This document shows, in pieces, positions 1 through 35,883 of a stretch of 35,883 nucleotides of DNA; the stretch's first letter is position 1; the number at the start of each line of letters is the position of its first letter. Source of the DNA: Deltaproteobacteria bacterium (lineage in GTDB: Bacteria; Desulfobacterota; Syntrophorhabdia; Syntrophorhabdales; JANXAF01). The notes beneath the pieces were generated by a model. That model searched no databases. It saw only the letters and a program-made list of their open reading frames with translations, and was not told the origin of the DNA. The stretch is taken from assembly GCA_026417175.1 (NCBI GenBank), contig JAOADT010000020.1, forward strand, positions 1 to 35,883, written 5' to 3'. The translations under genes and the position numbers were made by a program.

Positions 1-2
1 GT

Positions 3-134
3 AAAGAGATAGTAGATATAGCAAATGCTGCTAAAAACACTACCCAGAGTGCCCATGATACAACCCAGTATGCAGTTAACCTATCCAATTTGGCCCGTGC
101 TCTCCAAAGTTCCGTAAAATTTTTCAAAATTTAA
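3..134 (+). CDS. Methyl-accepting chemotaxis protein, C-terminal end (partial)
   Basis: An open frame enters from the left edge and stops at TAA 132-134, giving 43 residues. They read as the last helix of an MCP signalling domain: a heptad-like pattern of Ala, Thr and Gln (IANAAKNTTQSAHDTTQYAV), then NLSNLARALQSSVKFFKI. Chemoreceptors typically end in this way, with an L-A-x-x-L-x-x-x-V-x-x-F-K tail. The protein would transduce signals to CheA/CheW at the membrane. Sensor domain, HAMP and kinase-contact tip lie outside the window, so the ligand is unknown. The stop codon lies within the left arm of a long-spaced inverted repeat. Confidence 0.7.
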   Translation, partial: KEIVDIANAAKNTTQSAHDTTQYAVNLSNLARALQSSVKFFKI

Positions 135-333
135 CCAGTGGGGAAGGGTAGAAGAGAAAAAAACGGTATAAAAAATTATTATTCCTTCGAAATGAGAATG
201 AAAGACTTTTGGATTAGAAAAAGAAAAGATTATTGTGGGGACGATAGAAACGCGATGGATGCCTACTTTTGAATGTGAATAGGAAAATTTCATGTGATTA
301 GGTTGGATAGAAGCTTCTCATTCCCCACTGGTT
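133..333. repeat. 13-bp inverted repeat bracketing a 175-bp spacer
   Basis: aaccagtggggaa at 133-145 is repeated as its exact reverse complement at 321-333. The similarity goes on inwards imperfectly (gggtagaag on the left, cttctca on the right). The spacer holds no convincing gene. It could be a remnant of a small non-autonomous element with terminal inverted repeats, or a long-range RNA stem after the MCP gene. No clear target-site duplication was seen. Confidence 0.4.
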
Positions 334-436
334 TATTTAGATTTTGTTGGGTAAGAATGATCCCTTCTTTATCTCTAAAAACATTACTTTCCCTGCCGAT
401 AATCCTTTAGGTGAGTAATCTTCATGGGAGGCTATT

Positions 437-2173
437 ATGAGCCTTAATTCCCTTAAATCAGAGGAACAGAAAGAATCCATAGAACGATTCCTTAAGGTTA
501 TCCTTCCAATCGTTGTTGCCCTAGGATTGGTTTTTCTTTTCTTCGATCTAAGAAGACTGGGTGGAAATTATCGGTCCCTGGAGTTTCTATTCTACTCTCT
601 CACCGTTTTTGGTCTCCTTCTATCCTATTTTTTTAGAAAATATATTCCCTCTCATATCAATTTTCTTTTCATCGTTTTTCTTCTTTTTTTCGTTTCTGCC
701 TTCTCTCTCATCTGGTACGGTTTTGAGATGAAAAGCACACTTGCCCTTTCACACATCTGCATACTACTCTTTTTCGTTTTTGGTCCAAAGATTGGATACT
801 TAAGCCTCTCTTTTGGAGCAGCTATTATAGTCCTTAAAGGCATTCTTTTGGACATGGGGTATACTAGTGTAAGTCCCGTATTTTTAAAAAGACTTCCCAC
901 ATTTGAAATGTGGGCGCTTGTTGCTTTTGCCTTCTTTTTTTATCCATTTCCAGTATTGTTTTTTATAGCTCAAGCAAAAGAAAAACTTGAGAAAAAGATA
1001 AACGAACTTTACGAAGTAAACCGTAAACTTAAAGAAGAGATTATAAAAAGGCAAATATCAGAGAAAAAGGCAGCCGAGCTCGAGGACATGTACAGATCCA
1101 TGATAAGAAGCTCCGTTGCAGGTTTTTTCTTTCTTGATGGGACAAAGTTCATTTTTGCAAATAGAAAGACATGCGAAATCCTTGGAGTCGATGAAACTGA
1201 AATAGTAACAAAGGATTTTGTGGAATTTATACATCCAGAAGATGTAAACCATATCTTCCCTTTTTTTGCTAAGGGCTTTCCTCTTTCCGAAAAAACGTTA
1301 AGGTGCATATCAAAAGATGGAAAAGAACTTTTTGTCCTTTTCTCTATAGTCCCTATCCTTTATGGAGAAAAAAATCTTTATTCCGGAGTTATGATAGATG
1401 TAACAAGAGAGAAGAAACTAGAGTCAGAGCTTATCCATGCCCAGAAGATGGAGGCAGTAGGTGTGCTTACACAGGGCATATCCCACGATTTCAATAACGT
1501 TCTTACCGCTATAGTAGGATACGCATCCCTAATGAAGGAAAGATTAGAAAAGGACGATCCTTTGAGGATCTATACGGAAAGGATAGTCTCCTCGTGCGAA
1601 AAGGCTCAGGCCATAATAAAAGATCTTCTCATATTCGGAAGAAAGGATCCTTTGATGATGAAGGAGATTGATCTAAATGAAGTGATAAAGGATTCGGAAG
1701 GATTACTCAGAAGACTTTTTACGCGCGATACACATATGGAACTTCATCTTTCAGATGAAAAACTAACTGTTATGTGTGATCCCGTAAAAATACAGCAGGT
1801 GCTCATGAACCTTGCTACCAATGCAAGGGATGCAATGACAGAAAGAAAGATTGTTGTAATAAAAGTAAAACCCTTTGAGATAGATGATGACTTTATAAGA
1901 GATAACGGTTTCGGTAACAAGGGAAAATACGCTCTCATATCTTTCTCAGATACGGGATCTGGAATAAAAGATGATGTCAAAAATCACATATTTGAACCTT
2001 TCTTCACAACTAAGGAGAAAGGCAAGGGAACTGGGCTTGGCCTTTCTGTTGCATACAGTATAATCAAGCAGCATAATGGTTACATAAGGGTGGAAAGCAC
2101 TTTTGGTGTGGGTACAACTTTTTATATCTATCTACCGCTTGTTGAGGAAAAGATTAAAAAATTTGAAGCGTAA
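437..2173 (+). CDS. Membrane-bound PAS sensor histidine kinase
   Basis: Predicted 578-residue inner-membrane sensor kinase that would autophosphorylate and pass phosphate to an unlinked response regulator. About five hydrophobic segments lie between residues 20 and 178, followed by a charged coiled coil (about 180-218), one PAS domain (about 219-328), a HisKA dimerisation helix with phospho-acceptor His350 in GISHDFNN, and an HATPase_c domain. That domain has an N box (NLATNARDAM, Asn462), a G1 box (DTGSGI, Asp505) and a G2 box (GKGTGLGL, 529-536). No receiver domain is fused and no regulator gene is adjacent, so it is an orphan. The start is supported by GGGAGG at 426-431, five bases before the ATG. 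The signal sensed by the membrane part cannot be told; the PAS domain shows no recognisable haem or flavin signature. Confidence 0.9.
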   Translation: MSLNSLKSEEQKESIERFLKVILPIVVALGLVFLFFDLRRLGGNYRSLEFLFYSLTVFGLLLSYFFRKYIPSHINFLFIVFLLFFVSAFSLIWYGFEMKSTLALSHICILLFFVFGPKIGYLSLSFGAAIIVLKGILLDMGYTSVSPVFLKRLPTFEMWALVAFAFFFYPFPVLFFIAQAKEKLEKKINELYEVNRKLKEEIIKRQISEKKAAELEDMYRSMIRSSVAGFFFLDGTKFIFANRKTCEILGVDETEIVTKDFVEFIHPEDVNHIFPFFAKGFPLSEKTLRCISKDGKELFVLFSIVPILYGEKNLYSGVMIDVTREKKLESELIHAQKMEAVGVLTQGISHDFNNVLTAIVGYASLMKERLEKDDPLRIYTERIVSSCEKAQAIIKDLLIFGRKDPLMMKEIDLNEVIKDSEGLLRRLFTRDTHMELHLSDEKLTVMCDPVKIQQVLMNLATNARDAMTERKIVVIKVKPFEIDDDFIRDNGFGNKGKYALISFSDTGSGIKDDVKNHIFEPFFTTKEKGKGTGLGLSVAYSIIKQHNGYIRVESTFGVGTTFYIYLPLVEEKIKKFEA

Positions 2174-2259
2174 GCATTTTAACCAATTACCGTAATAACC
2201 CTTTTTTACAAAATTAGCTCAAATTTGGTCCATCTATCTTTATTATTAAAATAAGGTAG

Positions 2260-2288
2260 TTGATTTTTCTAGATAGAAATTATAGGAT
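2260..2288 (+). promoter_or_regulatory. Possible sigma70 promoter before the XdhC-like gene
   Basis: TTGATT at 2260-2265 and TAGGAT at 2283-2288 are separated by 17 bases. This would start transcription about ten bases before the ATG at 2306, leaving almost no leader, and no Shine-Dalgarno sequence is visible. The match is weaker than for other promoters in this window. Confidence 0.3.
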
Positions 2289-2305
2289 ATTAAAAACGTT
2301 AAAAT

Positions 2306-3310
2306 ATGAGTTCTTTTAAAGACCTTATAAACAGCATAATCTTCGCAATTGATGAAGGAAAGGTGGGAACCGTAGCTACAGTTATTAAGGCCAAAGGATC
2401 AACACCTGCACCTTCTGGATCAAAAATGTTTATTTGTGAAGATGGATCATTTATTGGGTCAGTAGGTGGAGGATGTATGGAATCAGAGATCTGGATGAGG
2501 TCCAAGTACGTGATGATGAGTAAAGAGCCACAGAAGGTTACTTTTCATCTTACGAGTGAAACTGTGGAAGATGAAGGAATGGTTTGTGGGGGAAAGGTAG
2601 AGATTTTTGTTGAACCGCTAAAGTACGAACATAAACCAATTTACAAAAAAGCTCTTGAGTGTTTTGTAAACGGAGATAGTGCGATTTTATTAACAACCAT
2701 TTCCAGACCGTATAAGAAAGTTCTGCTTACGGAAGGCGGACATGTAATAGGTGATAAAATGGAGAACCTCGAATACATCACTTCAGAATTCTTCTCATTA
2801 AAAGACCCACAAATTTTTAGAGGGGTTGTAGTAGAGCCTTTAATTTGTTATGAAGAGCTCATAATCTATGGGGCAGGTCACATATCCCAGCACGCATGTA
2901 GATTTGCGAAGGCGGTCGGTTTTTATGTAACTATTGTAGATGATAGGGAAAATTTTGCAAATAAAGAGCGCTTCCCGGAGGCAGATCGTATATTGATTGA
3001 AAAATTAACATCTCTGTCTTTAGAGGCCAGACCTCCGAAAAAAGGCTATGCAGTGATCGCAACGAGAGGTCATAAAAATGATGCATTTGTTCTTGAGCAA
3101 ATTCTTAACGATCCACCAAAATACGTAGGAATGATTGGAAGTCAAAGAAAGGTAAAAACAGTCTACAATTATTTGGAGTCAAAAGGAATTGGTAAAGACT
3201 CCTTGAAGAGGGTTCACGCTCCTATTGGGCTTAGGATCGGTGCAAAAACTCCTGAGGAAATTGGGTTAAGTATTGTGGCTGAACTAGTTAAAGAGAGAAG
3301 AAAAAGGTAA
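2306..3310 (+). CDS. XdhC/CoxI-family molybdenum-cofactor sulfuration chaperone
   Basis: 334-residue member of the XdhC/CoxI family. Members bind molybdenum cofactor and help its sulfuration and insertion into xanthine-dehydrogenase-type hydroxylases. The N-terminal XdhC domain shows GSVGGGCMES (51-60) with the conserved Cys57 and GMVCGGKVEIFVEP (from 91). The C-terminal Rossmann domain has GAGHIS at 189-194, followed by VDDREN (211-216) and, further on, GMIGSQRK. Family length is usual. No xanthine dehydrogenase, CO dehydrogenase or nucleotide-maturation gene is adjacent, so the client enzyme must be encoded elsewhere or the protein serves another role. There is no convincing Shine-Dalgarno sequence before the ATG. 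Confidence 0.85.
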   Translation: MSSFKDLINSIIFAIDEGKVGTVATVIKAKGSTPAPSGSKMFICEDGSFIGSVGGGCMESEIWMRSKYVMMSKEPQKVTFHLTSETVEDEGMVCGGKVEIFVEPLKYEHKPIYKKALECFVNGDSAILLTTISRPYKKVLLTEGGHVIGDKMENLEYITSEFFSLKDPQIFRGVVVEPLICYEELIIYGAGHISQHACRFAKAVGFYVTIVDDRENFANKERFPEADRILIEKLTSLSLEARPPKKGYAVIATRGHKNDAFVLEQILNDPPKYVGMIGSQRKVKTVYNYLESKGIGKDSLKRVHAPIGLRIGAKTPEEIGLSIVAELVKERRKR

Positions 3311-3660
3311 TTACAACCTCTCTTTTTGGAACCTGCGGTTATTTAATCGAAGAGAACGGAAATCCATCTAAAAGTAAACATAACCAGATTAGGAATAAAC
3401 AAGATTCTAAACGCAATTTTGCAAAAATCCAACTTTGATGAAGAGAAATGGGAATAGCCGAAGTAGATTTTATTCGAAATTTTTCTATTTTCTTTTTTTA
3501 CAGGGAAGCCAAAAGGAGTGCAAAAGCCTAAATAAAAACATTTAATAATTTAGGGTTAATACGATCTCTAACATCAAGTTTAGGGGTTTTTACAAGCAAA
3601 AACTTCACTGGTAAAGTAACCCAAATAATCAATTATTTATATCGACTTTTATTTTTCTTC
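3311..3660. other. Intergenic stretch with no recognised gene
   Basis: AT-rich sequence between the XdhC-like gene and the sulfur operon promoter. A short open stretch directly after the XdhC stop (reading LFGTCGYLIEENG on the + strand) has coding-like composition but no start, no signal and no recognised family. Nothing else could be supported. Confidence 0.4.
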
Positions 3661-3689
3661 TTGACATTATAACTAGGAAAAGGTACAAT
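3661..3689 (+). promoter_or_regulatory. Near-consensus sigma70 promoter of the sulfur operon
   Basis: TTGACA (3661-3666), 17 bases, TACAAT (3684-3689). Transcription would begin near 3696. That places the GTG/ATG codons at 3701-3706 too close to the 5' end and favours the ATG at 3719, which has a Shine-Dalgarno-like GAGG at 3709-3712. Confidence 0.75.
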
Positions 3690-3718
3690 TTTTAAAAATC
3701 GTGATGTTGAGGTTAGAA

Positions 3719-4951
3719 ATGTATATAATACAGGGACTGCAATGCAGAAATTGTGGAAGAAGTTACACTTTATCTCCTACTCACATATGTGAATTCTGTT
3801 TTGGGGGGCTTGATGTCGTATATGACTATTCCAAAGTAGGACATACATTCACCTTAAAGGCTCTAGAAAATAGACCATACAATATATGGAGATATAAAGA
3901 GCTACTTCCTATAGAAAAAGAGCCTGTATGCGGATTTAATGTGGGTTTTACGCCCCTACTTAGGGCAAGAAGGCTCGAAAGGCTGCTAGGAATAAAGGAA
4001 ATTTATATAAAGAATGACGCGGTGAATCATCCAACGCTATCGTTTAAGGACAGGGTAGTAGCGGTTGCAATTTCCAAGGCAGTGGAATTTGGTTACGATG
4101 TTATTTCCTGTGCCTCTACCGGAAATTTGGCTAATTCTGTTGCGGCATTGGCTGCATCATGTGGTCTGAAAAGTTATGTTTTTATTCCTTGGGATCTTGA
4201 AGCAGGGAAGGTTTTGGGAACATTGATTTATGGTGCCCATTTAATAAGGGTTAAAGGAACATACGACGACGTAAACCGACTCTGCAGTGAAATAGCAGAA
4301 AATTTTGAATGGGCATTCGTCAATATAAACATAAGACCTTTTTACGCTGAGGGATCAAAGACCTTCGGTTTTGAAATAGCAGAACAGATGAATTTTAAGT
4401 TGCCAAAACACATAGTCGTGCCGATGGGAGGGGGGTCACTTATAACAAAAATATGGAAAGCTTTTAAGGAACTACAAACACTTGGTTTCATCGATGCCAT
4501 CGAAACTAAAATGCACGGAGCACAGGCAGAAGGCGCTAACCCTATTGTATCTGCTTATAAACAGGGCAGGAAAACGATAAAACCGGTTAAGCCTAATACA
4601 ATCGCCAAGTCCTTGGCCATAGGCAACCCTGCCGATGGTGCGTATGCCTTGCAGACCATAAGAGAATCGGGTGGAACTGCCGAGGATGTAACGGACGACG
4701 AGATATTGGAAGGAATAAAAATGCTTGCCAGGGAAGAAGGTATATTTACAGAGACAGCTGGTGGCGTAACAGTAGCTGTTACCAGGAAATTGAAGGAACA
4801 AGGCGTAATCGGTGAAGACGATTCAGTTGTAATAGCTATCACAGGAAATGGTTTAAAGACCCAGGAAGTAGTCAGAAATAATATGGGAGAGCCTACTGTA
4901 ATCGAACCAAATTTGAAAGATTTTGAGAAAATTTATTGTACAGTAATCTAA
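3719..4951 (+). CDS. thrC: Threonine synthase-like PLP enzyme with N-terminal zinc ribbon
   Basis: 410-residue fold-type II PLP enzyme. Threonine synthase turns O-phosphohomoserine into threonine. An N-terminal zinc-ribbon-like motif is formed by C9/C12 and C24/C27. The PLP Schiff-base lysine is expected at K110 in LSFKDR, the phosphate-cradle loop is STGNLANS, and a glycine-rich VPMGGGS loop follows. The ATG at 3719 is chosen because the promoter at 3661-3689 and GAGG at 3709-3712 fit it better than GTG 3701. It is the first gene of a tight operon with a ThiS-like carrier, E1-like enzyme, JAMM protease and cysteine synthase. The company of sulfur-carrier genes leaves open that it uses a phosphorylated homoserine for sulfur chemistry rather than only for threonine; that is inference. 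Confidence 0.85.
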   Translation: MYIIQGLQCRNCGRSYTLSPTHICEFCFGGLDVVYDYSKVGHTFTLKALENRPYNIWRYKELLPIEKEPVCGFNVGFTPLLRARRLERLLGIKEIYIKNDAVNHPTLSFKDRVVAVAISKAVEFGYDVISCASTGNLANSVAALAASCGLKSYVFIPWDLEAGKVLGTLIYGAHLIRVKGTYDDVNRLCSEIAENFEWAFVNINIRPFYAEGSKTFGFEIAEQMNFKLPKHIVVPMGGGSLITKIWKAFKELQTLGFIDAIETKMHGAQAEGANPIVSAYKQGRKTIKPVKPNTIAKSLAIGNPADGAYALQTIRESGGTAEDVTDDEILEGIKMLAREEGIFTETAGGVTVAVTRKLKEQGVIGEDDSVVIAITGNGLKTQEVVRNNMGEPTVIEPNLKDFEKIYCTVI

Positions 4952-4962
4952 GGAGGAGACAA

Positions 4963-5475
4963 ATGGTAACGGTAAAAATTCCAGGACCTTTGAGAAAACT
5001 GACCGGCGGTAAAGACCTAATACAACTAGAGGGGGTGGTGACAGTCAAGGATGCTTTAGAAAAGTTAATAGAAACTTACCCTGAACTTGAGGACCGACTA
5101 AAAGATGAGAGGGGGCTTTTAAGGGAATTCATAAATATTTTTGTTAATAATGAGGATATAAGGTTTCTGAACGAACTTGATACCGAACTTAAGGATCAAG
5201 ATCACATAATCCTTGTCCCAGCAATAGCAGGTGGGCAGGGAAAACGGAGAGTCAAGCTTTATTTTCCCCCAGATAAAGTAAAAGAACCAGTGATTTACAA
5301 TTTAGGTCATATGTTCAAAATAGTAACAAACATACGAAAAGCCAATGTTGATGAGGATTTTGGCTGGGTCTCTCTCGAAGTGGAGGGAAGTGACGAAGAG
5401 TTCAGTAAGGCTATTGAATATCTAAAAAAACTAGGAATAAGAGTCGAGCCCATTGAAGGTGATATTTTAATCTGA
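4963..5475 (+). CDS. ThiS/MoaD-like sulfur carrier fused to a C-terminal NIL domain
   Basis: 170 residues in two parts. Residues 1-91 form a ubiquitin-like beta-grasp carrier ending in AIAGG (Gly90-Gly91), the diglycine that would be adenylated and converted to a thiocarboxylate. Residues about 96-170 match the NIL domain, known mainly from the C-terminus of the methionine-importer ATPase MetN where it binds methionine. The chain does not end at Gly-Gly, so the NIL part must be cut off before the carrier can be charged. The JAMM peptidase two genes downstream is the obvious candidate, by analogy with Mec/CysO and HcyD/HcyS. The start is ATG 4963, preceded by AGGAGG; longer in-frame starts reach into thrC and lack a ribosome site. 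Confidence 0.85.
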   Translation: MVTVKIPGPLRKLTGGKDLIQLEGVVTVKDALEKLIETYPELEDRLKDERGLLREFINIFVNNEDIRFLNELDTELKDQDHIILVPAIAGGQGKRRVKLYFPPDKVKEPVIYNLGHMFKIVTNIRKANVDEDFGWVSLEVEGSDEEFSKAIEYLKKLGIRVEPIEGDILI

Positions 5476-5484
5476 GAGCTTAAC

Positions 5485-6639
5485 ATGAATACAAAGGACG
5501 AGAAAGTACAGGAGATTTCAATCCACCAATTGGCAGAGGTCCTAAAACGTGAAAAGGACTTTCTACTTATTGACATAAGGGAAAAGTCGGAAATCCAAAC
5601 GGGATATTTGAAGGGCGCTCTGTTTATAGCACCAGATGAAATACTGGAGAAAGTTACGGAGATGGGTATAGACGGAGAAAGACCTTTGATTTTGTATTGC
5701 GGATTTGGAATAAAGTCTCTAGATGTGGGACGGAAATTAAAGAAACATGGTTATAAAAACGTCTACACCTTAAGAGAAGGATTTGAGGGTTGGCGCGCAG
5801 CTGGGTACGAATTTTCTGGTGATGCGCAGTTTTCTCCGGAACAGTTAACAAGGTATAGCCGACACATTCTTCTTAAAGAGATAGGAATCGAGGGACAGAG
5901 GAGATTAATTCAATCAAAAATTCTCATAGTGGGCGCGGGAGGTCTCGGATCCCCCTCAGCCCTTTACTTGGCAGCTGCCGGCGCGGGAACGATAGGGATT
6001 ATTGATCACGATGTTGTTGATCTGTCAAATCTTCAGAGACAGGTAATTCACACAACAGATAGGGTGGGATTACCAAAGGTCGAATCCGCTCGTGAAACTC
6101 TAAAAAAATTAAATCCTGACGTCAATATAATTACTTATAATGAAAGACTCTCAAAAGAGAATGGCCTAAGAATTTTTTCGGGATATGATATCGTGATTGA
6201 CGGATCTGACAACTTTCCTACTAAATTTCTGATAAATGATCTCGCTTTCTTTACGGGTATCCCTTATGTATTCGGTGGAGTATTCCAGTTTGAAGGACAG
6301 ATAAGCTTGTTCCATCCACACGGAGGAGGTCCGTGTCTTAGATGTGTATTCCCAAACCCTCCTCCCCAAGGTGTTGTGCCGAGTTGTAGCGAGGTTGGTA
6401 TCCTGGGGGTTGTGCCCGGCTTGATAGGTGTACTACAGGCCCAGGAATGCATAAAGGTTCTTTTGGGAATAGGTGACCCACTTATAGGGAGATTTCTAAA
6501 TTTCGATGCGTTAAGAACAAGTTTTGTCACATTTACGGTAAAGAAGAACTCTTCGTGTAGCTTATGTGGAGAAAATCCGACAATTAAAAAGATTGAAGAA
6601 TCAGAACAATTTTGTGAATCGAGGATATGGATAGCATGA
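5485..6639 (+). CDS. Rhodanese-MoeB/ThiF fusion: E1-like activating enzyme and sulfurtransferase
   Basis: 384 residues. The N-terminal rhodanese domain (about 8-112) has active-site Cys72 in the loop CGFGIKS. The C-terminal ThiF/MoeB domain (about 118-370) has the ATP-binding GAGGLGSP (150-157), a downstream Asp (GSDNFPTK region) and two zinc-binding CxxC pairs (C284/C287 and C358/C361). It should adenylate the carrier's C-terminal glycine and hand over persulfide sulfur from the rhodanese to make the thiocarboxylate. In eukaryotic MOCS3/Uba4 the rhodanese is C-terminal; here the order is swapped. The gene starts ten bases after the carrier gene and overlaps the next one, so co-translation is likely. 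The Shine-Dalgarno sequence is weak (GAGAG). Confidence 0.9.
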   Translation: MNTKDEKVQEISIHQLAEVLKREKDFLLIDIREKSEIQTGYLKGALFIAPDEILEKVTEMGIDGERPLILYCGFGIKSLDVGRKLKKHGYKNVYTLREGFEGWRAAGYEFSGDAQFSPEQLTRYSRHILLKEIGIEGQRRLIQSKILIVGAGGLGSPSALYLAAAGAGTIGIIDHDVVDLSNLQRQVIHTTDRVGLPKVESARETLKKLNPDVNIITYNERLSKENGLRIFSGYDIVIDGSDNFPTKFLINDLAFFTGIPYVFGGVFQFEGQISLFHPHGGGPCLRCVFPNPPPQGVVPSCSEVGILGVVPGLIGVLQAQECIKVLLGIGDPLIGRFLNFDALRTSFVTFTVKKNSSCSLCGENPTIKKIEESEQFCESRIWIA

Positions 6640-7046
6640 AATGGCCTCTTATTAAGATCCCTTCTATTATTTACCTAGAGATGATAAGTCACTCTCAAAA
6701 AGAGTGGCCAAATGAAGCATGCGGTATTCTTGCTGGTACCGATGATGAAGTAAGAAAGATATATCCTTTAGAAAATCAGGAAAAAAGTCCGTACAAATTC
6801 CTTATTTCTCCGCTCGACCAGTTAAAAGTCTTGTCCGACATAGAAAAAAGTGATCTCAGGATGGTTGGTGTTTACCACTCCCATCCAAATACAGACCCTT
6901 ATCCATCTAAGAGGGATTTAGAGTTTGCGATCTATCCTGATGTTTTATCAGTTATTATTTCTCTCAAAAGAAAAGAAAAGCCCAAAGTTTACATTTTTTC
7001 TTTCGAAGATGGAAATGTTAAAGAAGTTGAATATACAATCACATGA
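6636..7046 (+). CDS. JAMM/Mov34 metallopeptidase (Mec-like)
   Basis: About 136 residues. It carries the JAMM zinc-protease signature: catalytic Glu in NEACGIL, then H-S-H-P with Ser and Asp following (YHSHPNTDPYPSKRDL, a His-x-His-x7-Ser-x2-Asp spacing). Mycobacterial Mec releases cysteine from the CysO carrier, and Wolinella HcyD trims the HcyS carrier. Here the likely substrate is the carrier-NIL fusion, the carrier-cysteine adduct, or both. The ATG at 6636 forms an ATGA overlap with the stop of the upstream gene and sits 11 bases after GAGG. An alternative ATG at 6627 lies only two bases after that GAGG and is less likely. Confidence 0.88.
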   Translation: MKWPLIKIPSIIYLEMISHSQKEWPNEACGILAGTDDEVRKIYPLENQEKSPYKFLISPLDQLKVLSDIEKSDLRMVGVYHSHPNTDPYPSKRDLEFAIYPDVLSVIISLKRKEKPKVYIFSFEDGNVKEVEYTIT

Positions 7047-7055
7047 AAAGATGTC

Positions 7056-7955
7056 ATGTATTTTAATCGTTTAATCAGAAAAACAATAGTTCAAACAATA
7101 GGTAATACCCCGCTCATAAATATTTCCGGTCCAAATGTCAGTTCCCAGGTCAGAATTTTAGCTAAAGCTGAATTTATGAATCCTGGGGGATCCATTAAAG
7201 ATCGAACTGCCTTTAGAATCATAAAAGATGCTTTTGACACAGGGAGACTGAACAGTTCAAAGATGTTACTGGATGCTACCTCTGGAAATACCGGTATAGC
7301 GTACTCGATGATATGTGCAGGCATAAATGTACCTGTGGAGCTTGTGGTTCCTGGAAATATCAATCCTATAAAAAAAAGAATTATGGAAGCTTTTGGTGCT
7401 AAACTCATACTCAGTGATCCTTTGGAAGGCTCAGAAGGGGCATACAAGTTGGCCCAGAAAATTTACGAGCGATACCCTGAGAAATATTTTTTCGGAAATC
7501 AGTATAAAAACCGATCAAATTTTCTTGCACATTATGAATCAACTGGGAGTGAGATTCTAAAACAAACAAAGGGTAAAATCACACACTTTGTGGCCACTTT
7601 AGGTACAGGGGGAACCATTTTCGGGATAGGCAAGCGATTAAAAAACTTTAATCCGCACATAAAGGTAATATGCGTTCAGCCAGATGATGATTTCCACGGG
7701 ATAGAAGGTTTAAGACATGTAAGAGAACTTAAAACCAACGGTATTTACGTAGAGTCGGTGATTGATGAGGTCGTATATGTCAAAACTGAGGAGGCCTACA
7801 GTGCTCAAAGGTCAATAGCGAAGGAAACTGGCATCCTGGTTGGTTTCTCATCTGGTGCTTCTTTTTTTGTTGCAACTCAATTAGCCAGTTCGTTAAAAAA
7901 AGGGTTAGTGGTGACTATATTTCCTGACCGAGGAGAAAGGTACGTTTCTTTATAA
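7056..7955 (+). CDS. Cysteine synthase family PLP enzyme (CysM/CysK-like)
   Basis: 299-residue fold-type II PLP enzyme with the Schiff-base lysine K48 in NPGGSIKDR, the substrate loop SGNTGIA and the PLP-phosphate loop GTGGT. It would add sulfur to an activated serine. In this operon the sulfur donor is probably the carrier thiocarboxylate, as for mycobacterial CysM with CysO, not free sulfide. The segment GIEGLRHV lies where O-phosphoserine sulfhydrylases have an arginine for the phosphate, which hints at O-phosphoserine as substrate; this rests on memory of the family. The last gene of the operon, ten bases after the JAMM gene, with a weak ribosome site. The C-terminus is complete for a short family member. 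Confidence 0.88.
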   Translation: MYFNRLIRKTIVQTIGNTPLINISGPNVSSQVRILAKAEFMNPGGSIKDRTAFRIIKDAFDTGRLNSSKMLLDATSGNTGIAYSMICAGINVPVELVVPGNINPIKKRIMEAFGAKLILSDPLEGSEGAYKLAQKIYERYPEKYFFGNQYKNRSNFLAHYESTGSEILKQTKGKITHFVATLGTGGTIFGIGKRLKNFNPHIKVICVQPDDDFHGIEGLRHVRELKTNGIYVESVIDEVVYVKTEEAYSAQRSIAKETGILVGFSSGASFFVATQLASSLKKGLVVTIFPDRGERYVSL

Positions 7956-8000
7956 TTTTTAAGAGGTACTTAGAAAAAACAAAACATATACCGGTTAGAG

Positions 8001-8288
8001 CCAAAGGACCTTACGTTAATTATTGGTTCCTTTGGTGCATGCTCGGTGCTGGTTTATGGTGCTCCAAAATCGCCATTTCCACATACTAGAAATTTTGATT
8101 GGTGCTCATGTCATTTCGGCTACACTTGGGAGTCTTAGCTCAGAAATTATTTATTGATCCAGTTGTGGCTATTCCTTTTGTCTTTGACACAGCTATTTTA
8201 TTAATGCATCTTATCCGAAGGACTTCATCCGCCGGGTTAAGCGACGGTACTAACTGCAGTAATAGATAGAATATATCCTAAATATTGA
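8001..8288 (+). pseudogene. HPP-family integral membrane protein, decayed remnant
   Basis: Joining frames recovers the family hallmarks in order: LIIGSFGACSVLVYGAPKSP, then TRN; after a one-base shift IGAHVISATLGSLSSE; then ILLMHLIRRT; and after more shifts HPPG followed by ATVLTAVID and a terminal RIYPKY. HPP proteins are four-helix membrane proteins with a conserved HPP motif, some linked to nitrite transport. At least three frame changes and an in-frame stop are needed. The jump from AVID to the terminal RIYPKY suggests loss of the last helix. The N-terminus is also missing, and no promoter or ribosome site was found. Confidence 0.7.
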
Positions 8289-8592
8289 CTCTATTTAGTT
8301 AGTAGGAAAAGGTTGAGTTTGCCCTGAATGTACTTTTTAATTGATCGTTTCTTAATTCATTTTTTCTTGAGTATTGTAATGATTTGAGACTTGCAGCTTG
8401 GTGTTAGCATAGTGGATTTTAGTATGAGCTTTTATCAGCTAGAGGAACTAATTAATTCAATAAGTAAACACTATTTAAAAATCATCTTTTAAGAACGTAC
8501 CAAGGCTTAAGGGACTATTTAGCAATCTAAATCTGATTAAGACGATAAAATATATGAGACATACGGGATAATTACCTATTCCTTTTCAATTT
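8289..8592. other. Intergenic stretch with no recognised gene
   Basis: Between the HPP remnant and the end of fdhD. AT-rich and full of stops on both strands. No RNA gene, terminator hairpin or repeat was recognised. Confidence 0.4.
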
Positions 8593-9369
8593 TTATTCCT
8601 GCAGTCTTTCAGGATGGGTGTAAACAGAGTACCGGTAGCTAGTTGCATGACAGATAAGGGTGATCCCGGCTTCCTGGGCCATGGTAAAGGCCCTTGCGGT
8701 AGGAGAATGTCTCGATATCACGATTGGCACTCCCATTTTTGATGCTTTTATCAGCATCTCTGAGGATACTCTACCCGTTGTCAGGAGAATTTTATCTTTA
8801 GGATCCACATTTCTAAAGAGACATTCGCCCATTATTTTATCCACCGTATTGTGTCTTCCTACATCCTCTGCGATAATCAAAATCTGGTTAGTGTCTGCCA
8901 ACGCAGAGGCATGAACCCCTCCGCTGATTTTGAAAAGCTCAGCTTTTTCTTGAAAGCTTTTCATGAGAAAAGGGATTTGTTTCACTCCAACGGTTATGGA
9001 TGATTCGATTTTTTGTAGATCGGTTTGAAAGACAGAGCCACCCCCGCATCCAGAGGTAAGAACTTTGGTTTTTTTTAAGTTAAATTCCGCATTTTTTATT
9101 CTCACATTGACGATTTTCTCATCATCGCACAATCCCAAGACAAGCACATCTTCAATCTTTTTTATTAAATTTTCGAAAAAAAGAAAACCCACTATTAAGA
9201 AATTTGTCTTAACAGGAGTGCATTGAATAGTAATCATTTCATAACCATTGACGTAAAGGGTCAAACTGACTTCTTGCGGAAGATAGGTGAAACTTTCCGA
9301 GAATCCAAATCCTGAGTATTTTAAATGTGTAATAGCCCCGAATATCCCTTTATACAACTCTAGGTTCAT
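8593..9369 (-). CDS. fdhD: FdhD-family formate dehydrogenase sulfurtransferase/chaperone
   Basis: 258 residues. FdhD moves sulfur from a cysteine desulfurase to the Mo/W-bis-pyranopterin cofactor and is needed for active formate dehydrogenase. Visible family marks are LTSGCGGGS around Cys108, DVGRHNTVDKIMGECL and TTGRVSSEML. The E. coli enzyme has a CxxC pair at this loop; here only Cys108 remains, with glycines in place of the second Cys. No formate dehydrogenase subunit is in the window, so its client is elsewhere. The ATG at 9369 lacks a good ribosome site, and the predicted start should be treated as approximate. It is one of the few intact genes in the decay zone. Confidence 0.88.
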   Translation of the reverse strand: MNLELYKGIFGAITHLKYSGFGFSESFTYLPQEVSLTLYVNGYEMITIQCTPVKTNFLIVGFLFFENLIKKIEDVLVLGLCDDEKIVNVRIKNAEFNLKKTKVLTSGCGGGSVFQTDLQKIESSITVGVKQIPFLMKSFQEKAELFKISGGVHASALADTNQILIIAEDVGRHNTVDKIMGECLFRNVDPKDKILLTTGRVSSEMLIKASKMGVPIVISRHSPTARAFTMAQEAGITLICHATSYRYSVYTHPERLQE

Positions 9370-9391
9370 AACGAGTGATGCATCAAAAGTA

Positions 9392-9421
9392 AGAGTAGCA
9401 AAATCTTATACGAGTTGTCAA
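9392..9421 (-). promoter_or_regulatory. Possible promoter of fdhD
   Basis: Reading the minus strand: TTGACA (9421-9416), 18 bases, TACTCT (9397-9392), just upstream of the fdhD ATG at 9369. The -35 is perfect, but the -10 matches only half of the consensus. Confidence 0.35.
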
Positions 9422-9475
9422 GAAGCAAAACTATTCCGATATTATCACTGTCAAATTTCAGATAAGTCCAAAAAG

Positions 9476-9746
9476 CGTTAGCCACACATTTTCTTTTTTG
9501 TAATTATAGATCAATATTGTAAGAGGGTATGTTGTAACTTTACAACCAGTGTATTTATTCTCGTTAAAGTGATCATCAAAAACATTGAGATGTGGACCAG
9601 TTAAGGCGAATCCCTGAACTAGACCAGGTTATTTCTGACTGACCTCTAATTTTAGATTATAAGAACCCACATTTTTACTGTTAATAAACATACTAATGAA
9701 GAGTTAGGACAATGGGTAAAACCTTTATTTTATGCTATTTCATCAT
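9476..9746 (-). pseudogene. Decayed gene for a small, probably exported protein
   Basis: AAGGAGT stands seven bases before an ATG at 9746, but the frame meets a stop at codon 4. Past it the sequence reads HKIKVLPIVLTL, like the start of a signal peptide. After a frame change a long stretch reads SMFINSKNVGSYNLKLEVSQ, a stop, then FALTGPHLNVFDDHF and CKVTTYPLTILIYNYKKENV before a terminal stop near 9476. The coding-like composition, good ribosome site and few lesions suggest a recently broken gene of about 85-90 codons. The family was not recognised. Confidence 0.35.
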
Positions 9747-9970
9747 AAAGCTTACTCCTTTTTTTCATTGAACTTTTGTATGAATCTTCTTCATGCATTA
9801 CTTTTTTGCGAACTTATCGCGCTAAACACCAAAAATTCACTTAGTTTTGTTCGATTTTGGTGATCAAATTCCATCAAAAAATTGCTAGTTTGATTTGTCT
9901 TATAGACACCTTAGAAAGCTTAAAAGAAAAAGGGACTTCACCTTTCTCACATAACCTTTGAGGGACATTA
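9747..9970. other. Intergenic stretch with no recognised gene
   Basis: AT-rich sequence between the decayed exported-protein gene and the next minus-strand gene. No terminator, RNA or coding signal could be supported. Confidence 0.35.
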
Positions 9971-10711
9971 CTATAAATCCATGAGCATTCTTCTGTGTTT
10001 TTCGCATAACTTGCCTGAGATAATCTGGGATTGAATCATATCTCGTAACCAGTGTGCATTAAAAAGCCGGCAATTTTTGTCCTCGCAAAAAGGGTTACCT
10101 GTAAAATAGAAGAATATGCTCTGGATCATGTACCCGCGAAATATATCCGGTAAACGTTCTTCAGGAAACTCTAAGTTCGGAGAAAAAGTTTCTCCCAAAG
10201 CCATTTTTACCATCCAGGCCCAATAATATTGCTTGCTCCTCGCTGGCACATATCTGATTCCAGAAACGGAGATTATTGTAGGAAAAGAAAAAAGGGCTAT
10301 TCTCCCGTGATAGTAACCATCATAGTCTATTGTTGCAATTAAGTCGTCCGTCACCACAATATGGACATGGTCCAATGGATTTTTTTTCATCCAGAGGCTA
10401 AGAATTTTGAAGTAAATGTTTCTGAGGATGACTGCATCATAAAGAACTCCTACACTTTTATTCCCAAAAAACCTACCCATTTCGTATTCAATCTCGTAGG
10501 GAAAAGGGTTTATAATGGGAGATCTGGCAGCAACTATACGAGCTGATGCAAAGGATCGCGCTATTTCGTATCTTTTTTCCTCAGGAACCCAATGTAGGAG
10601 ACTGTCACAAAAATTTACATCGTATCCTAGATTATTAATCTCTTTAATGTTGGAAACGTTCTTCCAATTAAGATTTTCTTTAGTCTCAACGTAAAAAAAT
10701 ATCTTTTTCAC
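9971..10711 (-). CDS. Conserved protein paired with Thi4, possible DUF6775-like metallopeptidase
   Basis: 246-residue soluble protein. The C-terminus holds a likely metal site made of C209, C214, C236 and H239, with the segment NCRLFNAHW between the pairs. The middle has a YYHGRIALF...IISVSGIRYVPAR stretch. This arrangement recalls the DUF6775 putative metallopeptidase family, but that name is from memory and the catalytic residues are not established. The GTG start at 10711 lies inside the end of the Thi4 gene (26-base overlap), so the two are translationally coupled and probably share a process. No signal peptide or membrane helix is seen. Confidence 0.6.
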   Translation of the reverse strand: MKKIFFYVETKENLNWKNVSNIKEINNLGYDVNFCDSLLHWVPEEKRYEIARSFASARIVAARSPIINPFPYEIEYEMGRFFGNKSVGVLYDAVILRNIYFKILSLWMKKNPLDHVHIVVTDDLIATIDYDGYYHGRIALFSFPTIISVSGIRYVPARSKQYYWAWMVKMALGETFSPNLEFPEERLPDIFRGYMIQSIFFYFTGNPFCEDKNCRLFNAHWLRDMIQSQIISGKLCEKHRRMLMDL

Positions 10712-11489
10712 TTTCCAGTTTTTTCTTTATCAAGCTTGCCGCTTTTTTTCCCGAAAGAAGCATAGCTCCAAATGTGGGTCCCATCCTTGGAAGCCCAAAA
10801 ACAGTGGCCACAGCCATCCCAGCAACGAATAGACCATCGTAAATTTCGGCTGTATGCTGAACTATTAAGTCCTCTGATGCGTCTACCCACATTGCTCCAT
10901 ATCCTCTTGTTTTGACAAATCCCCTTTCTTCCATCTTTTTTGCCACCTGGGCATCGTGCCCCGTTGCATCGAGAACAGTCTTTGATTCAAGTCCGATGGG
11001 GTCAACGCAAGTTATCTGACGTGGCAATGCTTCAACAGGGGTCCAGTTCACCACGCACCCCGCGACTTTTTTCTCTCGCACTACCACGTCCTCGAAAATA
11101 GTCATGTTCAGAATCTTAACCCCCATGGAACACGCATAGGAAATCAGTTTAGATGTCGCGTGTGGACCGTCTGCGACAAAAAGCCCATAATTTACCTCTT
11201 TGAAGGGAATTCCTAAATCCACAAGAAGCTTATCAGCAGGAGCTCGAAATGTAACCTTGTTCATAAGATAACCTCCAATCCAGAAACCTCCGCCCAAGTA
11301 GTTGTTTCTCTCTATGATAACTACTTTGAATCCCTCTTTAGCGAGTTCAGCACCGGCCATAAGGCCACTGGGTCCTCCACCGACGATGATGCAATCCGAC
11401 TCTACGTACTCTGCAAGTTCCGACAGAAAGGCCGAAATTATAGCTTTCGTTACGTCCTTTTCGCCTGATTTCTCAAAAAGTCTTTTCAT
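10686..11489 (-). CDS. thi4: Thi4-family thiamine thiazole synthase
   Basis: 267-residue FAD/NAD-binding protein of the Thi4 family, which builds the thiazole phosphate of thiamine from NAD, glycine and sulfur. A dinucleotide fold opens with CIIVGGGPSG (33-42), then an acidic-Arg end (IIERNNYLGGG), and later DATGHDAQVA and the family end LPRMGPTFGAMLLSGKKAA. In yeast the sulfur comes from an active-site Cys in a C-M-D-P segment, whereas many prokaryotic enzymes have His there (H-V-D-P) and use free sulfide. Here the segment is T-C161-V-D-P, so a Cys is present. ATG 11489 is chosen: AGGAG precedes it and the strong promoter just upstream excludes the longer frame to 11558. Confidence 0.88.
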   Translation of the reverse strand: MKRLFEKSGEKDVTKAIISAFLSELAEYVESDCIIVGGGPSGLMAGAELAKEGFKVVIIERNNYLGGGFWIGGYLMNKVTFRAPADKLLVDLGIPFKEVNYGLFVADGPHATSKLISYACSMGVKILNMTIFEDVVVREKKVAGCVVNWTPVEALPRQITCVDPIGLESKTVLDATGHDAQVAKKMEERGFVKTRGYGAMWVDASEDLIVQHTAEIYDGLFVAGMAVATVFGLPRMGPTFGAMLLSGKKAASLIKKKLESEKDIFLR

Positions 11490-11529
11490 GTTGTCTCCTC
11501 TGCGCTTACTAAATAGCTGATTTTTAGTA

Positions 11530-11558
11530 ATTATAGAAAAACTAACTATAAAAGTCAA
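11530..11558 (-). promoter_or_regulatory. Strong sigma70-type promoter of the thi4 pair
   Basis: Reading the minus strand: TTGACT (11558-11553), 17 bases, perfect TATAAT (11535-11530). Transcription would start near 11523, about 35 bases before the chosen thi4 ATG. No thiamine-pyrophosphate riboswitch fits in this leader. Confidence 0.75.
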
Positions 11559-11630
11559 GTATAAGTCTTTTTTCTATATAAATAATAAGGAACTGGCGGA
11601 CATCTTTTGAGCTCTTTTAGTTAAAAATAC

Positions 11631-12676
11631 CTATGCATTTTGAACCGGATAGCTTTTTTGATTTCTTAACTTTCCAAGCGTGATTCCTACAGCTGGTTTT
11701 GTCAATAACGTGTAGATTAGAAGTCCCGTTGCTAAGATTCCTACTGATATTACCATCTCATGGAATGAGGGGCCGTACTCGTAGATTTCTCCGATAGGAT
11801 CGGGCCCAAAGCCTGGGATAATAAAACAAAGACCCTTTTCTATGTAAACGCCAATTATGATTAAAATGCAACCAATATTGATAAGCGACTTTTTTGGAAA
11901 GTGTCGAAGTGCCATAAACGACACAAAGGCAGACGCGTTTAGACTAATCGCAGTCGATATGTAAGAAACAAGTTTTCTGTGCTCGCCCAATCCGTTGTAA
12001 AGATATTTCATCTGGGGTATATGCATTGTTGCAGAGTAGTAGTCTTTAAAGACCTCTGCTATGGTAAAAAGTATGTTGAAAAAATTGCATGAGCCATAAT
12101 GTATGCAATTCTGAACAAGGCATTGTCTTTTATTTCCATTTTTTTAAAGTGTTTAAATATTTGAAAAACAATGAGCACTATTGCAGGACGAGAGCAAAAT
12201 GCGGATGCCAAAAATCGAGGGGCCAAAATTGTGGATTATCAAGTGAAAGCAGTTACTGTATGAATATTTATTGCCCAAGGTATGGAAATAAGGACAAGCG
12301 GAACATAAACTTTTTTATCTGGTTCCGTTTTAGTGTAACTTTTGTAAGGATAAAATTGGTAGTACCGTGTTAAGAATCAGATATCCAGAAAGGACAATAG
12401 TATCCCACACAAGAAGAGATTCTGGAAAGTTCCATTTACCTATTCCTGGGATTATGTGCCGGAATCTTTCCGGTCTTCCAAAATCCACTATTAAATGCCA
12501 ATAATTCTCCAAGGACAGTAATCTCTTTGATTGGTTCAAAATAGTAAATGTACGCAGGAACAACTAGCAATACCGCAAACAATTAATCTTAAAAGCAGTG
12601 TAAGCTACAAATAGTAATATCTTTGCCCTCTTATAGCCTCATTAGCTGCATCCCTAATAAAAGCTCTTCCTTTCAT
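11631..12676 (-). pseudogene. NrfD-family quinone-interacting membrane subunit, decayed
   Basis: Polytopic NrfD/HybB-type subunits exchange electrons between a quinone pool and a periplasmic FeS/cytochrome module. The reading starts MKGRAFIRD at 12676, overlapping the FeS gene's stop (ATGA), and meets TAG at 12605-12607. After a likely deletion it goes on as VPAYIYYFEPIKEITVLGEL, shifts frame to GRPERFRHIIPGIG, shifts again through KVYVPLVLISIPWAINIHTV with stops after it, then LAPRFLASAFCS. It ends in an open C-terminal piece containing NIGCILIIIGVYIEKG, FIIPGFGPDPIGEIYEYGP and TLGKLR. At least four lesions separate recognisable parts that stay in the correct order, so the gene is broken but recent. 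Confidence 0.85.
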
Positions 12677-13583
12677 ACCTTAACCATGGAAAAAGAAAAA
12701 AACAGAGGTTCTGTGTGCAATTCCTCTTTTAGTCTAAATACCCGTTTTGTTTCCATAGCGAGTCTTATCTCACTCTCGGGATAAAGCAGATTCCGAAAGT
12801 TTCTAGCACCAACAGGACAAACCTCAACACAGACCGGATACTTTCTTTGCCTTACTCTAAGAATGTAAAAATGACATTTTTCGACAACGTTCCTCATCTT
12901 TGGTCTGTTTCCAAGATAATAAGTTTCCAAATTGATTTCTTCTTTCGGTATCTGGGGATCCGACCAATTAAAAGATCTCGATCTATATGGACATGCGGCC
13001 ATGCAATATCTGCATCCTATGTACCAATTATAATCGATGACCACTATCCCGTCGGGCTCAGTCCAGGTCGCACGCACAGGACACACTTTGACACATTATG
13101 GTCTCATCCATTTTTGACATTGCAACAATAGTAGTATCCTGGCTCCGGTACGCTTTCCGGATGGTAGTAGTGATCTGCTTCCTAAAAAATTCATTGATCC
13201 TTTTTTTGAACCTCAGAACCCTTAGGGTGTAAACCTGATGAGGAGATCTAGAAAGATTATTCTCTCTTACACAAGCATAAACACATCTTCTACACCCTAT
13301 GCACTTTGAAAGATGTAAAGCGTATGCAAACTCTACACCTTTTATAGGTGGGGTAGCCTTAACTTTTATGTCCTTTCCACACTTTTTCTTATGTTGAGTT
13401 TCTATTTTCAAAAGCATGCTTTCAGCTCCCCTTTAGTCATTTCCTTAAAATGCTTTTGAAAAAATCCCCTCTGTCGAAATCGAGGAAACGAGGGGTACTG
13501 CAGGCAGAAAAGAATGATGAAAACAGAAGAGAAAAGGATCCTAATAGACAGTTTCTTCTTGAGACCTTTCTATATGTTGCCAT
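12673..13583 (-). pseudogene. Periplasmic 4Fe-4S ferredoxin subunit (DsrO/HybA-like), decayed
   Basis: Partner of the NrfD gene. From ATG 13583 a twin-arginine-like signal reads SRRNCLLGSFSLLFSS, then stops near 13440. Frame changes lead through MTKGELKAC to KKKCGKDIKVKATPPIKGVE, the first cluster SKCIGCRRCVYACVRENN, a garbled stretch, then MCPVRATW, the middle cluster and EVCPVGARNF. Two cluster cysteines are replaced: DYNWYIGCRYC has Tyr where Cys is expected, and EKCHFYIL has Tyr in place of the next Cys. Frameshifts plus ligand loss show that this is not a sequencing slip alone. Such subunits pass electrons between a cytochrome and NrfD on the periplasmic side. Confidence 0.85.
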
Positions 13584-13995
13584 TTTTTTGCTTTTCCACG
13601 GCATGTCTATCGGAGCAAATGGTGGAGGTTCAGGTTTTATAGGTTTAAAAGGAGGATTGTGAGGATGATGACAGTGAACGCATAAAAAATACCGTTTCTT
13701 TCCTTGCCAAAAATCTGTTCTTTTTTCATGAATTCCTTTTTTCCAGTCCTTTAAAATGTTTCCGTGACACTGTCCACAAAGCTTATAAGATCTTTCAAAA
13801 GGAATTTGATCACCCTAAGCAACCTTCAACTTATCGAAATTGGCCACACTGTGGCAGTAATAGCACCACCTGTTTGCGTGTTTTAGGTTAATTTTTGAAG
13901 AAGCGCCATTTCTTTCTTATAGGCTTATAGGATCCAGACAAGTATGGACATTGTAAACACAATAAAGGAAGGAAGACGAATTTGGCTTGGAGGGT
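13584..13995 (-). pseudogene. Multihaem c-type cytochrome, 5'-truncated and decayed
   Basis: The minus-strand frame gives three haem-binding CxxCH motifs: CYYCH, CGQCH and CVHCH. They are followed by HPHNPPFKPIKPEPPP, and the part before is CVYNVHTCLDP, which looks like a worn haem motif. In-frame stops lie at 13917-13919 (TAA) and 13815-13817 (TAG). No signal peptide or start is present, because the sequence runs straight into the truncated end of the kinase gene near 14000. The 3' end merges in frame with the FeS signal peptide, so the old boundary between the two genes is uncertain. With the FeS and NrfD genes it would have formed a quinone-linked electron-transfer complex. Confidence 0.75.
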
Positions 13996-14009
13996 CTAGA
14001 TAGACAGAT

Positions 14010-16028
14010 TCAGAAGTTGAGTGATTCGTAAATGGAAAGGGCCTCCATAGGATTTCCCGCCTCTATTACCTTGTAGCCTAAGTTACAAAGTAACTCAGAA
14101 ATGAGTTTTCTTACACCTCTATCATCTTCTACAAGGAGAATCCTTTCACTTCCGAACATTACATTTTCATCTTCTTGCTTCATAAGAGAACCGTTTTGGT
14201 TGGGTACAAGTGGAAGATAAATCAAAAAGGTCGAACCAAATCCTGGATTACTGTTCACGTCTATGTAACCACCGCTCCGTTTTATAATTTCATGGGTGAT
14301 AGAAAGACCAAGACCTGTGCCTTTACCTGGTTCTTTGGTTGTAAAAAAAGGCTCAAAGATTCTTTTTCTTATTCCCTCGCTCATCCCTTGTCCAGTATCA
14401 GTTATGGCTATCATAACGTGAGGACCTGTCCCGAGCTCAGAGTTCTCACCTAACATCACAGAAGAAGTCTCTATAGTCAACTTACCTCCATTTGGCATTG
14501 CATCTACCGCGTTTACAACTATATTCATTATAGCTTGTTCTATCTGAGAAGGATCAACGTGTGCCATTAAGGGTTCTTTTGAAAATGAAATGAAAAACTC
14601 AATGGTATCTCCTATAATTCTTCTAATCATGTTTTCCATCTTACTCAGCAAATCATTTATGTTTATTGTCTGCATCTGCGTTACCCGTTTTCTAGAAAAG
14701 GTGAGAAGCTGAGCTATAAAATCCTTTGCCTTTTCAGCAGTCTCCTTAATCTCTTTTACTCTAATCTCTGACTTAGGATCTCTGAATCCCGACTTCATTA
14801 TCAGTTCGCAGTTTCCTAATATAATGGTTAAGATGTTGTTAAAATGATGAGCGATCCCTCCTGCTAATCTCCCTATAGCCCCCATCTTTTGGGCTTGCAA
14901 TAACTTTTCTTGGATGGCTAAAAGTTCACTATCCTTTCGTTTCAGGTCAGTTACGTCAATCGCTGTAAAGGCCATTCCTTTTGAAGGATCATCCGGATCA
15001 AGAAAACTGAATGACAGCCAAACATCTCTTAGACTACCGTCCTTCCTTTTCCACCTTGTTTCTACAGGTTGCGCAACTCCATTTCCAACTTTCCTTAAAG
15101 AATCTTGCTTTAAATAATGAGCAAAAATCTCATCCTAACAAAGTATACCCATATTCTGGTTTATTAGCTCGGAGGGTTGGTATCCCGTCATTTCGCACAT
15201 TGCGGAGTTAATTTCAAGAATTACGCCCTCAGCATTCGCGAGACCTATGCCGATTGGAGCAGCCATAAATATTCCTCTGATCCGCTGCTCTCGTTTTGCT
15301 AATTCATCGAATAGAAGATGTTCCCTCTCTATGGTATCAAGCCAACGGGTTACTTCTATTTCTGTTCTTTTTCATTTAATAATTCCTGTGGGGAAAGATA
15401 GTAGAAATTGTGATACACACGGTTTCCTTTCATGATGAACGGGTGGATCAAAAGCATTTATTTGATAAGTCCTTGGTCAAATTTCCACCGGTTAAACTGG
15501 CAAAGAATAGAGCAGGGATAGTCTGGAAAAAGTCTCTCGTTCAATTTGGAACCGTATTCAAAAATCCTTTCTGAACCTGACAAATTTTCAAGACTCCAAG
15601 TCATTTCAAATGTTGTCCTGAGAGCACTGAATCCTTCATTTATGGCTTTTTCTGTTAGTTTCATAAGAAAATCGATTGTACAATCAGGATCAAAAAACCA
15701 GTTACGTGTAAAAGCGTGAGAGGCATTCATTATCACAAATTTTCCTTCCTTCTCAGCATGGCAGATGTGAAGTTTTTCTTTTTTCAAATGTTTACGTACT
15801 TTTTCAGGTCTCCTTTCGTAGGTAATATAAATGCACTTTTCCTTATTTTTTTAGGCCACTCTCAATGAAGAGACTAATGGCTTTGCTCCACTCTTTATCC
15901 GTTTCATAGATTAGACAAATGTGATTGTGGGTATAAAAGTTTTTCATATAATCTGGTAAATATCCGCCAATATTTTTTGATGGATCACTCATATATTGAA
16001 AAAGTTTCTTTTTTGGATTTTTACTCAT
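14010..16028 (-). pseudogene. MEDS-PAS-histidine kinase-receiver hybrid sensor, decayed
   Basis: Fragments read in order from ATG 16028. First comes a MEDS sensory domain (THNHICLIYE; then, after a shift at about 15845, KEKCIYITYERRPEKVRKHL; HAFTRNWFFDPD; HPFIMKGNRVYHNFYYL). Next are a PAS domain (IFMAAPIGIGLANAEGVILE; DGSLRDVWLSFSFLD), HisKA with GGIAHHFNN, and HATPase_c (NIVVNAVDAM, DTGQGM, GKGTGLGL). Only the first half of a receiver domain (RILLVEDD...) remains. Lesions: frameshift with TAA at 15843-15845, TAA at 15458-15460, frameshift near 15380, TAG at 15135-15137, and loss of the receiver's C-terminal half at 14010. The 14010-14975 part alone could still express a kinase core, but the sensor is broken. 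Confidence 0.85.
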
Positions 16029-16640
16029 TTTGGCTCAAATATAAATAAAGATAAGGGGTACTTAGATAAAGTTTGTCATACCTGGATTTTTTGTCACTAC
16101 ATAGCTGATAACTATGATTTATGAGTCTATTGCAAAAACGCCTTTGACTCACTTTTAGAAAATTTTACTATTTTAATACACAAAAATAAATATGTCAACA
16201 AGAAATGTCATGTAAATAAAGTTAGTTGAGCTAGCTACTTTAGTTTTTATGTCTCTGGTAAAGGTACAAACTAGCAAGGCAAAAAATGACTTTCAATTTA
16301 AATCTTTCAATTTCTTAGCTCGTCTTCGAGACATGACAGTTTCTGGCAGAATAGAAGGAGATAAGTTTCCATAACCAAGTTTTGCAATACATTACGGATT
16401 ATTAGAATAATTATAGTCTTTGGGATAATTTTTTGGAGAAATTACTAGAAAAAGTGTAACATTTGTAAATCGCTTATATTAAGTATACCATTACGAAGTG
16501 AAAAATCGGGGTGAAAACACATCATGGAGCCTTTAAATACAGGCCTCTATGATGTTCAACACTACTCACTTTCGATATCTATGCATATTAGGCTTTTTGA
16601 AGCCAAAACAAATATTTTAATTGATCGAAATTTCGAACTT
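16029..16640. other. Gene-poor stretch upstream of the decayed kinase
   Basis: Contains the kinase promoter (16170-16198) and otherwise no supported gene. A minus-strand stretch around 16320-16400 reads KLGYGNLSPSILPETVMSRR and has coding-like composition, but it has no start and no recognised family. The open frame at 16524-16838 on the + strand overlaps the desulforedoxin-like remnant and is judged a shadow. Confidence 0.35.
16170..16198 (-). promoter_or_regulatory. Sigma70-type promoter upstream of the decayed MEDS kinase
   Basis: Reading the minus strand: TTGACA (16198-16193), 17 bases, TAAAAT (16175-16170). Transcription would start near 16163 and run into the kinase remnant starting at 16028 with a leader of about 135 bases. 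The promoter looks intact although the gene is not. Confidence 0.6.
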
Positions 16641-17010
16641 CTATTTCTTTTTCATTGGCTTTCCACAGCAGATTATCGAATGAGTCTCAAGGTAGCAACA
16701 AGGTTCATCGATACTAACAACGAGCCCGCACACTTCACATTGGAGTTTATCTACTCCTCGATTTTTTGTTTCTTGTCTTTTTTTGTAGCTGTTTTTTCAA
16801 GTTTTTTTCCATCCCAGTTCTCGCCGTGGAAAGATTAAAACTGGTCCAACCTTTGGAAGGTATTCCTTTATTCTTCTCGTCCTAGACGGAATAGAAAGGA
16901 TTTATGCTCTTACTCAGTTTTAAGTATATCCGATCTCCGATTGGAACAACTATGTGTTTTGCCCTTTGATCTTCATTTGATACTTTCTCTGCAGCCTGTG
17001 GCACGGCCAT
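16641..17010 (-). pseudogene. Small protein with C-terminal desulforedoxin-like zinc/iron ribbon, decayed
   Basis: From ATG 17010 the frame reads MAVPQAAEK then HIVVPIGDRIYLKLSKSI and stops at 16882. One frame over, the sequence continues RRIKEYLPKVGPVLIFPRRE, meets a TGA, and then gives LQCEVCGLVV...CCGKPMKKK with a stop at 16641-16643. The last part matches the desulforedoxin / desulfoferrodoxin N-terminal pattern C-x2-C ... C-C, a rubredoxin-like iron site used in anaerobes for superoxide or electron chemistry. One frameshift and one stop suffice to restore about 120 codons. The N-terminal part is not recognised. No good ribosome site is seen. Confidence 0.55.
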
Positions 17011-17337
17011 AAAGGAACATCACACAATGGAAAAGATTCTATCCCCTTCCCGATGTCCTCAAAAGGTGATAAAAAAGGAGTAGGGGGTTTTCCTGGGACC
17101 TAACTGGTAAAAGGCTATTACTATCAGAAAGAATCCTAACAGAGCATACCGAACTTAAAGGACTTTATGCAGAAAATACAATCTGTATTGAAAGAGGCAG
17201 CAAGTATAAACATTATAAATGTGCTTAAAGTGATAAAGAAAAAAATATTTCTCCACGTGAAATAACTTAACTAATTAAAAAACAAGGTATTTGTGTACTT
17301 CTGACATTATAACTAATTTTATCTTTTATTAGAAAAA
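17011..17337. other. Stretch with a possible gene remnant, otherwise empty
   Basis: On the + strand an open frame ending at about 17224 reads LLLSERILTEHTELKGLYAE then NTICIERGSKYKHYKCA. The composition is coding-like, but there is no start, no ribosome site and no recognised family. A minus-strand frame just upstream of 17010 reads SPFEDIGKGIESFPLCDVPL, perhaps an earlier part of the desulforedoxin-like gene. Nothing further was recognised. Confidence 0.3.
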
Positions 17338-20059
17338 TTATACATCTTTTGTATTCCAGCTCATCTTTTTTCTAATCAAGAATTTGATAATCTCCATAGA
17401 TATAAAAATAATTAGTCCGAAGGTCAGAATTAAAATGAGATCAGACTTAGTAGGAGTAAGAATCCCAAACGCATTACGAATTGAAGGCACATGTAACACA
17501 ATAATTATAAGCAATATCTCCCATCCTATAGCAAGTAACAACCACCTATGGGGCGGTGTCTTGAAAATACTATATCTCAAGGACCGGAAATTCAAAGCTA
17601 TGGTCAACTCTACAACCACAAAAAGGAGGAAAATCTCAGTCCGAGCATGCGCGATGTCTCTTAGGTTATGAAAATAAAGAAAATAAAAGAATGGAATTTC
17701 CACAACAAGTGCAAGGAGAATAAAGGCCTTCACATCCCATGAAAATACACTTTCTTTTGGGTCACGTGGAGGTCTTTGCATTACGTCCGGTTCAGGGGGA
17801 GAAACTCCAAGCGCAATCGCTGGAAGTCCGTCTGTCGCTAAATTTATATATAGAATTGCAGCAGGAAGCAAAGGCAAATATTCTGGACCCATTATAAGAA
17901 CAATTCCGCCTATAACCACAACTTCTGTTATATTACATCTGAGAAGGTAGGTGAGATATTTTTTAATGTTGTCGTAAATCCATCTTCCAAGTTCGATTGC
18001 CTTAACTATCGTGGCAAAGTTGTCATCTGTTAAGACCATGTCTGAAGCTTCTTTTGTTACTTCAGTACCGGTGATCCCCATAGCGATACCAATGTCAGCG
18101 TGTTTTAACGCGGGTGCATCGTTGACACCGTCACCGGTCATGGCAACTATTTCACCCCTATTTTTCCAAGCTTTCACAATCTTCAGTTTATCCATCGGGG
18201 AAACCCTGGCATAAACAGTTACCTTATCTACTATTTTTTCAAGTTCTTCTTCAGAAATTTTTTCAAGTTCCTCTCCAGTTAGGACAATATCACCCTCTTT
18301 AAAAATTCCTATCTCCCGTGCCACCGCAACTGCAGTAAGTTTGTGGTCTCCAGTTATCATCACAGGTTTTATGCCAACCTGCTTGCATATTTTTGTCGCT
18401 TCAATTGCTTCCTCCCTTGGAGGATCAATCATACCTATAAGGCCTAGAAAAATCATCCCTTTCTCAATATTATGTTCCGCAATTTCGTCTACTCCATTAT
18501 CTATGTGCTTATAAGCTACGCCCAGCACTCTCAGTGCCTCGTTGGCCATCTCCTCATTGATTTTTAAAATTTTATTTACATGAGATTCGGTCAGTTCTCT
18601 TAGTTCTCCGTTTTCTAAAATAAACGAGCACTCGCTCAAAACTATCTCAGGCGCTCCCTTCATAAACGCAATTAACTTATTTTCCTTCGTCCTGTGAATG
18701 GTTGTCATTCTTTTCCTTTCAGAGCTAAAAGGTATCTCACCAATACGGGGCTTCTCAAGTCTATTCTTTCTGAAGTCAACCCCTCCTTTTTTGGCGACGA
18801 CCAAAAGGGCCCCCTCTGTAGGGTCTCCTTTTACAAACCACTTTCCCGCGTGTTCATATAGATCTGCATCGTTACACAGAGTAACACCCTCAAGTAACAG
18901 ACCCAATGCCTTATCTTATGTAGGGTCAATTTTTTCTGAACCCCTTAGTTCGCCTTGGGGTGCATATCCAATACCTGTAACTTCGATGATTCTCTCAGAA
19001 GAAAAAAAGTTTCCTTACCGTCATTTCTCCCTTTGTCAAGGTTCCTGTCTTATCCGAACATATAACAGTCGTACACCCAAGGGTCTCCACTGCGGGCATC
19101 TTTCTAACAAGGGCATTTCTTTTGGCCATCTGGCGCATCCCAATTGCTAATGCTCCTGTAACGATCGCAGGTAGCGACTCAGGAACAGCAGCGACCGCAA
19201 GGGAAATAACAAACATGGCGAGTGTGATTGCTGAGGGAAGGTCTATTTTGCCACCAGAGAGAAACTCTCTTAATACGCTCACGCCTCCAACAAAAATACA
19301 CACACTCACAGCTATTATTCCGAGCCATCTTCCTATCTCCTCTGTTCTTCTCTCAAGCGGAGTTTTTTCAGTTTTTATTCCTGTCAACTGTTCCGCTATC
19401 TTGCCAAATTCGGTTTTCATGCCAGTAGAAGTAACAACTACCTTACCTCTACCATAGGTCACAGTAGTGCCGGCAAACACCATGTTTTTTCGGTCAGGAA
19501 CAGCCACGTCTTGGGACATTGTTTTTGTGTGTTTTCCTACCGGCGCAGACTCTCCTGTAAGCGCTGCCTCATCACATCTCAATGAATAACTTTCTATCAA
19601 TCTTCCATCTGCAGGTATTTTATCACCAGCCTCCAAAATCAGAATGTCTCCAGGAACTACGTCTTTTGTTAGTACTTCCTTTTCTTTCCCATCTCTCAAA
19701 ACTGTGATGGTGGGAGAGAGCATTTTTTTTAGCGCTTCTAAAGCTTTCTCCGCCCTGTATTCTTGGATAAATCCCAAAACCGCACAAAAAAAGACTATGA
19801 CTCCGATGATAACTGCGTCAAGAAATTCTCCAACAAGTGCGGAAAGGCCTATAGCGATAAGAAGTATAATAATTAAAATATTCTTGAATTGACGGATAAA
19901 AATGTCGAATGGAGAAACCCTTTCTTCTGATTTTAACTCATTATATCCAAACTCTTTTAACCGCGTTTCTATCTCACTTTCCGATAAGCCGTTAATAGCA
20001 TCTGTGTTGAGTTCTTTTATGACTTGTGATACGTCCATAGCATGCCAAGGGCGTGTCAT
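17338..20059 (-). pseudogene. Ca2+-type cation-transporting P-type ATPase, interrupted
   Basis: About 900 codons of a P2-type ATPase (SERCA/PMR1-like) in two open pieces. The first (20059-18995) has the cation-ATPase N domain, the actuator motif LTGES, the transmembrane ion motif PESLP and the phosphorylation site CSDKTGTLT. Between the pieces lie a frameshift in a run of seven A/T at 19002-19008 and a TAA at 18916-18918. The intervening sequence still reads SERIIEVTGIGYAPQGEL. The second piece (to 17338) has KGDPTEGALL, MTGDGVNDAPALKHADIGIA and the C-terminal helices. The start has an excellent AAAGGAGGG seven bases ahead. With two lesions within 100 bases the pump is probably dead; the homopolymer alone could be a sequencing error, the stop could not. 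Confidence 0.85.
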
Positions 20060-20130
20060 ATGCCCTCCTTTGGAATATTTAAATTAAGAGGCGAAAAGTA
20101 AAGCGTTAAAAAACTTTTTTTTGAGATGGT

Positions 20131-20159
20131 ATATTATTATCATACCGATACTAAGTCAA
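20131..20159 (-). promoter_or_regulatory. Promoter of the P-type ATPase gene
   Basis: Reading the minus strand: TTGACT (20159-20154), 17 bases, TAATAT (20136-20131), about 70 bases before the ATPase start. The -10 sits in an imperfect dyad running from 20128 to 20146 (ggtat/atacc arms), a possible operator. Confidence 0.55.
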
Positions 20160-20349
20160 GCATTTTTGTGACGGAAGAATATTAATCTGCTTTCAACACC
20201 AAAACGGTACACTGACTGAAATATTTTAAAAATTTCAAAAAGCATAAAAAGCGGTACTTAAAGAACTTTCTTTATTGAGTTGTTTCTTGGCGCTTTTTAA
20301 TTTTCTGGTAACTAACAAGTCCTGGCCATATCTTTATATGTTCTGATAG
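20160..20349. other. Divergent intergenic region with no gene
   Basis: Lies between the minus-strand ATPase promoter and the plus-strand promoter at 20350. No repeat, RNA or coding signal was recognised. Confidence 0.35.
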
Positions 20350-20378
20350 TTGACTTATCTCCTCTACTAGTGTATAAG
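20350..20378 (+). promoter_or_regulatory. Promoter for the tRNA-Arg / radical SAM / purine operon
   Basis: TTGACT (20350-20355), 17 bases, TATAAG (20373-20378). Transcription would begin near 20385, 165 bases before the tRNA. No other good promoter lies between here and the radical SAM gene, so tRNA and operon may share one transcript. Confidence 0.6.
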
Positions 20379-20420
20379 ATTGAGCTGTGAAACTTTTGTG
20401 GACGAAATGTTACGTGATGG

Positions 20421-20531
20421 ATGGTTAAAATGCATCGAGAAAATGACAAAGGAGATATACGCTTTACATGGAAGGAATATGAGAGACTAGTCCGGAAAGG
20501 AAATTCTATAAATGTCACAAGATCATTGTAA
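20421..20531 (+). CDS. Possible 36-residue small protein
   Basis: A short open frame between the promoter at 20350 and the tRNA. It is charged (MVKMHRENDKGDIRFTWKEY ... RKGNSINVTRSL), with a plausible soluble composition. There is no Shine-Dalgarno sequence before ATG 20421 and the family is not recognised. It may equally be leader RNA with chance coding capacity, or what is left of a longer gene. Confidence 0.2.
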   Translation: MVKMHRENDKGDIRFTWKEYERLVRKGNSINVTRSL

Positions 20532-20550
20532 GTTATTGAAACTACCAGTT

Positions 20551-20624
20551 GCCCCTGTAGCTCAGGAGGATAGAGCACAGGATTCCTAATCCTGCTGCCG
20601 CGTGTTCGAGTCACGCCAGGGGCA
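20551..20624 (+). tRNA. tRNA-Arg, anticodon CCU
   Basis: Folds into a full cloverleaf. Acceptor stem gcccctg (20551-20557) pairs with caggggc (20617-20623), and the discriminator is A20624. The D stem is gctc/gagc. The anticodon stem cagga/tcctg encloses loop ttCCTaa, so it decodes AGG. The T stem gcgtg/cacgc carries loop ttcgagt. CCA is not encoded. It ends 13 bases before the ATG of the radical SAM gene and lies in the same direction. Confidence 0.95.
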
Positions 20625-20637
20625 CTTAAATTTAAAC

Positions 20638-21570
20638 ATGGCGCGATTTGTCTTTGGACCTGTACCTTCAAGAAGATTAGGATTCTCTCTTGGTGTTGAT
20701 GTAATTCCGTGGAAGTATTGCAACTTCGATTGTATTTACTGCCAGGTCGGAAAGACCACGAATAAAGATTTAAGGAGAAGTTCTTTTTTCAACCGTGAAG
20801 ACATACTTCATGAGATTGAGGAGGTTCTAAGAAGTGGAGTGGAAATTGACTACATAACATTTTCCGGATCAGGAGAACCGACTCTGAATAAAGATCTCGG
20901 GTGGCTCATAGAAAAAGTAAAAAAAGTTACTAATATTCCTGTAGCAGTTATAACTAACGGGTCCCTTTTATCTGATAACGAGGTAAGAGAAGAGTTGATG
21001 ATGGCAGATGTGGTTTTGCCATCCCTTGATGCGGTCAGCGAGGATATCTTTCGCTATATAAACAGACCACATATTGACATCGAACTTGACGAGATTATAG
21101 ACGGATTAAAAACTTTTAGTAAAAATTTTAAAGGTAAAGTCTGGTTGGAGGTTATGATCATAAAGGATATAAATGATGATATAGAAGAATTGGAAAAATT
21201 AAAAAACATTACCGACGAGATAAATGTAGAAAAAATTCAACTGAACACCGTGGTACGCCCTCCAGCTGAGGACTTCGTAGAAGGCTTAAGCAAGAAAGAG
21301 CTTGAGAGAATAAGAGATTTTCTAGGTCCAAAATGTGAAATCATATGCGCATTTGAAAAGTACGTATCCAATGAACATAAAAATCAATGGGAAAACAAAA
21401 TACTGGAAATATTGAAGAGAAGACCTTTAACGATCGATGATATTTCAAAGATAACTGGGATACCCGCAAGACAAGCAAAGGATCAACTTAGAATTTTAGA
21501 GAAAAAAGGGGCAATAAGAAGTTTTTACATGGAGAACACGGTCTATTACTTTCCTTGTGAGGCAACATGA
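20638..21570 (+). CDS. Radical SAM protein with C-terminal winged-helix-like domain
   Basis: 310 residues. The N-terminus FGPVPSRRLG, then C28-x3-C32-x2-C35 (YCNFDCIYC), marks a radical SAM enzyme of the COG0731-like group, which binds a 4Fe-4S cluster and cleaves S-adenosylmethionine. The GSGEPT motif for SAM binding follows. The last 55 residues form a helix-rich winged-helix-like unit (RRPLTIDDISKITGIPARQA). The substrate is unknown. The ATG at 20638 has no Shine-Dalgarno sequence and comes 13 bases after the tRNA end; earlier in-frame starts fall inside the tRNA. The stop overlaps the next gene by four bases (ATGA), so the LUD protein is a likely functional partner. Confidence 0.88.
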   Translation: MARFVFGPVPSRRLGFSLGVDVIPWKYCNFDCIYCQVGKTTNKDLRRSSFFNREDILHEIEEVLRSGVEIDYITFSGSGEPTLNKDLGWLIEKVKKVTNIPVAVITNGSLLSDNEVREELMMADVVLPSLDAVSEDIFRYINRPHIDIELDEIIDGLKTFSKNFKGKVWLEVMIIKDINDDIEELEKLKNITDEINVEKIQLNTVVRPPAEDFVEGLSKKELERIRDFLGPKCEIICAFEKYVSNEHKNQWENKILEILKRRPLTIDDISKITGIPARQAKDQLRILEKKGAIRSFYMENTVYYFPCEAT

Positions 21571-22199
21571 AAGAATGGTTCGTAAAAAAGTTAGTTGAAA
21601 GGACGATAAAAAAACTGACCGAGAATGGATTTAAAGCTAGTTATTTTGAAGATAGAAATACATTACGTGAATCAGTCTTAAGTATCATTCCACCGGGTGC
21701 TACAATCGGGGTAGGAGGGTCCGTGACTGTAAGAGAACTTGGTATAGTGGAAATTCTAAATGGGCGTGGATTTACAGTGTATGACCATTGGAAAGAAGGA
21801 TTGTCAAATGAGGAAAGAGCTAGAATAAGAAAAGCTCATCTTACTTGTCAGGTTTTCATAACAGGCACAAACGCAATTACGGAAGATGGAGAGATTGTGA
21901 ATATTGATGGGATCGGTAATAGGGTAGCTAGCATGATTTATGGACCTGAAACCGTTATAGTAATAGCAGGATACAAAAAGATTGTAAAGAACCTACAAAG
22001 TGCCATAGAGAGAATAAAATCTATTGCTGCGCCAATGAATGCGAAAAGGTTGAATTTGACCTTGCCGTGTTCGGAATACGGGTACTGCACGAACTGTAAA
22101 TCTGAAAAAAGAATCTGTAGAATTCTGACAGTAATTCAAAAACGGCCGCCTGAAACAGAAATGTATATTTTTATCATAAATGAGGATATTGGCTTTTAG
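21567..22199 (+). CDS. LUD-domain protein (LutC/YkgG-like) with a C-terminal cysteine cluster
   Basis: 210 residues. The LUD domain (lactate utilisation, formerly DUF162) is shown by TIGVGGSVTVRELG, FITGTNAITEDGEIVNIDG and GNRVASMIYGPETVIVIAG. Members are often parts of lactate-oxidation complexes, but many single-domain copies have unknown roles. Near the C-terminus C168, C174, C177 and C184 form a C-x5-C-x2-C-x6-C array that could hold a metal or FeS cluster. No lactate-oxidation partner genes are adjacent. It is co-translated with the radical SAM gene. Confidence 0.85.
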   Translation: MKEWFVKKLVERTIKKLTENGFKASYFEDRNTLRESVLSIIPPGATIGVGGSVTVRELGIVEILNGRGFTVYDHWKEGLSNEERARIRKAHLTCQVFITGTNAITEDGEIVNIDGIGNRVASMIYGPETVIVIAGYKKIVKNLQSAIERIKSIAAPMNAKRLNLTLPCSEYGYCTNCKSEKRICRILTVIQKRPPETEMYIFIINEDIGF

Positions 22200-22212
22200 T
22201 AGGGAGGTAGAT

Positions 22213-22803
22213 ATGCCAATACAACGGGCAATTATAAGTGTGTCCAACAAGATAGGTCTTTCTGAACTTGGACCTTTTTTAAAAACTTACAACGTTGAGA
22301 TATTATCTACTGGTGGTACAAAAAAGTATCTCGAAAGCTTGGGTATAGAGACATTGGAGATAAGTGCGTATACAGGTTTTCCTGAGATTATGGATGGACG
22401 AGTAAAAACGCTTCACCCTAAGGTGCACGGAGGTATTTTGAATATAAGAGATAATAAGGATCATCAAAAGGCTATGGAGCTTCATGGTATAAAACCCATA
22501 GATTTGATAATAGTCAATCTTTACCCATTCAGAGAAGTTGTGGCGGCAAAATGCACGTTTGAGGAAGCCATTGAAAATATCGATATCGGTGGTCCTTCCA
22601 TGATCAGGGCTGCTGCAAAAAATTTTAGATATGTAACTGTGATTGTTGATCCAGATGATTATCCTGAGCTCATGAAGAACATGAGAGCAAATAATGGTGA
22701 CACTACTTTGGAATTCCGCTTTTATTTGGCAAAGAAGGTTTTCAATCTAACTTACCAGTACGACAGGGCCATTTTCGAATATTTGGCATCGGCAAAGCTT
22801 TAA
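22213..22803 (+). CDS. purH: IMP cyclohydrolase (PurH N-terminal domain only)
   Basis: 196 residues matching the MGS-fold cyclohydrolase half of PurH, which closes FAICAR to IMP, the last step of purine synthesis. Key motifs are STGGT (32-36), DGRVKTLHPKVHGG and DLIIVNLYPF with NIDIGGPSMIRAAAKN. The AICAR transformylase half, about 320 residues in bifunctional PurH, is absent and does not follow, so the formyl transfer must be done by a separate enzyme. This split is known in some anaerobes. The start is ATG 22213 after GGGAGG; a longer frame from 22180 overlaps the LUD gene without a ribosome site. PurD follows ten bases later. Confidence 0.9.
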   Translation: MPIQRAIISVSNKIGLSELGPFLKTYNVEILSTGGTKKYLESLGIETLEISAYTGFPEIMDGRVKTLHPKVHGGILNIRDNKDHQKAMELHGIKPIDLIIVNLYPFREVVAAKCTFEEAIENIDIGGPSMIRAAAKNFRYVTVIVDPDDYPELMKNMRANNGDTTLEFRFYLAKKVFNLTYQYDRAIFEYLASAKL

Positions 22804-22813
22804 GGAGAACTAT

Positions 22814-24094
22814 ATGAAGGTGCTTATTGTTGGAGGAGGCGGACGGGAACATGCTCTTGTGTGGAAAATTTCCATGTCTAAGGGAATTTCAGAGATCTTT
22901 TGTGCCCCAGGCAATGGTGGAATTTCAGATTTAGCAACATGTATTCCTATAAATCCAGAAGATATAGAAGGGCTTGTTGAATTCTCGAAAAAGGAAGGTA
23001 TAGACCTAGTTATCGTGGGTCCTGAAAGTCCGTTGGCCTTAGGTATAGTGGATAAGTTCTCCCAAATTGACATCCCGGTTTTTGGCCCGAAAAAGGATGC
23101 AGCCCTCATTGAGACAAGTAAGATATATGCGAAGGAAATAATGAAGAAGTATAACGTCCCTACCGCAAATTATGCTTCTTTTTCAAACCATCATGAAGCT
23201 TCACTTTATGTGGATGAAAAAGATTTGCCTTTTGTAATCAAAGCTGACGGACTCTGCGGTGGAAAGGGTGCTTACATAATTAGAGATAGGGAAAATGCTC
23301 ATTCCGTTTTAGAAGATTTGTTCATAAAGAAAATTCACGGGTCAGCAGGAGAACGCATAGTAATAGAAGATTTTCTTGTCGGTGAAGAAGTTTCTTATTT
23401 GGTATTTTCGGATGGGAAGGAAATATTACCTCTTGTACCTTCTCAGGACCATAAGCGGCTTCTCGACAACGATGAGGGTCCTAATACCGGCGGAATGGGA
23501 GCTTACACACCTGTGCCATTTGTGGATAGTGAAATGGAAAATACTATAAAAAACAAAATAATGACGAGGATGATAGAAGGACTACGAGAGGAGGGCATAG
23601 AATATAAAGGTATTCTTTATGGGGGCTTGATCGTGGTTTCCAACTCTCCGTATGTATTAGAATTCAACGCACGCTTTGGTGATCCAGAAACCCAGGCAAT
23701 ACTGTTTAAGATGGAGTCTGACTTACTCCCAATAATAATATCATGTATAAATGGTACGTTAGGTGAGATAAAAGAAATAAAATGGAAAAAGGGTTACACT
23801 GTTTGTGTTGTTATTGCTTCGAGAGGATATCCTGAAAAGCCCGAAAAAGATAAGATTATAAATGGTCTCGAATCTCTAAAAAACTTAAGTGATGTGATGG
23901 TCTTTCATGCGGGGTCAAAGAAAATTAATGGTAAATATTATACTTCGGGAGGTAGAGTTTTAAACATAGTAGCAAGAGGAGATAACTTAAAGGAAGCAAT
24001 AAGAAAGGCTTACGAAGCGGTTTCAATGATACATTTTGAAGGCATGCACTATAGAAAGGACATAGGGCAAAAAGCATTTAAGTATTTAAATTGA
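22814..24094 (+). CDS. purD: Phosphoribosylamine-glycine ligase
   Basis: 426 residues, the family's normal length. GARS joins glycine to phosphoribosylamine with ATP in the second step of purine synthesis. The N-terminal fold begins MKVLIVGGGGREHALVWKI, the ATP-grasp core has VIKADGLCGGKGA and GEEVSYLVFSDG, and the metal/ATP region has EFNARFGDPETQ. The start is well supported by AAGGAG six bases ahead. It lies between the cyclohydrolase and an isopropylmalate-dehydrogenase-like gene in one operon. Confidence 0.95.
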   Translation: MKVLIVGGGGREHALVWKISMSKGISEIFCAPGNGGISDLATCIPINPEDIEGLVEFSKKEGIDLVIVGPESPLALGIVDKFSQIDIPVFGPKKDAALIETSKIYAKEIMKKYNVPTANYASFSNHHEASLYVDEKDLPFVIKADGLCGGKGAYIIRDRENAHSVLEDLFIKKIHGSAGERIVIEDFLVGEEVSYLVFSDGKEILPLVPSQDHKRLLDNDEGPNTGGMGAYTPVPFVDSEMENTIKNKIMTRMIEGLREEGIEYKGILYGGLIVVSNSPYVLEFNARFGDPETQAILFKMESDLLPIIISCINGTLGEIKEIKWKKGYTVCVVIASRGYPEKPEKDKIINGLESLKNLSDVMVFHAGSKKINGKYYTSGGRVLNIVARGDNLKEAIRKAYEAVSMIHFEGMHYRKDIGQKAFKYLN

Positions 24095-24112
24095 TGGAAA
24101 GGAGTATAGATT

Positions 24113-25186
24113 ATGGGTAAAACATACAACGTTGCGGTAATCCCAGGGGATGGAACAGGCCCGGAGGTAATAGCCGAGGGAATAAAAGTATTAAACGCTT
24201 GTTCGTCAAAATTGAATTTCAAAATAAACTATACCTTCTATGATGTTGGAGGTGAAAGGTACTTAAAAACCGGTGAAACTCTTCCCGATTCCGTACTTTT
24301 AGAACTAAAAAAACATGACGCTATATACTTAGGCGCCGTTGGACATCCTGATGTGAAACCTGGAATTTTGGAAAAAGGAATACTTCTGCGTATAAGATTT
24401 GAGTTGGATCAGTATATAAACTTAAGGCCCGTAAAGCTCTACGAGGGAGTTGAAACTCCCATAAAAAACAAGGGGCCAAACCACATAAATTTTACCGTAA
24501 TTAGGGAGAATACAGAGGGTCTTTACGCGGGATCTGGTGGTTTCTTAAGAAAGGGAACCCCTGACGAGATTGCAGTACAGGAATCGATAAACACGCGAAA
24601 GGGTGTGGAGAGGTGCATCAGATTCGCTTTTGAATATACGAGAAAAAAGGGGAGATATAAAAAACTCACTTTATGCGGAAAGACGAATGTTCTAACTTAT
24701 GCGTTTGACCTGTGGGAACGAGTTTTTAATGAAGTTTCCAGAGAATATCCAGACATAGAGACGGATTATGCCCATGTAGATGCCATCTGTATGTGGATGG
24801 TAAAAAATCCAGAATGGTTCGATGTAATAGTGACCGACAACATGTTTGGAGATATAATAACAGACCTAGGGGCGATAATCCAGGGAGGATTAGGTATAGC
24901 AGCAGGTGGAAACATCAACCCAGAAGGGGTCTCCATGTTCGAACCCATGGGAGGGTCCGCACCAAAATATGCCGGTAGAAACATGATAAACCCTCTTGCA
25001 GCCATCCTGGCCGGTGCGATGATGCTCGAGAATTTGGGGGAAGAAAAGGGTGCGGGTTTGATTGAAGAAGCGGTAAAAAAAGCAGTGAAGGAGAACATTA
25101 AATCATTGGAAGCCGGAAAAATGGGTATGGGAACGAAGGAAGTAGGAGACCTTATAGCAAAATATGTGTCAGATTCCCCCGTGTGA
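24113..25186 (+). CDS. Isopropylmalate/isocitrate dehydrogenase family enzyme
   Basis: 357-residue NAD(P)-dependent beta-decarboxylating dehydrogenase. Family marks are IPGDGTGPEV, the substrate-helix region RIRFELDQYINLRP, the Lys/Asp catalytic segment CGKTNVLTYA, HVDAICMWMV, VTDNMFGDIITDLGA and the nucleotide loop EPMGGSAPKYAG. The best general match is 3-isopropylmalate dehydrogenase (LeuB). However, no leucine genes are adjacent, and the substrate helix is not the plain LeuB pattern, so isocitrate-, homoisocitrate- or tartrate-type activity cannot be excluded. AAAGGAG precedes the ATG. It ends the purine operon, and the next gene has its own promoter. Confidence 0.85.
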   Translation: MGKTYNVAVIPGDGTGPEVIAEGIKVLNACSSKLNFKINYTFYDVGGERYLKTGETLPDSVLLELKKHDAIYLGAVGHPDVKPGILEKGILLRIRFELDQYINLRPVKLYEGVETPIKNKGPNHINFTVIRENTEGLYAGSGGFLRKGTPDEIAVQESINTRKGVERCIRFAFEYTRKKGRYKKLTLCGKTNVLTYAFDLWERVFNEVSREYPDIETDYAHVDAICMWMVKNPEWFDVIVTDNMFGDIITDLGAIIQGGLGIAAGGNINPEGVSMFEPMGGSAPKYAGRNMINPLAAILAGAMMLENLGEEKGAGLIEEAVKKAVKENIKSLEAGKMGMGTKEVGDLIAKYVSDSPV

Positions 25187-25208
25187 TCAACTTTTCTAAA
25201 TATTCTAA

Positions 25209-25237
25209 TTGACACTTATTTTTTTTCTTTGTATTTT
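25209..25237 (+). promoter_or_regulatory. Promoter of the VOC / reductase / aminotransferase unit
   Basis: TTGACA (25209-25214), 17 bases, TATTTT (25232-25237). Transcription would begin near 25244, inside the palindrome at 25237-25251. The -35 is perfect, the -10 moderate. Confidence 0.5.
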
Positions 25238-25251
25238 GTATACAGTATACA
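25237..25251. promoter_or_regulatory. Perfect 15-bp palindrome, likely repressor operator
   Basis: TGTATACAGTATACA: two seven-base arms around a single central base. It covers the predicted transcription start. Operators with a TGTATACA core are typical of GntR-type (FCD/VanR-like) repressors of catabolic genes. No such regulator is encoded in the window. Confidence 0.5.
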
Positions 25252-25271
25252 TTTTATCCTGTGGGGAAACT

Positions 25272-25700
25272 GTGAAAATAGAAAAAATAGATCACCTATG
25301 TTTCGCTGTTCAAAGTATAGAAGAGGTAAAGAAAAAATATTTAGATCATTTCGGACTTTTTCCTGCCTTTGAATACGTTGCCGATAGCGAGAAAATACAT
25401 GTGGTCCGATACGTTATAGGGGACGTAGGGATAGAGTTTATGGAGCCTACATCAGAGGACAGTGAGGTGGCAAAATTTCTTTCAAAAAAAGGTGAGGGTC
25501 TCTATCTTATCGCGTATAAAGTTGATAATCTCAAAAATGCGCTCCATGAACTTATGAGTAAAAATGTAAAATTGATAGATAAAGAGCCACGGGAATTGTT
25601 TGGAACTAAATATGCGTTTATCCATCATCCCCGTGAGCTTCACGGGGTACTAATAGAATTAGTTGAGGGGGAGTTCGATATAGGAAAACAGGAGGAATAA
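25272..25700 (+). CDS. VOC-family protein resembling methylmalonyl-CoA epimerase
   Basis: 142 residues starting at GTG 25272 after GGGGA; the longer frame upstream would translate the promoter and operator. It resembles methylmalonyl-CoA epimerase: DHLCFAV with His8, IEFMEP, DSEVAKFLSKKGEG, and the end HPRELHGVLIELVE. Epimerases usually read GEGLHHIAF, where a His binds the metal. Here the segment is GEGLYLIAYKV, so that ligand is lost. The protein may bind metal differently or have another reaction. It leads a unit with a saccharopine-dehydrogenase-like reductase and a class III aminotransferase. Confidence 0.75.
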   Translation: MKIEKIDHLCFAVQSIEEVKKKYLDHFGLFPAFEYVADSEKIHVVRYVIGDVGIEFMEPTSEDSEVAKFLSKKGEGLYLIAYKVDNLKNALHELMSKNVKLIDKEPRELFGTKYAFIHHPRELHGVLIELVEGEFDIGKQEE

Positions 25701-25701
25701 A

Positions 25702-26856
25702 ATGAAAGTTGTGGTAGTTGGAGGAGCAGGTAGTATGGGACAGGCAGTTGTAAGGGATTTAATAAAACAGGAAATTTTTGATAAAGTAGTCATTTCGGAC
25801 GTAACACTCGATAAGGAAAGAATCAGCGAAAAAATTCTCATGAACAAAAAGACAGCTCTTGAAAATGTCGATCTTTACGAATACGAAAAACTTCTCAATG
25901 TCATAAGTGGTGCTAAGATAGTTGTTAACTGCGCGGGACCATTTTATAAGACGACAATGGCCGTAGTGAGAGCGGCTTTAGAAGCAAAAGCAAACTATAT
26001 TGATATATGTGACGACTACGAGGCTACACAAATGCTTTTATCGGATCCTACCCTTAATGCAGAAGCGATAAAATCAAATATAATCATCTTGACAGGTATG
26101 GGTTCAGACCCTGGTACTAATAATATACTTGCCAAATGGTATGCGGAAAAAATGGATTTCGTAGAAGACATTTTCCTCTATTGGGTGGTTAGTATAGCTG
26201 AAATATCGGGAGCTGCAATGGATCACAGTCTGCATATGATAATTGGCAAAGTGCCACAATACATAAATGGGGAACTTGTTTATTTAGAGGGGGGTGAAGG
26301 AGCAGAGACAGTAGTATTTTTACCCCCTGTTGGAGAATGTATTGTTCGATTCGTTGGTCATCCACAACCCTTAACGCTCCCAAAATATATAAAGGGGGTA
26401 AGAAACGTAATTATAAAGGGCGCCTTGTTCCCCAAATGGGTGGACGAATACATTATCACTCAAAAAGAAATGGGGTTTCTCCAGAATAAAACTATTAGAT
26501 TTAAAGAAGTTGAAATTACACCCTATGAATTAACGTTAATTTTATGGCATAACATAAAAGAATCAAAGGATAAAGGACCATCAGCCTCTGCACTCAAAGT
26601 TGTGGTAAAAGGAAAAAAAGGGGCAAAAAAGGTTCGATATACCGCTGACATACTTGGAAGGATGGCTCCGGGAACGGGTTTGCCTGCAGGGATAGCAGCG
26701 GGAATGATCGCAAAAGGTATTATAAAAGAAAAAGGTGTTCTTGTACCTGAGGCTTGCGTAGATCCGAAAATGTTCCTATCTGAATTCATAAAAAGAGGGG
26801 CCAAGATCTATGAACAATACACGGAAGAAAGAACTTTAGATATTGAAGACTTATAA
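25702..26856 (+). CDS. Saccharopine-dehydrogenase-like oxidoreductase
   Basis: 384 residues. An N-terminal Rossmann fold (VVVVGGAGSMGQAVVRDLIK, then ISDV and VVNCAGPFYKTTM) is followed by the large substrate domain of the Lys9/LysDH superfamily. Further motifs are NYIDICDDYEA, LTGMGSDPGTNNILA, and near the end ILGRMAPGTGLPAGIAAGMI. Members reduce or oxidise imino or keto derivatives of amino acids with NAD(P). The reaction here cannot be told. A good GGAGGA lies five bases ahead of ATG 25702, and the gene begins one base after the VOC stop. The aminotransferase gene follows at once, so an amino/keto interconversion of one substrate is plausible. Confidence 0.8.
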   Translation: MKVVVVGGAGSMGQAVVRDLIKQEIFDKVVISDVTLDKERISEKILMNKKTALENVDLYEYEKLLNVISGAKIVVNCAGPFYKTTMAVVRAALEAKANYIDICDDYEATQMLLSDPTLNAEAIKSNIIILTGMGSDPGTNNILAKWYAEKMDFVEDIFLYWVVSIAEISGAAMDHSLHMIIGKVPQYINGELVYLEGGEGAETVVFLPPVGECIVRFVGHPQPLTLPKYIKGVRNVIIKGALFPKWVDEYIITQKEMGFLQNKTIRFKEVEITPYELTLILWHNIKESKDKGPSASALKVVVKGKKGAKKVRYTADILGRMAPGTGLPAGIAAGMIAKGIIKEKGVLVPEACVDPKMFLSEFIKRGAKIYEQYTEERTLDIEDL

Positions 26857-26878
26857 AAATAGCTTAATGGAGGAAGTC

Positions 26879-28153
26879 ATGTTAGACGTACAACCTCTCA
26901 ACATTAAAAAAAGTATGGAGTTGTATAGCGAGGCCAACGAGTTAATTCCAGGGGGGGTTTTGGGTGCCAGAAAACCAACAGATTTTATCTTTGGAGAATA
27001 TCCTATCTTTCTAGAGTATGGGAAGGGATGTAGACTGATAGATGTCGATGGAAATGAGTTTATAGACTTTATGTGTGGTTACGGTCCTATAATTCTTGGC
27101 TATCGTGAAGAAGAAGTGGACGATGCGGTAATTAGACAGATTAAAGAGAAGGGGTTCTGCTTCACGTTGACGCAGCCTTATCAAAACGCGCTGGCGAAAA
27201 AGATAAGAGAACATGTCCCATCAGCAGAGATGTGCATTTTTCTCAAAACCGGATCAGATGCGACCACCGCAAGTATAAGAATAGCGCGTGCACACACCAA
27301 TAGAATCAAAATTATGAGATGCGGGTATCACGGATGGCATGACTGGTGCGTGGAGATGAAAGGAGGGATACCAAAAAAGCTTTATGAGGACGTTTTTGAG
27401 TTTCACTATAACGATCTTGATTCCCTTGAAAGGCTAATGGAACAACACGGTCATGAAACAGCTGCTATAATAATGACACCATTTGGGCACCATCTTCACC
27501 AGAAAATGCAGGAACCAAAAGCTGGCTTTTTGGAGGGAGTAAGAAGTCTTGCTGATAAGTACGGTGCTGTGCTTATTTTCGACGAAGTAAGGACGTGCTT
27601 TAGGTTGAGGATGGGTGGTGCGCAAGAGTTGTATGGCGTAAAACCTGACTTAACGGTTCTTGGTAAAGGTATGGCTAATGGTTATGCTATAAGCGTCGTT
27701 GCGGGCAAAAAAGAAATTATGATGGCCGCAAAAGACAGATTGTTTATTTCATCCACTTTCTTTCCCAACAGCGATGGTTATATAGCAGCTCTCAAAACTA
27801 TAGAAATCCTAGAAAGAGACAAGGTTATAGATACTCTTTGGGAGCGCGGGGGTAGGTTTTTAAATAAAGTTCGTAAAGTTATATCTAAGTATAAGGTAAA
27901 TGCAGAGCTTAGTGGGGTTGCTCCAATGTTCTTCATCACTTTCGAGGACAAGGACCCAGAAATTCGAAGGGGTAAGAGAAACGAGTTTTATACACAACTA
28001 ATAAGAAGAGGCTTCTTTTTTGCTCCGCACCATCACGCGTATATTTGTTATAGACACGCGGACAACGACCTGGATAAGGCCGTGAACGCTATAGAAGAAT
28101 CCCTAAAGTGTGTTGAAAAAAAGTACGGAAGTAAAAGTGATAACTACCGATAA
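26879..28153 (+). CDS. Class III PLP aminotransferase, glutamate-1-semialdehyde-mutase-like
   Basis: 424 residues. PLP lysine K263 lies in LGKGMANG, the ring-nitrogen Asp in FDEVRT, and the cofactor loop in KTGSDATTASIRIAR with YHGWHDW. The overall pattern FDEVRTCFRLRMGGAQELYGVKPDL is close to glutamate-1-semialdehyde aminotransferase. The end differs (FFAPHHHAYICYRH), and haem genes are absent, so it is probably an amino- or beta-amino-acid transaminase or aminomutase. The start is ATG 26879 behind GGAGGA; the longer frame begins with TTG inside the upstream gene. Third gene of the operator-controlled unit. Confidence 0.8.
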   Translation: MLDVQPLNIKKSMELYSEANELIPGGVLGARKPTDFIFGEYPIFLEYGKGCRLIDVDGNEFIDFMCGYGPIILGYREEEVDDAVIRQIKEKGFCFTLTQPYQNALAKKIREHVPSAEMCIFLKTGSDATTASIRIARAHTNRIKIMRCGYHGWHDWCVEMKGGIPKKLYEDVFEFHYNDLDSLERLMEQHGHETAAIIMTPFGHHLHQKMQEPKAGFLEGVRSLADKYGAVLIFDEVRTCFRLRMGGAQELYGVKPDLTVLGKGMANGYAISVVAGKKEIMMAAKDRLFISSTFFPNSDGYIAALKTIEILERDKVIDTLWERGGRFLNKVRKVISKYKVNAELSGVAPMFFITFEDKDPEIRRGKRNEFYTQLIRRGFFFAPHHHAYICYRHADNDLDKAVNAIEESLKCVEKKYGSKSDNYR

Positions 28154-28189
28154 TGGATATTATGTAAACTAAAATTAATCCCAATCTCG

Positions 28190-29524
28190 TTAGTCTGTGT
28201 AAACTTCAAAAACCCCCTTCCTTTCTCTTACTGTCTCTATCGGTTTTACTATTTTCGGTGTGACGTCAATTTTTCTGTACACCTTGAACCTTAAATCGTC
28301 TCTCTCAAAGCCGCACTCAAGTGTAATCTCTATATCAACTGGATCCGTTATCTCTTGCTCTTTCACAACTAGTGCTATTTCTTTACCAATTTTTCTTTTC
28401 GACGCATAAAGCATATCTGTCCCCTGGTAAAATATTGGATGAAAGCTGGCTCCTATCACATGGGTACCTTCTTCAAGATAAAAAACGGCTTCTTCATTCT
28501 CTGCTAATTTCACTAGTTTTCCGTTAAGCTTAATTTCTACATTGCCTGGACTTATTCTGTTGAATCTAATCTTCTTCTCCAAAATCGTATATCTAAAATC
28601 CACATCAAGTTTTGCTTCTCTTTCAGCAATTTCTTTCTGTTCATAAGATGAAGGAAAGAAGTGAACTTTTTTATAAGATATCCTAGCTTGCTGATGTTTT
28701 TTAGGTTTCAACGGTCTATAGGGTTCTATTACCTGTGTTAGATGGTCAAGGTATTTGCTTTTGGGAAGTCTATGGACTATTCTTTTTTCTCCAAAGTTCC
28801 TGTCAATATAATAAAGTGAAATAGAGATCGACTCGTTCTCCACAGTGTAGCTGCCCATCACTACAACATCAATATTGCTCATTTTCATAACCGTTTTCAA
28901 CCTCTCCATCTCCTCTGGATAAAAGAAATCAGTCCCTAGCTTAAAATATGATTCAGGATACAGTATCATCTCCTTTAACTTTTCGGCCTCACCTCTTTCA
29001 ACGAGTTTTAGTTGTCCTTTATTCCACGCAAGGTTTCCTATTTCTTTCTCGATCAGATGGGAAAATAAAGTCCTCCTGTTTTCATTATCGTAAATACCCG
29101 CAAGATAAATTAGAAGGGACGCATCTGGTTTGTAAGGGTCTAGTATGTTTTTTAATAAAGAGATAAGCATGGAGCCTATCGTCTCGTCAGTCCACTCAAT
29201 CTTTTCATATAGTACCGCGTCTCCGGTTTCTATTTCTATTGAAGTCTTTACGATTTCGCAAATGGTTCGCGCTTTAGATGTTTTAACAGCGATACATTCA
29301 CCAACAACGTTTCCACCAAATTGCCTTGTTTTAACGAGTTTGAGTATGTCTCCCTTTAAAACCCCTTCCTTTTCCCCAATATCTATGATCACTTTTTCCC
29401 CATTTGCAACGAAAAGTCTGTTACTTTCCGTTGAGATCACTTTCCCTCTATTTGCTCCGTATAAAAACCCCTCCAACACAATTAGTAACGCAGTAATAAT
29501 GATGGTATACTTTAGAAATTTCAT
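28190..29524 (-). CDS. Exported protein of the pilus operon, FlgT/CsgG-like fragments, family not recognised
   Basis: 444 residues with a signal peptide at about 1-23. Residues 27-110 (GKVISTESNRLFVANG ... GDILKLVK) resemble the beta-barrel C-domain of the flagellar protein FlgT. Around 165-270 a stretch with GQLKLVERGEAEKL and VVVMGSYTVE resembles the FlgO/CsgG-type nucleotide-fold domain of outer-membrane accessory proteins. The C-terminal third is beta-rich and PEGA-like. Its ATG abuts the pilQ stop, so it belongs to the pilus operon. It may be a periplasmic or outer-membrane partner of the secretin. This is inference from position and weak resemblance. No lipobox cysteine is seen. Confidence 0.6.
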   Translation of the reverse strand: MKFLKYTIIITALLIVLEGFLYGANRGKVISTESNRLFVANGEKVIIDIGEKEGVLKGDILKLVKTRQFGGNVVGECIAVKTSKARTICEIVKTSIEIETGDAVLYEKIEWTDETIGSMLISLLKNILDPYKPDASLLIYLAGIYDNENRRTLFSHLIEKEIGNLAWNKGQLKLVERGEAEKLKEMILYPESYFKLGTDFFYPEEMERLKTVMKMSNIDVVVMGSYTVENESISISLYYIDRNFGEKRIVHRLPKSKYLDHLTQVIEPYRPLKPKKHQQARISYKKVHFFPSSYEQKEIAEREAKLDVDFRYTILEKKIRFNRISPGNVEIKLNGKLVKLAENEEAVFYLEEGTHVIGASFHPIFYQGTDMLYASKRKIGKEIALVVKEQEITDPVDIEITLECGFERDDLRFKVYRKIDVTPKIVKPIETVRERKGVFEVYTD

Positions 29525-30952
29525 TTAACCACCTTCTTTTACATAGTTTTTAATGATCTTTGGTGTAATAAAGATTAGAAGCTCTGTTTTTTTATCCATC
29601 CTAGTATCTTTTTTAAATAACCAACTCAGCAACGGAATCCGTCTTAAAAACGGAACGCCAGTTGTGGTGTCAGAATCTTCTATTTCGTATATGCCCCCAA
29701 TAACCGCGGTTTCTCCGTCCTTTACAATTACCTCAGTGGATGCTTCTTTCTTATCTATCGGGATTCCGCCCACCACAGGAGCTAAAGGCCTATCCTTAGT
29801 AGCCTTTATTTTAAGTTTAATGTTATTGTCCTTGGTAACTTGAGGAGTGACTTCAAGAGAAAGAACTGCATCTTTAAGCTCCGTTTGGGTACCCTGTTGA
29901 GATACCGTCTGGTAAGGAATCTGCTGACCCTGTTTTATAACTGCGGGTTTGTTGTCAGTTGTTATTATTTTTGGATTAGAGATAACTTTCCCTTTTCCCT
30001 CGCTTTCCAAAGCACTTAATTGGACGTCAAGATTTAGAGAATCGGCGACAGACCCTATATAAATGCCCAAAACGCCACCGGCGCCAGTTCCTACGGCAGC
30101 GGGTAAATTAACGTTGTAAGGAAAAGTTGTACCTGATCTAAATCCCACAATATCCGTTGTTGAAGTATAAGTAGAAGTATCAGAAGAGGAACCGTAATCT
30201 TTCCCACCGCCTATTTCCAATCTTCTATTGTCCAGTTTGGTTATATATCGCGCGCCCCATTGGATACCCAGCTCTTTGGAGAAATCAGCCGTTGCTTGCA
30301 CTATTCTTGCCTCAATCTGAACCTGAGCGGGTGGAAAATCGTGCTCTCTTATCATTTTTTTTATTAGTGCCACATTCTCTTTTGTGTCTCTAACGATTAT
30401 CGCGTTACTCCAAGGAACAGGAGTAACTGTGCCGTACTCGGACAAAAGCCCCCTAAGTTGAGCACCTGGAGCTCCAGGAGCAATTCCAGTAAGCTCCCCG
30501 CGTAAAACTTTTACAACTTCAGATGCAGATGTATAGTTAAGAAAAATCGTTTCCGTGACAAACTCTTCACCTTGTTTCAGTTTTTCTATCCTTTCCTTTT
30601 GAAAGAATTCTCTTTCTTTTCGCTCTCTTTCTTTTTCTTCGTCATACTTTTTTCTAGTAACGATACGGATAATGTTTTCCTCTTCAATCTTAACGTTATC
30701 AGTAATCTTCACAATCACATCAAGGGCTTCGTCCCAAGTTACATTCTCAAGCTTTATAGTCAATCTTCCCTTGACATCTTCAGCAATAACAATATTTTTT
30801 TTTGCTATTTCGGCTAAACCTCTCAACACGTTCCTTAGATCTGCATCTATAAAATCAAAAGACAACCGAAGTGGTTTTTGAGACTCCTGCGAGAAAAGCA
30901 AAAAGGGTAAAAAAACCAGAATTGCAAAAATACTAGCTTTGAATGCCTTCAT
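29525..30952 (-). CDS. pilQ: Type IV pilus secretin
   Basis: 475 residues, short for PilQ (usually 600-900). A signal peptide at 1-21 is followed by an STN domain (about 29-80, LRNVLRGLAEIAKKNIVIAE), a highly charged linker (102-128), a NolW-like N domain (about 132-205, TSASEVVKVLRGEL) and the secretin beta-barrel (about 260-470). The barrel includes VISNPKIITTDNKPAVIKQG and the signature VPFLRRIPLLSWLFK...LLIFITPKII. It lacks the N-terminal AMIN peptidoglycan-binding domains of longer PilQ proteins. It forms the outer-membrane pore for the pilus fibre. It lies downstream of pilP in the same operon. Confidence 0.93.
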   Translation of the reverse strand: MKAFKASIFAILVFLPFLLFSQESQKPLRLSFDFIDADLRNVLRGLAEIAKKNIVIAEDVKGRLTIKLENVTWDEALDVIVKITDNVKIEEENIIRIVTRKKYDEEKERERKEREFFQKERIEKLKQGEEFVTETIFLNYTSASEVVKVLRGELTGIAPGAPGAQLRGLLSEYGTVTPVPWSNAIIVRDTKENVALIKKMIREHDFPPAQVQIEARIVQATADFSKELGIQWGARYITKLDNRRLEIGGGKDYGSSSDTSTYTSTTDIVGFRSGTTFPYNVNLPAAVGTGAGGVLGIYIGSVADSLNLDVQLSALESEGKGKVISNPKIITTDNKPAVIKQGQQIPYQTVSQQGTQTELKDAVLSLEVTPQVTKDNNIKLKIKATKDRPLAPVVGGIPIDKKEASTEVIVKDGETAVIGGIYEIEDSDTTTGVPFLRRIPLLSWLFKKDTRMDKKTELLIFITPKIIKNYVKEGG

Positions 30953-30976
30953 GTTACCCCATCCTTTTTATTTTTC

Positions 30977-31921
30977 TCATTTTTTGCCTTGTACGTCCAT
31001 CACTATTGTCCGAACTTCATTTTTCAGTCTGTAACCGCATACTATTTTTTCGTCGCTTATGTCGACAATCCAAAGATTTTTATTAATGTAATCACCTCGC
31101 CTAAAAAGGATCCCATTTCCCTGTTTATCCTCCATCATCACAAGTTTTTCTTTGTCAGTCTTGAGAATTCCAACAACTTTCAGCTCCTCCAGCTCATAAC
31201 CTCCTTTTTCCGACTTTTCTTTCAATGCTCTCTTTCTTTGATTCAGTATAACCGCAAAAAAAGGATCTCTTTTGCCTTTTGAAGTGTAAGTAAACTCCTC
31301 TAAATCTCCATCAGCTTCCTCTTTACTTTTGACTACATTCAGTTTAACCTGCTCTACCCCCTTCTCTTTCGACAACTCTACGGGCTGTTTCTTTTCATCA
31401 ATGGATTTGGAGGGTCCATCTTTAGATACAGACAAGGCCTGCGAGGATAGAGAAAAGCTGTCTACCATCCACTTATCACTGCTGTACACAAGAGCTACGT
31501 CTATGAGTGCTCTTCCCTTTTCATAAATCGCATCCGCTTTGTAATTTGCTTTTATAACTATAGCTTTTCCTTTTAAATCGAACGTAACCTTACCGTGATA
31601 ATCGATGAGCGCTTTTAGGCTACCTAATTTTTCTCCATAGAAGTTAAATGTCCTCGTCAATTCACGTACATCCGCTTTTTCATTGAATTCCCTTGAAGCT
31701 CTCAGCAAAAGCTCTCTGTAATTCCAATTCTTTGTAACCGATAAAATCACTTCCCTAGTATAGGCTCTTGCTGACATTTCAAGTTCTTTAAAGATGGCAT
31801 AACCTCGATATGAAGCAGCTCCAAAAATAATGACTATCACCCCTACAATGTAAAGTGCAGTTTTACCTTTTTTCTTTTTTTTAATTTCTAATTTTTGTTT
31901 ACTTCTTTGTAGGAGTCTCAA
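30977..31921 (-). CDS. pilP: PilP fused to an N-terminal membrane-anchored domain
   Basis: 314 residues. Residues 211-314 are PilP-like (TYTSKGKRDPFFAVI, then LEELKVVGIL, GILFRRGDYINKN, EVRTIVMDVQGKK). PilP is normally a short lipoprotein that links PilNO to the secretin. Here, instead of a lipobox, the chain begins with a basic segment, one membrane helix (about 21-40) and an extra domain (about 45-165) of unknown family with a cystatin/NTF2-like look. A charged linker follows. The start is TTG 31921, with GAGGGT nine bases ahead inside the end of pilO. The N-terminal extension may replace the lipid anchor. Confidence 0.85.
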   Translation of the reverse strand: MRLLQRSKQKLEIKKKKKGKTALYIVGVIVIIFGAASYRGYAIFKELEMSARAYTREVILSVTKNWNYRELLLRASREFNEKADVRELTRTFNFYGEKLGSLKALIDYHGKVTFDLKGKAIVIKANYKADAIYEKGRALIDVALVYSSDKWMVDSFSLSSQALSVSKDGPSKSIDEKKQPVELSKEKGVEQVKLNVVKSKEEADGDLEEFTYTSKGKRDPFFAVILNQRKRALKEKSEKGGYELEELKVVGILKTDKEKLVMMEDKQGNGILFRRGDYINKNLWIVDISDEKIVCGYRLKNEVRTIVMDVQGKK

Positions 31922-32516
31922 CTTTCTTACCCTCTATTGGTTTCTCTGGAGTATAAACATATGTTTTGGCTGTACACGATCCATCTAAAACTAAAGCTTG
32001 AGATGCCGGTCCTTTCGCCTCCAAAGTAAAGTTAACCACATGTATTATTCTTTTTTCCCTCCTTATTCCGTCAAAAAAGTAACCTATATTATGGTAAGGA
32101 CCTGTGAACTTAATCTCAAACGGAAACTCTGCATAAAATTCCTTCTGGAGGGGAGGTTTTGGCTCAAAGTATTTAACCTTGATCTTCGTCTCCGTACCCA
32201 AATTCGATACACTTCTCAATAAATTTGGAACATCTTTGGCTTCTGGAAGTTCTTTCATAGTTTCCTCGAAAACATTCCTAAGCTCCATATACTCCCTTCT
32301 AAAGTTATCTATGTTTCTGTTTATGTTTGTTAAACTTTGAAATTTTCTATCCAAATCTTGAAGTTCAGTAGCTAGTCTTCTTTCGGTTTCCACATTAGGT
32401 TTAATCACGAAATTAAATAGTCCAGACACTATCAAAATATTTAAGACTATTATGACCGATATCCTGTATATTCTTGGAATTTTCTGTATTCTTCTAGAGA
32501 AAGCCCTTTTTTCCAT
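31899..32516 (-). CDS. pilO: Type IV pilus inner-membrane protein PilO
   Basis: 205 residues: short cytoplasmic tail, one membrane helix (about 18-38), coiled coil (about 41-95) and a periplasmic ferredoxin-like fold (YFEPKPPLQKEFYAEFPFEI, then GPYHNIGYFFDGI). PilO pairs with PilN to align the pilus motor with the secretin. Its C-terminal 23 bases overlap the start of the pilP fusion. It sits nine bases after pilN. Confidence 0.9.
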   Translation of the reverse strand: MEKRAFSRRIQKIPRIYRISVIIVLNILIVSGLFNFVIKPNVETERRLATELQDLDRKFQSLTNINRNIDNFRREYMELRNVFEETMKELPEAKDVPNLLRSVSNLGTETKIKVKYFEPKPPLQKEFYAEFPFEIKFTGPYHNIGYFFDGIRREKRIIHVVNFTLEAKGPASQALVLDGSCTAKTYVYTPEKPIEGKKVETPTKK

Positions 32517-32525
32517 CTCAATTTT

Positions 32526-33059
32526 TTACAAAATAATATCCCCCTGAATCACAAACTTTCTCACAGCCAGGCCTTCTTCAACCGTCTCTTCCACGTTAAC
32601 AAGTTCAACATTTCTCATGTACGGTAGCCTCGAAAGCTGTTCCATGAAATCTGCCACAGATTCATTTTCTATAGCCCGTCCCTCTATCGTTAATTTTGCA
32701 TCGGTTTTTTTTAAGCTTTTAAGCCAAATCGATTCTTTTGTAACATTTGTGATATCGTAAAGTATCCTGGCTGGAAGTGCTCTCCCTTTCTTTATAGTCT
32801 TGACCACTGTCAGTCTCTTCTGTATTTCCCTTTTGTCTTTTTCCATCGCCATGTACTCTCTATATGTCCCTTCCAAACTAGAAATTTGTTTCTTTTTTTC
32901 TTCTATCTGCCTCTGAATATCTGAAATCCTGTTTTTGGTTGAGTAGTACGAAATGCCAAAAATAACAAGACTTACCGAGAGTAAAACTAAAAAAGTGACC
33001 ACATCGAAAGTGAACGAAGGTTTTTTCTCGGGAACTGGAAGAAGATTAATTTTTATCAT
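32526..33059 (-). CDS. pilN: Type IV pilus inner-membrane protein PilN
   Basis: 177 residues. The N-terminus MIKINLLPVPEK holds the conserved INLLP motif that docks into PilM. One membrane helix (about 17-39) is followed by a coiled coil (about 46-85) and a periplasmic ferredoxin-like domain. The start ATG follows the pilM stop with a single base between (TAAAATG), so the two are translationally coupled. Confidence 0.92.
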   Translation of the reverse strand: MIKINLLPVPEKKPSFTFDVVTFLVLLSVSLVIFGISYYSTKNRISDIQRQIEEKKKQISSLEGTYREYMAMEKDKREIQKRLTVVKTIKKGRALPARILYDITNVTKESIWLKSLKKTDAKLTIEGRAIENESVADFMEQLSRLPYMRNVELVNVEETVEEGLAVRKFVIQGDIIL

Positions 33060-33060
33060 T

Positions 33061-34116
33061 TTACTGAAGTTCTTTTATTCTCGCCGATAGCTGTAACGCT
33101 ACCGGCATAAATACCATATACTCTTCGATAGTCTTGTCGGCTTTATAGTTTTGACCTAATAGAAGAAAAGGGTTTACAGTTTCCACTTCAAGACCTGTCT
33201 CCTCTTTTATTTTCTCCTTAAGACCAACTAATAGGGATGATCCTCCTGTTACGTAGACTTTTTCTACTGTCTCTGATGTCTTTATGGAACGGAAAAAATT
33301 AATCGTTTTATTTATTTCACTCGTAATATTAAAGATAAAGTCCTCAAAAAGATACGCGAGTTCTGAATCCCCGCTTATCTTCTTCTTTTCAGCTTCACTG
33401 TAAGGTATCTTAAGAGTTTTTTCGATTTGACTGGTTAGGTATTTACCCCCTACAGCTATTTCCCGTGTGAATTCAAGGTCAGAACCTTTAACTATGGCAA
33501 TATTTGTAAATGAAGATCCGATATCCGCTACAAGTACATTATTTTTCGGCCGATAGACCTCTGCCACTATATTTGCCACATTAACTATATCGACATCTAA
33601 TATCCTAAGCTTAAGCCCTGCCCTGTCAAAAGTATTCATGTAACCTTCGACTATCTCTTTTTTTGCAGCGACTATCATAACCTGCATGAACCCTTCCTTT
33701 TCGGGATCTGGTCCTATAACGTGGTAACTGTAAAAAATGTCTTTCGAGGGCAAAGGGATCTGTGTCTCAACCTCTGCACCTATAACACCTTGCAGGGCCT
33801 CTTCATCCACATATGGAATTGAAACTTTTTTCATCATTGTGGCGTAGCTGGATACGGCGCTTGCAGCATCAGTGCTTCTTATATCTTCGAGTTTAAGTAT
33901 TCTTTTTATCTCTTCAGCGAGGAAAAACTCATCAATAATGACCCCATCGCTTAAAAGATCTCGATCATAATCTTTTTTGGAGATCCTTTTTAATCCGAAT
34001 CCCTTTCTTTTTCTTTCTAAAACGCATACCTTGACACTGGAAGTCCCAATGTCGAAACCAATCAACTCCTTCACAGTCTTCAGACCTATTCGTTCAAGAA
34101 ACGATTCCTTTCTCAT
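33061..34116 (-). CDS. pilM: Type IV pilus assembly ATPase-like protein PilM
   Basis: 351-residue cytoplasmic actin-like protein that binds the PilN tail. Phosphate-binding motifs are FDIGTSSVKVCV (21-32) and ADIGSSFTNIAIV (about 197-209), with adenosine motif VTGGSSLLVGL. The SHS2-type insert is present with QIPLPSKDIFYSYHV. The start ATG follows the galT stop by seven bases; the ribosome site is weak. The gene opens the pilMNOPQ series. Confidence 0.93.
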   Translation of the reverse strand: MRKESFLERIGLKTVKELIGFDIGTSSVKVCVLERKRKGFGLKRISKKDYDRDLLSDGVIIDEFFLAEEIKRILKLEDIRSTDAASAVSSYATMMKKVSIPYVDEEALQGVIGAEVETQIPLPSKDIFYSYHVIGPDPEKEGFMQVMIVAAKKEIVEGYMNTFDRAGLKLRILDVDIVNVANIVAEVYRPKNNVLVADIGSSFTNIAIVKGSDLEFTREIAVGGKYLTSQIEKTLKIPYSEAEKKKISGDSELAYLFEDFIFNITSEINKTINFFRSIKTSETVEKVYVTGGSSLLVGLKEKIKEETGLEVETVNPFLLLGQNYKADKTIEEYMVFMPVALQLSARIKELQ

Positions 34117-34123
34117 GACTTTT

Positions 34124-35152
34124 CTATTCTACACATATGTTTTTCATTTCTTTGGCAACTTCCTCTGGCAATATGACAGATGTAGATTCCATGTGCAACG
34201 TGTAAAAGTAGTTTGTATCCGCCGCTCCAAGTGGTGGTAAAAATCTTCTCCCCAAAATTCTTAAATTTGCCTTAAAAGATTTTCCGGAGTTGGGCATTGC
34301 CGAGAAAAAAGATAGGTTAAAACCTGGAACATTTTCAGATTTGAAATAGGTAACTACCTTTCTTAAACCTTCTTTAAAATCGTTTAGATCTTCTTCCTCG
34401 AGATCCAAAATTGAAGTTTTATTAAAAATACAGCCTATATCTAGGTTTCCCTTCGGTGCAAACGGTACATACCAAAAAGTGTTTTCTGTCGCCCATATCA
34501 CTCTTTCACCCTTTTCGTATTCACAATCCTTTAACACATCCCAGTAACACTCTCCGAACTTCTTAAAGAAAAGATCGCTTTTTTTCAGTATCATCCTATG
34601 ATAATTTGTTCCCACCTCTCCCGCTATTGCCTGAACATGAGGGTGTAGAATACTGCTGCCTGACATTGGCATATAATTGCAGTTTATGGATAAATACTTA
34701 ACTGTTCGATCTTTTTCGGCTATTCTTTTGAGTATGTTGATTAACACTCTTATTCCTTCTACGAGATATCCTTTGTTCACAATATCGGCCATATCCATAA
34801 AATGTTCCTTGGATATAATAGCAATGACGCAATACTTATCGAACGTCAAAAGATTAGGAATAACAGTGACGTTGCCAAATTTTAATCTTTCTTTTCCGAA
34901 GAGAGTTCTTTCAAATTTGGAAGTCATAGTAGGTATATTCTGAGGACAAAAAGGGCAGGTATCGGGCGGAGCCATTTTTGGTAAAAGATCCGTATGGTAC
35001 TTTTCGAATTTTTTTGTCGGAAAGTGAACGATTCTTGAAGTTAGTCTCGTCAATGGATCCCAACGAACTTCAATTTTGCCTTCGAATGGTTGAAAACCCT
35101 GGATTGGACTGAGATATGTAAACGTTTGAATTTTCTTTTTAAATCTGATCAC
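34124..35152 (-). CDS. galT: Galactose-1-phosphate uridylyltransferase family protein
   Basis: 342 residues. GalT swaps UMP between UDP-glucose and galactose-1-phosphate; relatives act as ADP-glucose phosphorylases or on other sugar-nucleotides. The catalytic motif is SSILHPHVQAI, with the nucleophilic His in HPHxQ (H170/H172, Q174). A CPFCPQN pair (C66/C69) probably binds zinc. A second substrate motif reads NLSFFSAMPNSGKS. The N-terminal RWDPLTRLTSRI resembles the canonical RKDPVTGRWVII only loosely. The start is GTG 35152. It ends seven bases before pilM, so it is in the pilus operon and may supply sugar for pilin glycosylation or surface polysaccharide. Confidence 0.8.
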   Translation of the reverse strand: MIRFKKKIQTFTYLSPIQGFQPFEGKIEVRWDPLTRLTSRIVHFPTKKFEKYHTDLLPKMAPPDTCPFCPQNIPTMTSKFERTLFGKERLKFGNVTVIPNLLTFDKYCVIAIISKEHFMDMADIVNKGYLVEGIRVLINILKRIAEKDRTVKYLSINCNYMPMSGSSILHPHVQAIAGEVGTNYHRMILKKSDLFFKKFGECYWDVLKDCEYEKGERVIWATENTFWYVPFAPKGNLDIGCIFNKTSILDLEEEDLNDFKEGLRKVVTYFKSENVPGFNLSFFSAMPNSGKSFKANLRILGRRFLPPLGAADTNYFYTLHMESTSVILPEEVAKEMKNICVE

Positions 35153-35159
35153 TTTTTGT

Positions 35160-35188
35160 TATTTACCAGAGCAATATTTCAAAGTCAA
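35160..35188 (-). promoter_or_regulatory. Possible promoter of the galT-pil operon
   Basis: Reading the minus strand: TTGACT (35188-35183), 17 bases, TAAATA (35165-35160). This would begin transcription next to the GTG start at 35152, meaning a nearly leaderless message. The -35 equals those of thi4 and the P-ATPase, but the -10 is weak. Confidence 0.35.
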
Positions 35189-35883
35189 CAGCTTTGCTGA
35201 ATTTTAAGTTTTTTTAACCCAGATAAATCCCATACGTATGAAAAATTGGTCCTACAGAAGAATTTCATGAATTTAAGGACAAAGAATAAAGTAGAGTCAG
35301 TACTGTTGGCAAGACCTGTTATTTTTTGTTTCCTTGCTGTGCCATCGGCGTTATTAGTCAAACGTTTAACGCTACTGGAGAAACATGAGAAACTAACATA
35401 TTTTACCTATGTGGCATACTGTGTCCTAAAAGTTTATTTACACTTCAGTATCTTAATGTATGATTCTCTATGGGAGATGATGCGAAGAAGATTTTGCGAA
35501 GAGGACGGCAATTGCAACAGTAAAACTTATGAGATACCTGGATAATTAATATTTTTGCACATATGATACGCAGTTACCTGAGTCTAAAATGGTAATGCAT
35601 CAAAGAGTAGACTTTCTGGATAGACACAATCTTGATGATCCAAAATTCAACTGTGGGACAAACATCCAAGTAAGAGCAAAGGGTACAGTATTGGAACTGA
35701 CGGCAAAAAGAATCTTTTCTAGGCGGTAGTTGAAGTTTGTAAAGGATCTAGATAGGGTTCGCGTCTTAGCTGTGGCCAAGGCAGCTTTCGGGAGGCGGGG
35801 TCACGAAAGAAGTTTAATCTTGAAATTTCTTATCTCAAAGTGGTCTAATCATGGTATTCAATAGTTTAGACATGCGTCTATAC
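35189..35883. other. Gene-poor end of the window, possible remnants
   Basis: No gene could be supported. On the + strand an open frame 35246-35545 (99 codons) has odd composition and no ribosome site. Further on, two consecutive open stretches read MHQRVDFLDRHNLDDPKFNC and, after a stop, KDLDRVRVLAVAKAAFGRRG, which look coding-like and may belong to one decayed gene. The family is not recognised. Confidence 0.3.

Follow-up and report, generated by a model that had tools for sequence, protein, structure and literature searches.

A candidate sulfur-carrier operon for cysteine and homocysteine with a NIL domain behind the carrier's diglycine

Why should a sulfur carrier bear a second domain, of the NIL family, behind the diglycine that forms its working end, and which enzymes would such a carrier serve? 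The question is raised by a locus in a 35,883-nt stretch of DNA from a Deltaproteobacteria bacterium (contig JAOADT010000020.1, assembly GCA_026417175.1), the whole of which is called the window here. The five tight genes that a first-pass annotation had placed at 3719-7955 were all located there, running in one direction with intergenic spacing of 9-11 nt or overlapping ends (Table 1), and the thiocarboxylate-carrier system of the CysO/HcyS kind proposed for them was borne out. We consider it likely that one shared carrier serves both CysM, for cysteine, and a MetM-type enzyme, for homocysteine, with the NIL domain as a partner of the homocysteine branch. The kind of pathway is already known; the NIL-coupled carriers appear to be new.

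Table 1. Features of the operon and its flanks in the window, with the basis of each call
Feature	Position	Strand	Basis
XdhC_rel_AOR, operon flank	2306-3310		profile match
ThrC-like PLP enzyme, putative MetM-type	3719..4951	+	Pfam PALP 4e-75; clade and signature residues
Phosphate-site segment N-I-R-P-F-Y, residues 204-209 of ThrC-like enzyme	4328..4345	+	alignment to solved ThrC
ThiS-NIL fusion, sulfur carrier, 170 aa	4963..5475	+	Pfam ThiS and NIL; AlphaFold; Foldseek
ThiS/CysO-like beta-grasp domain, ending P-A-I-A-G-G	4972..5235	+	Pfam ThiS, residues 4-91
Gly90-Gly91 codons, predicted JAMM cut and adenylation/thiocarboxylation site	5230..5235	+	sequence; low-pLDDT hinge
NIL domain	5245..5448	+	PF09383 1.3e-16 to 2.1e-16, residues 95-162
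Rhodanese (N-terminal)-E1/MoeB-type adenylyltransferase fusion	5485..6639	+	Pfam; NF006444
JAMM metalloprotease	6627..7046	+	Pfam Prok-JAB 2e-20; motif
JAMM motif HSHPNTDPYPSKRD	6876..6917	+	H-S/T-H-x7-S-x2-D pattern
CysM-type cysteine synthase	7056..7955	+	Pfam PALP 9e-63; TIGR01138 325 bits, below cut-off
FdhD, operon flank	8593-9369		profile match

The carrier and the domain behind its diglycine

The N-terminal half of the carrier matches ThiS (1.3e-16 in Pfam), ends in Gly90-Gly91 and matches CysO (3dwg; 1.2e-27 with the A1 profile, 40% identity in Foldseek). The part behind the diglycine had been called a NIL domain, and rightly so: it scores 60 bits for PF09383 against a gathering score of 24, has MetN C2 as its nearest fold (3dhx, 5e-8 with the A1 profile) and shows the NIL fold when superposed on 3tui (rmsd 1.0 over 74 columns in Foldseek). 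AlphaFold gave two confident domains with a joint at residues 88-91 of pLDDT < 50, and in Foldseek one half went to CysO, the other to the MetN C2/NIL domain. The carrier has the CysO fold, but its diglycine is followed by NIL instead of forming the terminus. Its best Foldseek match was the MoaD-related protein of Thermus thermophilus (PDB 1v8c), a solved two-domain protein whose ThiS-type GG end is likewise followed by a further domain; 1v8c was rejected as a NIL homolog, the sequence profile covering the ThiS half only.

The search for ThiS-NIL fusions and their neighbours proposed earlier revealed fused carriers in 14 further genomes among 395 of the phylum (45-57% identical), adjoining the same partner genes as in the window, which rules out a chance fusion or an assembly error. 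Most relatives encode NIL as a gene of its own, with translational coupling, and their carrier stops 0-5 residues past the diglycine; at least 26 genomes have this split arrangement. The gene set of MetM-type enzyme, in some cases sulfite reductase, ThiS, NIL, CysM, JAMM and E1 is conserved as an operon across many families.

In the fused form, NIL must probably be cut off behind the carrier's working end. The JAMM motif is intact in the window and in 24/24 relatives. A JAMM cut behind Gly91, as had been suggested, is plausible: a JAMM gene is present in all 11 fused-carrier genomes of at least 90% completeness, and the joint at residues 88-91 reads as a flexible hinge. Moreover, JAMMs encoded at fused-carrier loci group into a clade of their own (support 1.0), tracking the carrier architecture as would be expected if they cut after Gly91; the tree of the MetM-type enzymes, unlike that of the JAMMs, does not follow it. 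With its matching JAMM subtype, the fused carrier offers a clean, testable case of a ubiquitin-like protein that would be matured by loss of a whole post-diglycine domain.

The first-pass annotation had gone further and proposed that NIL gates this maturation, binding methionine or a related ligand in cis and so controlling the cut by JAMM and the supply of matured carrier. In MetN and in the L-aspartate semialdehyde sulfurtransferase, NIL domains have been described as methionine-binding regulators (PMC12068725), the predicted cut site lies in the hinge immediately before NIL, and the JAMM subtype goes with the fused carriers. However, because most relatives encode NIL separately beside a carrier without such an extension, in-cis gating of the cut is not the conserved role of NIL; in addition, the N-I-L motif of the family is mostly N-I-R in carrier-linked NIL domains, and the loop between strands is shorter than in MetN. 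We therefore regard gating as improbable.

The ThrC-like enzyme

The first gene of the operon had been read as an ordinary threonine synthase, which is also its NCBIfam label. Its product, with a zinc-ribbon-like Cys cluster at the N-terminus, departs from housekeeping ThrC at active-site positions that are strictly conserved. In an alignment to solved ThrC, the phosphate site N/S-x-N-P-x-R is replaced as given in Table 1; residues N204, R206 and Y209 occur in 34/34 operon enzymes, where 15/15 housekeeping ThrC have S, N and R. Tyr209 takes the place of the Arg that contacts the substrate phosphate in ThrC, the site in Thermus ThrC being Asn154/Ser155/Arg160. The operon enzymes form a clade of their own with these distinct residues, and nearly all genomes with the operon have a second, separate ThrC. 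In the window genome this copy is a long-type ThrC (L045), which rules out the operon enzyme as the sole threonine synthase there.

A ThrC-like gene from Nonomuraea gerenzanensis (L106), which lies beside a SAM riboswitch and a GG-ending carrier gene, groups with the operon enzymes in the tree (support 0.98) and shares with them the motifs STGNL, VN.N.RPYYAEGSKT, TKI.K, GNPADG and ETAGGVT; it counts as MetM-like by gene layout, which is that of the Streptomyces MetM/MetO pathway, and not by assay. The label "threonine synthase" is probably wrong for the function of the operon enzyme, which would be of the MetM type instead. The suspected link to phosphohomoserine was right in direction.

A true threonine synthase merely sharing an operon with a cysteine-only system, whose carrier supplies CysM as it does in mycobacteria, would agree with the database name, with the CysO-like carrier and its adjacency to CysM, and with the behaviour of a close MetM homolog from the cyanobacterium Microcystis, which in vitro acts as a threonine synthase on phosphohomoserine and also as a threonine deaminase (PMC12172450). 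The activity of this homolog also weighs against the two-branch model itself. Yet the second ThrC in the same genomes, the phosphate-site residues, strictly conserved and unlike those of ThrC, the SAM riboswitches on relatives' operons and the association of the MetM-type enzyme with the absence of other homocysteine enzymes all speak against the cysteine-only reading, which we rate slightly below even the gating one.

A carrier with two predicted acceptors

The MetM-type enzyme was found in 24/35 genomes lacking both known families of homocysteine enzymes, PF01053 and HcyBio (DUF39), vs 21/360 others (395 genomes in all; Fisher p 5e-18, kinship ignored). In such genomes the operon is a candidate for the homocysteine route that is otherwise missing. 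SAM riboswitches (RF00162) lie upstream of the operon at 17 split-NIL loci, at the fused locus L054 and at L064; an Rfam search found no riboswitch in the window. Targeted searches of the window genome detected HcyBio, NIL-ferredoxin and COG2122, so that this organism does not need the operon route for homocysteine, and profile matches showed no PF01053 (MetY-type) enzyme and a weak CysE (169 bits, cut-off 211). The missing riboswitch and the HcyBio set in the same genome weigh against the two-branch model.

Under the preferred two-branch model we infer the following catalytic steps. JAMM would remove NIL behind Gly91, whereupon the rhodanese-E1 protein would adenylate and thiocarboxylate the trimmed carrier at Gly91; this protein combines Rhodanese (3.4e-15) and ThiF (2.2e-81) domains, scores 474 bits for NF006444 (cut-off 449) and carries two CxxC motifs, GAGGLG and the rhodanese loop YCGFGIKS. 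The charged carrier would then pass sulfur either to CysM, which may use O-acetylserine or O-phosphoserine, giving cysteine, or to the ThrC-like enzyme with O-phosphohomoserine as substrate, giving homocysteine. JAMM may additionally free the amino acid from the carrier, as in CysO.

Supply of molybdopterin or tungstopterin synthesis as the carrier's main task could be read from the XdhC-like and FdhD genes that flank the operon, and SAMP1-type carriers are able to serve several pathways. Neither of these genes, however, belongs to what is conserved around the operon in relatives, the operon itself showed no moaE and no moaA-like gene, and the carrier's profile match is CysO, leaving this by far the least probable of the readings considered.

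The part played by NIL is the weakest step of the two-branch explanation. NIL would be produced in the same amount as the carrier, and we suggest, tentatively and with slightly less than even confidence, that it acts as a ligand-binding feedback or docking module of the homocysteine branch. A broader idea, which we hold to be rather unlikely, is that NIL is a dedicated module of this branch recurring with unrelated synthases (MetM type, DUF39), that it binds the product or docks the carrier and thereby sets the split of sulfur between cysteine and homocysteine, and that the same carriers also feed DUF39 enzymes. The last point is suggested by a cluster in one genome (G393) that joins DUF39, NIL-ferredoxin, NifU, JAMM, E1 and ThiS-E1.

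Place among known sulfur-carrier systems

CysO/Mec+/CysM of Mycobacterium tuberculosis likewise unites a CysO-like carrier, a JAMM peptidase and a CysM-type enzyme, here one below the TIGR01138 cut-off of 394 bits; CysO terminates at its diglycine, whereas in the window NIL lies beyond it and the gene set further includes a MetM-type enzyme, along with a rhodanese-E1 protein. In Wolinella, HcyS/HcyD/HcyF with MetY provide carrier, JAMM and E1 for homocysteine, and residues behind the diglycine are removed. The set and the presumed need for trimming are alike, but the acceptor there is of the MetY type (PF01053) and here has the ThrC fold.

For the MetM/MetO homocysteine pathway of Streptomyces (Hasebe et al. 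2024, doi 10.1128/aem.01247-24), as summarised in PMC12172450, the likeness lies in a ThrC-homologous PLP enzyme, distinct from housekeeping ThrC also in the window genome, that adjoins the gene of a diglycine carrier, in phosphohomoserine as shared precursor, and in an upstream SAM riboswitch, which is not universal there and here occurs in relatives but not in the window copy. Compared with that summary, the present operon differs by NIL fused to or following the carrier and by including CysM, JAMM and rhodanese-E1; the Nonomuraea pair is without NIL. If the assignment holds, MetM/MetO chemistry would be extended to another phylum.

The L-aspartate semialdehyde sulfurtransferase, composed of DUF39/HcyBio, NIL-ferredoxin and COG2122 (PMC5764234, PMC12068725), shares a NIL-containing partner in homocysteine synthesis; it is a different enzyme acting on aspartate semialdehyde, with NIL on a ferredoxin and not on the carrier, and the two NIL domains of the window genome are 34% identical. 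The operon would give NIL domains a third methionine-linked setting, next to MetN and the DUF39 system. The carrier, JAB, E1-rhodanese and cysteine synthase core was predicted as operon classes 4c and 4e by Iyer et al. 2006 (PMC1779556), where neither NIL nor threonine synthase is mentioned. A single-sequence scan of named genomes added only five distant loci, among them standalone NIL genes without a carrier in Armatimonadota, a fusion of ThiS, E1 and rhodanese, and a ThrC-ThiS pair in an archaeon.

Architecture of the operon and its carrier

The five-gene operon proposed in the first-pass annotation was recovered at the same place, on one strand, with genes spaced by 9-11 nt or overlapping, and the NIL domain that it had placed behind the carrier diglycine was confirmed by Pfam, scoring 60 bits (gathering cut-off 24) and covering residues 95-162 directly after Gly90-Gly91. 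An AlphaFold model of the carrier, built with 50 relatives, revealed two confident domains with a low pTM; pLDDT values below 50 were confined to residues 88-91 and the C-terminal tail 167-170, and the diglycine is thus modelled as a flexible hinge. In Foldseek, the first half matched CysO (3dwg, 4n6e) and the second half the MetN C2/NIL domain (3tui, rmsd 1.0 over 74 columns), in agreement with sequence searches from the carrier family profile (CysO 1.2e-27; MetN C2 5e-8).

CysO and HcyS are known systems. Operons of carrier, JAB, E1 and cysteine synthase were already predicted in 2006 (PMC1779556), MetM/MetO have been known since 2024 as cited in PMC12172450, and our literature search found no publication on NIL joined with ThiS; the kind of pathway is thus known, and the NIL-coupled carrier appears to be its new part.

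Features of the window and of compared loci (L, locus; G, genome)
Locus	Position	Feature
Window	2306-3310	XdhC-like aldehyde oxidoreductase maturation factor, flanking the operon
Window	3719-4951	ThrC-like enzyme (Pfam PALP)
Window	4963-5475	Carrier (ThiS + NIL)
Window	5485-6639	E1 (Rhodanese + ThiF)
Window	6627-7046	JAMM (Prok-JAB)
Window	7056-7955	CysM-type cysteine synthase (PALP)
Window	8593-9369	FdhD, flanking the operon
Window	9971-10711	DUF6775/DUF7001 family, "probable metallopeptidase"
L047	1231-2379	Frame similar to the window's DUF6775/DUF7001 gene, near operon
L003 (Neomarinimicrobiota)	6986-8404	Carrier fused ahead of E1, rhodanese included; further domain behind the diglycine
L060	980-2050	Carrier fused ahead of E1; further domain behind the diglycine
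L061 (G393)	6552-7619	Carrier fused ahead of E1; further domain behind the diglycine
L061 (G393)	2628-7619	One tight cluster: DUF39/HcyBio, NIL-ferredoxin, NifU-like, JAMM, rhodanese-E1, ThiS-E1 fusion
L004 (Euryarchaeota archaeon JAADFM010000012.1)	2045-4630	MetM-type ThrC (55%), GG-ending carrier, E1-like frame, in this order
L056 (G150)	1873-3175	TusA and ThiI-like protein between MetM-type gene and fused carrier
L075 (G128)	4819-5601	COG2122-like gene, divergent, adjoining MetM-type/ThiS/NIL operon

The ThrC-like enzyme and the link to methionine

The operon enzymes are mutually 55-70% identical and about 36-44% identical to the further, conventional ThrC that nearly every one of these genomes encodes at another site (L045 in the window genome, of the long type, TIGR00260 205 bits, cut-off 167). 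Many positions hold one residue in 34/34 operon enzymes and another in all 15 usable housekeeping ThrC (row L101, in a wrong frame, left out), among them L137, N204, R206, Y209, G238, G239, K244, D306, G307, G348 and G349 in window numbering, so that the "threonine synthase" of the first-pass annotation is probably not an ordinary ThrC. Operon Y209 aligns with Arg160 of Thermus ThrC, presumably a ligand of the substrate phosphate. A relative from Nonomuraea gerenzanensis (50%) displays the same active-site signature and falls within the operon-enzyme clade (support 0.98); a SAM riboswitch lies upstream of its ThrC-like gene and a carrier gene ending PAVAGG just downstream, matching the layout of MetM/MetO, the homocysteine synthase and its carrier of Streptomyces (Hasebe et al. 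2024, cited in PMC12172450). On this signature, clade and layout, and not by activity, we file the operon enzyme as MetM-type, a proposed phosphohomoserine-dependent homocysteine synthase. The MetM-type/carrier pair is present in archaea too (L004).

SAM riboswitches (RF00162) precede, on the coding strand, 17 split-form operons (ThiS carrier and NIL as separate genes), the fused locus L054 and also L064, whose ThrC-like enzyme is more distant; none was detected in the window, nor in the fused loci searched other than L054. Considering PF01053 and HcyBio/DUF39 (PMC5764234) as the other known homocysteine enzyme families, 35 of 395 genomes have neither, and the MetM-type enzyme occurs in 24 of these versus 21 of the 360 others (Fisher p 5e-18, kinship uncorrected); the remaining 11 lack all three, at least two being incomplete (G002, 66%; G094, 80%). 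Riboswitches and genome distribution lend independent support to a methionine role of the operon. As the window genome has HcyBio, a NIL-ferredoxin adjacent to COG2122, and a cysteine desulfurase, the operon is a second possible homocysteine route there; a search for PF01053 found none in this genome, which also carries two further cysteine synthases (L039 and L040, 44% for the latter) and a weak CysE match.

Fused and split carriers

Within the 395 genomes of the phylum, ThiS-NIL fusions were found in 15, the window counted, and separate nearby ThiS and NIL genes in at least 26. Maps of 40 loci revealed a conserved set of ThrC-like enzyme, ThiS, NIL, CysM, JAMM and E1, often joined by a small sulfite reductase (NIR_SIR). 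Split-form carriers end in P-A-I-A-G-G plus 0-5 residues, their stop being overlapped by the NIL start codon in most loci; NIL stays beside the carrier, fused or not, probably at equal dose. Since NIL is separate in these loci and the carrier already ends near GG, shielding of the cut site is excluded as the general role of NIL. Standalone NIL genes with no carrier gene nearby were seen in L005, L006 and L007 (Armatimonadota).

Where carrier and NIL overlap, the glycine codons GGA GGN form a Shine-Dalgarno GGAGG about 6 nt ahead of the NIL start, with the unconserved two-residue carrier tail as spacer, which would explain the short tail needing trimming on these carriers. GGA GGN was present in 12/13 overlapping, 0/11 other unfused and 5/15 fused carriers, relatives not being independent; the Shine-Dalgarno junctions are those of L066-L074, L078, L080 and L062.

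All 11 fused genomes that are 90% or more complete contain a JAMM gene, and the JAMM motif is intact in 24/24 operon copies. All fused-locus JAMM copies, including L058, form one clade (support 1.0) together with the copy of the ThiS-E1 fusion locus L061, with split-form copies outside, whereas in the MetM tree the fused L054, L055, L057 and L058 group with split ones (0.96); the JAMM subtype thus follows carrier architecture, a pattern drawn from two lineages in small trees, as would be expected if JAMM must cut off a whole domain.

Possible roles of NIL

PMC12068725 describes the NIL of MetN and that of the DUF39 system as a regulatory part that binds methionine. In single-sequence searches, the carrier NIL is nearer to that of NIL-ferredoxin (34%, 5e-9) than to MetN (0.02); the family-naming N-I-L motif is N-I-R in most carrier-linked copies, and MetN NIL has a loop four residues longer than theirs. 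NIL may mediate feedback, with methionine or homocysteine as the signal, or it may dock the carrier to the enzyme.

The COG2122-like gene of L075 is 44% identical to the copy beside NIL-ferredoxin in L002, and the layout of L056 hints at TusA as sulfur source. In the L061 cluster, the sulfur donor of the DUF39 enzyme may be the carrier thiocarboxylate.

What the first reader, a model, noticed from the sequence alone, without database searches (positions are those of the whole stretch)
25209..28153. Operator-controlled three-gene unit for an unknown amino-acid or acyl-CoA pathway
A VOC protein like methylmalonyl-CoA epimerase but without the usual His ligand, a saccharopine-dehydrogenase-like reductase and a GSA-type aminotransferase lie behind one promoter with a perfect palindrome. 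No known pathway in my memory uses these three together. The isopropylmalate-dehydrogenase-like gene just before could add a fourth step.
Basis: partly seen in the sequence, partly recalled or inferred. Interest (0 to 1): 0.62.

Follow-up and report, generated by a model that had tools for sequence, protein, structure and literature searches.

The report
Extra genes for anaerobic auxin breakdown
Three uncharacterised enzyme genes behind one operator turn out to belong to the set that strictly anaerobic bacteria probably use to break down the plant hormone indole-3-acetate, which gives a testable place to look for how these bacteria handle the awkward nitrogen-bearing ring.

Summary
In detail: VOC (start GTG 25272; TTG 25209 is the -35 box), a saccharopine-dehydrogenase-like reductase (SDH) and a GSA-type aminotransferase (AT) follow one promoter with a perfect palindrome, TGTATACAGTATACA (25237-25251). 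The pathway is not unknown. The SDH-AT pair is adjacent in 70 of 78 Desulfobacterota loci. In some relatives (G022, G011) VOC-SDH-AT lies inside one run with indoleacetate (iaa) genes: class III CoA-transferase, B12 mutase and MeaB, hydantoinase, PaaK-like ligase, molybdenum hydroxylases and an acyl-CoA dehydrogenase with the published IaaF GGG motif. In the window's genome these parts are scattered, but three of the four exact WTTGTATACAAW sites precede the CoA-transferase, GGG-dehydrogenase/ETF and Mo-hydroxylase/TRAP operons, and a GntR-FCD regulator lies in the first. In relative G003 VOC directly follows the mutase genes, so it is probably the epimerase for the benzylmalonyl-type CoA ester, although its methylmalonyl-CoA-epimerase His ligand is lost family-wide. 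SDH and AT most likely remove the aryl-derived nitrogen together with the second Mo enzyme; that step is inferred only. The upstream gene is the genome's only LeuB and is not part of it. Verdict: a variant of a known pathway with untested enzymes.

The parts
   Evidence: a TTGACA at similar distance is visible in relatives' upstream sequences
25237..25251 (.). operator TGTATACAGTATACA, perfect palindrome, probably bound by a GntR/FCD repressor
   Evidence: binding not shown
25272..25700 (+). VOC protein, methylmalonyl-CoA-epimerase-like without the third His ligand; probable epimerase for the benzylmalonyl-/phenylsuccinyl-type CoA ester next to the B12 mutase
   Evidence: VOC directly follows the mutase genes in L095; MCE epimerises benzylmalonyl-CoA in PMC8360864
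25702..26856 (+). saccharopine-dehydrogenase-fold NAD(P) enzyme (C-N oxidoreductase family), nearly always next to AT
26879..28153 (+). class III (GSA-type) PLP aminotransferase, 69-86% identical across the phylum
24113..25186 (+). leuB, 3-isopropylmalate dehydrogenase: neighbour, judged NOT part of the unit

Best explanation
The unit is an accessory operon of the anaerobic indoleacetate (auxin) degradation regulon of Desulfobacterota. Inferred course: an aromatic-acid TRAP transporter brings in the acid; a PaaK-like ligase makes the CoA ester; Mo hydroxylase 1 oxidises the pyrrole ring; an ATP-dependent hydantoinase (HyuAB) opens it to a (2-aminophenyl)succinyl unit; a class III CoA-transferase and a B12 mutase (with MeaB) give (2-aminobenzyl)malonyl-CoA; a GGG-type acyl-CoA dehydrogenase decarboxylates it, and beta-oxidation leaves 2-aminobenzoyl-CoA. 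VOC supplies the correct stereoisomer around the mutase, as methylmalonyl-CoA epimerase does for methylmalonyl-CoA. SDH and AT, with the second, 4-hydroxybenzoyl-CoA-reductase-like Mo enzyme (Mo2), remove the aryl-derived nitrogen after the ring has been activated. A GntR-FCD regulator using GTATAC palindromes co-controls all these promoters. Shown here by sequence: gene content, linkage and shared operator. Inferred: every catalytic step of VOC, SDH, AT and Mo2, and the inducer. My separate odds: pathway membership about 0.88, VOC as epimerase about 0.65, SDH/AT as nitrogen-removing steps about 0.35.
For: One contiguous same-strand run CoA-transferase-MeaB-IaaF-ETF-GntR-mutase-HyuAB-PaaK-Mo1-VOC-SDH-AT-Mo2 in G022, and the same set with Mo2 before VOC in G011. 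MeaB-IaaF-ACD-B12-mutase-VOC-SDH-AT in G003. SDH-AT directly followed by CoA-transferase, ETF, GntR, B12, mutase and HyuA in a Desulfomonile, with the operator before both SDH and the CoA-transferase gene. Family calls: CoA_transf_3, MeaB, mutase, hydantoinase A/B, PaaK-like, FCD. GGG in place of YEG, the published IaaF hallmark, in relatives' dehydrogenases and in the window's own genome behind an operator and before ETF-beta. Three of four exact WTTGTATACAAW sites in G000 precede CoA-transferase, GGG-dehydrogenase and Mo2-TRAP operons. Co-occurrence of SDH with the CoA-transferase: 34 both, 4 and 6 alone, 16 neither, Fisher p=1.4e-6, or 0.007 within the order. One SDH-AT operon also holds indolepyruvate:ferredoxin oxidoreductase alpha (663 bits against 651) and a TrpB-like gene. 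Closest solved relatives of the TRAP binding protein are, from memory, aromatic-acid binders. Methylmalonyl-CoA epimerase restarts IaaF by epimerising benzylmalonyl-CoA (PMC8360864).
Against: No expression or biochemical data. The whole-genome relatives are mostly draft MAGs related by descent, so the Fisher values overstate independence. Six iaa-positive genomes lack SDH (G002, G006, G014, G031, G045, G055), so SDH-AT is not essential to the core pathway, and G041 and G057 (94-97% complete) have SDH-AT without a detected CoA-transferase. VOC scores below the methylmalonyl-CoA-epimerase cut-off (99 against 114.95 bits) and lacks a metal ligand; in many SDH-AT loci no VOC was detected nearby. 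Aminotransferases do not act on aryl amines, so the SDH/AT role requires prior ring activation that is not shown. In the window's genome the parts lie on four contigs.
Confidence: 0.7

Rival explanations
1. Mo2 alone removes the nitrogen by reductive deamination of 2-aminobenzoyl-CoA to benzoyl-CoA (as 4-hydroxybenzoyl-CoA reductase removes a hydroxyl), and SDH-AT act elsewhere, for example on a side substrate imported by the TRAP system.
For: Mo2 is closest to 4-hydroxybenzoyl-CoA reductase (FAD subunit 227 bits against cut-off 404.55). In Desulfatiglans anilini such enzymes appear only on aniline or 4-aminobenzoate and were suggested to deaminate 4-aminobenzoyl-CoA (PMC7500099); Azoarcus evansii turns anthranilate into benzoyl-CoA anaerobically (PMC4539516). 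G002 keeps Mo2 and the benzoyl-CoA-pathway hydrolase and lacks SDH-AT.
Against: G000, G001 and G052 have SDH-AT and no 6-oxocyclohex-1-ene-1-carbonyl-CoA hydrolase over the cut-off. YqeB, a maturation factor of selenium-dependent Mo hydroxylases, sits beside the unit in several genera, which hints at hydroxylation rather than reduction. SDH and AT are next to Mo2 in many genomes.
Confidence: 0.3
2. SDH and AT feed the pathway from above: they convert an amino- or imino-bearing indolic compound into indoleacetate or its CoA ester.
For: SDH-AT-VOC is followed by TrpB-like, class I aminotransferase and indolepyruvate oxidoreductase genes in L105. In the window's family, TRAP genes and SDH-AT-VOC are both absent in G002 while the iaa core stays.
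Against: A separate class I aminotransferase already fits the tryptophan step there. SDH-AT is linked to Mo2, and in Desulfobacula to a thiolase, i.e. to the lower part of the pathway.
Confidence: 0.15
3. SDH-AT is a beta-amino-acid or diamine catabolic pair, unrelated to indoleacetate, that shares a regulator and location by accident.
For: The SDH fold is nearest to carboxyspermidine and L-lysine dehydrogenases. A 30%-identical relative in Rhizobium lies beside a beta-keto acid cleavage enzyme and CoA-transferases.
Against: Contiguity with iaa genes in several families of the phylum, shared operators and co-occurrence.
Confidence: 0.08

Closest known systems
iaa operon of Aromatoleum aromaticum and Azoarcus evansii (anaerobic indoleacetate metabolism; PMC8360864, PMC9613470)
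   Same: PaaK-like ligase, hydantoinase-like hydrolase, class III CoA-transferase, B12 mutase with MeaB, GGG-type acyl-CoA dehydrogenase; iaa operons with their own ETF were already reported for sulfate reducers (PMC8360864).
   Different: Here VOC, SDH, AT and a second Mo hydroxylase are added, with a GntR-FCD regulator and a TRAP transporter; no counterpart of SDH or AT is named in the sources I could read. The original descriptions (2012, 2016) were not available.
Methylmalonyl-CoA epimerase (TIGR03081)
   Same: Fold, first His and last Glu ligands, place next to a B12 mutase in G003.
   Different: Below the curated cut-off; third-ligand His replaced by hydrophobic residues in all 21 members aligned.
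Carboxyspermidine dehydrogenase / L-lysine 6-dehydrogenase / saccharopine reductase
   Same: Fold (TM 0.71-0.81 over the query for the first two), PF03435 and PF16653.
   Different: About 20% identity; the His-Glu-Glu triad of carboxyspermidine dehydrogenase (PMC10413350) is GHPQP here.
Glutamate-1-semialdehyde aminomutase (HemL) and aminopentol aminotransferase
   Same: Class III PLP fold, catalytic Lys263.
   Different: 269 bits against a HemL cut-off of 527; its own tight clade, 69-86% identical within the phylum.

Membership tests
anaerobic indoleacetate (iaa) pathway | PaaK-like CoA ligase, hydantoinase A/B, class III CoA-transferase, B12 mutase and MeaB encoded together | tested here: met
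   G000:C7 (L229, L233)
anaerobic indoleacetate (iaa) pathway | acyl-CoA dehydrogenase with GGG instead of YEG (IaaF class) | tested here: met
   RDARFLLYGGGTHEV in G000:C11; LLFGGGTSEI or LLYGGGTSEI in relatives. Whether the G000 copy is IaaF itself or its GGG paralogue was not resolved.
anaerobic indoleacetate (iaa) pathway | VOC-SDH-AT physically or regulatorily linked to the iaa core | tested here: met
   contiguity in relatives; operators in G000
anaerobic indoleacetate (iaa) pathway | induction by, and growth on, indoleacetate | not testable with these tools
   needs culture or proteomics
methylmalonyl-CoA epimerase | curated score cut-off of TIGR03081 | tested here: not met
   99.0 against 114.95 bits
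methylmalonyl-CoA epimerase | complete metal-ligand set (His, Gln/Glu, His, Glu; ligand assignment from memory) | tested here: not met
   third-ligand His absent in all members
saccharopine / carboxyspermidine dehydrogenase | saccharopine-dehydrogenase domains PF03435 and PF16653 | tested here: met
   57.6 and 51 bits, over the cut-offs
saccharopine / carboxyspermidine dehydrogenase | His-Glu-Glu active-site triad of carboxyspermidine dehydrogenase | tested here: not met
   invariant GHPQP at that place
glutamate-1-semialdehyde aminomutase (HemL) | TIGR00713 cut-off | tested here: not met
   268.7 against 527.3 bits
3-isopropylmalate dehydrogenase (neighbour) | NF002898 cut-off | tested here: met
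   543.5 against 393 bits
GntR/FCD-regulated promoter | regulator of that family encoded in an operon with a matching palindrome | tested here: met
   L229:8881-9567, site at L229:10849
GntR/FCD-regulated promoter | binding of the regulator to the window operator | not testable with these tools
   needs EMSA or DAP-seq

The most novel reading that the evidence does not exclude
Mo2, SDH and AT form a route for 2-aminobenzoyl-CoA that does not use benzoyl-CoA reductase: water-derived hydroxylation of the ring by Mo2, NAD(P)H reduction of the resulting imine tautomer by SDH, and transfer of the amino group by AT, so that the window's organism degrades the auxin ring without the 6-oxocyclohexene-CoA hydrolase it seems to lack.
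Probability: 0.12. Interest if true: 0.85.

Novelty: new variant of a known kind. Interest (0 to 1): 0.52.

Why it matters
Anaerobic breakdown of indoleacetate is characterised in denitrifiers only down to 2-aminobenzoyl-CoA. This gives strict anaerobes a defined, co-regulated set of candidate enzymes for the stereochemistry of the B12 step and for nitrogen removal, and the operator allows the rest of the regulon to be found. It also replaces three misleading automatic names (methylmalonyl-CoA epimerase, saccharopine dehydrogenase, glutamate-1-semialdehyde aminomutase) in a widespread group of sediment and digester bacteria.

Tried and rejected
Lysine via saccharopine or aminoadipate, with LeuB as homoisocitrate-type enzyme and the Mo enzyme as aldehyde oxidase: dropped when the context proved to be iaa and LeuB housekeeping. 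SDH/AT making 6-oxocyclohex-1-ene-1-carbonyl-CoA for the benzoyl-CoA pathway: weakened because G000 and G001 have no hydrolase over the cut-off. Molybdenum-cofactor maturation by SDH/AT: suggested by YqeB, MoeA-like and MoaD-like neighbours, no further support. Purine, hydantoin and nicotinate catabolism: no matching gene sets. Plasmid relatives gave only distant homologues (at most 37% identity); useful only for the Rhizobium beta-keto-acid context. The AT structure model was too poor to use (pLDDT 52). Paper searches for the gene set itself found nothing. The in-frame TGA reported in the G000 Mo2 match is not treated as selenocysteine: the ORF is 756 aa without a stop.

Full report
OBSERVATION. 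The window carries, on the + strand, leuB (24113-25186), a promoter with a perfect palindrome, and three genes: VOC 25272-25700, SDH 25702-26856 and AT 26879-28153. The proposed TTG start at 25209 is the -35 box of TTGACA-17-TATTTT; the family alignment starts at GTG 25272. The palindrome TGTATACAGTATACA (25237-25251) overlaps the last base of the -10 box. It is unique in the window (expected 0.00) and in the 2.15-Mb genome at up to one mismatch. The same motif lies upstream of the orthologous genes in relatives: 16 sites in 81 loci against 0 for the control pattern.

PROTEINS. VOC matches Glyoxalase_4 and is closest to methylmalonyl-CoA epimerase, but below its cut-off (99 against 114.95 bits). 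All 21 members aligned keep H8 and E129 and lack the third-ligand His. SDH has both saccharopine-dehydrogenase domains. Its model (pLDDT 87) is closest to carboxyspermidine dehydrogenase and L-lysine dehydrogenase, without the catalytic His-Glu-Glu of the former. AT is a class III PLP enzyme near, but not in, the HemL family, 69-86% identical across the phylum.

CONSERVATION. SDH is found in 38 of 60 relatives, counting two pieces cut at contig ends. The pair is adjacent in 70 of 78 loci where AT could be placed. Named carriers include Syntrophorhabdaceae, Desulfomonile, Desulfobacula, Desulfosarcina cetonica and strain NaphS2. Recurrent neighbours are one orthologous Mo-hydroxylase large subunit (34 loci) with FAD and FeS subunits, VOC, and in Desulfobacula-type loci YqeB, a thiolase and a MoeA-like gene. 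The large subunit is nearest to 4-hydroxybenzoyl-CoA reductase.

PATHWAY. In the window's genome the Mo-hydroxylase ortholog (72% identical) lies on contig C4 beside a TRAP transporter. Searching for palindromes and GntR regulators led to G000:C7: class III CoA-transferase, GntR-FCD, MeaB, B12 subunit, mutase, HyuA, HyuB, PaaK-like ligase and a second Mo hydroxylase. This is the published gene set for anaerobic indoleacetate degradation (PMC8360864, PMC8453981, PMC9613470). A discriminating test is the IaaF motif: IaaF proteins carry GGG where other acyl-CoA dehydrogenases carry YEG. The dehydrogenases in the relatives' operons carry GGG, as does one in G000:C11, followed by ETF-beta. In G022 and G011 all these genes and VOC-SDH-AT form one same-strand run. 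In G003 VOC follows the mutase by 88 bases and SDH-AT follow VOC. In a Desulfomonile SDH-AT precede the iaa operon, with the operator before each. Of four exact WTTGTATACAAW sites in G000, three precede the C7, C11 and C4 operons. Co-occurrence of SDH with the CoA-transferase is 34/4/6/16 (p=1.4e-6; within the order p=0.007; not corrected for descent). A further operon adds a TrpB-like gene, a class I aminotransferase and indolepyruvate oxidoreductase alpha.

HOW IT PROBABLY WORKS. VOC next to a B12 mutase recalls methylmalonyl-CoA epimerase next to its mutase. IaaF is enantiospecific, and a bacterial methylmalonyl-CoA epimerase was shown to epimerise benzylmalonyl-CoA, so VOC is most simply a dedicated epimerase; the altered ligand set leaves its mechanism open. 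For SDH and AT the evidence is positional: they travel with Mo2 and sometimes a thiolase, i.e. with the end of the pathway, where 2-aminobenzoyl-CoA is formed. I take nitrogen removal after ring activation as most likely (about 0.35), against reductive deamination by Mo2 alone with SDH-AT elsewhere (0.30). Every iaa-positive genome without SDH-AT has the 6-oxocyclohexene-CoA hydrolase (6 of 6; one of them, G055, just under the cut-off), while seven iaa-positive genomes with SDH-AT show none over the cut-off, two of these having only partial hits. This is suggestive, small in number, and limited by draft genomes.

LEUB. It passes the LeuB cut-off, the only other Iso_dh in the genome is isocitrate dehydrogenase, and it keeps company with purH-purD. 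It is not a fourth step.

LIMITS. Everything is computational, on MAGs. The two primary iaa papers were not available (the 2012 paper was tried), so I cannot say whether SDH, AT and VOC were noted before. The aromatic-ligand identity of the TRAP binding-protein structures and the metal-ligand positions of methylmalonyl-CoA epimerase are from memory.

Noticed in passing
L105:7932-12959 and L111:2489 onward: SDH-AT-VOC followed by a TrpB-like gene (TIGR01415), a class I aminotransferase and indolepyruvate:ferredoxin oxidoreductase alpha: a possible tryptophan or indole feeder into indoleacetyl-CoA.
   Followed up: partly
L156:7286-8089 (Desulfosarcina cetonica): An Asp/Glu/hydantoin racemase (PF01177) follows AT and no VOC was detected in that locus: possibly a swapped epimerase.
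   Followed up: partly
window 17338-20059 (-): A P-type calcium ATPase-like gene is split over two reading frames: frameshift or assembly error.
   Followed up: no
window 22180-22803: PurH is only about 200 aa (apparently the IMP cyclohydrolase part) here and in relatives of the same order, so the transformylase must be encoded elsewhere.
   Followed up: no
window 2306-9369: Cluster of XdhC-like, MoaD/MoeB-like, JAMM, CysK-like and FdhD-like genes on the same contig: molybdenum-enzyme maturation, fitting a genome with seven XDH-family matches.
   Followed up: no
L176:5806-9588 (Rhizobium phaseoli plasmid): A distant SDH relative beside a beta-keto acid cleavage enzyme and CoA-transferases: a lead to beta-amino-acid dehydrogenases.
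   Followed up: partly
G002 (same family): L194, L235: The iaa core and Mo2 are kept while VOC-SDH-AT and the adjacent TRAP genes are not found there.
   Followed up: partly

Follow-up and report, generated by a model that had tools for sequence, protein, structure and literature searches.

How the secretin of a type IV pilus is fixed in the cell wall is still debated, and the two well-known answers are the AMIN domain of PilQ and the LysM domain of TsaP. As regards the first of these, the accessible text of PMC5285504 describes AMIN as binding peptidoglycan and reports that Pseudomonas aeruginosa PilQ lacking it forms oligomers that are stable but non-functional, and in Myxococcus the AMIN domains are needed for polar recruitment (PMC10653833, in its accessible part). 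As regards the second, TsaP is described as peripheral to PilQ secretin rings, its loss leaving fibres inside the periplasm (PMC4471445, partial text), and in Nannocystineae and Sorangiineae the tsaP gene lies apart from pilMNOPQ (PMC6060248, partial text).

The window considered here (the whole stretch of DNA that was analysed, 35,883 nucleotides) comes from a member of the order Syntrophorhabdales of the Desulfobacterota, whose bacteria are anaerobic and have been little studied, and contains a pilMNOPQ operon ending in a gene for a protein of 444 residues. Our preferred reading, based on homology, gene context and distribution and given a probability of roughly 0.6, is that this protein is a periplasmic collar or stabiliser of PilQ that takes the place of TsaP in this order, in which role it would presumably bind PilQ and anchor it. 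As the pil secretins of the order are found without AMIN or a LysM-bearing TsaP and always together with the 444-residue protein, this may be a third answer to the anchoring question, and one that comes with a testable gene.

The gene and its operon

The relevant features, numbered from the first letter of the window, are as follows.

28190..29524, minus strand: pil-operon open reading frame of 444 residues, ATG start, last gene of the pilMNOPQ operon
29459..29524, minus strand: signal-peptide-like stretch, residues 1-22, from sequence and a model helix at 2-21, without a usable lipobox
29201..29458, minus strand: beta-barrel, residues 23-108, homologue of the last TsaP domain with the FlgT C-domain fold, from profiles and fold
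29294..29296, minus strand: Cys77, present in 29 of the 30 aligned sequences, the remaining one being truncated at its N-terminus
29258..29260, minus strand: Cys89, present in all 30 aligned sequences
28760..29185, minus strand: alpha/beta domain, residues 114-255, LpoB C-domain fold, from predicted-fold comparison
28274..28693, minus strand: transthyretin/Ig-like beta-sandwich and helical hairpin, residues 278-417, from the model
28193..28264, minus strand: low-confidence tail, residues 421-444, with a conserved short terminal motif, from the model and orthologues
29529..29535, minus strand: Shine-Dalgarno-like stretch within the 3' end of pilQ, a purine-rich stretch in most loci
29525..30952, minus strand: pilQ, 475 residues, N0, Secretin_N and secretin domains, no AMIN, from Pfam and NCBIfam domain scans
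30977..31921, minus strand: pilP, from Pfam, intact
31899..32516, minus strand: pilO, from Pfam
32526..33059, minus strand: pilN, from Pfam
33061..34116, minus strand: pilM, from Pfam

An earlier, sequence-only reading of this DNA had described a 444-residue gene at the end of the pil operon with its start touching the pilQ stop, and this is confirmed by the orthologues, by the pattern of codon changes and by the junction itself, where the ATG (29522-29524) abuts the pilQ stop codon (29525-29527) with a gap of 0 nt. Relative to the nearest orthologue there are 187, 152 and 289 changes at the three codon positions over 440 codons, and the frame appears to be under selection because the changes fall mainly in third positions. 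The plus strand of 28190-29524 is interrupted by stops throughout, and the next gene downstream, on the opposite strand, encodes a class III aminotransferase. The source genome is a metagenome-assembled genome (MAG) of 2.1 Mb in 97 contigs, 96% complete, and since it includes a PilB homologue (671.9 bits, just below the cut-off of 675.65) its type IV pilus is probably functional.

Several other features of the window and its genome may be recorded here. Directly before pilM lies a GalT-like gene (342 residues; 34124-35152, minus strand; NCBIfam galT models, E 2e-4 to 1e-3), and a GalT-like neighbour also precedes pilM in loci L045, L046 and L116. The source genome has a second, distant secretin (L120, G000:C6:34000-45000) with 23% identity to the PilQ of the window, adjoined by a PilB/GspE-like ATPase (C6:39549-41180). 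Finally, a cation P-type ATPase gene (17338-20059, minus strand) is split into two open reading frames in different frames, one comprising the N-terminal and actuator parts (18995-20059) and the other the catalytic and C-terminal parts (17338-18906); the frame change near a T-run, together with a further stop, suggests that the gene has decayed or that the assembly is at fault here.

Distribution and pilQ context in Syntrophorhabdales

A search with the single protein found full-length or nearly full-length orthologues in 35 of the 46 genomes of the order (the source and 34 of the 45 others) and no clear orthologue outside Syntrophorhabdales. Profile searches of 297 genomes of the phylum likewise gave full-length matches confined to the order, with matches to the first domain only elsewhere. 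Aligned orthologues from 29 other genomes are 24-40% identical to the window protein. A scan of the genome contigs with the single protein gave no relative.

Had the homologues been found mostly away from pilus genes, this would have spoken against the sequence-only reading; what was found is that pilQ lies directly upstream in all 35 carrier genomes (29 genomes plus six further loci, including a second contig of G015 that was used for context, the first copy there being cut off by a contig end). The gap between pilQ and the open reading frame is exactly 0 nt in 29 of the 35 loci, a count in which L014, cut by a contig end, is without pilQ and in which L009 is kept despite a gap of -60 that reflects start choice and is meaningless, and in most loci a purine-rich stretch occurs just before the pilQ stop. 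This gap and this stretch together suggest translational coupling, and the 444-residue protein is probably translated coupled to PilQ. A separate observation on L009 (1-1500; G029) is that its otherwise intact pilQ contains one in-frame stop, explained either by misread sequence or by recent damage to the gene.

A close PilQ is likewise missing from the 11 Syntrophorhabdales genomes that lack a full copy, the best match having E 5e-27 where six carriers searched alongside gave E 2e-72 or better. Two of them, G019 and G033, retain its 3' end only: in G019 the 65 codons that are left lie inside a contig, and in G033 the piece sits at a contig edge; the G019 remnant, combined with the missing close PilQ, looks like joint loss of both genes. 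The genomes of the order are related, so that these counts of presence and absence are not independent.

Domain architecture

An AlphaFold2 model of the protein, built from 30 sequences, has a mean pLDDT of 86. Its barrel (residues 23-108) matches the C-domain of FlgT (8z5n, Z 10.5, rmsd 2.5, 78 residues aligned; 3w1e, Z 9.4), and Pfam FlgT_C matches residues 42-69 with E 3e-4, which is below Pfam's own cut-off, and 16 of the 30 members at E <= 0.1; the FlgT-like part proposed from the sequence is thereby borne out. The same barrel also matches the N-domains of F1-ATPase alpha subunits (Z 9.6), showing the fold to be a common one, and this counts against the collar reading. In the model Cys77 and Cys89 lie in neighbouring strands (73-82 and 87-94), making a disulfide across these strands likely.

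Residues 114-255 match the C-domain of LpoB (4q6z, Z 9.5, rmsd 3.3, 120 residues aligned). A PDB sequence search with this domain gave no match and Pfam FlgO matches 1 of the 30 members (E 0.026), so that the CsgG/FlgO-like part of the earlier reading survives as a fold, with no clear sequence-family match. Structure prediction, which had been suggested as a check, thus returned both expected folds. The C-terminal part, modelled alone (pLDDT 83), is a transthyretin/Ig-like sandwich; its best match is the PepT1 outer domain (Z 8.5), followed by HIUase, transthyretin and TssJ (Z 6.8), and because these amount to a generic sandwich the domain was given no family name. The tail is disordered in the model and ends in the pattern acidic-x-Y/F-K/R/Q-D in 30 of 36 orthologues, that of the window protein (...EVYTD) being among the six outside it.

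The suggestion that the protein is exported stands as a prediction, judged from a hydrophobic, signal-like N-terminal stretch seen on inspection of the sequences. A lipobox scan of 30 orthologues found none that was usable (the one lipobox-like stretch, at residues 7-10 of a single orthologue, lies too near the start), and Pfam scans of the protein and the 30 members found neither LysM nor any TPR family. Two other matches were set aside as chance: an NCBIfam aldolase model (E 0.03), the only NCBIfam match of the protein, and, in one family, a match of PilM residues 82-131 to positions 267-315 of the profile (E 0.002), the latter because fold searches with the C-terminal model gave no PilM, a silence that is not excluding.

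Homology of the first domain to TsaP

A search of PDB sequences with the single protein gave no match, and TsaP was reached only using family profiles. Run against 177,635 PDB sequences, the first-domain profile placed Myxococcus TsaP first (E 3.2e-5) and 6ve2_O second (E 0.056; a LysM protein identified as TsaP by full-length match), the next match having E 2.1, and the whole-family profile gave four matches only, two TsaPs among them (E 0.058 and 0.6). In profile-profile comparison with nine Desulfobacterota TsaPs, the first domain alone reached a probability of 98.1% (E 9e-14), and the whole family aligned through residues 23-109 with the last TsaP repeat (97.4%, E 1.2e-11); the other TsaP repeat matched with E 2e-9, both repeats aligning to this one region. 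The nine proteins (alignment A4, from nine of 22 loci read) were drawn from first-domain matches outside the order, including LysM proteins, and are taken to be TsaPs because their match to the two PDB TsaPs extends over the full length (E 9e-69 and 2e-59).

A family of genomically unlinked lipoproteins carrying an FlgT_C domain also matched, more weakly (E 1e-6), and this too counts against the collar reading; since the TsaP repeats score above these lipoproteins, the first domain belongs to a wide superfamily in which TsaP is its nearest relative. The domain is not new in itself, being a known TsaP/FlgT-type domain set in a new architecture.

Two further groups of proteins with such domains were noted. 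L032 (G000:C3) encodes a probable lipoprotein of 410 residues with an FlgT_C-like C-terminal domain (E 0.004); related proteins are found elsewhere in the order and the phylum, among them L076 and L077, whose genomes lack a window-type PilQ. L056 and L071 encode proteins of ~516-531 residues with a TsaP/FlgT-type N-terminal domain and a long C-terminal part; these were left out of the argument, their context being a different one, with an adjoining DsrC/TusE-like gene in both (by eye).

No LysM-bearing TsaP and no AMIN found in the order

At E <= 1e-20 the TsaP profile matched 147 of the 297 genomes from the phylum, a sample in which no Syntrophorhabdales genome was among the matches, and in none of the 46 Syntrophorhabdales genomes did it find LysM and the repeats in one open reading frame. 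All 46 gave partial matches only (E <= 0.01), to the LysM part (mostly in long open reading frames) or to the FlgT-type part; in the source genome the products of the LysM reading frames look, by eye, like an NlpC/P60 protein and a lytic transglycosylase. AMIN domains are absent from all 23 Syntrophorhabdales PilQs scanned, in which N0, Secretin_N and secretin domains are present; these 23 were taken from 49 PilQ-bearing loci after removal of copies cut by a contig end, of repeats from one genome and of L009. The co-occurrence with short PilQ proteins for which the earlier reading had suggested looking is therefore seen.

Lack of AMIN need not in itself imply a substitute, since PilQs without AMIN are known elsewhere (27 of 197, in the accessible part of PMC7545093). 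In the same way, 22 of the 147 TsaP-matching genomes lack the LysM part, and because 14 of these 22 have no LpoB-like match, loss of LysM does not require an LpoB-like partner.

Pil-adjacent relatives in families f12 and f22

In one genome of family f12 (G054), pilQ (with AMIN) is followed by a gene for a lone TsaP-type domain protein of 132 residues and then by one for a protein of ~374 residues; in another (G091), the same pair is encoded beside pilQ on the opposite strand, the second protein having a weak TolB_N match (E 0.034).

L122 8199-9753 and L123 9677-10816, opposite orientations: f12 lone TsaP-type domain gene and TolB_N/LpoB-like gene, beside pilQ

Both genomes are absent from the TsaP-profile matches. 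Homologues of the second f12 protein occur in 11 of the 297 phylum genomes, namely three of f12 and eight of f22. In all five of the eight f22 loci that were read (L142, L143, L144, L146 and L147), an unannotated gene for an LpoB-like exported protein lies immediately upstream of pilM, and all eight f22 genomes have a TsaP match without the LysM part. The f12 and f22 LpoB-like proteins are homologous to one another (97.7%, E 2e-12); compared with residues 116-232 of the window protein they give 58% and E 1e-4, against E 0.004-0.03 for control pairs, so that the sequence link to the middle domain is only suggestive. One might imagine, although it seems rather unlikely, that an LpoB-like module (fused here, split in f12, before pilM in f22) has taken over from the LysM of TsaP in several lineages of Desulfobacterota, and that what holds the secretin is the recruitment or regulation of a peptidoglycan synthase and not a grip on glycan, in which case the secretin collar would make its own socket in the cell wall.

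Proposed role and alternatives

The suggestion of a secretin collar made by the sequence-only reading gains support from the homology to the last TsaP domain, from the constant adjacency to pilQ and from the joint absence of the two genes. On the collar reading, the barrel of the exported protein, locked by the Cys77-Cys89 disulfide, would dock outside the PilQ ring as TsaP does, and the LpoB-like domain, beta-sandwich and tail would form an outer collar, presumably itself a ring, that keeps the AMIN-less secretin in the cell envelope. This collar might hold by way of peptidoglycan, a peptidoglycan enzyme or neighbouring copies, and the pilus would be extruded and retracted through the secretin so anchored.

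Of the other possibilities, the one we regard as unlikely, if the least so, is that the protein is a secretin-linked regulator of peptidoglycan synthesis, which uses its LpoB-like domain to recruit or activate a class A penicillin-binding protein (PBP) around the secretin and so makes room in the wall or reinforces it. The match to the LpoB C-domain fold, and the LpoB-like proteins found before pilM in f22 and beside pilQ in f12, would be in keeping with this; however, the protein has no lipid anchor, and the LpoB-type fold is common to CsgG, TolB-N, FlgT and others, most of which are not known to bind PBPs. Quite improbable, in our view, is the alternative offered in the sequence-only reading, a pilotin-like factor that escorts or stabilises PilQ monomers on their way to the outer membrane and departs once PilQ is assembled. 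The gene is tightly coupled to pilQ, as might suit a pilotin, and a recognisable PilW/PilF scores above the family cut-off in only one of the 46 genomes of the order, although that search (TIGR02521) says little because general TPR proteins match it, in 13 of 14 control genomes also. Tgl has a TPR fold, and it is the TPR domain that defines T4aP pilotins (PilF, PilW and Tgl), whereas the 444-residue protein has no TPR by Pfam. The Myxococcus pilotin Tgl is moreover an outer-membrane lipoprotein (PMC10653833, accessible part), but no usable lipobox is present here, and the homologous protein is part of a ring and no pilotin. Least probable of all is a subunit of the alignment complex bridging PilQ to PilP and PilO, or a chaperone, with the barrel as a generic docking module: such a protein might well be encoded with pilMNOP and use a common barrel fold, but the operon has its own intact pilP, and the other FlgT_C family compared is more distant from the barrel than TsaP is.

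If the collar reading is right, it gives a function to a gene that stands unannotated in many anaerobic, syntrophic MAGs, and the gene's place in the operon could mark TsaP function in lineages that show no tsaP.

Comparison with known systems

A search of mainly openly accessible papers, judged in part by title and the opening of the abstract, found no report joining FlgT- and LpoB-type parts with a pilus secretin. The nearest system is TsaP (PDB 3jc8, 6ve2), whose last domain is homologous to the barrel; both proteins appear to be exported, the tie to PilQ here being one of operon and co-occurrence. Unlike TsaP, the 444-residue protein has no LysM and one FlgT-type repeat instead of two, adds the LpoB-like and beta-sandwich domains, and is encoded within the pil operon. 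Pfam found no known peptidoglycan-binding motif in it, and with LysM and the first TsaP repeat missing, peptidoglycan binding is unsupported by any such motif.

FlgT, of the flagellar H/T ring (PDB 3w1e, 8z5n), shares the C-domain fold and the combination of barrel and alpha/beta domain, the latter being its M-domain in the order N-M-C. In the 444-residue protein, by contrast, the barrel comes first, an extra sandwich follows at the C-terminus, and the companion is a pilus secretin, the gene context being pilMNOPQ and not flagellar (at this locus). The C-terminal domain of LpoB (4q6z) resembles residues 114-255 in fold (Z 9.5), but the protein differs from LpoB in lacking a lipid anchor, in having no sequence similarity detectable by PDB search and in being fused to a TsaP-type barrel. 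The LpoB-like proteins of f12 and f22 are alike in having pil genes as neighbours and in having an LpoB/TolB-like part followed by a further domain; they differ in being separate from the TsaP-type domain and, in f22, in being encoded before pilM, whereas here both parts are joined in one protein encoded directly after pilQ.
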